A stretch of 36,110 nt of DNA, from the IMG/VR virus record IMGVR_UViG_3300044655_000826, positions 1-36,110 of that record. One strand, 5' to 3'. A program made the position numbers and the translations under genes. Positions 1 to 36,110 of the stretch are shown piece after piece. The DNA comes from a virus. The notes beneath the pieces are model-generated. The model was given only the letters and a program-made list of their open reading frames with translations, made no database searches and was not told the DNA's origin. Each line of letters starts with the position of its first letter. Position 1 is the stretch's first letter.

Positions 1-300
1 GAACTCGGCATCGTTGGTATAAACATCTAGTCTATTCCTTTCAACCCTTGTTGCGTATGCATCTTCGTCGTAGGAACTAAAAAAGTCACAAACGCTGCTT
101 ATTATTTCTTTATTAGCTGTGGCCCTACGCCAATTATCATAATGATATCCGCTGTCACTGTTAGAATTTTCTAACCAGTCCTTGATATTTGAAATAGGCT
201 GTGTGCGAAATATCACACAGCCGTCTATTTGCAGGCTGATTTTATATAACCATTTGTTGTAGAACTTACGACTGGTCGATTTGGTTTTCAGTTGTAGCAT
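1..300 (-). CDS. Unknown protein, N-terminal 100 residues (3' end outside window)
   Basis: An open frame runs from an ATG at 300 to the window edge without a stop, 100 codons, so only the N-terminus is visible. It begins MLQLKTKSTSRKFYNKWLYK, a basic and aromatic start, followed by a more acidic segment rich in Asn, Asp and Ser. It overlaps the last 35 nt of clpA in another frame; the other frame I checked just downstream is closed by stops. There is no strong Shine-Dalgarno before the ATG, so the start is tentative and translation may be coupled to clpA. I do not recognise the family. It would be the third gene of the dnaJ-like/clpA transcription unit. Confidence 0.6.
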   Translation of the reverse strand, partial: MLQLKTKSTSRKFYNKWLYKISLQIDGCVIFRTQPISNIKDWLENSNSDSGYHYDNWRRATANKEIISSVCDFFSSYDEDAYATRVERNRLDVYTNDAEF

Positions 301-2623
301 CTTGTTCTTGTGTATTTGCTGCTTCAGCAATTCGTTGCGCCCTAAGAGCTTTTCTTTCTTCCTTGGTCAACGGTTTTGGTATCTCAACCACTGTGAAATC
401 TAATTTGTCATCGATGATATCCACGGTAACTCTTCCGCCATTTACTAGATCACCGAATAACACTCTGCGACTTAGTGGGCTCTTGATCTCGTTGTCTATG
501 ATCCGTGCCAATGGTCTTGCCCCCATCTTTTTGTCGTAGCCTCGATCTGCTAGCCAACGTGTGGCCTTGGCGTTAACCACGATCTCAATGCCTTTGTCTT
601 TGAGTTGACTGTTGAGATCAGCCACAAACTTCTTGACGATCTGGATCACAGTGTCGCCACTGAGCTTAGAGAACTTGATCACAGCATCTAGTCTATTGCG
701 GAATTCTGGGCTGAAATGTTTCTTAATAGCTTTGTCATCTTCGCCATCGCGTTCTAGTTCGCCAAACCCGATGGTGTTGAGTTCATTGTCTGCTGCGCCG
801 AGATTTGATGTCATGATCAATATTGTGTTACGACCATCAGCTACTTTGCCATTGGATCCTGTGATAAAACCGTTGTCCATGAATGCCAACAGAATGTTCA
901 TGACATCTGGATGAGCTTTTTCAACTTCGTCTAACAGTAAGATGGCATTAGGTGTTTCTTGTAGTTTAGTGATCAACATACCAGCATTATCTTCGTAACC
1001 AACATAACCCGGAGGAGCACCGATCAATCTTGCCACTGAATGCTTTTCCTGATACTCGCCCATGTCAAATCGTATCAACTGCATGCCCATTTTATCTGAT
1101 AATTGTTTAGCAGTTTCGGTTTTGCCGCAGCCTGTGGGTCCTAAGAATAGGAATGACCCAATAGGCTTGTTAGGTGCCTTCATGCCAGCCTGACTCACAA
1201 AGATTTTATCTAACAATGTATCTACAGCATTATCTTGTCCGTAGACCACACCCTTCATCTGAGTGTCTAACTCTGAAAGATTTTTGCTTTCTTTTTGCGC
1301 CACGGTTTCTAATGGCATGTTAATCATCTTACTGAGTTCGTAGGTGACCTGTTCGATGTCTACAATCTGTGTAACACCTTCCATGCCCTCATCATCTTTG
1401 AGCTTATATCTAGCACAGGCACAGTCAATAATATCAATAGCCTTGTCAGGCAGTTTTTTATCACTCATATATTTGACACTGAGCTTAACTGCTTGTTCGA
1501 TGGCTGCATCGGATATTTTTACATTGTGATGTTGCTCGTAGTATTTCTTTAGACCTTTAAGGATCTTCACAGCCATTTCTGGTGTAGGCTCTTCAACGGT
1601 CACACGTTGGAATCGACGCATCAGCGCACGATCGCCTTCGAAGTGCTTGCGATATTCTTCCCATGTGGTAGATGCTATCAGCTTGAGAACACCTTTGGTA
1701 AGTATGGGTTTCAACATATTGGCCATGTCGTTTGAACTGCCATTTGCAGCACCCGCACCGTTCATCATGTGTGCTTCGTCGATGAACAAGATGATCTTGC
1801 CTTTTTTCTCTAGTGCAGCCAACACCGCTTTAACTCGTTCTTCGAAATCACCACGATACTTTGATCCTGCTAGGAGAGCACTGATGTCCAAAGTATAGAC
1901 TTGATGGTCCTTGATAAATTTAGGAACCTTGCCTTCGTGAATCTTACGAGCAATGCCCTCAGCAATAGCAGTTTTACCCACTCCGGGATCACCTACCATT
2001 AACACGTTGGCCTTGTTTCGACGTGCCAATACCAATTGTATTTTTTCTATTTCGTCATCACGGCCTATTACAGGATCAAGTTTTCGCTGTTTGGCCTTGA
2101 GACTGAGATTGGTACAAAACTGATTCAATATTCGATCTATTTGATTTGAGTTCACTATTCTTGTTTCAACTTCGGCGTCTTCGGTAACCTGCACATTTTC
2201 TTGGAAATACTTTACAAACTTTTCTTTAGTCACCCCGGCCTTGGTAAGAAAGTAGTAACCGAAACTGTTTTTCTCTGACAGCACACTGATAATGATATCT
2301 GATATCTCCATGCGCTGTCTACCGCTAAACAACACCTGTGTAAAGCAACGATTCAACACACGTTCTACGCTGTTGGTCTTTTTAGGTTTTGCGTTGGCAT
2401 TAGTAGTTTTAATATCATTGAGATTGTTTTTTAAGTAGTGTTCTATATTTGTTTTAACAAATTTAGCATCAGCACCAAAACTTTCTAATAGTTTATAAGA
2501 ATCCTCATCATCCATGATGCCATAGATAATATGTTCAATGGTTATGTACTCGTGACTCAAAGTCTTGGCCATCTCTATAGATTTTTCAAAAATTTCTTGT
2601 AGGCTCTTACTGGGTTCAATCAT
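266..2623 (-). CDS. clpA: ClpA-like AAA+ unfoldase (two ATPase modules)
   Basis: Hsp100 protein unfoldase, 785 residues (E. coli ClpA 758). An N-domain (about 1-145) is followed by D1 with Walker A GDPGVGKT at 211-218 and Walker B ILFIDEAH at 278-285, then D2 with Walker A GPTGCGKT at 495-502, Walker B LLLDEVEKAH near 562-571, arginine-finger region FRNR at 641-644 and sensor-2 GARPLAR at 701-707. There is no ClpB-type coiled-coil middle domain between D1 and D2, which favours ClpA. At 618-620 is IGF, matching the position of the IGL loop by which ClpA docks on ClpP, so a host ClpP partner is plausible (inference); no clpP or clpS is in the window. The C-terminal 30 residues are a charged tail. 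The ATG overlaps the stop of the J-domain gene (TAATG), indicating translational coupling and an early operon from the promoter at 3466-3494. Confidence 0.95.
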   Translation of the reverse strand: MIEPSKSLQEIFEKSIEMAKTLSHEYITIEHIIYGIMDDEDSYKLLESFGADAKFVKTNIEHYLKNNLNDIKTTNANAKPKKTNSVERVLNRCFTQVLFSGRQRMEISDIIISVLSEKNSFGYYFLTKAGVTKEKFVKYFQENVQVTEDAEVETRIVNSNQIDRILNQFCTNLSLKAKQRKLDPVIGRDDEIEKIQLVLARRNKANVLMVGDPGVGKTAIAEGIARKIHEGKVPKFIKDHQVYTLDISALLAGSKYRGDFEERVKAVLAALEKKGKIILFIDEAHMMNGAGAANGSSNDMANMLKPILTKGVLKLIASTTWEEYRKHFEGDRALMRRFQRVTVEEPTPEMAVKILKGLKKYYEQHHNVKISDAAIEQAVKLSVKYMSDKKLPDKAIDIIDCACARYKLKDDEGMEGVTQIVDIEQVTYELSKMINMPLETVAQKESKNLSELDTQMKGVVYGQDNAVDTLLDKIFVSQAGMKAPNKPIGSFLFLGPTGCGKTETAKQLSDKMGMQLIRFDMGEYQEKHSVARLIGAPPGYVGYEDNAGMLITKLQETPNAILLLDEVEKAHPDVMNILLAFMDNGFITGSNGKVADGRNTILIMTSNLGAADNELNTIGFGELERDGEDDKAIKKHFSPEFRNRLDAVIKFSKLSGDTVIQIVKKFVADLNSQLKDKGIEIVVNAKATRWLADRGYDKKMGARPLARIIDNEIKSPLSRRVLFGDLVNGGRVTVDIIDDKLDFTVVEIPKPLTKEERKALRAQRIAEAANTQEQDATTENQIDQS

Positions 2624-3459
2624 TACATATTTCCTTGTTTGATCTGTTTTATTAGGTCGATTTGCTCGGGTTGTAGAATTTTTGGGATTGATACTTTAAT
2701 TTTTATCAATAAGTTACCTCGCTGCCTTGTGCGCATATTGGGCAAACCTTCACCTCTGCAACTCATTACTGTATCCGGTTGTGTACCGGGTGGCAAGTTC
2801 ATTGATAATGTTTTACGATCTAGTGTTTGTATTTCTATACTGGCTCCCAGCAATGCATCCCATACACTTACTTCTCGTTCTACAATCAACGATGTGCCTT
2901 CTCGTCGGTATATGGAGTGTTCACGCACTATGACATTAACCAATAAATCTCCTGGTTTGAGACTGGGTATTGAATCATCGCCCATGCCTTCGTATCTAAT
3001 TTGTTGTCCATGCTCTATGCCCGGAGGAATCTGAATGTTGATCATCTTATTCTTACCAGGGATTGAAACTTCAGCGGTAAAGTCTTTGCCGTTAAGCACA
3101 TCTTCTAAGGTAATTTCTACATTGATGTTCAAGGATCTATTTCTGCGTTGAGGCTGGCGACCAAATCCGCCAAAGCCAAAGTTACCGAAAATGTCATGCA
3201 TATTACCAGTGTCGAAATGAAACTCAAACGGATTTTGACCTCTACCCATGCCCGGCTGTGCATTAGGATCACCGCCAAGGTCTATGATTTGTTTTTTCTG
3301 GGGGTCGCTAAGAAATTCGTAAGCCTGTGATATTTCTTTGAACTTCTTTTCATCACCGCCTCGATCTGGGTGATATTTCATGGCCATGCTTCGGTATGCC
3401 TTTTTTATTTCGGCATCACTGGCGTTTCGTTTTAGTCCTAGGGTAGCGTAGTAATCCAT
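2623..3459 (-). CDS. J-domain co-chaperone (CbpA-like, no zinc finger)
   Basis: DnaJ-family protein of 278 residues. The J domain is at about 1-65 with the DnaK-stimulating HPD motif at 30-32, then a Gly/Phe-rich linker (about 68-108) and a two-part C-terminal substrate-binding region. The four CxxCxGxG zinc-binding repeats of true DnaJ are absent, so this is a type II, CbpA-like J protein, expected to recruit host DnaK to chosen substrates. The protein must start at this ATG because the canonical J-domain opening DYYATLGL follows at once. There is no ribosome-binding site; the -10 box ends 6 nt before the ATG, so the mRNA is predicted to be leaderless. The stop overlaps the clpA start (TAATG), so the two chaperones are made together. 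Confidence 0.93.
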   Translation of the reverse strand: MDYYATLGLKRNASDAEIKKAYRSMAMKYHPDRGGDEKKFKEISQAYEFLSDPQKKQIIDLGGDPNAQPGMGRGQNPFEFHFDTGNMHDIFGNFGFGGFGRQPQRRNRSLNINVEITLEDVLNGKDFTAEVSIPGKNKMINIQIPPGIEHGQQIRYEGMGDDSIPSLKPGDLLVNVIVREHSIYRREGTSLIVEREVSVWDALLGASIEIQTLDRKTLSMNLPPGTQPDTVMSCRGEGLPNMRTRQRGNLLIKIKVSIPKILQPEQIDLIKQIKQGNM

Positions 3460-3465
3460 GTTTAT

Positions 3466-3494
3466 ATTATATGATAAAAAAAGGACTGTGTCAA
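3466..3494 (-). promoter_or_regulatory. Consensus sigma-70 promoter for the J-domain/clpA operon
   Basis: On the minus strand the -35 is TTGACA (3494-3489) and the -10 is TATAAT (3471-3466), with a spacer of exactly 17 bp: a full consensus match. Six bases (ATAAAC) separate the -10 from the ATG, so the expected start of transcription is the A of the start codon. The -35 lies in the loop of the upstream terminator hairpin. This indicates early expression by unmodified host RNA polymerase. Confidence 0.85.
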
Positions 3495-3505
3495 GCAGTC
3501 CTTTT
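3476..3505 (-). terminator. Intrinsic terminator ending the lysis operon
   Basis: A 6-bp perfect stem, GGACTG/CAGTCC (3483-3488 with 3496-3501), encloses a 7-nt loop and is followed on the minus strand by seven T residues (3482-3476). On the plus strand four T residues follow, so weak bidirectional action is possible. It lies just after the last gene of the lysis cluster and overlaps the promoter of the J-domain gene. Confidence 0.75.
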
Positions 3506-3529
3506 ATTTAATTAGAAATTTACTGAGCT

Positions 3530-3754
3530 TTATTTTTTCTTTTCAGGAACTGCTGTGCCTTCATGTTTTTCACGTATTTTGACTTCTTTGCAGTTTTGTT
3601 TTGGTTTGTTGGTCTTAGGATCTATTACAGGCTTACCATCTTTGCCCTGTTGATCCACACAGACTTTTTTAGTTTTTGGTTTGGTATCATCGGCTGCATA
3701 TATAGGGAATGACATCGCTAATGCAAGTCCTGCTACAAAAATAATGTTCTTCAT
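3530..3754 (-). CDS. Small exported protein with signal peptide
   Basis: 74 residues. The start MKNIIFVAGLALAMSFPIYA is a textbook Sec signal peptide with likely cleavage after the A-x-A-like YAA region near residue 20-21. The mature part of about 54 residues is very basic (KKK clusters at the C-terminus) and has two cysteines that could form a disulfide in the periplasm. A good Shine-Dalgarno (AAGGAG) precedes the ATG, and the stop of the 40-residue membrane protein lies 1 nt upstream. As the last gene of the lysis region it may act in envelope disruption or superinfection control, but that is inference from position; I do not recognise the family. Confidence 0.8.
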   Translation of the reverse strand: MKNIIFVAGLALAMSFPIYAADDTKPKTKKVCVDQQGKDGKPVIDPKTNKPKQNCKEVKIREKHEGTAVPEKKK

Positions 3755-3755
3755 A

Positions 3756-3878
3756 TTAGTCTCCTTTTTTAGCTATCATAGCTTGAATTTTTTCTTGAAT
3801 AATCTTTGCCCAAAATGGCTGTGGAAAATTCCATCCTACAAATGCTCCTACTGCTATCCATAGTAATGTATCTAACAT
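3756..3878 (-). CDS. 40-residue membrane miniprotein in lysis cluster
   Basis: Short frame from ATG 3878 to TAA 3756-3758, preceded by a strong ribosome-binding site (AAGGAG, 7-8 nt upstream) and ending 1 nt before the next gene's ATG. The protein starts MLDTLLWIAVGAFVGWNFPQ: one hydrophobic segment (about 3-19), then an amphipathic, Lys-rich C-terminus (IIQEKIQAMIAKKGD). Its position between the holin and a secreted protein suggests an accessory lysis role such as an antiholin or pinholin-like factor, but the sequence alone does not show it. Compact spacing and the ribosome-binding site support a real gene. Confidence 0.75.
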   Translation of the reverse strand: MLDTLLWIAVGAFVGWNFPQPFWAKIIQEKIQAMIAKKGD

Positions 3879-3890
3879 ATCCTGCTCCTT

Positions 3891-4433
3891 TTAAATTTCC
3901 GGTTGCTCTGGCTGTGCAGGCATTGGTTTGCCACTGCTAGAAACGCCTACTGATGGTTTAGCCGCTGGCGTTCCGAATCCTGGACTGCCACCAAAGCTGC
4001 TCGGTGCTGGAGTAGTAGATGTGCTTCCAAAGCTGCCTCCGAAACTGCCACTTGATGCTGGAGCACTGAAGCTTCCTGCCTGTGCACCAAATCCTGGTTG
4101 AGGTGCGCCATATGTTGTTGTGACGCTCTGTGCCACTGGTTGCATGCCGCCATTGTTTGCTCCATTTAGTTTTTCTTGTGTGCGACCAAATGCCGCAATA
4201 CCTAAAACAGCACCCATTGCGATGTGAAACAAACCAGCACCTTGTAGTGTTAATGGATTCCATTGAGTGATTGGAGTATGAGTTGCTGTTTGTAACAAAC
4301 TCCATAGTACTGGGAATAAGATCATGTCAAACATACATACCAACATATACATCCAACCCATCATTGGACGCCACTTGCTGTTCATCCAATCTTCTTTCTT
4401 TTGTTCGCTTTCGCTTTTCACTGCTTCTGACAT
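3891..4433 (-). CDS. Holin, 3TM-type family
   Basis: 180 residues. A polar N-terminus is followed by WRPMMGWMYMLVCMFDMILF, a first membrane segment (about 22-47), a Trp/Pro-containing short loop and further hydrophobic segments to about residue 100 (GAGLFHIAMGAVLGIAAFGR). The W-R-P...G-W motif and spacing resemble the 3TM phage/GTA holin family. The last 80 residues are a low-complexity Gly/Ser/Ala/Pro tail, presumably cytoplasmic and possibly regulatory. It would form the inner-membrane lesion that releases or activates the GH19 endolysin encoded upstream. The ATG has a good AGGAG site, and a TAAATA late-promoter-like motif lies about 25 nt before the start. Confidence 0.75.
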   Translation of the reverse strand: MSEAVKSESEQKKEDWMNSKWRPMMGWMYMLVCMFDMILFPVLWSLLQTATHTPITQWNPLTLQGAGLFHIAMGAVLGIAAFGRTQEKLNGANNGGMQPVAQSVTTTYGAPQPGFGAQAGSFSAPASSGSFGGSFGSTSTTPAPSSFGGSPGFGTPAAKPSVGVSSSGKPMPAQPEQPEI

Positions 4434-4456
4434 AGTTCGCTCCTATTTGTCTTTAC

Positions 4457-4464
4457 TATTTAAA
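4457..4464 (-). promoter_or_regulatory. Late-promoter-like TTTAAATA before holin gene
   Basis: Minus-strand TTTAAATA overlaps the stop codon of the preceding gene (TTT TAA ATA) and lies about 23 nt upstream of the holin ATG, leaving room for the AGGAG ribosome-binding site. It fits the N-N-TAAATA pattern seen at other unit starts here (T4 late consensus TATAAATA). Confidence 0.45.
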
Positions 4465-5023
4465 ACCAAAGGTATAAACCGTTTAGGCTTAATAATATTC
4501 CAAATCCTGCTACAGCAAAGCTGCCCCAGAACATGGCCATACTAACTGCAAGAATACTTGCTGATAACACAACGATTGCTAATTGATATGCTGTTGATGC
4601 ATAACCGATCCATGGACTAGACTTTTTAGCCTCTTCACGTGCTGCTTCCATGGCACGAGCCTTTTCGGCAATTTCTTTCTTGTCAGCATCCATGCGTTCT
4701 TTTTCAGCCATGAACTCTGCTTTGATCTTTGGATCGGCTGTTGTCTTAGCCGCAATTTCGTAGCTAACACCGCGACCTGCTTTGGCTTGATACTGTGCCC
4801 AAGTATTGTTAGCACCTAGTGTATTATTTAATACTGTGCTGGACAGCTTGCCACCATACCATGCGTTAACTGCTAGTAACAAGGCAAATACAGAAATAAC
4901 CATACCTGCTTTGTCTTTTAATTTTGCTTCACGCTCTGAACGTGAGCCAACTGGTGGCTTTGGTGCGTCTGGATCTTTTGGTTGTTTGTTAACTAAATTT
5001 AATACTGAATCTATCAATGCCAT
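4460..5023 (-). CDS. DUF4337-like membrane protein
   Basis: 187 residues with one membrane segment near the N-terminus (about 41-57, GMVISVFALLLAVNAWYGGK), a central soluble alanine/lysine/glutamate-rich helix likely to be a coiled coil (about 98-135), and two hydrophobic segments at the C-terminus (about 140-187). This architecture matches proteins of the DUF4337 family as I remember it; no function is established. It sits between the spanins and the holin in the lysis cluster, so a role in lysis timing or membrane remodelling is possible by context only. Start chosen at the ATG with an upstream AGGAG. Confidence 0.7.
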   Translation of the reverse strand: MALIDSVLNLVNKQPKDPDAPKPPVGSRSEREAKLKDKAGMVISVFALLLAVNAWYGGKLSSTVLNNTLGANNTWAQYQAKAGRGVSYEIAAKTTADPKIKAEFMAEKERMDADKKEIAEKARAMEAAREEAKKSSPWIGYASTAYQLAIVVLSASILAVSMAMFWGSFAVAGFGILLSLNGLYLWF

Positions 5024-5047
5024 TTTTCGCTCCTACTTAATGTCCTA

Positions 5048-5674
5048 TTATTTAACTGATTCGAAGATTTTCTTCTGTTCTCGATACCATTCCTGCCACA
5101 TTCTCAATTTTTCTGCATTTTCGTGGCAGGCACCGTAGTTTTCAACGACTCTGTCGAGGAGCCGACTGGCTTCAATTCCGCTGGGGGTTCCATCAGTTGC
5201 GGCGGCACGTTCGGGAACTTCATTACGACTGGCGCTGTCGTGCAAGCTGACAGTAGACTTAGGCAAAGTACACTGAGCATCCAATTGCTTACCCGCAACT
5301 TCTTTGATAATTTCTCTGTTGACATAGACATTTTCCTTGACTACTTTAATTTTTTCTACAATTTTAGTTTCTATTACTGTGTTTACTTGCTGACTCTTTT
5401 CTTCAGCGGCTTTTACTTTTGCTTCTAATTCTTTAACACGTTCGCGCCAAGCCATTTCTGTTCCATGGCTTCCGAACAAATAACTACCTGCTACCAGTAA
5501 TACAACTCCAACTAGTTCTGCAGGTAGTTTGTATTGAGATATTAGAGGAATCCATGTAACCAACTTGCTGGCCACATACAATCCAACTCCAACAGCAATC
5601 AATAGGTAAGTGATCCAGAGAAAAAAACTATCTGGAATCAGCGCCAGCACCCATTGAATCTGCCACACGATCAA
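5048..5674 (-). CDS. i-spanin (Rz-like inner-membrane lysis protein)
   Basis: 208 residues. Two hydrophobic segments (about 17-36 and 52-68) are followed by a long charged heptad-rich region (about 75-120, WRERVKELEAKVKAAEEKSQ onward), as in Rz proteins that span the periplasm as coiled coils. A complete lipoprotein frame is nested inside in another frame (the o-spanin), the classic Rz/Rz1 arrangement, which is the strongest evidence for this call. Two membrane segments are more than the single anchor of lambda Rz. The ATG overlaps the endolysin stop by 4 nt (ATGA). Together with the o-spanin it should fuse inner and outer membranes in the final lysis step; this implies a Gram-negative host. 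Confidence 0.85.
   Translation of the reverse strand: MIVWQIQWVLALIPDSFFLWITYLLIAVGVGLYVASKLVTWIPLISQYKLPAELVGVVLLVAGSYLFGSHGTEMAWRERVKELEAKVKAAEEKSQQVNTVIETKIVEKIKVVKENVYVNREIIKEVAGKQLDAQCTLPKSTVSLHDSASRNEVPERAAATDGTPSGIEASRLLDRVVENYGACHENAEKLRMWQEWYREQKKIFESVK
5049..5056 (-). promoter_or_regulatory. Late-promoter-like GTTAAATA before the DUF4337-like gene
   Basis: Minus-strand GTTAAATA overlaps the stop of the i-spanin gene (GTT AAA TAA) and lies 25 nt before the next ATG, with an AGGAG site between. Same placement over a stop codon as the motif before the holin gene. Confidence 0.4.
5104..5331 (-). CDS. o-spanin (Rz1-like lipoprotein) nested in i-spanin gene
   Basis: 75 residues, entirely inside the i-spanin gene in a different frame. 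It has a basic N-terminus, a hydrophobic stretch and the lipobox LLSAC with lipidation Cys at residue 30, followed by a short proline-rich mature domain (PNVPPQLMEPPAEL), all hallmarks of Rz1. The mature lipoprotein of about 46 residues would be anchored in the outer membrane and bind the i-spanin in the periplasm. The start is uncertain: the ATG at 5331 has AAGG only 3 nt upstream, while the second ATG two codons later has better spacing. Confidence 0.85.
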   Translation of the reverse strand: MSMSTEKLSKKLRVSNWMLSVLCLSLLSACTTAPVVMKFPNVPPQLMEPPAELKPVGSSTESLKTTVPATKMQKN

Positions 5675-6300
5675 TGTGCTCCGAATATATGCAGAGCGTG
5701 TTCGTAGTGTTTGATTCTATCCTCAAGACCAATAGTGCCACCGTTGATACGCTTGGTCAATGTGAGAATATCACCCTTATCTGCCCATTGGTTGAGATTG
5801 TTTTGATCCCAGAAGAAGCATGCGCTTTGTACAGCACCTTCAAATGTCTGAAGATATTCTGATGCTTCTTCTACAGGTACCTCAATACTGGCCGCAAAGA
5901 ATGTATAGTTGTCTTTGCCAGTGAGCTGTATCAGCCCACGACCGCAGTATTTGAATCCGTCGCCACTTGCTTCGTCTCCGTTACCCATGCGATTAGCATA
6001 TACTCTGTTGGCAATTTTTTCGGGCTTGTTAGCGTATGCGGCTGCAATAGCATCATCTGGAAAGTATTTGGGAAACACTTTTCTAAGACTGGCTGCTTTG
6101 TAGTTTAAATTTTCTTTGAGGAACACAAATCCACCGCTTTCGTGAGCGCATTGTGCTAGGAAAGCTGCCACACGCTGTGGAGTATTGATATCATATTCTG
6201 GAAGTATGGCATTTAGTGCATCATACCAGTTCTGTAGATACGGATTCTTTGGCAGCATTTCTTTCAGCTGCTCTTTGGTAAAATCAAATGTAAAGCTCAT
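5671..6300 (-). CDS. GH19-type endolysin (chitinase-like lysozyme)
   Basis: 209 residues, a single-domain glycoside hydrolase family 19-like enzyme expected to cut peptidoglycan. The motif AHESGGF holds the probable catalytic acid Glu54, and ENLNY follows with Glu63 as the probable base; NRVYANRMGNGD and YCGRGLIQLTG are further family signatures (about 98-127). There is no signal peptide or separate wall-binding domain, so export depends on a holin. The ATG has AAGGATC upstream, and the stop overlaps the i-spanin start (ATGA), so endolysin and spanins are translationally coupled. Confidence 0.93.
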   Translation of the reverse strand: MSFTFDFTKEQLKEMLPKNPYLQNWYDALNAILPEYDINTPQRVAAFLAQCAHESGGFVFLKENLNYKAASLRKVFPKYFPDDAIAAAYANKPEKIANRVYANRMGNGDEASGDGFKYCGRGLIQLTGKDNYTFFAASIEVPVEEASEYLQTFEGAVQSACFFWDQNNLNQWADKGDILTLTKRINGGTIGLEDRIKHYEHALHIFGAH

Positions 6301-6302
6301 TA

Positions 6303-7055
6303 TCAGATCCTTTTTAATAACATTGAACGTTCGCCGTTGTTGAACACGAATGTGTCACCTACTTTGTTTATAGTGTAGTCTCCTAACACCTTTGTAAGCC
6401 AAAATGCTTCGCTGGTAGCTGCTTGGTCTACACTGTATCCATCTGTGATGCCTTCTAAGATAGATTCTGTGTTGCCGTCTTTGACAATTTCTAATCGCAC
6501 TTGAGAACCAAACGGTTTAATTATAGTTATCACGTTGCCGTCGAGATTCAGATCGTCCATCAATGTCTTTGAAAAGAATCTTTTTACATCTTCGGTGCGA
6601 TTTTTATTTATAAAATCTCGATATTCATTGACACTTGAGGGAATCTTATCCTTGAGATTGCCTGTGCTGGCTTCATGCACATGATTTTGTTTATAGTATT
6701 TAAATTTAAATTCATCTAATCCAGTAAGTCTTTTCACACCATAGGTTAGTTCCTGAATGTGTTCTGCTAGTTTAGGTGTCCTGCCAATTTCTACAAATAC
6801 AGAATATTCGCCGTTGTTGTCCTCGCCACTACTGACATCTGCATCTAGCACGAAATTGTAGCCCTTTTCGATAAACTCCATGAGATCCTTGGCAGGAGAT
6901 CGATCTTTGACTTTGAAGCTGACTACGCAGACATCTTGATCCTCGCCCATTTTTGATCTAAAGGCATCTACTTCAAATACATCGTGGACCATCTCTTTCA
7001 GGTCTGTGGGTCTCAGCCCTTCGTTAAGCTGCTGGTTGTTCTGCTGGTTGTGCAT
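6303..7055 (-). CDS. Conserved phage protein of unknown function
   Basis: 250 residues from the chosen ATG at 7055, which has AGGA 8 nt upstream; a further ATG at 7115 would add 20 residues but has no ribosome-binding site and deepens the overlap with the upstream gene from 32 to 92 nt. It is a soluble, acidic, mixed alpha/beta-like sequence with no membrane segment, repeats or motif that I recognise. The last 60 residues (WLTKVLGDYTINKVGDTFVF region) look like a small beta-domain. It stands between another conserved protein and the endolysin, so late expression and a virion or assembly role are possible but not shown. Confidence 0.75.
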   Translation of the reverse strand: MHNQQNNQQLNEGLRPTDLKEMVHDVFEVDAFRSKMGEDQDVCVVSFKVKDRSPAKDLMEFIEKGYNFVLDADVSSGEDNNGEYSVFVEIGRTPKLAEHIQELTYGVKRLTGLDEFKFKYYKQNHVHEASTGNLKDKIPSSVNEYRDFINKNRTEDVKRFFSKTLMDDLNLDGNVITIIKPFGSQVRLEIVKDGNTESILEGITDGYSVDQAATSEAFWLTKVLGDYTINKVGDTFVFNNGERSMLLKRI

Positions 7056-7563
7056 TTGCCATATCCTGTGCTTGTTGTTCTGCTGGATCGATCGAAGCAT
7101 TGATGCTGTTGGCATTTACGATGTCTTCAATCTTATTCTTATCAAGTTCTGTGTAGCCTCGGTTGATATCACTCATGAGTTTCTTGGGCATGCTAATCTT
7201 TATCATCCATATGTCTTTGTGATCGATTTTGCCTTTGCGTGTGCCTGGCCTAATATCATCCGGAGTTTTGATCTTCCGCACTGTCGCAATCTTGCTTTCT
7301 GCTACTTGCACTCTACACCCGTATTCTAACAGACGTTTTCCGCCTGCGGGTTCAGGTAGCTGATCGTGTGGCCACATAAATGTGCATTCCACATAATATC
7401 TGCTTTCTCTCGGACCTTCTACAATTTCTCCGTCGATCCAGTTATCGAACACGTATACATCTAATTCATCTAGTACACGCTCGAAGTCTTTGAGCAGTTG
7501 TAGGCTGTTGTTAGACCCGTAGATCTGTTCAATATTGCTGATTATGTCTTTGATATCTGCCAT
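7024..7563 (-). CDS. Conserved T4-like phage protein of unknown function
   Basis: 179 residues from the ATG at 7563, chosen because GGGAG lies 6 nt upstream; an in-frame ATG nine codons earlier lies upstream of the promoter-like motif. The sequence is conserved-looking and rich in Trp, Tyr and Pro (FDNWIDGEIVEGPRESRYYV; GGKRLLEYGC), resembling a hypothetical protein that I recall from T4-like cyanophages, function unknown. The C-terminal 30 residues are Ala/Gln/Pro-rich and disordered-looking. It is the first gene of the late unit that runs into the lysis cassette, under the GATAAATA motif at 7578-7585. Confidence 0.8.
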   Translation of the reverse strand: MADIKDIISNIEQIYGSNNSLQLLKDFERVLDELDVYVFDNWIDGEIVEGPRESRYYVECTFMWPHDQLPEPAGGKRLLEYGCRVQVAESKIATVRKIKTPDDIRPGTRKGKIDHKDIWMIKISMPKKLMSDINRGYTELDKNKIEDIVNANSINASIDPAEQQAQDMANAQPAEQPAA

Positions 7564-7577
7564 AGTATCTCCCGTTG

Positions 7578-7585
7578 TATTTATC
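7578..7585 (-). promoter_or_regulatory. Late-type promoter GATAAATA for the pre-lysis/lysis unit
   Basis: GATAAATA on the minus strand, 14 nt upstream of the ATG at 7563, followed by the GGGAG ribosome-binding site. It is one base from the T4 late consensus TATAAATA and lies in one of the few true intergenic regions, divergent from the phoH promoter-like motif 40 bp away. Confidence 0.65.
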
Positions 7586-7625
7586 GTCAAAATACAAACA
7601 TAACATATAACTTTTAGATCCGGGA

Positions 7626-7633
7626 GTTAAATA
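7626..7633 (+). promoter_or_regulatory. Late-type promoter-like GTTAAATA upstream of phoH
   Basis: GTTAAATA on the plus strand, 70 nt before the phoH ATG. If used, it would give a leader containing the hairpin at 7645-7676 and the AGGAGGG ribosome-binding site near 7687. Confidence 0.5.
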
Positions 7634-7644
7634 CACATGTGTTC

Positions 7645-7676
7645 GGTCACGGACACTACGGTTTGAGGTCCGTGCC
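7645..7676 (+). other. Hairpin in the phoH 5' leader
   Basis: A 7-bp perfect stem, CACGGAC (7648-7654) with GTCCGTG (7668-7674), has a 13-nt loop and can be extended by two G-C pairs (7645-7646 with 7675-7676) past a bulged T. It is not followed by a T-run, so it is not an intrinsic terminator. It lies about 11 nt upstream of the phoH Shine-Dalgarno and could affect translation or mRNA stability. Confidence 0.55.
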
Positions 7677-7703
7677 TAACACTTACAGGAGGGCTAACCT
7701 TAT

Positions 7704-8444
7704 ATGAAGCGAAAAAGAGCGCAAGTTCAGCAAAACGAGCAATATGATCCACGATTTAACACAAACGTAATAAATATTGATCATAGGTTAAATGAAAAAC
7801 GCAGAAGAGTACAGATTTATCCCAAGAGTCTAAGCCAAGAGACTTATCTACTTAAACTAAACGATCCCAACAAAATGATTGTATTCGCTATTGGTCCAGC
7901 CGGTACGGGTAAAACCATGCTGGCGGTTCAGTGGGCCATAGATCAACTCAAATATGGATCTGCAGATAAAATCATAGTTACTCGACCTGCTGTGAGTGTT
8001 GATGAAGAACACGGATTCTTGCCCGGGGACCTAAACGAAAAAATGGCACCTTGGACCAAGCCAATATTTGATGTAATCGCAGAAAATTTCAATGCCAGAG
8101 AAATAGAAAATTTTATCAAAGAGGGGGTGATAGAAACCAGTCCTTTGGCCTACATGCGAGGTAGAACTTTTAAAAATGCGGTAGTTGTAGCTGACGAGAT
8201 GCAGAATGCAACGCCTAGTCAGATGAAGATGTTGCTGACGAGATTAGGACAGAACAGCAAGATGGTAGTTACAGGAGACCTACAACAAGCTGATCGTCCT
8301 AGCAACAACGGCCTACTAGAATTTTTAGGATTGTATAATAATTTCCAAGGCCACAGATATGTGGATCTAGTAAAATTTGATGTGCAGGATGTTGAACGTC
8401 ACGAAGCTGTTAAGGAGATATTAGCAATCTACGGCGACGATTAA
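7704..8444 (+). CDS. phoH: PhoH-like P-loop ATPase
   Basis: 246 residues. P-loop NTPase with Walker A GPAGTGKT at 64-71 and Walker B VVADEMQN at 161-168; the VTRP motif (92-95) and GDLQQ (191-195) are typical of the PhoH helicase/ATPase family. There is no PIN or KH domain, so it is the short phage form. PhoH is widespread in marine phages; its role is unsettled, possibly RNA metabolism. It is the only large plus-strand gene in the first 30 kb, and its stop overlaps by 4 nt the stop of the convergent minus-strand gene. The AGGAGGG ribosome-binding site is 11 nt upstream. Confidence 0.95.
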   Translation: MKRKRAQVQQNEQYDPRFNTNVINIDHRLNEKRRRVQIYPKSLSQETYLLKLNDPNKMIVFAIGPAGTGKTMLAVQWAIDQLKYGSADKIIVTRPAVSVDEEHGFLPGDLNEKMAPWTKPIFDVIAENFNAREIENFIKEGVIETSPLAYMRGRTFKNAVVVADEMQNATPSQMKMLLTRLGQNSKMVVTGDLQQADRPSNNGLLEFLGLYNNFQGHRYVDLVKFDVQDVERHEAVKEILAIYGDD

Positions 8445-8683
8445 TCTTTAGGGAGGTAGGGGGTCAAGCGATCCCCTAACATTCTTTTATAAAACTCGAT
8501 CATGTCATCATATCCTGCATCAGGATTGAGCCCGTTTTTGATCACAGTTTTCTTTTCAAAGTCTAGTATAACCTTGGAAGTCTGGATATCTGTGGTTCTG
8601 TAGTGCCTTTTGAATTCAGTGACTTCGTCGTATTTGCCATCAGGCTTCTTGATGTATTTCACTATCATGTATCTATTATCCAT
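8441..8683 (-). CDS. Small conserved hypothetical protein
   Basis: 80 residues, soluble and highly charged (starts MDNRYMIVKYIKKPDGKYDE, ends LTPYLPKD). The first half looks like a beta-rich fold, the second like a helix (DMIEFYKRMLGDRL). Its ATG lies inside the last codons of the DUF2452 gene (8-nt overlap), so it belongs to the replication operon, and it is the last gene before the convergent phoH. It resembles small hypotheticals that I recall from T4-like cyanophages; function unknown. Confidence 0.75.
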   Translation of the reverse strand: MDNRYMIVKYIKKPDGKYDEVTEFKRHYRTTDIQTSKVILDFEKKTVIKNGLNPDAGYDDMIEFYKRMLGDRLTPYLPKD

Positions 8684-9170
8684 TTACGCTATTTCCTTCT
8701 TGATCTATTTCCATCCAGGTATGATCGCCCATGTATTTTACTCGAGCCTGATATTCATAGTCTTCTGGAGCACTACTGGACCAGTCGTTGGGACCATGTT
8801 GTGTTAGCAATGTATATTGCTTTCTCTTGTCCCATGCTAGCCAATAGATATTACCCATCACCGGTTGAAACTGATACACCGCGGCATGAACGGCATCTGT
8901 GATATCTAATCTACGCTTGATAGCCTGCGCCTGTTTTTCTAACACATTAACCAATTCCACAATTCGATCGTATTCCTGCTGTGCATACATCCTAGCATGA
9001 TTGATCATTAGATCTTTCTGTTTGGTTACCGGAACTAACTCGAATTTAACTCCTCCGGCTTCCGTGGGATACTCTGATACGTTTCTATTGAAGAAAGGCA
9101 CCATTGTTCCACCTATATCGGCATCAAAACTATTTCTGCCTTTGGCAAGATTAGATTTTTTATCCGCCAT
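8676..9170 (-). CDS. DUF2452-like protein
   Basis: 164 residues. The central and C-terminal part (a long helix about 55-95, then FQPVMGNIYWLAWDKRKQYT and a HGPNDW segment) resembles DUF2452, a family shared by bacteria and eukaryotes (human C1orf50), in which a helix is followed by G-x-I-Y-x-L and a Trp-containing turn. Biochemical role unknown. It starts inside the 3' end of the clamp-loader gene (11-nt overlap). This is where T4 has gene 62, the small clamp-loader subunit, but I see no gp62 similarity. Confidence 0.7.
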   Translation of the reverse strand: MADKKSNLAKGRNSFDADIGGTMVPFFNRNVSEYPTEAGGVKFELVPVTKQKDLMINHARMYAQQEYDRIVELVNVLEKQAQAIKRRLDITDAVHAAVYQFQPVMGNIYWLAWDKRKQYTLLTQHGPNDWSSSAPEDYEYQARVKYMGDHTWMEIDQEGNSVNG

Positions 9171-10083
9171 TAATCTTTGATAATTTTACCAGAGTAGATG
9201 CTAAATTAATTTCTGGATCGATGATCAATGTGTGATCTACCAGAGCCTGCTTAATGACATGCAAAGCCTTGTCCTGATGTTCTTCTGATCCAAAAATATC
9301 TAAATGGTTGTATAGCCACACATATACTTCTTGCATCTCTTCAGCACGTAGTTTACCGCACAACATCTTACGTGCTTCTTGGATCTTTCCTGCTCTGAAC
9401 AACTCGACCATATCAAACTTCCACTCTGCAGATCCTACATCTTCCTTAGTAGCACTGTGCAGTTTGGCATCGTTGGTATTTTGTTGCAATAAATTTAGAC
9501 ATTTACGCAGATCAGGGTATGTGGTAGACACATACATATCTAGGGTGTCTAAATCAAATTCAACGTTTTCTTCAACCAACACAGTGGCAGCTCTAGCGGT
9601 AAACTCTGTTTGATCAAGTTTTGAGAAATGCCATTGTTGGCAACGACTGTGCAATGCTGGCACAATCATATTAGGATTATTACAGGTTAAAATAAAGCGA
9701 GCATAATTGCTGTATTCTTCTATGATGCCTTTTAACGAATCCTGCGCCTGCGGACTAAGACGATCTGCTTCGTCTAACAGCACCACCTTAAAGGCACCCC
9801 AAGCGATACTGCTGATAAATGGCACTATCTTGTTGCGTATGAAATCAATACCTGTTTCTCTACTGGCGTTTACTTCTAGCACATCAGCATCGAGAATTTC
9901 GATTTCGTTGACCAGAATCTTAGCCATGGTGGTTTTACCAATGCCTGGAGGCCCGCTTAACAGTAGATGAGGAATGCTTTTTTCAGCCACCCATGTTTCG
10001 ACCTGTTTACGTTGTGCAGAGTCACGCCATACATACCCTTCCATCTTTTTAGGACGATACTTCTCAACCCATAGTTCTTTCAT
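9160..10083 (-). CDS. 44: Sliding-clamp loader large subunit (gp44/RFC type)
   Basis: 307-residue AAA+ ATPase that opens and loads the sliding clamp during replication. Walker A GPPGIGKT is at 44-51, Walker B LLDEADRL at 102-109, sensor 1 around TCNNPN (133-138) and the trans-acting arginine-finger SRC motif at 146-148; the opening LWVEKYRPKKMEGYVW is typical of RFC small subunits and gp44. The C-terminal third is the helical collar. The start overlaps the previous gene by 4 nt (ATGA). No sliding clamp (gp45) or small subunit (gp62) is visible in the window. Confidence 0.95.
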   Translation of the reverse strand: MKELWVEKYRPKKMEGYVWRDSAQRKQVETWVAEKSIPHLLLSGPPGIGKTTMAKILVNEIEILDADVLEVNASRETGIDFIRNKIVPFISSIAWGAFKVVLLDEADRLSPQAQDSLKGIIEEYSNYARFILTCNNPNMIVPALHSRCQQWHFSKLDQTEFTARAATVLVEENVEFDLDTLDMYVSTTYPDLRKCLNLLQQNTNDAKLHSATKEDVGSAEWKFDMVELFRAGKIQEARKMLCGKLRAEEMQEVYVWLYNHLDIFGSEEHQDKALHVIKQALVDHTLIIDPEINLASTLVKLSKINGG

Positions 10084-10271
10084 TCTTTTGCCTTGTTAAT
10101 AATGTCTTGTGTAATTATACTATTTTCTGCATCATACAGCGAGAGGTTATGCAATCGATCTGCGCATGATCGAATGTCGTCGCTTAACTGGCCTCGACCA
10201 ATTTCTCTTTCTACTGTGCGAGCAATGTCGTGTAATGCAATCACCGCATCAACTAATTCAATATTCCTCAT
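10080..10271 (-). CDS. Small hypothetical protein
   Basis: 63 residues from the ATG at 10271, which has GAGGA 6 nt upstream; the frame extends 19 codons further but that start would overlap almost all of a small membrane-protein gene. The protein is predicted to be all helical (MRNIELVDAVIALHDIARTV) and slightly acidic. It overlaps its neighbours by 4 nt on each side (ATGA at both ends), the signature of tight translational coupling to gp44. Function unknown. Confidence 0.7.
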   Translation of the reverse strand: MRNIELVDAVIALHDIARTVEREIGRGQLSDDIRSCADRLHNLSLYDAENSIITQDIINKAKE

Positions 10272-10435
10272 ACCAATTCCTCTACCACACCGAGTATCTC
10301 TGCTGAAATAATAAGAGCGCCTGCCCAATACAAATTACCAGCAATTAATACTGCACCAGCAATAATTCGTAATCCGCTTTTTACAAGACTAACATAAAAA
10401 TGTCCTTTGCTGGTATCTTTAGGTTGGATTTCCAT
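10268..10435 (-). CDS. 55-residue membrane miniprotein
   Basis: Frame from ATG 10435 to TGA 10268-10270. An AAGGA site lies 7 nt upstream, the start is inside the 3' end of the cytidylyltransferase gene (17-nt overlap) and the stop overlaps the next ATG (ATGA). The sequence has a polar N-terminus, then two short hydrophobic segments (about 21-34 and 36-51; RIIAGAVLIAGNLYWAGALI), probably a helical hairpin in the inner membrane. Without it there would be a 150-nt gap in an otherwise gapless operon. Family and function unknown. Confidence 0.75.
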   Translation of the reverse strand: MEIQPKDTSKGHFYVSLVKSGLRIIAGAVLIAGNLYWAGALIISAEILGVVEELV

Positions 10436-10865
10436 CTTTTAGTCCTTTATTAATTTCTGCTGCAATAACACGTTGTCTAAGTTCGCTAGTTGAGAAATTG
10501 TGTTCACGTTTGTTAAAATAAAATTCAATGCCTCGATCGTCACATTCCCATCGACCTGTAAAATCTTTTTCTGCGTATTCCTGTCCTAATATTCTAACAT
10601 TAATAGGATAAGAAAGCAAGATATTTACAAGATCGGCTTCCGTTTCGTAGACAAGTATCTCGTCAATATACTTACAGGCTTTCAGTTGTTCGTAGCGTTC
10701 AAATACACTTTGAATAGGTTTATTTTTTTCAGTAGGACGATCAATGGTGGGATCTGTTTGCAACCCCACAATCAAATGATCGCATTGTGTCTTTGCTTCC
10801 TTGAGCATCATGATATGCCCAGCATGAAACAGGTCAAAGGTTGAGCAGGTAAAGCCTACTGTCAT
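10419..10865 (-). CDS. Cytidylyltransferase-like nucleotidyltransferase
   Basis: 148 residues, close in size to TagD-type glycerol-3-phosphate cytidylyltransferase. The nucleotide-binding HxGH motif is HAGH at 14-17 after the GxFDLFH-like opening (CSTFDLFHAGH), and the second signature STSELR is at 125-130 (family ISTSxL/R). These enzymes transfer CMP or AMP from NTP to a phosphorylated small molecule. The substrate cannot be read from sequence; a sugar- or polyol-phosphate is likely, and a nicotinamide-nucleotide role is an alternative. The start overlaps the MazG-like gene by 4 nt (ATGA). Confidence 0.88.
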   Translation of the reverse strand: MTVGFTCSTFDLFHAGHIMMLKEAKTQCDHLIVGLQTDPTIDRPTEKNKPIQSVFERYEQLKACKYIDEILVYETEADLVNILLSYPINVRILGQEYAEKDFTGRWECDDRGIEFYFNKREHNFSTSELRQRVIAAEINKGLKDGNPT

Positions 10866-11233
10866 TTTCTACTCAAAAACTCTTTGAGATTTGGTGGAGT
10901 CCAACCATCGGGCTTGAGAACTTTGCCATCTTCACGTTTAATTACTTTACCTGTCTTTTTATCAATTTTAGCAAAGTTGGTACGCATAACTTCTTTCCAG
11001 GCACCTTCTGCATCTGCACCCATTGAGTGAATAGCACCGATAGTTACAACTAAGATGTCAATTAGCGCATCTAGAGATTCTACTTTGTCGTTATTATCTA
11101 TTGCTACAGCAAGTTCTCTAGTTTCTTCCTCAATGAGTTTTAGATACATATTGAACTGATCTTGATTGAGGGATTCAACCGTTTGGTCGCAGGCCCGCAT
11201 GAATTTTTCTTGATCACGAAATGGATTGGTCAT
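10862..11233 (-). CDS. MazG-like NTP pyrophosphohydrolase
   Basis: 123 residues. All-alpha NTP pyrophosphatase signature: EEETRE at 35-40 followed by ESLDALID at 52-59, i.e. the E-E-x-x-E ... E-x-x-D metal-binding pattern of the MazG/PRA-PH/dUTPase superfamily. The C-terminal GWTPPNL is typical of phage phosphoribosyl-ATP-pyrophosphohydrolase-like MazG members. The role may be removal of non-canonical NTPs or, as proposed for cyanophage MazG, altering host nucleotide pools or alarmones; the substrate is unknown. It is part of the replication operon and is coupled to the cytidylyltransferase gene. Confidence 0.85.
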   Translation of the reverse strand: MTNPFRDQEKFMRACDQTVESLNQDQFNMYLKLIEEETRELAVAIDNNDKVESLDALIDILVVTIGAIHSMGADAEGAWKEVMRTNFAKIDKKTGKVIKREDGKVLKPDGWTPPNLKEFLSRK

Positions 11234-11242
11234 TGTATCTCC

Positions 11243-11482
11243 TTAAGACTTTAATATCTTAATGATACATTTTTTTTCCTGTTCCTGCAACCACTCTTTT
11301 TCCAAATCTCCGAAGTCTGGAGAATCTGCCAAGGCAATATCTACCAGGACCTTGATCTGATACAGATCTTGTTTGGCGTAAAAGGCAGTGAAATGATCAT
11401 TGTACGGATCTCGGCATTCTCTAACCAAGGCACGTAGTTGATTTGAGATATCAGCGATATCCGAACTTTTACGTAATTCCAT
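11243..11482 (-). CDS. Small hypothetical protein
   Basis: 79 residues, helical and acidic/charged throughout (MELRKSSDIADISNQLRALV; a DLEKEWLQEQEKK helix near the C-terminus). The ATG overlaps the co-chaperonin stop by one base (TAATG). No motif recognised. Conserved position between gp31-like and MazG-like genes suggests a replication-operon accessory protein. Confidence 0.7.
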   Translation of the reverse strand: MELRKSSDIADISNQLRALVRECRDPYNDHFTAFYAKQDLYQIKVLVDIALADSPDFGDLEKEWLQEQEKKCIIKILKS

Positions 11483-11901
11483 TAGTTAATTCTTGACATG
11501 TTTCCAGGTAGGAAGTCTTGTGGATCGATATTCATGCTTGATCCGTTTGAAAATTCCTGACCGATGTAGAAATCATTTGGTCTTTCGTCAGCAACTGCAA
11601 TAACAGCTGTGGTTTCTACTTTTTGAAATTCTTTATCACCGTTGCCGTCGTTGATTTTAATCTTACGAGTCCAACGACCGTGTTCAATAAGAACCCACTG
11701 ACCGATCTTGACATCGAGGTCACATTTATCACCGACTTTATAAACTTCAGCCCAACGAGGTTTAACACCGTGTGCTTTACCATCGTCACTTTGAATAACG
11801 ATGCCGCCGGCAGTTTTCATTTCGCCCATGTCCATGTTAATAACAAGAAGGTCCTTTGGCAGAGGACGAACCTGCATGTGTCGTGCTTCGAGATTGAACA
11901 T
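11482..11901 (-). CDS. 31: GroES/gp31-like co-chaperonin
   Basis: 139 residues. The GroES fold is indicated by the opening MQVRPLPKDLLVINMD (from residue 9) and by the mobile-loop region GEMKTAGGIVIQ followed by the WAEVYKVG strand, matching the R-P-L...T-x-x-G-I-V/L-x-x pattern of GroES. It is longer than bacterial GroES (about 97) because of insertions and a C-terminal tail of about 30 residues (SNGSSMNIDPQDFLPGNMSRI). T4 gp31 replaces GroES to fold the major capsid protein with host GroEL; the same role is expected here by homology. The AAGG ribosome-binding site is 7 nt upstream. Confidence 0.9.
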   Translation of the reverse strand: MFNLEARHMQVRPLPKDLLVINMDMGEMKTAGGIVIQSDDGKAHGVKPRWAEVYKVGDKCDLDVKIGQWVLIEHGRWTRKIKINDGNGDKEFQKVETTAVIAVADERPNDFYIGQEFSNGSSMNIDPQDFLPGNMSRIN

Positions 11902-11909
11902 AGTTTACC

Positions 11910-12140
11910 TTATTTCTTGTTGCTGCGAGCAGCCACTTCTTCATGTAATGCGTTGGGATTTTGTGCATAATAGTCTGCCAGCACTTGTTCGCGTGTGCGT
12001 ATCACTCTGCCACCTTCGCCAATTTCGTCACCTCGAGCGTTGACTTTCATGTTGCCCACAGCCGGAGTTTTTTCAAATCTCAAGCTCATCTTTTCCATGT
12101 CAATTTCTTTGCCTCTCATTGAGGTATAAGTTCTTCCCAT
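11910..12140 (-). CDS. Small basic hypothetical protein
   Basis: 76 residues starting MGRTYTSMRGKEIDMEKMSL at the ATG with an AAAGGAG site 7 nt upstream; longer in-frame starts overlap the DnaE-like gene without a ribosome-binding site. The sequence is hydrophilic with a Gly/Arg-rich centre (RGDEIGEGGRVIRTREQVL) and a helical end. Resembles short hypotheticals that I recall from T4-like cyanophages; no function known. Located 1 nt after the DnaE-like gene and 8 nt before gp31. Confidence 0.75.
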   Translation of the reverse strand: MGRTYTSMRGKEIDMEKMSLRFEKTPAVGNMKVNARGDEIGEGGRVIRTREQVLADYYAQNPNALHEEVAARSNKK

Positions 12141-12141
12141 T

Positions 12142-12603
12142 TTATTCTCCTTTAAAGAATTCGTTAATTGGTAGCTTGTATTTAACACTGTCTATTTTGT
12201 GTACGCCAATTATGAATAGCACATAACTGGCTACAGAACTGCCTCTTCCTACTCCCCATACAATATTATTGCTTCTGAGAGTATCTACCACATATTTCAT
12301 TGCTCGCAACACAGGAATCAAATTATGATTTCTATATAATTCGATCTCTTGTAATAATCTATCATAGTTTTGTTCTGGACAGTGATCCACCAAAAATGCT
12401 TCTATGTCCATGCATTGATATTCTTTGGGTATAAACCATTCAGTGCAGTCTATGTCAGTGGGGGGAATTGGATAGTTCAAATGCTCTTGATGCAATCTAT
12501 TCACATACTGTGAAAGATCATCAGAAGTTTGGCAATGTTCCAGTATGTCCGGCCCATGCTGCATCACACCCTGTATGAGTTGTTGAGTAGTATTAGTCCA
12601 CAT
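12142..12603 (-). CDS. DnaE-like fragment protein (Pol III alpha GRGS region only)
   Basis: 153 residues. The C-terminal half aligns by eye with bacterial DNA polymerase III alpha around the palm GRGS motif: WGVGRGSSVASYVLFIIGVH corresponds to the DnaE VGPGRGSGAGSLVAYAL stretch (E. coli near residues 360-380), followed by KIDSVKYKLPINEFF for D-P-L-x-x-x-L-L-F-E-R-F. The protein stops just before the position of the catalytic Asp residues (PDFDVD in DnaE), so it cannot be a polymerase. It may be a domesticated nucleotide- or DNA-binding remnant. The start overlaps the previous gene by 11 nt; ribosome-binding site weak. It is the first gene after the internal sigma-70 promoter at 12678-12706. 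Confidence 0.75.
   Translation of the reverse strand: MWTNTTQQLIQGVMQHGPDILEHCQTSDDLSQYVNRLHQEHLNYPIPPTDIDCTEWFIPKEYQCMDIEAFLVDHCPEQNYDRLLQEIELYRNHNLIPVLRAMKYVVDTLRSNNIVWGVGRGSSVASYVLFIIGVHKIDSVKYKLPINEFFKGE
12179..12186 (-). promoter_or_regulatory. Late-promoter-like GTTAAATA upstream of the gp31 region
   Basis: GTTAAATA near the 3' end of the DnaE-like gene, 38 nt upstream of the ATG at 12140; identical to the octamer before phoH. It lies in coding sequence (V-K-Y codons), so it may be chance. Confidence 0.3.
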
Positions 12604-12823
12604 TGATCAATTGACCTAAATCACCATCTGCCTGTTTCAATTTCTGAGCATGCCTCTTTGCGAGTTCTTCTCTATATATTGTAACAAAAGTAGATAGCTG
12701 TGTCAAGAGATCTCTACTGCCCATTCTTGCAGCAGCGTGATATTTTTTATTCAATTCGATGAGACGATTTTCAATGTCTTGATCTTTATACTCTGACAAA
12801 TCGCCGCTCAGTGGATGAAACAT
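12593..12823 (-). CDS. Small conserved hypothetical protein
   Basis: 76 residues from the ATG at 12823, whose first base overlaps the stop of the preceding virion gene (TAATG); a start 18 codons earlier would overlap that gene further. The sequence (MFHPLSGDLSEYKDQDIENR) is highly charged and helical with no membrane segment. It resembles a small protein that I recall from T4-like cyanophages next to structural genes; function unknown. Its 3' half carries a consensus sigma-70 promoter for the downstream genes. Confidence 0.7.
   Translation of the reverse strand: MFHPLSGDLSEYKDQDIENRLIELNKKYHAAARMGSRDLLTQLSTFVTIYREELAKRHAQKLKQADGDLGQLINVD
12678..12706 (-). promoter_or_regulatory. Consensus-like sigma-70 promoter inside a coding region
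   Basis: On the minus strand, -35 TTGACA (12706-12701) and -10 TACAAT (12683-12678) with a 17-bp spacer. It lies within the preceding small gene, about 75 nt before the ATG of the DnaE-like gene. The first nine bases, TTGACACAG, are identical to those of the J-domain promoter. It would let host polymerase express the replication/nucleotide cluster early while the upstream virion genes wait for late promoters. Confidence 0.65.
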
Positions 12824-13404
12824 TAGCTGTATAATCCTAAATAATTCATCCAAATTACAGTAGCACTGTGTTGCCAAACTTCGATGATCACTGGGTTTGT
12901 AGCAGATGTGACTGTAACTGATACAGGAAAACCTGGTGATTTTTTAATCACAGTGCCGCCTGAAGTAATAAATGTAATTGTTCTAGCAGTACCATCTCCG
13001 TAGAGTTCTAGAGTGGCTTTACCGATCTGTCCGAGTCCTGTGACATCCACTGCTCCGGTAGGAAATTCAGAGAATGACAAACTGGTGTTTGCTCCGAACT
13101 TTACTATGTGATACATGGCCTGTTTAAAACTGATGTCTTGTGTGCCTGCCACTATTGGAGAACCATAGTCCTTTTTACGCAGATAAGCATCTTGTAGTGT
13201 TACAGATCCTACTACATTATACAAGAAATCGTTGTCTTCGTCTATCCGGGCTGCATTATCCTGCAGATCTGTAATCTCAGTCTTGGCAGCAGAGAAGTTG
13301 GTTTTGATAGTATCAAAGTTATCTCTAAACACCTGAGTGTCGTTGTCCTGGCCAGCTACAGGAAAGTTTTCATTTATTGCTGCGAAATTGATAAGGCTTG
13401 TCAA
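12823..13404 (-). CDS. Virion/fibre-type protein with short N-terminal adaptor
   Basis: 193 residues, TTG start. The TTG overlaps the stop of the preceding gene (TTGA) and has GGAG 10 nt upstream. Near the N-terminus, FRDNFDTIKTNF echoes the F-x-K-V-N-x-N-F segment shared by other fibre proteins here, though more diverged. The rest is beta-rich, Gly/Thr/Val-heavy (ELYGDGTARTITFITSGGTV), typical of tail-fibre tips. The final segment SATVIWMNYLGLYS is hydrophobic and aromatic. Likely a small tail or baseplate appendage protein; receptor or partner unknown. Confidence 0.75.
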   Translation of the reverse strand: MTSLINFAAINENFPVAGQDNDTQVFRDNFDTIKTNFSAAKTEITDLQDNAARIDEDNDFLYNVVGSVTLQDAYLRKKDYGSPIVAGTQDISFKQAMYHIVKFGANTSLSFSEFPTGAVDVTGLGQIGKATLELYGDGTARTITFITSGGTVIKKSPGFPVSVTVTSATNPVIIEVWQHSATVIWMNYLGLYS

Positions 13405-15902
13405 GGTAATTTTTCTCCACGTTGCGGGAATGCAAGGTATTTATCCTCTATTTCTCCGTCTATAATATCTATTATATAGCGATCTGCTACAAAGTCAATG
13501 GTTTTAAAATCAAAGCCACTGGCTTTGATTCTGGCCACTATATTTTCAGCCGGGCTGGCTGCTGCATCATTATCCGATCCTGGTTTGCAATAACACAGGG
13601 GTAAGGCTGATACATATCCTGTCTCAAAAGATGCTTGGTCTTGTGTGCTGCGCATCCATAAGGGCAAAAATTCTCGATCTCTGTCCCCTATTGCGCTGAT
13701 GCGTGATCTCATGTTTTTAATAGAATTAGGAAACACTCGCTGATGATCACTGTCGCTGACCAAGGGAATGTCGCTGTCTATTTTGATACTGTCATAGCTG
13801 ATCAATACCTTGCTGTTAATGTTATTGGGTAGATTCACTGTTTGGCTGATGCTGCGACCGTTTTTTTCTAGGTCGTCTATGATTTCTACATAGATGACTT
13901 CATAGATGGTCTCTTGTGTTACAGGATCTTTGGCTTTGGCAGTTTTAAGACTACCAAATTTCAATCTCTTGTGATAATGATTGCGACTCATGGCCTGCAC
14001 AAATTTCACAGCTGTAACACTTTCTATACCTGCATATATCAAAACTCGAAGATCTGTCTGCACACTGAAATTAACGTCACCATATCGATAGATGTCTGTG
14101 GGGCGGAATATTGTTGCATCGGTGATGAAATTAAACCATGCTAATCTTTTGGGTTTTGATTGTAGGGCTTTGACATAGAGATTGGCAAAAGTTTTATTGT
14201 TTGCAACCAACACAGATAAATTAAATGTGCGATTTAATGTGGCAAAATTCACACTGTCTCTGGCTCGCACAGTAAATGTAAACTTGAGATCATATGTTGT
14301 GGTAGAATTGTCGAATATCGAGGAATAATCTCTACTGAGTGTGGAACTGTCTTCAGCGGGTGACAGATTGTCTGTGCGTTCGAAAAATCTTGTTAGTCCC
14401 GGACCAGCGTCATCTGCAAACTGTTTGATCTTGCCTTGTATTGCACCTGTAGGCAAAAATTGCAGTCCAGCAGGTAGATTGCCTGACACAAATTCATAGC
14501 TGATTCTTCCGCCGTAGAGTAGACTTGTTGCTTGAATGAATTTGTCAGAAGCAATGTTTGGTTTAATTGTTCCAAGATCGCTGTCAGTGATCCATTCTAC
14601 TGCGCTGTCAATTTCTCCGATCACTGTGACAGTGAAAGTTTTTTCAGTCTTGGAAGTGCTGGCTCGCCAGTATTCTTCATCAGTGGGTAGTCTGTTAACA
14701 TGAACTTTCACACTGATATATGTTACTCCAACGAATTCCACAGCATCGTTGATTATGTAAGTAGTGGAGTTATTCCATGTGCCTTTATAAACATAATTTG
14801 TGTATGCCAGATCTGCTGGATAATTCACAGCACGGACAGTGAATTGATAATTTTTCGAGATTCTAGCCTGATATGGCACAGAACCTGCTATATCGCCTGT
14901 GGTAGTATCTAGTTCCATGCCAGGAGGCAGTTGGCTCTGTGAACCGTCGGGATTGACGGGCAACAGAAAGTATGCGATGGTGCCGGATAAAGTGGGAGGA
15001 TCGTAGACATCCAAGAATATGGTCACATAGTTATTGGCACGGAATCGGCCTAGATCACTGTCAGTGATCCAAATTGGCACACGAGCACTGCTGGCATCTG
15101 CCTGAAATATATTGGTGTCAACCTGCACTATTGAGTTATCGGCCTGTAGGAACTCTTCAGTGACCACATAGATTTTAAACAGTCTAGTTTCTGTATACAC
15201 TCCGTCAGTGACAGCCACTATGAAATTGTAGATCCTGCTGAGACGTCTAGGAGTTCTGCTGGGTTCATTGTAATCAAACACAGTGATGTCGTAGGTAAAT
15301 GTGTCAAATCCATTGCCTCGAGCTTGTATAAAGTCTATAGGAAACACGTCTAAGGGTGCGGTGTCATAGCCACCTGAAGTTTCCAGATTGTATTCCACGG
15401 CAAATATGGGATCGGTGAAACCTGATATTACACCACTCTTGCTGAGGCTGAGTCCAGGAGGCAATACTCCTCCATTGGGCACAAGATAAAATTCCAATAC
15501 ATCACTGGCAATGAGATCTGTGTCACGTGCTTCTAGTTGAAAATTTACTCGTGCATTGTCTAATACAAAGTAAGCTTCTGCTGGACCAACGTTTAAAAAT
15601 CCTTCCTTGGTGAGCCATATGGGTCTATCACTGCCATCCACGGCCAGCTTAAAAGTGCGGTCTTCAATGTCCACACCGTCTGATGCTCGAATCACAAATC
15701 TGTTTTCTGTGTAGACTTTGACTTCAGTGGGACTGCCTTTGATAGCGCCATCAATCAGTTTGAGGCCACGTGGCAATGAACCTGCGATCAAGCTGTATGC
15801 AACAGTGGCTGTGAGATTGGTTGTGGCCTGTAATTGTATATCAATAGGTATACGTTCAGTGAGCAAGCCTAGACTATCTGCAGGAGTGATCCATGTTATC
15901 AT
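13401..15902 (-). CDS. Large virion protein with Ig-like repeats and inserted sugar-binding-like module
   Basis: 833 residues. Four related units each begin with a Trp-Ile/Leu-Thr motif (WITPAD at 4, WLTKEG at 96, WITDSDLG at 278, WITDSDLG at 437) and contain an L-P-x-G-L/M ... G-x-I-x-G core (for example LPPGLSLSKSGVISG at 147-161), the signature of putative Ig (He_PIG/cadherin-like) domains. Within the third unit, residues about 370-413 (KGTWNNSTTYIINDAVEFVG ... W) look like a CBM5/12-type carbohydrate-binding module (W, Y-x-x-x-D-x-V, G-x-x-Y, P, W pattern). The last 260 residues are a different, unrecognised domain with three Cys. A GGATAAATAC motif overlaps the 3' end. Probably a baseplate or tail adhesin that contacts surface polysaccharide. 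Confidence 0.8.
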   Translation of the reverse strand: MITWITPADSLGLLTERIPIDIQLQATTNLTATVAYSLIAGSLPRGLKLIDGAIKGSPTEVKVYTENRFVIRASDGVDIEDRTFKLAVDGSDRPIWLTKEGFLNVGPAEAYFVLDNARVNFQLEARDTDLIASDVLEFYLVPNGGVLPPGLSLSKSGVISGFTDPIFAVEYNLETSGGYDTAPLDVFPIDFIQARGNGFDTFTYDITVFDYNEPSRTPRRLSRIYNFIVAVTDGVYTETRLFKIYVVTEEFLQADNSIVQVDTNIFQADASSARVPIWITDSDLGRFRANNYVTIFLDVYDPPTLSGTIAYFLLPVNPDGSQSQLPPGMELDTTTGDIAGSVPYQARISKNYQFTVRAVNYPADLAYTNYVYKGTWNNSTTYIINDAVEFVGVTYISVKVHVNRLPTDEEYWRASTSKTEKTFTVTVIGEIDSAVEWITDSDLGTIKPNIASDKFIQATSLLYGGRISYEFVSGNLPAGLQFLPTGAIQGKIKQFADDAGPGLTRFFERTDNLSPAEDSSTLSRDYSSIFDNSTTTYDLKFTFTVRARDSVNFATLNRTFNLSVLVANNKTFANLYVKALQSKPKRLAWFNFITDATIFRPTDIYRYGDVNFSVQTDLRVLIYAGIESVTAVKFVQAMSRNHYHKRLKFGSLKTAKAKDPVTQETIYEVIYVEIIDDLEKNGRSISQTVNLPNNINSKVLISYDSIKIDSDIPLVSDSDHQRVFPNSIKNMRSRISAIGDRDREFLPLWMRSTQDQASFETGYVSALPLCYCKPGSDNDAAASPAENIVARIKASGFDFKTIDFVADRYIIDIIDGEIEDKYLAFPQRGEKLP
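13438..13445 (-). promoter_or_regulatory. Late-type promoter GATAAATA before the 193-residue virion gene
   Basis: GATAAATA, identical to the octamer at 7578-7585, lies inside the last codons of the Ig-repeat gene (GAT AAA TAC), 33 nt upstream of the TTG start at 13404. Position supports use, although it is coding sequence. Confidence 0.45.
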
Positions 15903-15913
15903 GTGATCAGTCC

Positions 15914-16489
15914 TTAGAGAAGTGTGCCACAGTCCAGATCCATGCGTCCAGGCAGCAGTATGGTGCCAAAATCTATGTTTGCAGATTGTAGAGCTACCTG
16001 CATGGCATTGGTATATGTGCCGTCTATGCGTCCAAAGTCATAGGAAGTCAATATGTCTGTGACTGGAATAATGGTTTTGAAACTCACTGTGGAACCAAAA
16101 GCAGTGACCTCTATGTCCTTTCTGCTGGTAGTAGACCCTGGTGCTGCTACTCCTGCCATGGTGATCTGTTGATGTGTGCTGGCTAGCATGACACCAGCAT
16201 CGGTGTCTATTCTGATAAAAGCATCTGGAGCAGAGTTATTCACGGTGATGGTATCTGTGTTTTCAGACAACAGCATCTTGGTGCCGGATACCAGCTTTTT
16301 AAATTTTAGATCAGCACCTACTTTTTCTTTGAAAACACCTGCACCCACTGCACCAACATTGGTGGCAGTGATAGTTAGCTGAGTGCTTATATCTGCGAAG
16401 TTGGCATTTACTTTTTGAAACGCGGTGCGTAGATCATCGCCTAGGCCATCATTTACCACATTGCCGATATTAATTGGTTGTATTGTCAT
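15914..16489 (-). CDS. Short fibre-type virion protein with shared N-terminal adaptor
   Basis: 191 residues. Residues 1-35 (INIGNVVNDGLGDDLRTAFQ, then KVNANF) are nearly the same as the N-terminus of the 1280-residue fibre and the 2488-residue giant. Next comes LKFKKLVSGTKMLLS, also echoed near the start of the giant (LQFKKLVAGSGISI). The remainder is beta-rich and compositionally like phage fibre proteins. The shared N-terminus suggests that these proteins dock on the same baseplate or neck site. A GGTAAATA motif and an AGAGAG ribosome-binding site precede the ATG, so it starts its own late unit with the Ig-repeat gene downstream. Confidence 0.8.
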   Translation of the reverse strand: MTIQPINIGNVVNDGLGDDLRTAFQKVNANFADISTQLTITATNVGAVGAGVFKEKVGADLKFKKLVSGTKMLLSENTDTITVNNSAPDAFIRIDTDAGVMLASTHQQITMAGVAAPGSTTSRKDIEVTAFGSTVSFKTIIPVTDILTSYDFGRIDGTYTNAMQVALQSANIDFGTILLPGRMDLDCGTLL

Positions 16490-16507
16490 AACACGCTCTC
16501 TTTAGTA

Positions 16508-16515
16508 TATTTACC
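16508..16515 (-). promoter_or_regulatory. Late-type promoter GGTAAATA
   Basis: GGTAAATA in the 29-nt gap before the ATG at 16489, leaving an 18-nt leader with a purine-rich ribosome-binding site. Same octamer as upstream of the SOD and KdsA genes. Confidence 0.6.
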
Positions 16516-16518
16516 GTT

Positions 16519-17211
16519 TTATGGGTATCCAAATCTTGCTCGATATGTGGTATACAGCGACTGAACATTGGACAGCGTTAATACACCGTTGTATACTTTG
16601 ACAAATCCTATATCAGCTGTTTGCACTTCACTACCGCCAGCACGACTGAACAGTCTTAGTTGATTGAAACCACCACCACCAGCATTGGTGCCGGTGAACA
16701 ATGTGCCAGTTGGCGAGGAACTGGTTGCAGAATATAGTTGTCCTAGACTTGTTGAGGTATTCCAAGTAGCCCAATCAAGATGCCAGAAGAGATCAGCACC
16801 CGATGACGGCAGGTTAACTGCAAAGTTAGGATAGAATGTTTGGTCGTGGCCGTTGTACAGGCCCATGAGCCAGTCTTTGCTGGCTTCGCTTTGTGTTTGC
16901 AGCAGTCTACCATCAGCAGTTGCTATGCGTTTGTAGGCCATAAACACAGTATAACTTTGTCCAGTAACATAGTTAGGACCACCATAGATAACATCAGTGC
17001 CCACGGCGTTGCTTTTTCTAAACACCCCACCGTTGGAAGATTGCCAAGAAATACTGCCGCCAGCATTGGCCACCGATAGTGTGTAAGTTCCTGTAGCATC
17101 CGAGGTGCCGTTCACAGGCACAGCAGAATAGTTGGCTGCGTCTAAATCGTATACCAAAGTTGGCAGTGAGCTTCCGCCATAACTGGTCATTAATGCTGTT
17201 ACGCCTGTCAT
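16519..17211 (-). CDS. ConA-like lectin/LamG-fold virion protein
   Basis: 230 residues. The pattern TLVYDLDAANYSAVPVNG at the start and IGFVKVYNGVLTLSNVQSLY near the end is typical of LamG/concanavalin-A-like jelly-roll domains in phage adhesins (terminal strand 'Y-N-G-x-L-T/S-x-x-x-V' followed by Y-x-x-R/F). The domain occupies nearly the entire protein, with no coiled coil or adaptor segment. Probably a surface-glycan-binding protein on the tail or capsid. The ATG is 2 nt after the stop of the 1280-residue fibre gene. Lacks the F-x-K-V-N-x-N-F adaptor of its neighbours, so attachment must differ. Confidence 0.8.
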   Translation of the reverse strand: MTGVTALMTSYGGSSLPTLVYDLDAANYSAVPVNGTSDATGTYTLSVANAGGSISWQSSNGGVFRKSNAVGTDVIYGGPNYVTGQSYTVFMAYKRIATADGRLLQTQSEASKDWLMGLYNGHDQTFYPNFAVNLPSSGADLFWHLDWATWNTSTSLGQLYSATSSSPTGTLFTGTNAGGGGFNQLRLFSRAGGSEVQTADIGFVKVYNGVLTLSNVQSLYTTYRARFGYP

Positions 17212-17212
17212 A

Positions 17213-20200
17213 TTATGTTAGTCCTGTTCCGTTGATGTACCAGGTAGTGGCAGCTACCTTGACTGCTGTGGCCATACCGTTGGCCGCCAGTGTTCTTGTG
17301 CCAGTGCTTGTGCCACCCGCCAATCTCAGGGTGTCTGATGTGATAGCAATGGTCACTGTGGTAGCACTTGGTCCTGCTATGAATGTAAGAGTGGTTCCTA
17401 TTGGATAGGCCACTGAAGCATTAGCTGGAATTGTTATTGTCTGACTGTTGGTTGTTACATAAATGTGTTCACCAGCATCTGCTATGGTCAATGTGTTAGT
17501 GGTTGTAACTGCGCTTGCCGGGATACCTAGATAACCAGCACTTCTGGCTGTGCTGGCTGTGGTAGCCTCTGCTAGGGTGTTGATCACAACACCACCACTG
17601 CCATTGCATTCTAGTTCAAGGTTAGCGTTTGTGACCGTTGTGCTGATTCTATTGCCCACCACAGTGATCTGATCAGTGTTGAATGTTTCAGCTGTGACAC
17701 TATTGCTGTATGAAACTTCTTTGGTGCTGGCGTTGTATTGCAATACTCCACTGGTAGCACTGATATTTCTAATTGGTGCCACAGTGAATGTGTTGGCTGT
17801 AGCTTGATTCAACACACTGCCGGTGGCATTTATAACGATTGAGTTAGCGGCTTGGCCATTGTAGCCGGCAGCATAACCAATGGCCACAGAATTGACACCT
17901 TGATAGCCACCACCAGCAAAATAACCAATAGCCACCGCGCCAGCACCTTGTTCAATATTACCAGCCTCACGGCCAATGGCCACAGCATTGGTGCCTTGTT
18001 GAATATTACCAGCACTGCTACCAACAGCCACAGCATTTGCACCTTGCGTTGTTTGTCCAGTAGCGTAACCAACAGCCACAGTATTGATGCCTTGTTGAAT
18101 ATTACCAGCACCGGCCCCAACGGCCACCGCGCCAATGCTCTGGCTGGTAAGCCCTGCTTGCGCACCAAATGCCACAGCATCGCCAGCTGTGTCTTTTATC
18201 ACAGCACCATTTGTTAGTGTGATACTACCTGGCAATGTTAAACTGCCATCGTCACCAAATGTCCATTGTTTTGATGTTCCTCCAGTATTGGTCCTAATGA
18301 GTATATTTGTATGAGCGTATAATTCAGCAGATACCGACCCCATATACAATGCAGTAGTATCATCACTAGTACTTGTTAGATATGCAACGTTGGCGTAAGT
18401 AGTAAAGTCTAGTTTAGCATTTCCTAATCCACTAATTGGTCCTGGTACTGTTAACTCACCATCTTCACCAAATGACCATCTACGCAAAGTACTATCACTT
18501 AGGTTGATGTCAATGTTGATGTTGCCGTCGCTCTTGATATTACCAGGTATGGTCAAATCACCTGCCGTGTCAAACTCCCAAATCTTGTTAGTCGCATTGG
18601 GGGTGGTTATTTGTATTTTACCGTTAGTGGTAGTACGCACATTGTGATCGTCAGTGCCCAAGAAGATACTGGTTTCTGTTAAATCGCCTGTGGTCAAGTG
18701 TAGGTGATGATCACCTCCTACATATGAAGGTGCGTCACTGTTGATCAAACCTGATTCAACGCCTATACTTTCAGGATCGTAATTATCTTCTTCAGGTGAT
18801 ACACGAATAGTAAATTCGTAGTCATCACTGTCAACGAGAATACTAAAGTCACCGCCGCTGCCGTCTAATGTTACTGTACCAGAGTCTGGATCAGCGATGC
18901 CAGCACCTTCTGGGTAGATCCACCAGTATAGTGTTTGATCAGCATATGTATCTGAATAAACATAGAAAGTAAGAGTATCACCAACTTGAGCAGTATTGAC
19001 ATAATAATTTATTTCTATGCCGTTGTCAGTGTAGATATACGAGCCGCCGCCTTTAATTACTAACTTCTGACTGGCCACATCTGGGCTTGCTGGTGTAAGT
19101 TGAATAGTGGGATTGCTGGTAACAACGCCTTCTGTGATTGTACCGCCTTCAGGTAATACTAAATCACCATCCTCACCGAATCTCCATCTACGCAATGTTG
19201 AATCTGACAAGTTGATGTCAATGTTGATAGCACTTTCGCTACGGATATCGCCTGGTAGTTCTAGACCACCGTCGCCCTGAAATTTCCAATTATGTTCAAC
19301 TGTACTGTTTACATCTGTGCGATCAAATGATCTAATGGTTAGGCCACTGCGATCTTCATCCTGCCAGTTTAGTTTAATCTGTGCTCGTTCGTCACTGTCA
19401 CCTTCACCATCTGGATCACCACTGTAGGCTCGAATAAGTTGTGTGGTATCGTCGTCAACCTCTACATTGATCCAACGCATTGAAGTTGTGCCATCGCCGC
19501 AGTCTTGTACAAATCTACCACCATTTGTACCAGTGACAATATCATCTGGTGCTGTTAGTATACCATCCTCACCAAACTGCCAGATGCGCTGTGTTGAATC
19601 TGTAAGATTAACTCGGATTGAAACATCAGTTTCACTTTCTATGCCAGTGGCAGCGCCGCCCCCTGATCCAGTGATGGTAATATTGCCTTCTGCATCGCTG
19701 GCAGTGGTAACACCACCAGCACCTATGAACTTGATTGATTCGTTGTTGCTGATTACTCTCTGTGTGGAATCATCTGCGGCTACTGAGAAACTAAAAGCAA
19801 GAGCGCCTGCGGTAGTCTGTGTTGTGCCGTCTGGGAATGTAATGCCACCCGGAAGGGTTAGATTTCCTGCGCCATTGAACTGCCAAACTCTTTCGTTATC
19901 ACCTTGGTTAGTGAGTATTCGTACTGGGGCAGCATAATTTCCACCGTTCTCTGTGTAAGCACGAACAGTTAGACCATCTTCGTCTTGTCTAATCCTACTG
20001 TTAACACCGCCGGCAACCGAGCCATAGTCCCATACGATGCCTCTATTAATACCGCCAGTTTCGCCGCTGAATGTTGCATTACCTGCTGCGGAAAGTGTAA
20101 AAGTTTCTGTGCCGTTGACTAAATTACTGACACTACCAGTCCAGGCGGTGTATTGACTTGTACCGTCTGGAAAATTTATTCTACCATAGTAGGTAGCACC

Positions 20201-21055
20201 ATTGTCATCTGAAAGTTCTTCAAATTCCCAACGAGTTCCACCCGGACCGCCGGCATATATAGAGTTAGAAAGGTCATCCCATCTTAGCGTAGTACCGTTG
20301 GTAGTTAGATACTTATTAGCGTTACCAGTTTGTGAGGGGATGGTAACGCCACCGCCGCCTGTATAGGCTGTGGTTTGAGTAGTGCCATCAGGAAATCTTA
20401 AATCACCATCTTCACCAAATGACCATCTACGCAAAGTACTATCACTTAGGTTGATGTCAATGTTGATATCGCCTTCACTGCGGATATTGCTAATGTTACC
20501 GACTGAAGTCAAAAAACCGCTGTCGTTAGACAGTTGACTCACAAGTGTTGGTATAGTTGGCTTGCCAGTTAGGTCAGCATAGGCACCAGTGGTAGCCACT
20601 GTAGCAAATGTGGGCTTGCCTGTGATACTGTTCCAGGCTGCTGTGCCAACATCTGCTATAGACTGCCCTCCCACTAATAGATTACCTTGACTATCTATAG
20701 ATAATGCTGTGCCACCCAAGAAAATTGTGTTGTTGCTGACATAGAGACTGCGCCAAGGCAGTGTGCTTGAACCTAGATCACCACCGTGAGCAGTCTGTGG
20801 CAGAATGTCTCCACCCACTGTCAAGTTGCTGGTAACGGTAGTAGCTTGGTCGATTACAATGGCAGTACTGTCTGTGGTACTTAGTGTACTTCCCGCAAAT
20901 TCAAACGCCCCTAAATTTAAATCAACGTCTGCATTTATTCCCAGTGCTGTGTAAAGTTCTGTGAAGTTAGCATTTACTTTTTGGAACGCAGCTCGTAGGC
21001 TATCGCCTTTCTTGTCATTGGCTGTGGTGCCTACATTAATATTCTGTTTTGCCAT
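17213..21055 (-). CDS. Long tail-fibre-like protein with tandem modules and YadA-like head repeats
   Basis: 1280 residues. The N-terminus carries the adaptor (INVGTTANDKKGDSLRAAFQ, then KVNANF). The body has at least four copies of a module with L-S-D-S-T-L-R-R-W-x-F-G-E-D-G-x-L (about residues 195, 485, 610, 845) alternating with F-P-D-G-T-x-Q-T-T-A loops. Residues about 963-1072 hold tandem 14-residue-type A-V-A-x-G-x-x-A-G head repeats as in YadA/trimeric autotransporters, expected to form a left-handed trimeric beta-roll. After TKEVSYSN comes a C-terminal Ala/Thr-rich beta domain (ending AATTWYINGTGLT). A trimeric receptor-binding fibre is the natural reading. Downstream gene starts 2 nt after the stop. 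Confidence 0.85.
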   Translation of the reverse strand: MAKQNINVGTTANDKKGDSLRAAFQKVNANFTELYTALGINADVDLNLGAFEFAGSTLSTTDSTAIVIDQATTVTSNLTVGGDILPQTAHGGDLGSSTLPWRSLYVSNNTIFLGGTALSIDSQGNLLVGGQSIADVGTAAWNSITGKPTFATVATTGAYADLTGKPTIPTLVSQLSNDSGFLTSVGNISNIRSEGDINIDINLSDSTLRRWSFGEDGDLRFPDGTTQTTAYTGGGGVTIPSQTGNANKYLTTNGTTLRWDDLSNSIYAGGPGGTRWEFEELSDDNGATYYGRINFPDGTSQYTAWTGSVSNLVNGTETFTLSAAGNATFSGETGGINRGIVWDYGSVAGGVNSRIRQDEDGLTVRAYTENGGNYAAPVRILTNQGDNERVWQFNGAGNLTLPGGITFPDGTTQTTAGALAFSFSVAADDSTQRVISNNESIKFIGAGGVTTASDAEGNITITGSGGGAATGIESETDVSIRVNLTDSTQRIWQFGEDGILTAPDDIVTGTNGGRFVQDCGDGTTSMRWINVEVDDDTTQLIRAYSGDPDGEGDSDERAQIKLNWQDEDRSGLTIRSFDRTDVNSTVEHNWKFQGDGGLELPGDIRSESAINIDINLSDSTLRRWRFGEDGDLVLPEGGTITEGVVTSNPTIQLTPASPDVASQKLVIKGGGSYIYTDNGIEINYYVNTAQVGDTLTFYVYSDTYADQTLYWWIYPEGAGIADPDSGTVTLDGSGGDFSILVDSDDYEFTIRVSPEEDNYDPESIGVESGLINSDAPSYVGGDHHLHLTTGDLTETSIFLGTDDHNVRTTTNGKIQITTPNATNKIWEFDTAGDLTIPGNIKSDGNINIDINLSDSTLRRWSFGEDGELTVPGPISGLGNAKLDFTTYANVAYLTSTSDDTTALYMGSVSAELYAHTNILIRTNTGGTSKQWTFGDDGSLTLPGSITLTNGAVIKDTAGDAVAFGAQAGLTSQSIGAVAVGAGAGNIQQGINTVAVGYATGQTTQGANAVAVGSSAGNIQQGTNAVAIGREAGNIEQGAGAVAIGYFAGGGYQGVNSVAIGYAAGYNGQAANSIVINATGSVLNQATANTFTVAPIRNISATSGVLQYNASTKEVSYSNSVTAETFNTDQITVVGNRISTTVTNANLELECNGSGGVVINTLAEATTASTARSAGYLGIPASAVTTTNTLTIADAGEHIYVTTNSQTITIPANASVAYPIGTTLTFIAGPSATTVTIAITSDTLRLAGGTSTGTRTLAANGMATAVKVAATTWYINGTGLT
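17840..18170 (-). repeat. Tandem YadA-type head repeats in the fibre gene
   Basis: About seven degenerate units of about 48 nt encode N-S/A-V-A-I/V-G-x-x-A-G-x-x-x-Q-G type segments. They are protein-structural repeats; the DNA copies are similar but not identical. Confidence 0.8.
18456..18520 (-). repeat. 65-bp perfect direct repeat, copy 1
   Basis: Identical base for base to 20403-20467; both encode the S-T-L-R-R-W-S-F-G-E-D-G module of the 1280-residue fibre. A diverged third copy lies near 19165-19230. Confidence 0.85.
20403..20467 (-). repeat. 65-bp perfect direct repeat, copy 2
   Basis: Identical to 18456-18520, about 1.95 kb apart within the same gene and in the same reading frame, so recombination between copies would delete 649 codons without a frameshift (1947 nt offset). 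Confidence 0.85.
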
Positions 21056-21056
21056 T

Positions 21057-23108
21057 TTACGCTCCTATGCTCACGCGGTGTATTGCTAGTCGACTACTAC
21101 TCGATATGTCAACAGGTCCACCACTGACTTGTCTTATAGCAACTCTAACAGCATCTCCTGCAGAGGCCGGCATTACAGTTGAGTAGTGTAGATAACTACC
21201 AGTCCAAGAACCATTGAAAATTACAACTGCTTTAGTGACATCAAGGTTAGTATCTATAGTAAGAAAGCTACCCGGGTTTAATGTTACTGTGGTTGAGAAA
21301 TATACTGACATGTTGATCTGATAGTAACCTGTGTATGGTACTGTAAATGTTCCAGTACTATACGAATTAGCAGTGTCAACTGTGTCAACAAACTGTATAA
21401 ATGAGGCACTTGCTCCGTCGTTTACTGTCTGCGTAGTTGTTGTGGCAGCAATTACTGTAACAGGACTATAACTTTTTAGTACACTACCGTCACTGAATGT
21501 AATACCATTAGATACAGTAAGCTCGTTTTCTACATTGACATCGCTGCTAAAAATTGTTTTAGGAGTAACAGTAATTGCTGAACTGTCTGCTGAATCAATC
21601 AATGATGTAAAGATATTTCCAGTAAACGTACCGCTAAGTGTGCCGCTTACTGATCCTAATGCGGAATTATACGTAACTTCTTTTGTACTAGAATCGTATT
21701 GTACAATGCCACTTGCACCAGTTTGATTTCTAACGGGATTAACATAGAAACCAGCCGCTGGTGCATCTAGTGTAAATCCAGATGCGTTAATTGCAATGGA
21801 TCCTGAAACAGCTGACGGATACCCTGCTCCATTGCCTATAGAAATAGCGTAATCGCCTTGACCTGCACCTGCGGCGGCTCCGATAGCAACAGCACGATTC
21901 CCTTGATTAACATTGCCTGCACCAGAACCAATAGCAACAGCGTAGTCTCCTTGATTAAATCCACCTGCTACGATTCCGATAGCAACAGAGTCTAAACCTT
22001 GCAGTCCGTCGCCCCCTGCGCCTATACCTAGTGCAATTTTAGTATCTTCAGTTCTTAATGTTGTTGCAAATATTCCGCCATAGACTTTGTTTTCTACAGC
22101 ATCAATAATCTTAGTTGAATCGTCGCCAAACACTGAACCTCGTAAATCAAACACTGGATTCACTGCAATGGTTAAAGTGTCAGTGGCCACATTTTTACTC
22201 AGTGTGATGGTTGCATCACTGGCAATGTTTAATGTGTCGCTGGCTGCATCAGCTGCCAGTATATTAGCTATATCATTGTTGACTACAATTTGTGTAAACG
22301 CATTTACCGCAGGTGCTGAGTTGGTAATAGTCACGTCACCTGTGGCAATGTCGGTACTAACTGTGATACCTACACCAGAAGATACAGTTATGACACCAGT
22401 GTTGGTTATTCTCAAGTTGTCACCAGTCGCGCCGTTTATGTTAATACCTGCGCCTGTGGTTCTGCCTGAGGGCAAAGCAGTGACATTCTGTAGACTGCGA
22501 ACACCAGTATTGGTTATTGTTGCCACACCACTGCCTGTGGCAGTTGATATACCCGAACCTGCTGCTACGCTAAGTATGCCAGTGTTTGAGAATGTGATTG
22601 AGTCTGCTCCTGAACTCACCGCCAGTCCCACGCCTGAACCTGACAAGAAATTCACTGTGTCACCGAATGTGGTTGCCACTATGGACAGATCGTTGTTGAT
22701 TTGTATTTCTTTGAAGAACGTTTTATCAGGATCTATGATCAAACTGGTGCCTACACCAGTTAACGGATCACCACCCACAGTAGATCCTGTAGGTAGATTA
22801 ATGATACTGCCCACACCTTTGACCTGTGCGCTGCCTGCCCATAAGCCGTTTAATGGATCCACGGTAGTGTGTTCTGCTGTAAACACTGATCGCCACTGAC
22901 GAGTTATATCTCCCAAACTGCGTAAATTATTTGTAGTAGGAGTAACATCGGTATCCAACGATGAAAAATCTATAGGAGCCAGTCCTGACCCAGTGCCAAT
23001 AGTAGCAACTAGTATGTCAAAGTTTTCATTGACTTTCGTAAACGCTTCATTGACTTCACTCCATAATACAGGAGGACGACCTGGGGTTATATTATTATTA
23101 AAAGGCAT
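21057..23108 (-). CDS. Fibre-like virion protein with head repeats and C1q/TNF-like tip
   Basis: 683 residues. A diverged adaptor (LWSEVNEAFTKVNENFDILV) lies at about 15-35. The middle is Gly/Thr/Ser-rich beta structure with repeated G-V-x-x-I-T-N-T-G-type strands. YadA-like head repeats are at about 370-433 (YAVAIGSGAGNVNQGNRAVA), followed by a connector (STKEVTYNSA) that is also found in the 1280-residue fibre. Residues about 555-683 look like a C1q/TNF-type jelly roll (FTVPYTGYYQINMSVYFS ... final beta strand RLAIHRVSIGA), a frequent trimeric tip domain. The start overlaps the stop of the giant gene (TAATG), so the two are coupled. Confidence 0.82.
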   Translation of the reverse strand: MPFNNNITPGRPPVLWSEVNEAFTKVNENFDILVATIGTGSGLAPIDFSSLDTDVTPTTNNLRSLGDITRQWRSVFTAEHTTVDPLNGLWAGSAQVKGVGSIINLPTGSTVGGDPLTGVGTSLIIDPDKTFFKEIQINNDLSIVATTFGDTVNFLSGSGVGLAVSSGADSITFSNTGILSVAAGSGISTATGSGVATITNTGVRSLQNVTALPSGRTTGAGININGATGDNLRITNTGVITVSSGVGITVSTDIATGDVTITNSAPAVNAFTQIVVNNDIANILAADAASDTLNIASDATITLSKNVATDTLTIAVNPVFDLRGSVFGDDSTKIIDAVENKVYGGIFATTLRTEDTKIALGIGAGGDGLQGLDSVAIGIVAGGFNQGDYAVAIGSGAGNVNQGNRAVAIGAAAGAGQGDYAISIGNGAGYPSAVSGSIAINASGFTLDAPAAGFYVNPVRNQTGASGIVQYDSSTKEVTYNSALGSVSGTLSGTFTGNIFTSLIDSADSSAITVTPKTIFSSDVNVENELTVSNGITFSDGSVLKSYSPVTVIAATTTTQTVNDGASASFIQFVDTVDTANSYSTGTFTVPYTGYYQINMSVYFSTTVTLNPGSFLTIDTNLDVTKAVVIFNGSWTGSYLHYSTVMPASAGDAVRVAIRQVSGGPVDISSSSRLAIHRVSIGA

Positions 23109-26100
23109 TATGTTCTCCCTACTGCTATTTCAATTGACCCTATGTGATCTGAATCGTATGCTATCAGAGCTTTACCAACCACGGTGCCTACTCTTACATC
23201 ACCTGTGGCAGCCACTGCCACTCCTGGAATTCCTGATGTGATCAAAATATCTCCTTTTGATATTTTTCCTACTACCTTGCAGGGCACACGACCTTGTAGT
23301 GCAACTAGATTCTTCAAGCCTGGACAAGCATCATACATGATAAATGCTGCATTATCAGATACCACACCAGCTACTCTAGTATCACCTTTGATATTGCTCA
23401 TGGTAACTTCTTTATCCCCGCCGAATACAAGAACAGTTCCTACTTCATATTCTCGATCACCTTCGTAGTATTCTGCAAGGTCAGCAGCATATGTGGCCTG
23501 CATTCTAGACCCTGGGTTCAAGCTCCAGGTACCTATGATAGTACCAGGGTTGCCATTGCCACCAGTAGTCAGTGAACCACCACTACCAACATTCAGACCA
23601 GTACAGGTGATAGTGCTGGTTGATGTAATTGCACCCACCGCAGTGATAGGAGCATTAGAAACACCATTCTGAGTTTTGAATTCATGACTATCATTCCAAT
23701 ACGATGTTTTATCATCTGTAGCCAACGACCCTTCGCTGATCAGTATACCACCAGCACTGTTATATCCGTAATAGCGTAGGTACCCACCAGTGGCAGTTGT
23801 TGCTGAATCAACAGCCAATTGCGTGTCAATCTTGATATTAGATACATCAACAGTTCTACCACCAAAGTCACCATTCGTGTCTCTGACAATGATTTCATTG
23901 GCTCCGATGCTGCTGCTGCTTCCAGCAGATCCAGCTACTACACTATAGGAACCATCTGCTGTTGCAGTAGCACCAGTTCTTCTTAAGAATCCCACAGTGG
24001 AGTATTGTGATTTTTTAATGGCCAGTCCATCGTTGACCACATCAGCAAATGCCACTGCGGCAGCGTTGGCTGTGCTCACACCACTGTTACCGATCAGTGT
24101 GTCTGGAGCCAACTGTGCAAGATCTCCTAGCTGAACACTGTTGGCTTTGATGGTAACATGTCCGTCAGTGACGTCAAAATCCGCATTGCTGAAACTGCTT
24201 AATCCGCTGGCTGCTTGTATAACAGCAGCAGATCCCACAGGCGCTGCAGACTGTGCAGTAGCAATGGTCATTGCCAGCTTGCTCTGATCAATAGCTGCGG
24301 CAGCATTTACTTCAGCATTGTTGACCACACCGGCGTTTAACTGCACGTCTATGTTGTTTAGGCTAGAGTCTATGCCAGTGCGTAGATCAAAGGTCAAGTC
24401 GCCAGTGACACTGGCATTTACAAAGATGTCGTCAACACCAGTGAACACCATTACTTGGCCGCCCTGCACATTGGATCCCGCATAGTTTTGTAAATTGGTA
24501 AAAGTCAGACTACGAAGATTTACTGCATCTTGAGGGTCAGTTGGATCGGCAACATTAGCAATCTTATTGAAGTTAAGATTCATAGTTGACTGCATGCCCA
24601 GCTGGCCATCTAGACTCATGAAACCGCCTGTGCCAAATGGTATTATTTCTGCTGCTACAACAGCAGCACCTTCATGTGAGATTCCTAGTCGACGATCTAT
24701 GTATTTGCGTGTGGCATTCTCTGTGGGCACAGTATCTGTGGCGTTGTCTGTAAATCCACTGTCTGTAGAAAATTCACTGACTGGCACACCACGTTTGAAT
24801 CCAATACCGTCCAAATTGCTCAGTGCAATAGAACTGGAGAATGTGACCTGTCCTGTACCTTGGTCAACTCTAAAGAACGGTCCTACGGAGAAATTACCAA
24901 ATTGATCCGTGGTAACATAAAATACACGACCCACATCACGTTCTTCTGTTTCTTTGGAGTCGTCTACCGGATTAACACTACCTCCATAAATTTCTTTGGG
25001 ATAGTTGGTATCTGCATAAGAACCTGTGCCGATCTCAAGCAGATCATGTCCAGTAACTCGAGTAAGAGCAATTCTAATAGTCAAAGTGCCAAGACTGCCG
25101 CTGGTACGCACAGCCACGGCAGCTTTAATGGTGTAACTTGTGGACAAATTGTTTATGGCATTGACCAACGGACGGTTCAGTGTGATTCTGCCAAACACGG
25201 TGCCAGTTACACCAGGACCTTGATACGAACTAATCACATATTCTTCGCCCAGATAAACAAACTTAGCTGCAGATAATCTAGATATTTCAGTAGTTGAAAT
25301 AGCAATTACTGCAACAGCATTGTCACCTGCGCGGCCGGTAACTAGCCCTACTTTTTGCACACCACTCTGTATACCGGAGGTTTCTATAGCCGGGTCACCA
25401 GGCACATCTGTAATTTGGAATGTATCAGGATTTCCTGTGCTGACAACAAAATACCTATTTTGAATACTTATTCCTGTGGGCAAAGCACCAGTGGTAGTGA
25501 ATTTGACCACGTCTCCCGCGGAGAATCCATGCCCGACCAGTGTTACCACAGCTGGATTAGCGATTGATATAGTGCAGGTTGTACCAGTTGGTGTTGAAGA
25601 TATAAATTCTCCAGGCTGGAATACCGTGATATCTATATAGTTGTAGTTTTCTCTGGTCTGGGTGAGAGTCAACCCCACGATGTTATATCTATGAATGCCA
25701 CTACCTGCAGTTGTGATACTCACAGCAGCACCGTTTTTCTGTGTGCTTATACTGAATTGTGTTTCTGTGAGATTGTTAGGCAACACATAGTAAGTTTCTC
25801 CCACTAGCAATGGAGCAGGTAACGTGCCTGTGGTAGTGAAACTTATGGTGTAGGCCTCTAACAGTTTGTGAGTTTTCACGGCTTTGATACTCAGTCCAGC
25901 ACCATTTGTCAATGTAAATGTGCTGCCGCCTGGACTTGAGCTGACTGTGAACGTGTTATATGTGGGCTGTGTGATAATATAATAGGTAATGCCGCTGACA
26001 AAGTTATTGGCAGTACTGGTAGGAATTATTTTATCACCTATTCTCAGTTTGTGATTACCGCTGGTGGTACAGACGTTTGAAACTATATCTGTTATAGTCA

Positions 26101-29100
26101 ATGTAATGCGGAATATTGTAGGTGTAGCCGTGTTAACTAATATATCATAAGGACCATTATTATCTGCGGTATTAGTGAATGACAATACACGATACACTGT
26201 GCCTGGAGTTTCACGTAGCTTCAATCCAGTAGAAGGTCTTACAGCAACATCTTCCAGACTGCCGGTGAGCAGTGTATTGCTGAGCTGACGAATTGTCATT
26301 TTGGTGTTGTTTGTCACCACCGCAAATAGACCCGCTGTGGCGGTGCCGAGCCCAGTGCTGAGATTCAATCTTGCCACCCCCACTGGAAGATCGGTGGTAG
26401 TCACACTAGTCACTGGGTATCTATATATTTCTGTGCCGTGCAGAATTTCCAATTCTGATCCACTTAGTGGTGTGTAGTCGAAATTATACACAAATATAGA
26501 CAATCCACCTGCCACGTTGGCATATGCGCCACTAGGGAAATAACAATCTACTCGTTGATTTAGATCTTGATACAGAGTGGTTGGGGTAGGAACTTCAAGT
26601 GGATCTGCACCTTCTGCAACCAAGGCATAATTACCATGAGCATTTGAACCGCCAACCGCACGAATCTGTCCGCCAGTCAGTGAGTAGTAGGCAATATGGC
26701 AGTAGTATGTGAACATAGACACTGCTTCAGTTAAGCCACCATTGGCCACAACTATGCCATAGCCGAGGTCGTTGATCTGTGTGAAGTCGTTACATAACAT
26801 GCTTCTGTTACCAGGCATCAACAACTCATATCGATTGCCATTGAAATCCACATAGCTCACAGCTGATGCCTGGAGCGCAGCTTTATTGGTCTGAATGATA
26901 GTTCTAACAGCAATGTTATTAGCAGTGTATCCCACAAAGCTAGGTTCAGTTATGGCTACCACTGCTTGCGCAGCTGTGAAGTTGGCAGCACCGATGATTG
27001 AACTCATGCGGGTCATTAGGGTGTTGATTGTAGCAGCTTCTGTGGCCGAGGCAGGAGTTCCTGAGGCTCTAGTCACTGCAGAATAACTCACAGCTGGAGC
27101 CAAGTCCTGCACAATTTGTCCTAGCAGATAATTCAAATAGGCATGCCAGGTTGCAGATTGAGCTTGTGTTAGCGAAGAATCAGTGATTACTGCACCTGTG
27201 AGATTGTTGTAGAATTTCAGTGCTCTAGTGCGTGTGGCCACATTGCCGCCATAAATCAAGTCATGTATCACAGCGTCCACAGCTTGTCTAATCTGATATT
27301 CTACTTCACTGGCCACATATACCGTGGCAGTGGTAAATCCACTGAGATTGCCTGCTATCTGTGCATCGATATAAGCAATTAGTTCAGCGATTTCATAGTC
27401 TCTGTTTGCCAACAGCAGTGCATAGGCATTAGTGACGTTAGCAGACAGTCCAACCGGTAGTGTAAATGACAGAGCAGGTGCTGCAACAATCCCGCGTTCT
27501 ATAGTGTCTGCTATGACAGTATTGCTCTGATCCACAGTTTCTTGAATACTAGGATAAGCAGTAATTAGATCGTTTACAGAATCATGAACGAACTCAATAG
27601 CTTCTAATGTGATTCGTCGTTGATCCGTCAATACCACTGCGCTTTGGCTGAGTCTGTAGGTCAAGCCATTTTGTCTGGTCCAGTAGTTGGTGCCTAGCAC
27701 AATATCCCTTCCCAGGCCATCTAGGATCAATCCAGTGTCTCGACTGCAGGCAGCAGCATTGTAAGTGAATACTGAGAATGGCCAAGGCGTGGTTTCATCT
27801 AATACAAATGTAGCTGTGCTGCCGTCCTTGTCATAGACAAAGTCTCGGACATAGTTTATTCTATATACAGAATCCGCTACAATAAATGATGCTGGAAGTT
27901 GCGGAAATCTATCAAGATCACTGACTTGCAATCTTGTTGGAGTAGCCACGACGTCGATATTGAATTCCAGGTTGCCTGCAAATCCGTCTGTGAACATACC
28001 GCCAGCAAACACCTGTCTGTCCTTGCTGCGGCTGAATGAAGCACACTCTTGAAAGTATGGAGACCTTGACAATATCTGACCTGTGGGATCCAATACTCCC
28101 ATGAAACCGCCATGACCTATGGCTGATATCGCTTGCCAACGCACGGTATCGTTGGCTAGGAACACGTCCATCTCTTCGTTGTCTTTGGGATAATTCACTG
28201 ATCCCGATCCATCAATTACATCCTTGAACGCTGTGATCAAGTCTGTGATAACCCCATCAGCGCCCACCTCAGACTGGAACGCAGGATCAATAGTCTGTAA
28301 AAATAAATTCTGTTTAGGTGAGGCAACAGCAGTGTTAGTGATAATATCTTGAACTAGCTCTTCAAAAAGATCTATCACCGCCAGATATTCACTGAGCTGT
28401 GTGGTAATTACTGTGTTACCAATTTCACTTTGATAATATTTCAGTGCTGCAGATATAGTTCGATTATATTCTCCGTAGTCTAGATCAAAAGTAAGATCGT
28501 CAACTAAGATACCTATGCTGGTTTTGTAGAATGGTTTATCATAATTAAAAGTAGAAACAAAAGGTATAACATTATTGATTTTGCGGAAATCAATAGTAGC
28601 AATGATTTCTTCCTGTAGAAACTGTCTGTTCAATCTAATCAGGTCCGCAGCTGCTTCATATCCGCCTTTGTTTTGTATTTTGGGATAGACAGGTTGAGTG
28701 CTGTTCTGTAGATAATGATAACCGTAGGCCTGTGTGACCACATCAAGGCCATCGATGACTGGATCTCTACGGAATTTATTAAATGCCCAAGGACTGGCAG
28801 ATGTGCCTGGACGAGGTCTAAAAATAACTCTACGGAATTCATCTCCTACTACAGAAACGTTTGCAGGAACTTTTAGTGGATAGTTTTCGAAATATTCTCC
28901 ACTTTCTACCAGCACAGAAATCTGTATGTTTCTAGCAATGTCTCCATAGGTTATACTTTCACCTATTTGAAAATTACCAGACAAGATATCCACATCAAAA
29001 ATTTCATTGCCACCACTTTCTAGTTGTCCTGAATGTGCCACAATCTGGGCCAATGCGTTGCTGGTCTTGCCTCGAAGAAATAGTCCTTCGCGTATATCAC

Positions 29101-30574
29101 GTCCTCGGACAGCTTCAACAGTATTGGTAGTAACATCACCTGTGAAGTCTGTGCGCAGGCCTGCGGTATAGATCAAGAATCTAGGAAGGTCCACTACGAA
29201 ATTTGGCAATGAACTAAAGCCTGAACCTTTGTCTGTGATAGTGATACTGGTAATCGATCCGCCAGTGACCACAGCGGAACCAAATGCTCCAGTGCCTCCG
29301 CCACCTGTGATTCTTACAGAAACCAAACTATACCCACTGCCGCCATTACTAATAGATACTGATCCCACTTTGTATCTGATATCAAAAGTAGCACCAGTTC
29401 CTATAGGACCGATCCCCACAGGTGCAGCACTAGTGCTGATTGTGGTTGGCACAGCAGTAGCACCTGGTAGTGCAGTATATGTTCCAGTAGAGACGACTTT
29501 AAAAGTAACAATAGCACCAGGAGTAGTTAGGGTAGTTAATACTTCTATTAAACAAGCCCCACCACCTGAAGGCACAGTTCCTCCGGAGACTTGTAGTATA
29601 TCACCGGGATAATAATTTGCACCTACGGTATTAATTACAACAGTGTCTACGCTCATACGTATAGTGCCAGCGAAATCTATACCAGATGTAGGAGATTCTT
29701 CAATGGCAGTCAACGAACATTCGGTAGCTCCGTTATTAAAAGTTAATGTTTTTTCGTAAGGCCCAATAATAGATCGTGATTCTAAAACCAATTGTTCTGC
29801 ACGTTTGAGAGCAGCTTCGAGAGTTCTGTAAGCATAGGCCAAAGCACGACCTTGCAGTGCCTGAGATACGCCCGGGCGATCATCTTGACCACTGAGCGCC
29901 ACATACAAATTCACACTAGAACCAAATGCCGAACTATCAACATACTGTTTTGTAGCTGCGATCAATCCGCCGTAATTTGTGTCGTCATCTGGTTCTGGAC
30001 TTCTAGAAAGTATCAGCGGTCCGCTCATACGTCCAAAGCTGGTATCTGTAAGACCTGTAGCAGGATCTATGGCATTGACCCCAAATCTAGATATTTTAGA
30101 ATCTGCATAATTCTTATTAACTAATTCGTGACTGTAAATTGGTGCCAACGGGCTAATTGTTGTTCCGGCATCAACTATACGATATTGATTACCACCAGAG
30201 CGCATGGACAAATCGCCGCCCAGCTGTGGTGTTGTATCAGCAGCTATTTCGGCAAAATCCGCATTAATTGCAATTTGATTGGGGTTAGTGGTAAAATCAA
30301 TGCTGATACCACTGCCTGCAACAAGTTTTTTAAATTGCAGTCCTGACTCTGTGTTATTCACAGTGACTACAGGAGTATTGCCAGTAACAACGTCGTTCTG
30401 ACCCACGTAGGTAGCAGGAGTATCTTCTAGGCCTGTGAATTGTAATCTTTCGCCGAGCCCTAGTGAGCTGTAAAGTTCTCTAAAGTTGTCATTAACTTTA
30501 CGGAATGAATCTCTTATACTGTCGCCGGTGCCGTCGTTGCCAACGGTGCCGATATCAATAGTCTTTCTTGCCAT
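23108..30574 (-). CDS. Giant virion structural protein
   Basis: 2488 residues, the largest gene here. Residues 1-37 are the adaptor (IDIGTVGNDGTGDSIRDSFR, then KVNDNFRELY). From about 215 comes a region beginning NLYVALSGQDDRPGVSQALQ, which I recall in giant structural proteins of T4-like cyanophages. The middle has Gly-rich beta repeats and helical stretches. The last 130 residues (YAADLAEYYEGDREYEVGTV; ALQGRVPCKVVGKISKGDIL) resemble C-terminal fibre domains related to intramolecular-chaperone/Peptidase_G2-type tips. No signal peptide or catalytic triad is evident. It probably forms a long baseplate- or tail-associated appendage. The AGGA ribosome-binding site is 8 nt upstream; a GCTAAATA motif precedes it. 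Confidence 0.85.
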   Translation of the reverse strand: MARKTIDIGTVGNDGTGDSIRDSFRKVNDNFRELYSSLGLGERLQFTGLEDTPATYVGQNDVVTGNTPVVTVNNTESGLQFKKLVAGSGISIDFTTNPNQIAINADFAEIAADTTPQLGGDLSMRSGGNQYRIVDAGTTISPLAPIYSHELVNKNYADSKISRFGVNAIDPATGLTDTSFGRMSGPLILSRSPEPDDDTNYGGLIAATKQYVDSSAFGSSVNLYVALSGQDDRPGVSQALQGRALAYAYRTLEAALKRAEQLVLESRSIIGPYEKTLTFNNGATECSLTAIEESPTSGIDFAGTIRMSVDTVVINTVGANYYPGDILQVSGGTVPSGGGACLIEVLTTLTTPGAIVTFKVVSTGTYTALPGATAVPTTISTSAAPVGIGPIGTGATFDIRYKVGSVSISNGGSGYSLVSVRITGGGGTGAFGSAVVTGGSITSITITDKGSGFSSLPNFVVDLPRFLIYTAGLRTDFTGDVTTNTVEAVRGRDIREGLFLRGKTSNALAQIVAHSGQLESGGNEIFDVDILSGNFQIGESITYGDIARNIQISVLVESGEYFENYPLKVPANVSVVGDEFRRVIFRPRPGTSASPWAFNKFRRDPVIDGLDVVTQAYGYHYLQNSTQPVYPKIQNKGGYEAAADLIRLNRQFLQEEIIATIDFRKINNVIPFVSTFNYDKPFYKTSIGILVDDLTFDLDYGEYNRTISAALKYYQSEIGNTVITTQLSEYLAVIDLFEELVQDIITNTAVASPKQNLFLQTIDPAFQSEVGADGVITDLITAFKDVIDGSGSVNYPKDNEEMDVFLANDTVRWQAISAIGHGGFMGVLDPTGQILSRSPYFQECASFSRSKDRQVFAGGMFTDGFAGNLEFNIDVVATPTRLQVSDLDRFPQLPASFIVADSVYRINYVRDFVYDKDGSTATFVLDETTPWPFSVFTYNAAACSRDTGLILDGLGRDIVLGTNYWTRQNGLTYRLSQSAVVLTDQRRITLEAIEFVHDSVNDLITAYPSIQETVDQSNTVIADTIERGIVAAPALSFTLPVGLSANVTNAYALLLANRDYEIAELIAYIDAQIAGNLSGFTTATVYVASEVEYQIRQAVDAVIHDLIYGGNVATRTRALKFYNNLTGAVITDSSLTQAQSATWHAYLNYLLGQIVQDLAPAVSYSAVTRASGTPASATEAATINTLMTRMSSIIGAANFTAAQAVVAITEPSFVGYTANNIAVRTIIQTNKAALQASAVSYVDFNGNRYELLMPGNRSMLCNDFTQINDLGYGIVVANGGLTEAVSMFTYYCHIAYYSLTGGQIRAVGGSNAHGNYALVAEGADPLEVPTPTTLYQDLNQRVDCYFPSGAYANVAGGLSIFVYNFDYTPLSGSELEILHGTEIYRYPVTSVTTTDLPVGVARLNLSTGLGTATAGLFAVVTNNTKMTIRQLSNTLLTGSLEDVAVRPSTGLKLRETPGTVYRVLSFTNTADNNGPYDILVNTATPTIFRITLTITDIVSNVCTTSGNHKLRIGDKIIPTSTANNFVSGITYYIITQPTYNTFTVSSSPGGSTFTLTNGAGLSIKAVKTHKLLEAYTISFTTTGTLPAPLLVGETYYVLPNNLTETQFSISTQKNGAAVSITTAGSGIHRYNIVGLTLTQTRENYNYIDITVFQPGEFISSTPTGTTCTISIANPAVVTLVGHGFSAGDVVKFTTTGALPTGISIQNRYFVVSTGNPDTFQITDVPGDPAIETSGIQSGVQKVGLVTGRAGDNAVAVIAISTTEISRLSAAKFVYLGEEYVISSYQGPGVTGTVFGRITLNRPLVNAINNLSTSYTIKAAVAVRTSGSLGTLTIRIALTRVTGHDLLEIGTGSYADTNYPKEIYGGSVNPVDDSKETEERDVGRVFYVTTDQFGNFSVGPFFRVDQGTGQVTFSSSIALSNLDGIGFKRGVPVSEFSTDSGFTDNATDTVPTENATRKYIDRRLGISHEGAAVVAAEIIPFGTGGFMSLDGQLGMQSTMNLNFNKIANVADPTDPQDAVNLRSLTFTNLQNYAGSNVQGGQVMVFTGVDDIFVNASVTGDLTFDLRTGIDSSLNNIDVQLNAGVVNNAEVNAAAAIDQSKLAMTIATAQSAAPVGSAAVIQAASGLSSFSNADFDVTDGHVTIKANSVQLGDLAQLAPDTLIGNSGVSTANAAAVAFADVVNDGLAIKKSQYSTVGFLRRTGATATADGSYSVVAGSAGSSSSIGANEIIVRDTNGDFGGRTVDVSNIKIDTQLAVDSATTATGGYLRYYGYNSAGGILISEGSLATDDKTSYWNDSHEFKTQNGVSNAPITAVGAITSTSTITCTGLNVGSGGSLTTGGNGNPGTIIGTWSLNPGSRMQATYAADLAEYYEGDREYEVGTVLVFGGDKEVTMSNIKGDTRVAGVVSDNAAFIMYDACPGLKNLVALQGRVPCKVVGKISKGDILITSGIPGVAVAATGDVRVGTVVGKALIAYDSDHIGSIEIAVGRT

Positions 30575-30606
30575 GGTTAGAATCCTAGATTGAGCAAATG
30601 CTCTAA

Positions 30607-30614
30607 TATTTAGC
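30607..30614 (-). promoter_or_regulatory. Late-type promoter GCTAAATA for the virion operon
   Basis: GCTAAATA lies 32 nt upstream of the giant gene's ATG. A short palindrome (GAGCA-AA-TGCTC, 30592-30603) lies between it and the AGGA ribosome-binding site. It faces away from the plus-strand motif 20 bp further right. Confidence 0.55.
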
Positions 30615-30634
30615 CCAAAGTTTTATAAGCCGGA

Positions 30635-30642
30635 TGTAAATA
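30635..30642 (+). promoter_or_regulatory. Late-type promoter-like TGTAAATA, 4 nt before an ATG
   Basis: TGTAAATA ends 4 nt (CTAG) before the ATG of the zinc-finger-like gene. There is no Shine-Dalgarno, so a transcript from this element would be leaderless or nearly so. Confidence 0.5.
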
Positions 30643-30646
30643 CTAG

Positions 30647-30934
30647 ATGTTTCTCACAACCAAAACTCAACTAAATCAATACTCTAGACTCAGTAAACAC
30701 GGAGTCGAACATCAATATAAAAGAAAAAAGACTGTAGTAGTGTTGAGATGTGATGACTGTGATTCGATATTTGAAAGAGATCTCAAACACATGGATAAGA
30801 AACGCCTCAGCAACAATTTCTTTCATTGTTGTGGGTCTTGTGATGCCAAAAGATTTGCTCAACGCACAGGAGTCGAACAAAAACAGATCTGGAATTTACC
30901 TGCTAGTTTAGACTTACCTGTGTCTAAATTCTAA
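30647..30934 (+). CDS. Zinc-finger-like small protein
   Basis: 95 residues. A basic N-terminus (MFLTTKTQLNQYSRLSKHGV) is followed by VVVLRCDDCDSIFERDL and then HCCGSCDAKRFAQRTGVEQK: CxxC plus C(C)xxC pairs about 27 residues apart, as in treble-clef or zinc-ribbon folds. It resembles a conserved small protein that I recall from T4-like cyanophages, function unknown; a DNA- or RNA-binding regulator is a reasonable guess. No other ATG is available before the first Cys pair. There is no ribosome-binding site, and a TAAATA motif lies 4 nt upstream. Its 3' end overlaps the convergent iscA gene by 11 nt. Confidence 0.8.
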   Translation: MFLTTKTQLNQYSRLSKHGVEHQYKRKKTVVVLRCDDCDSIFERDLKHMDKKRLSNNFFHCCGSCDAKRFAQRTGVEQKQIWNLPASLDLPVSKF

Positions 30935-31250
30935 ATGATTCGCCGCAGCCGCAGCGGTCGCGCTCATTGGGATTGATAAAATCAAAGCCTTCATTGAGCC
31001 CATTGCGGACCCAGTCCATGGTCAACCCGTCTAAATAGGCTAGACTTTTGGCATCTACTAACACAACAAATCCGTCATGTGCAAAATTAGTTACTCCTAC
31101 TTCAGATTCGTAACTGTCCACGTATTCTAACACATAGGCTAGCCCACTGCACCCTGTAGTCCTAACACCTATGCGAATGCCTACGCCGTGACCACGTTTT
31201 GCTAGATTCTGTTTGATTCGTTTACTGGCTGTGTCGGTTACGGTAATCAT
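30924..31250 (-). CDS. iscA: A-type iron-sulfur carrier (IscA-like)
   Basis: 108 residues, the usual length. The three conserved cysteines are present: Cys34 in TTGCSGLAY and Cys100/Cys102 in CGCGESF near the C-terminus; the family motif N-P-N is at 93-95. A-type proteins accept Fe-S clusters from scaffold proteins and deliver them to apo-enzymes. The gene overlaps the 3' end of iscU by 29 nt, which implies translational coupling; no clear ribosome-binding site. Phage-encoded A-type carriers are known in marine phages, but here it is paired with a full IscU. Could equally be named ErpA/SufA type; the NPN..CGCGESF ending favours IscA. Confidence 0.93.
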   Translation of the reverse strand: MITVTDTASKRIKQNLAKRGHGVGIRIGVRTTGCSGLAYVLEYVDSYESEVGVTNFAHDGFVVLVDAKSLAYLDGLTMDWVRNGLNEGFDFINPNERDRCGCGESFRI

Positions 31251-31608
31251 CTACGGCTGCTTTGATAGCATCTTCTGCTAGAATTGAACAATGTATCTTA
31301 ACTGGAGGTAGGGCTAGTTCTTGGGCGATTTCGGAGTTTTTGATTGATCCGGCTTGGTCAAGTGTTTTTCCTTTGACCCATTCTGTAACGAGGCTCGAGC
31401 TCGCGATAGCCGATCCGCAGCCATACGTTTTAAATTTTGCATCTGTAATAATACCTGTATCATGATCAACCTTTATTTGTAATTTCATAACGTCACCGCA
31501 AGCAGGTGCGCCAACCATGCCCGTACCCACATCTTGATCATTTTTATCAAATGATCCTACATTTCGGGGGTTTTCGTAATGATCAATTACTTTGTCCGAG
31601 TATGCCAT
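31222..31608 (-). CDS. iscU: Iron-sulfur scaffold protein IscU
   Basis: 128 residues, same length as E. coli IscU and collinear with it. The cluster ligands are present: Cys37 in GAPACGD (with Asp39), Cys64 in KTYGCGSAIAS, Cys107 in KIHCSILAEDA. The HscA-recognition motif LPPVK is at 100-104. It should assemble [2Fe-2S] clusters using sulfur from a host cysteine desulfurase (IscS is not encoded here). ATG with GGAG 8 nt upstream, inside the last codons of the SOD gene (26-nt overlap). Its near-host sequence suggests fairly recent acquisition from a proteobacterium, though its base composition looks like that of its neighbours. Confidence 0.95.
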   Translation of the reverse strand: MAYSDKVIDHYENPRNVGSFDKNDQDVGTGMVGAPACGDVMKLQIKVDHDTGIITDAKFKTYGCGSAIASSSLVTEWVKGKTLDQAGSIKNSEIAQELALPPVKIHCSILAEDAIKAAVDDYRNRHSQ

Positions 31609-32140
31609 TGATTATTCTCCAGTTTATTATCTTCCATATATTGGTTAGATACTTTTTTTTATCAGCTTGATAGTCTAATGCCCATGCATGCTCCCACCAA
31701 TCAATCAACAACACAATATCATTTCTAACTTCGTGATTGACAATGGTTTTGATCTTGCCGTCACGAGCTAAGTAAGCCCATCCGCTGCCCTGAATCTTCA
31801 TGGCTGTTTTTTCAAATTCTTCTTTGAATCGATCAAAAGTACCAAAGTGTTTTTCTATAAACGCCAAACTAGCATCATAGGGTCTGTTGGATCCCTCTGG
31901 CTTTTGTAGTTGACCAAAATAGATATTGTGTAAAAACGCACCAGCTTCATTGAAATCGTCATCACCTTCGTTCTTGTTATATCGATCAACATAGGCTTTA
32001 TACAGCGTTCCGTAATGATAATCTATGGTTTCTTTAGATTTTACAGGTGCAAGATCCTCGCGATCGTATGGCAGTGACAACTGTATGAGTTTGTCTTTTT
32101 TGCCTTCAACAATGAATTTTTGAATGAAATTGTATGTCAT
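31583..32140 (-). CDS. sod: Fe/Mn superoxide dismutase
   Basis: 185 residues, slightly shorter than bacterial SodA/SodB (about 192-206). The four metal ligands can be placed: His42 (DYHYG), His71 (FLHNIYF), Asp147 and His151 (DWWEH). Second-shell positions are unusual: Gly67 where FeSOD has Gln69, and His136 (VNHEV) where MnSOD has Gln146; the loop before the WEH motif is about 10 residues shorter than in E. coli. The substrate-channel histidines HH after HYGK are replaced by LY. It converts superoxide to peroxide and oxygen, protecting Fe-S clusters. First gene of the SOD-IscU-IscA unit. GGTAAATA lies 5 nt before the ATG, with no ribosome-binding site. Confidence 0.9.
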   Translation of the reverse strand: MTYNFIQKFIVEGKKDKLIQLSLPYDREDLAPVKSKETIDYHYGTLYKAYVDRYNKNEGDDDFNEAGAFLHNIYFGQLQKPEGSNRPYDASLAFIEKHFGTFDRFKEEFEKTAMKIQGSGWAYLARDGKIKTIVNHEVRNDIVLLIDWWEHAWALDYQADKKKYLTNIWKIINWRIINGILGQSN

Positions 32141-32145
32141 ACATG

Positions 32146-32153
32146 TATTTACC
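32146..32153 (-). promoter_or_regulatory. Late-type promoter GGTAAATA for SOD-iscU-iscA
   Basis: GGTAAATA ends 5 nt before the SOD ATG, so the predicted transcript starts at the start codon. It is separated by a single base from the divergent CATAAATA. Confidence 0.6.
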
Positions 32154-32154
32154 G

Positions 32155-32162
32155 CATAAATA
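32155..32162 (+). promoter_or_regulatory. Late-type promoter CATAAATA for the basic-tail gene
   Basis: CATAAATA on the plus strand, 20 nt before the ATG at 32183, followed by a strong AAGGAG ribosome-binding site. One base off the T4 late consensus. Confidence 0.65.
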
Positions 32163-32182
32163 ACCTACAAGGAGATTTTAAT

Positions 32183-32422
32183 ATGCTAGGATTAATCAAG
32201 AAACTTTTTGGCAGCAAGCCAGTCGAATCTGTTGAGGTGCCTTACAAGGTAGAAACTCCACCAGTTGAAGTTGTTCAGCCTGTAGTTGAGCCAACCGCAG
32301 CAGCAGTTAGTGCTGAAAACAAAGCAGTGGCCGTGGCCAAAGCCAAACGAGCACCAACGAAAAAACCAGCTGTTAAGAAAGCACCAGCGCCGAAGGCTCC
32401 ACGCAAGCCAAAGGCTCCGTAA
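32183..32422 (+). CDS. Small protein with Lys/Pro/Ala-rich histone H1-like tail
   Basis: 79 residues from the ATG with AAGGAG 7 nt upstream. It starts MLGLIKKLFGSKPVE, then a Val/Glu/Pro-rich linker and a tail of K-K-P-A / K-A-P type repeats (residues about 54-79: KRAPTKKPAVKKAPAPKAPR), strongly basic like histone H1, AlgP or phage DNA-condensing tails. An electrostatic DNA- or RNA-binding or packaging-related role is likely; the amphipathic N-terminus could bind membrane or a partner. The 3' end overlaps the convergent uvdE gene by 50 bp. Confidence 0.75.
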   Translation: MLGLIKKLFGSKPVESVEVPYKVETPPVEVVQPVVEPTAAAVSAENKAVAVAKAKRAPTKKPAVKKAPAPKAPRKPKAP

Positions 32423-33443
32423 CTTTTTTATCCTGTTCGTATAGAGCAAATGAGGCCAAGTTCTTGGCCTTGCTTTCACACATGATGTCTGCCCACGACC
32501 TATGTGTCAATGCCCAAGAATTAACTGCGGTATTCCAATAAAACCCACTGTGCGCTCGCAGCTTGCCTTTCTTATAGCCCTGCTCTAGGAGGGCCGGAAG
32601 ATCGGGGCGGATGTGTCTGGGATGGTCAATAAGACAGTCTTCCCGTGAAACACTATAATGTATAACAGGGCGAACACCACGCCAACTATCAATAACCCTT
32701 TTAACACGATCGTCATTCGCTTCAATATATTCTCCAGTTTTAATCCAATGATGGTGAATGTCTAGCACCAGGGCACAGTCCTTGACCAACTCAATGCTTG
32801 AGTCAATGCCCCAGGTCATTTCGTCATTTTCGATGGTAAGACAGTTACGGGCCTCGGGTGTCATTTTGCTAAGAGCGTCACGAACACCCTGCGGACCCAG
32901 CTTGCCGGAGATATGCACATTAATCTTGAAGTCCTGGAATGTCTTACCAAAGCCCATCCAACGAGCCATGTCTACGTGGTACTCGAACTCTTCTATGCTG
33001 CGTTCTACTATGCCCGGGTTAATAGAAGCCAACACGCAAAACTGGCCAGGATGAAAGCTGAGCCTAACATTATTCTGCCTAGCCACATCACCCACCCTGG
33101 CAAATCCTCTTTCTGCAAATGCTCTGACATCGGACTGCCGCCAAAACCACTTCCAACTAGGCTCAGTATATACAGGAAGTATATCACTTGAGAGTCGTAC
33201 CATTCTAAGATCTTCATCTAGTGTTCCTATCCTGCTGACTAGTTTGTAGCAGGCTTCTATGTTTCTTTCCATCAAGTCCCAAAGTCGCTGTTCTGCTTCT
33301 TGAGGATGTTCACGCAACCACCTAACTGTGGTGGAGCCTGTATTTAAGTCGCGGTCAACAGCATTTATTTTCATACCGTCAACTTCGGAAGGATCGTTGA
33401 TCCATTTGCAGGCAAAGCCTAGTCGTCTGAGTGTAGTGTTCAT
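32373..33443 (-). CDS. uvdE: UV-damage endonuclease (UvdE/UVDE family)
   Basis: 356 residues, TIM-barrel metal-dependent endonuclease that nicks 5' of UV photoproducts. Family motifs: MNTTLRRLGFACK at the N-terminus, RLSSDILP (83-90), SFHPGQF (129-135), LTIENDE (202-208), LDIHHHW (228-233), HYS (262-264) and a terminal MCESKAKNLA (321-330). The His/Glu/Asp residues in these motifs are the expected metal ligands. The last 25 residues extend past the core and overlap, antisense, the 3' end of the basic-tail gene. No ribosome-binding site: the sigma-70 -10 box ends 6 nt before the ATG. Early expression to repair sunlight damage is likely. Confidence 0.95.
   Translation of the reverse strand: MNTTLRRLGFACKWINDPSEVDGMKINAVDRDLNTGSTTVRWLREHPQEAEQRLWDLMERNIEACYKLVSRIGTLDEDLRMVRLSSDILPVYTEPSWKWFWRQSDVRAFAERGFARVGDVARQNNVRLSFHPGQFCVLASINPGIVERSIEEFEYHVDMARWMGFGKTFQDFKINVHISGKLGPQGVRDALSKMTPEARNCLTIENDEMTWGIDSSIELVKDCALVLDIHHHWIKTGEYIEANDDRVKRVIDSWRGVRPVIHYSVSREDCLIDHPRHIRPDLPALLEQGYKKGKLRAHSGFYWNTAVNSWALTHRSWADIMCESKAKNLASFALYEQDKKVTEPLACVEPSALVLS
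32453..32470 (+). terminator. Possible terminator hairpin after the basic-tail gene
   Basis: AGGCCAA (32453-32459) pairs with TTGGCCT (32464-32470) around a GTTC tetraloop, 31 nt after the plus-strand stop codon. Only a broken T-run follows (TGCTTTC), and the hairpin is inside the uvdE coding region, so termination is uncertain. Confidence 0.35.
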
Positions 33444-33449
33444 ACTACA

Positions 33450-33478
33450 AGTATAACATCATTACTGCCAGTTGTCAA
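33450..33478 (-). promoter_or_regulatory. Sigma-70 promoter for uvdE
   Basis: -35 TTGACA (33478-33473), 17-bp spacer, -10 TATACT (33455-33450), then six bases (TGTAGT) and the ATG. The -35 lies in the last codons of the glycosyltransferase gene. Geometry is identical to that of the J-domain promoter. Confidence 0.75.
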
Positions 33479-34268
33479 CGACAAATTTGTCCTGAACGTC
33501 CTGAGGATTTGGTTCTCCGTGAAACACAGCTATGCTACAATCTGGAGGAGGTCGCACATCGTGTTTCACTGTTTTGAATCGCCGCCCACCATGTGCAACA
33601 GTGAGTTCATCCCTGCTGCGTATTTCCCATTTGTAACTCATGATCCATTCTTTGGGCCAAAATATCATTCTATCTTTGGCTATCTTCCAAATCCAATCTT
33701 GATCTCCTTGCAGCCGCTGTGCCTCTGCGGGTTTCGATTTGAATTGATCGTATATATGACCTTGTGTGCCGTGTGTCCATGCCAATACCGAACTGTTGAG
33801 ATAATTCCAACCGGGAAAAAATTTTCTATTGAAATCGTGGATACCTATAAAGCTGGTAGGATGATATCCAGTGAGCTTGTTCATGTTGGCATGTATGACC
33901 ACATCTAGATCCAAATATAATATTCTTCCCCTGAGAGGCAATGCAGAATCAAACATGTGAACCTTGTGCCACCAACCTCTAGCATAGTTGGCGTTGGGTT
34001 GATATATTTTACGAACTCCGGCAATATCATGTTGATCGTCAGTGAGACAGGCAAACTCATAAGGCACAGTGAGATGCCTAGACACCATATTACGTAGCCG
34101 TTCTACATATTCCCGGCCGTATTTGTTACCAAATCTCACACACAGCACAGTGATAGGTTCGTTGGGATCCGAAGGCACTACAAGATCAGGATATTCTCCA
34201 CGTGCTGCCATTTTGGCAGCTCTCTTTTCAGCCTTGGCTTGTATGCGTTGTTCTTTTGACAATTCCAT
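33462..34268 (-). CDS. GT-A fold glycosyltransferase-like protein
   Basis: 268 residues. A charged, Lys/Ala-rich helix (1-36) precedes a GT-A nucleotide-sugar-binding fold: [12 protein letters not shown] (first beta strand and loop), the metal-binding D-x-D as LYLDLDVVI with DLD at 120-122, NSSVLAW, and QGDQDWIWK as the acceptor-side acidic motif; FHGEPNP near the end fits the terminal His of such enzymes. The sugar donor and acceptor are unknown; LPS or virion glycosylation are the options. It starts within the 3' end of kdsA (41-nt overlap), so it is translated with the Kdo enzyme, which favours an envelope-glycan role. Confidence 0.8.
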
Positions 34269-35073
34269 CTATGGCTACCAAGTCTTTTAAAATGTCACTA
34301 AGGTCGTCTAGTTTGATCATATTTGGACCATCACTGGGGGCAGAATCTGGATCTTCATGACACTCCATAAACACAGCTGCTACTGATCCTGTAGCTATAG
34401 CAGCTCTCGCCAGGTACGGGACCATGGTCCTATCTCCTCCAGATCTTTCTCCCATTCCCCCAGGCTGTTGAACAGAATGTGTGGCATCAAAGACCACTGG
34501 ATAGCCAGTGCTTGCCATAATAGGTAGACTGCGCATGTCCACCACAAGATTATTGTATCCATGAGTATATCCTCTTTCACATAACATGATGCGTTCATTA
34601 CCAGTCGAAGCAATCTTTGCCGCAACATTTTTCATATCGTGGGGAGCAAGAAACTGCCCTTTCTTGACGTTGATGGCACATCCTGTAGCACCCGCTGCCA
34701 ACAATAGATCAGTTTGTCTACAAAGAAATGCTGGAATTTGTAACACATCTATGCCAGCGGCAGCACACAACTCTGCCTGATAACTTTCGTGAATGTCAGT
34801 TAAAACTGGCACTCCAAAACGATGTTTAACTGCATTTAGAATCTTTAAACCTTCATCAATACCGATACCTCGTTTAGTAGAAATGCTACTTCGATTGGCT
34901 TTGTCAAAACTGCTTTTATAGATAAACTTAATGCCTAGACTATCACAGGTTTGTTTTATGCTGTGTGCGGTTTCGAGTGTATGATCTAGACTTTCAATTT
35001 GACAAGGACCGGCAATTAATACCAACGGTTCGTTGTTTCCTAATTTTGTATTATGAATGTTAAATGTGCGCAT
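34228..35073 (-). CDS. kdsA: 3-deoxy-D-manno-octulosonate 8-phosphate synthase (KdsA)
   Basis: 281 residues from the ATG at 35073 (E. coli KdsA 284); an upstream in-frame ATG is rejected because it would add 24 non-homologous residues overlapping a neighbour. It condenses arabinose-5-phosphate with PEP to give Kdo-8-P for LPS core. Visible: [10 protein letters not shown] with Cys24, the metal ligand of metal-dependent (class II) KdsA in place of the Asn of E. coli; [16 protein letters not shown] PEP site ([17 protein letters not shown]); [45 protein letters not shown] lies 5 nt before the ATG, with no ribosome-binding site. Confidence 0.95.
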
Positions 35074-35078
35074 ATTAT

Positions 35079-35086
35079 TATTTACC
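35079..35086 (-). promoter_or_regulatory. Late-type promoter GGTAAATA for kdsA
   Basis: GGTAAATA overlaps the stop codon of the small membrane-protein gene and ends 5 nt (ATAAT) before the kdsA ATG: the same octamer and spacing as upstream of SOD. Confidence 0.55.
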
Positions 35087-35273
35087 AATGCCTGATGGTA
35101 TTGGCAATAATAAAACCACAGGTTATCACGTGAATGATAACCCAAAAAGTTTTTAAGAATAAAACAATGCGAGCTTCACGTAGAGTGAGAATAGGCACAT
35201 CTGGCCTATCCTCATCAGTTTGCCCCATTCTGTGCCCAGTTGCTCGAGCCCAGATGCGTTCAATGCTATTCAT
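35082..35273 (-). CDS. Small membrane protein
   Basis: 63 residues: a hydrophilic N-terminus ([20 protein letters not shown], then EDRPDVP) and one hydrophobic helix (about 38-59, [20 protein letters not shown]) with a short IRHW tail. It resembles a small membrane protein that I recall from T4-like cyanophages. The start overlaps the stop of the QueD-family gene by one base (TAATG). Function unknown. Confidence 0.78.
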
Positions 35274-35800
35274 TAGGCCTCATAGACTGCCGAATTGCCA
35301 GCATGTTCAAACACTTCTGCTGAACGCAACTTAACACCCTGACCTACAGGATACCGAGCTTTGTAACTTCGTTCGGTATTAGGACAAGTCCAAGTCTCGC
35401 CTCGCTGGAACGTTTCTAAAATCTCTTTCATTTTAAAGAAAGCCAGTTCGGAAAACTTTTCACATCCAACTCCGGGAACTAATCGAAGATCTAAAATCCC
35501 CCCAACGTCATTGAGACCTAGTTCTGCTAATTTGAGAAATTTTTCTAGATGAGGATCATCAGTAGCAATAATTGTAGAGTGATCGAACATGTATTCGCTC
35601 CACTCTTTGAATGCTTTGAGTCCGCCAAAGTCCATGACCCAATTGCGGTCGTCTAAGGTTTCTGATTCGAAAATTAATTTGATACCGATTGAGTATCCGT
35701 GCAGTAATGAGCAGTGACTATGTGTGCTTCTCCACTGTCTAAAACAGCATGAAAGTCCGCGGTCGTTGCCGTAAGTTTTTGTTGAAAGATATTTTGCCAT
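35273..35800 (-). CDS. queD: QueD / 6-pyruvoyl-tetrahydropterin synthase family protein
   Basis: 175 residues, longer than E. coli QueD (121). The family core is recognisable: Cys30-x3-His34 in SHCSLLHGYSIGIKL (QueD: C-x3-HGH), DFGGLKAFK (W-V-x-D-F), FDHSTII and the PGVGCEKFSEL segment with the catalytic Cys/Glu region (PTSE in QueD). The second Zn-site His of the HGH motif is Tyr36, as in a widespread subfamily with F-R-Q-W-R...S-H-C...HGY. The likely role is queuosine or 7-deazaguanine precursor synthesis, or pterin chemistry; no other preQ0 genes are in view. Strong AAGGAG ribosome-binding site. Confidence 0.85.
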   Translation of the reverse strand: MAKYLSTKTYGNDRGLSCCFRQWRSTHSHCSLLHGYSIGIKLIFESETLDDRNWVMDFGGLKAFKEWSEYMFDHSTIIATDDPHLEKFLKLAELGLNDVGGILDLRLVPGVGCEKFSELAFFKMKEILETFQRGETWTCPNTERSYKARYPVGQGVKLRSAEVFEHAGNSAVYEA

Positions 35801-35910
35801 CTCTAGTCTCCTTTATATAGGTAGCAAGTTTGATGACTGCAGAGTGTTTAGAGAGGGATGATGCCATAGAGTCCTCTTTGTGTGTGTATTGTAATAGTAT
35901 ACAACATCTC

Positions 35911-35918
35911 TATTTATA
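35911..35918 (-). promoter_or_regulatory. Exact T4-type late promoter TATAAATA upstream of queD
   Basis: TATAAATA, a perfect match to the T4 late -10 consensus, on the minus strand at the end of the preceding gene and 111 nt before the queD ATG. The 110-nt interval to queD (35801-35910) holds no tRNA or terminator; two short frames in it are discussed under findings. Confidence 0.65.
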
Positions 35919-36110
35919 ATGCAACGAATTCCACATTATTTTTTCTCCATTCCGGTGGCATCTTCCAGTCTGGTCTATTATAGATAACAAATGTTGTATT
36001 GGGATAATATATGAATACCGATTCAATCTGGTAGACCCAATAGCTGTGATCCACTGCCTGCGATCCTGCTCTGGCATAATTCACAGTGCCTTTGTAGATG
36101 TTGTTGACAC
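35914..36110 (-). CDS. Unknown protein, C-terminal 64 residues (5' end outside window)
   Basis: An open frame enters from the right edge and ends at TAA 35914-35916. The visible C-terminus is rich in aromatic residues (HSYWVYQIESVFIYYPNTTF; PDWKMPPEWRKNN) and has no membrane segment. I do not recognise it. Its stop codon lies within the TATAAATA motif of the next unit. Confidence 0.65.
   Translation of the reverse strand, partial: VNNIYKGTVNYARAGSQAVDHSYWVYQIESVFIYYPNTTFVIYNRPDWKMPPEWRKNNVEFVAL

Follow-up and report, generated by a model that had tools for sequence, protein, structure and literature searches.

In the viral DNA analyzed here, the full 36,110 bases of one IMG/VR virus record (hereafter the window), the minus strand carries a superoxide dismutase gene (sod), an Fe-S scaffold gene (iscU) and an A-type carrier gene (iscA). 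They are arranged head to tail, with overlaps of 26 and 29 nt, and the coupling of sod to iscU was found to recur widely among viral contigs. We consider it fairly probable that the phage uses this triad to extend the ISC pathway of its host, so as to supply and protect Fe-S enzymes of the phage; its expression, activity, host, partners and clients are parts of this reading that we infer.

A first-pass annotation of the window had named the three genes and described both overlaps and intact active sites, and all of these descriptions were borne out. Every Pfam match exceeded its gathering score (NifU_N, 187.5 bits; Sod_Fe_C, 85.1; Fe-S_biosyn, 60; Sod_Fe_N, 38), and NCBIfam models agreed for IscU and the A-type carrier. 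The iscU product scored above the curated IscU equivalog cut-off (TIGR01999, 224.9 bits vs. 192.4), and the alignment indicated that residues C37, D39, C64 and C107 are kept together with LPPVK at 100-104; we take these to be the cluster cysteines with the Asp and the chaperone motif, respectively. The iscA product scored above the model of the A-type-carrier subfamily (TIGR00049, 100.1 bits vs. 58.8) and slightly below the IscA equivalog cut-off (TIGR02011, 140.6 vs. 150.6), and because of the latter score it was filed just as an IscA-like A-type carrier. Its C34, C100 and C102, presumably the cluster cysteines of IscA, are kept in the alignment, as are the metal ligands of the SOD described below. 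In PHROG, the IscU of the window matched family 8429 and the IscA family 17776, and the SOD had no match. No clear ribosome site was seen in the sequence before iscA, and translation of this gene is presumably coupled to the upstream gene. Terminator-like sites in the scanned region numbered 4, compared with 1.4 expected.

Table 1. Genes and signals of the triad region; positions are those of the window.
Feature	Position	Strand	Basis or remark
sod, 185 aa	31583..32140	-	Fe/Mn-type superoxide dismutase; Pfam Sod_Fe_N/C, AF2 model and Foldseek, ligands
iscU, Fe-S scaffold, 128 aa	31222..31608	-	TIGR01999; PHROG 8429 'NifU-like'; alignment
iscA-like A-type carrier, 108 aa	30924..31250	-	TIGR00049; three cluster cysteines intact in alignment
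TAAATA late-promoter core	32146..32151	-	5 nt before sod ATG
GGAG, Shine-Dalgarno-like	31617..31620	-	inside sod reading frame; 9-12 nt before iscU ATG
Terminator-like hairpin, weak	30854..30881	-	about 42 nt after iscA

IMG/VR was scanned three times, once led by IscU, once by SOD and once by the SOD type that is about 50% identical, and the best 80 loci of the confirmed relatives were inspected in each case; the three sets overlap in contigs. In the SOD-led scan (best 80 of at least 466), iscU overlaps sod by the same length in 77/80 loci, and the overlap is therefore beyond chance; the full triad was present in 73/80. For the SOD type of about 50% identity (best 80 of at least 98), iscU lies within 400 nt of sod in 74/80 loci and the full triad was found in 70/80, the remainder of the scan comprising 5 loci without iscU and 1 that is cut. 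The first-pass annotation had proposed a search of viral metagenomes for iscU beside sod and iscA; by these scans the unit is widespread, and the view that it is not a standard module is not supported as written. The IscU-led scan (best 80 of at least 598) revealed iscA after iscU in 74/80 loci, with erpA between them in 2 of these, and sod in the cluster in 32/80; the other 48/80, 2 of which have less than 600 nt upstream, have no sod in the cluster and count against the explanation favored here. Alternative gene orders were erpA-sod-iscU-iscA, sod-iscU-erpA-iscA and sod-erpA. Four loci (L312, L349, L350 and L356) show the order erpA-sod-iscU, with iscA in all three that extend to its place, and none of the window's neighbor genes were found near them; in loci L138-L140, sod is accompanied by erpA and iscU is missing. 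That the parts recur in linkage under differing arrangements favors one function. At one locus, present in the large record G422 and in the contig of locus L325, the iscU match is split over two frames, with about 1.3 kb between iscA and sod, and this iscU copy may be broken.

The window represents part of the genome of a T4-like jumbo phage, and most of its genes have counterparts in G008, a 281,658-base IMG/VR record, in the same order and at 90-100% identity. In parts of the fibre region, two genes are 67-69% identical and one has no match; a small gene at 32183 (84%), kdsA (85%) and a QueD-like gene (71%) also fall below this range. These last two genes, uvdE and a glycosyltransferase gene adjoin the triad, and PHROG matches revealed T4-like genes around it for a clamp loader, PhoH, baseplate and fibre proteins, an endolysin and a holin. 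Triad phages probably live in lakes, as the literature and the kin of their IscU suggest.

The late-type promoter that the first-pass annotation had placed before the unit was upheld for part of the SODs. Among those more than 80% identical, GGTAAATAC lies 4 nt before the sod ATG in 86/92, and TAAATA stands at the spacing of the window in 87 of the 92 close relatives. In addition, the regions upstream of genes in the sister genome G008 are 14.8-fold enriched in TAAATA, which lies 4-5 nt before the ATG of 19 of its 314 genes, compared with 0.9 expected. The SOD type of about 50% identity mostly lacks the motif: a search within 60 nt of the start assigned to sod gave no TAAATA in 65/80 loci, these starts being the outermost ATG and possibly wrong. 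This result and the doubtful iscU of G422 slightly lower our confidence in the favored explanation. The motif is of the T4 late type, and the start of sod is possibly leaderless.

Radical-SAM enzymes need [4Fe-4S] clusters, and superoxide destroys such exposed clusters. Matches to PF04055 (those above the cut-off in brackets) numbered 19 (18) in G008, 14 (11) in G419, 13 (11) in G423, 12 (11) in G421, 10 (10) in G422 and 4 (3) in G420, compared with 1 each in the references T4, HTVC008M and C48C1 and 0 in S-PM2, P-SSM2, Syn9, MIJ3 and 2.275.O. CxxxCxxC is present in 18 of the 19 radical-SAM genes of G008, and the remaining one resembles QueE below the model cut-offs. All six large records contain an IscU match (in two frames in G422) and an A-type carrier, and G008, G419, G420, G421 and G423 contain 2 A-type carriers each, G422 having 1. 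The second carrier of G008, the only one to which the model was applied, scored above the ErpA cut-off (153.2 vs. 117). Neither IscU nor an A-type carrier was found in T4, S-PM2, P-SSM2, HTVC008M, Syn9, MIJ3 or 2.275.O. These likely clients and the second carrier were invisible to the first-pass annotation because just 36 kb were in view. The radical-SAM load of the large genomes is the best clue to the use of the triad, a correlational clue for which lineage and genome size are confounders.

No complete ISC system was found in seven phage records, most of them fragments: an IscS-type match (PF00266) and a ferredoxin match above the cut-off (PF00111) were each present in 0/7, and a full-length HSP70 (PF00012) above the cut-off was found in 1/7, namely G422. 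Of the earlier statement that no IscS, HscB/HscA or ferredoxin is encoded, the parts on IscS and ferredoxin stood, and the proposed dependence on the host ISC pathway is supported. In the mechanism that we favor, the TAAATA promoter would give one late transcript from which SOD, IscU and the IscA-type carrier are made. Host IscS would give sulfur and host ferredoxin electrons to the phage IscU, and the LPPVK motif of the latter would serve cluster release by host HscA/HscB. The phage IscA, joined in large genomes by the second, ErpA-type carrier, would then bring clusters to apo-enzymes, the main clients presumably being the radical-SAM enzymes of the phage itself, and SOD would clear superoxide, so that cluster supply and clients keep working in an oxic host.

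A rather unlikely alternative, still deserving of weight, is that the triad mainly protects and repairs Fe-S enzymes of the host and is not linked to enzymes of the phage in any particular way. It would thereby help the infected cell to survive oxidative stress, caused by light or by the oxidative burst that follows grazing by protists. For freshwater phages, Kavagutti et al. 2019 (PMC6802176) propose a phage-mediated defence against ROS that includes SODs, and the smaller records are in part consistent with this alternative. Radical-SAM matches were found in shorter triad records (10 in G015, 6 in G013, 2 in G019 and 1 in G016) and in the sod-erpA record G009 (2), and there were none in the triad contigs G014, G017 and G018 (51-58 kb) or in the window; these four, G016 and G019 are all fragments. 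Where iscU-iscA occurs in the absence of a SOD match, the records have 1 (G010, G011, G021) or 0 (G012, G020). The complete phage C48C1 has IscU and one radical-SAM gene, with no A-type carrier or SOD match, and together with several triad contigs it lacks a matching load, which counts against the radical-SAM link. However, the large triad genomes lie far above the five reference T4-like phages in radical-SAM load, most of them have a second A-type carrier, and a pure ROS role leaves the scaffold and the carriers unexplained.

It is improbable that the triad serves host takeover or iron diversion, with phage IscU and IscA competing with host IscU for IscS and drawing off sulfur and iron, for example so as to alter IscR-controlled genes. 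The best 80 of at least 587 bacterial IscU matches are 82-87% identical to the phage IscU, and their titles name Burkholderiales or unresolved betaproteobacteria, bar one Alphaproteobacteria and one Gammaproteobacteria MAG (L213 and L220). Judged from IscU alone, the host is most likely a member of the Burkholderiales, and with this similarity docking on the host IscS is possible; the result of 0/7 for an IscS-type gene also fits a takeover. The catalytic residues and the chaperone motif are nevertheless kept under low dN/dS, which would be needless in a decoy, and the A-type carriers remain linked. Median dN/dS values, calculated from commonest-length sequences at least 60% identical at loci L001-L154, were 0.069 for sod, 0.091 for iscU and 0.098 for iscA, compared with 0.084 for the neighboring uvdE (11 sequences, 23 pairs). 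Purifying selection at this level (0.07-0.10) is a sign that the genes are functional. The IscU tree that the first-pass annotation had suggested separated 33 phage rows from 14 bacterial representatives with an SH-aLRT of 99.7; this was a quick tree without bootstrap, built from pre-clustered sequences (32 phage and 14 bacterial representatives and the window), with the rows of C48C1 and MD-2021a uncounted. GenBank 'Acinetobacter phage MD-2021a' was rejected as phage evidence, since its locus holds the whole isc operon of a bacterium. An assembly artefact or contamination with bacterial DNA, which the first-pass annotation had raised and to which the closeness of phage to bacterial IscU might point, is to all intents ruled out by identical neighbors in many contigs, by synteny of the window with the 281,658-base phage record and by the presence of sod in 0/80 bacterial iscU loci (fetched flanks up to 5 kb).

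By its sequence, the SOD falls into a group whose members in this analysis all came from phages, among them jumbo phages of Pseudomonas and Vibrio. It is an Fe/Mn SOD by its Pfam domains, its ligands (three His and one Asp) and its fold. The ligands H42, H71, D147 and H151 are invariant in 56/56 aligned rows, that is, the window and 55 distinct sequences from 105 loci. The best AF2 model had a pLDDT of 88.1 and a pTM of 0.85 (five models, 70-88; residues 1-3 and 8-14 poor), and the 50 best PDB matches listed by Foldseek were SODs, including one plastid polymerase subunit of SOD origin. A BFVD match, 60% identical, is the 'superoxide dismutase' of an uncultured Caudovirales phage, and such SODs are therefore already in databases. 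The SOD of the window scored far below every named NCBIfam SOD equivalog among those listed (best, PRK10543, 82.3 vs. 348), and the best match to the phage SOD in 398 Pseudomonadota genomes was 43% identical.

In the SOD tree, likewise called for at the outset, the SODs of T4-like phages, MIJ3 and 2.275.O formed one side of a branch with support of 100/100, opposite 39 mostly Pseudomonadota rows. A second tree, in which bootstrap was unsettled and locus L380 was left out, again placed the phage side apart from 18 cellular rows, 13 reused from the first tree and 5 new (Bacteroidota, Actinomycetota, Halobacteria and Alphaproteobacteria). The MIJ3 and 2.275.O SODs are on long branches, and neither tree settled their exact placement. 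The SOD of 'Bacteriophage sp.' MW462191 was rejected as a phage SOD: its neighbors look bacterial and it branches with cellular rows, among which it was counted.

The phage SODs have Leu in place of the gate His and Ala, Val, Ser or Met in place of its partner Tyr, residues that matter for catalysis in other SODs; their loss counts against the explanation favored here. In HXXXHH, the two later His are replaced, the first by Leu and the second by Tyr or Ala. The phage SODs also have in common a C-terminal His and, two positions ahead of the Asp ligand, Leu or Ile; the segment before this ligand is 30-32 residues long, compared with 37-42 in the cellular rows. As a set, the altered residues were found in 0/38 bacterial rows. 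The spacing to the second ligand His is that of the Microbacterium and Halopiger rows, and the idea that this His is out of register was rejected for that reason. H136, invariant in 56/56, aligns with the water-coordinating C-terminal His of SodFM3/4 and may have its role, although it lies beside a shortening of 6-8 residues relative to most cellular rows. Sendra et al. 2023 (PMC10172142) describe a C-terminal His as the mark of most SodFM3/4 enzymes and report an effect on metal preference for the position two residues ahead of the Asp.

A bolder form of our explanation, offered tentatively, is that a family of jumbo phages runs an oxygen-tolerant radical-SAM programme of its own, for which sod, iscU, iscA and sometimes erpA would form a modular cassette under a partly leaderless late promoter, and that a phage-evolved SOD without the His/Tyr gate would guard Fe-S assembly instead of acting as a general antioxidant.

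Part of the novelty originally claimed for the unit does not hold as written, since IscU with A-type carriers and freshwater phage SODs are already in print. The accessible text of Nishimura et al. 2017 (PMC5332604) reports marine T4-like environmental genomes with IscU and/or A-type carriers and with radical-SAM enzymes, and suggests that the assembly proteins serve viral Fe-S proteins too. However, 'superoxide' has 0 occurrences in that text, and in the present unit iscU overlaps both sod and iscA; furthermore, the IscU of those marine genomes clusters with that of gammaproteobacteria (in one case SAR86), whereas the nearest relatives here are Burkholderiales. Kavagutti et al. 2019 (PMC6802176) describe ROS genes, including those of superoxide dismutases, in phages from fresh water; in their main text, as far as accessible, iscU, Fe-S and iron have 0 occurrences. 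A 2025 study (PMC12542629) names both nifU and an Fe/Mn SOD in a set of putative Microcystis virus genes, each with a role of its own and, in the accessible part, no operon, and single Fe-S assembly genes are mentioned for lake viruses (PMC7678222, PMC8226683). In the literature searched, which was largely open-access and partly titles and abstracts, no description of sod coupled to iscU in a phage was found, and the coupled unit was not found in PMC9878933, PMC13059738, PMC12195039, PMC10300362 or PMC6892783. PHROG 8429 (NifU-like Fe-S cluster assembly protein) and PHROG 17776 are silent on coupling. Thus, the conserved unit brings together Fe-S assembly genes and ROS defence, two phage traits that had been described apart from each other, and the reason that we offer for it is the large number of oxygen-sensitive radical-SAM enzymes that the phages encode.

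The bacterial isc operon (iscRSUA-hscBA-fdx) has iscU followed by iscA, as in the phage unit. The latter differs in that iscR and iscS are absent, sod is added and the genes overlap, whereas the commonest iscU-iscA spacing in bacterial loci (best 80 of at least 587) is +1 nt (17/79). The phage SOD resembles SodFM3 and SodFM4, as these are described in the accessible text of PMC10172142, in fold and metal ligands and, as aligned, perhaps in a C-terminal His where most SodFM3/4 have one. Cellular Fe/Mn SODs lie on the opposite side of the branch in both trees (39 and 18 rows), and the phage enzymes lack the gate His and the partner Tyr. A further parallel is found in jumbo phages of Pseudomonas (MIJ3, PA5oct and kin) and in Vibrio phage 2.275.O, whose SODs are 41-43% identical over most of the protein; those of MIJ3 and 2.275.O have the altered residues in common with the window SOD. 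Unlike the triad phages, MIJ3 and 2.275.O carry this SOD without IscU, an A-type carrier or a radical-SAM match, and the SOD therefore has uses of its own. Because the SOD group is common to T4-like and jumbo phages, the purpose of a phage SOD can be tested in an isolated phage, for example MIJ3.

The sod-iscU-iscA unit is flanked by two small genes. At the iscA end, a 95-aa ORF is convergent with iscA, overlaps its end by 11 nt and recurs in many related loci, and Pfam and PHROG searches of this ORF returned no match. At the other end, a small gene divergent from sod carries its own CATAAATA motif and an AAGGAG site. Elsewhere the window encodes a ClpA-like protein, for whose family the PHROGs label is ATP-dependent protease.

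Features of the window and of related phage records
Feature	Location	Strand	Remark
ClpA-like protein	window 266-2623	-	TIGR02639, 886.7 bits, under the cut-off of 993.15
95-aa ORF	window 30647-30934	+	two CxxC pairs, zinc-ribbon-like
TAAATA before sod	window 32146-32151	-	
Small protein	window 32183-32422	+	rich in Lys/Pro/Ala
KDO-8-phosphate synthase, phage-borne	window 34228-35145	-	exceeds 2 of 3 model cut-offs
QueD-like protein	window 35273-35800	-	score under QueD cut-off
HSP70, full-length	G422:C1:25302-27086		849.9 bits, 640-aa frame
Glutathione peroxidase domain fused to cold-shock domain	L289:12701-13435	+	G008

The HSP70 gene lies on the phage contig that bears sod-iscU in G422, another large phage record. 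In L325 and L326, contigs from different metagenomes, the iscU match at 3783-4156 is split over two reading frames, representing either a frameshifted copy or an assembly error common to both.

In G008, a 281,658-base phage record syntenic with the window, the radical-SAM genes (pieces L285, L289, L290 and L291) form two clusters, at 145-158 kb and 230-262 kb, and the peroxidase fusion lies within this radical-SAM region. The twitch-domain model was passed by 4 of the 9 genes tested, and one gene resembles the B12-dependent KedN5 methyltransferase, with a score far under the cut-off (191.5 vs. 700).

TAAATA was found 4-5 nt 5' of the ATG in 19 of the 314 predicted genes of G008 (L278-L291), while 0.9 would be expected from all ATGs, and no more than 4 such cases occurred in any of 500 shuffles. 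The TAAATA before sod in the window has this spacing too, and the motif also stands immediately 5' of the ATG of the 95-aa ORF. T4 late-promoter geometry, if it holds here, would place the transcription start at the ATG; these genes would then yield a class of leaderless late mRNAs, including that of sod.
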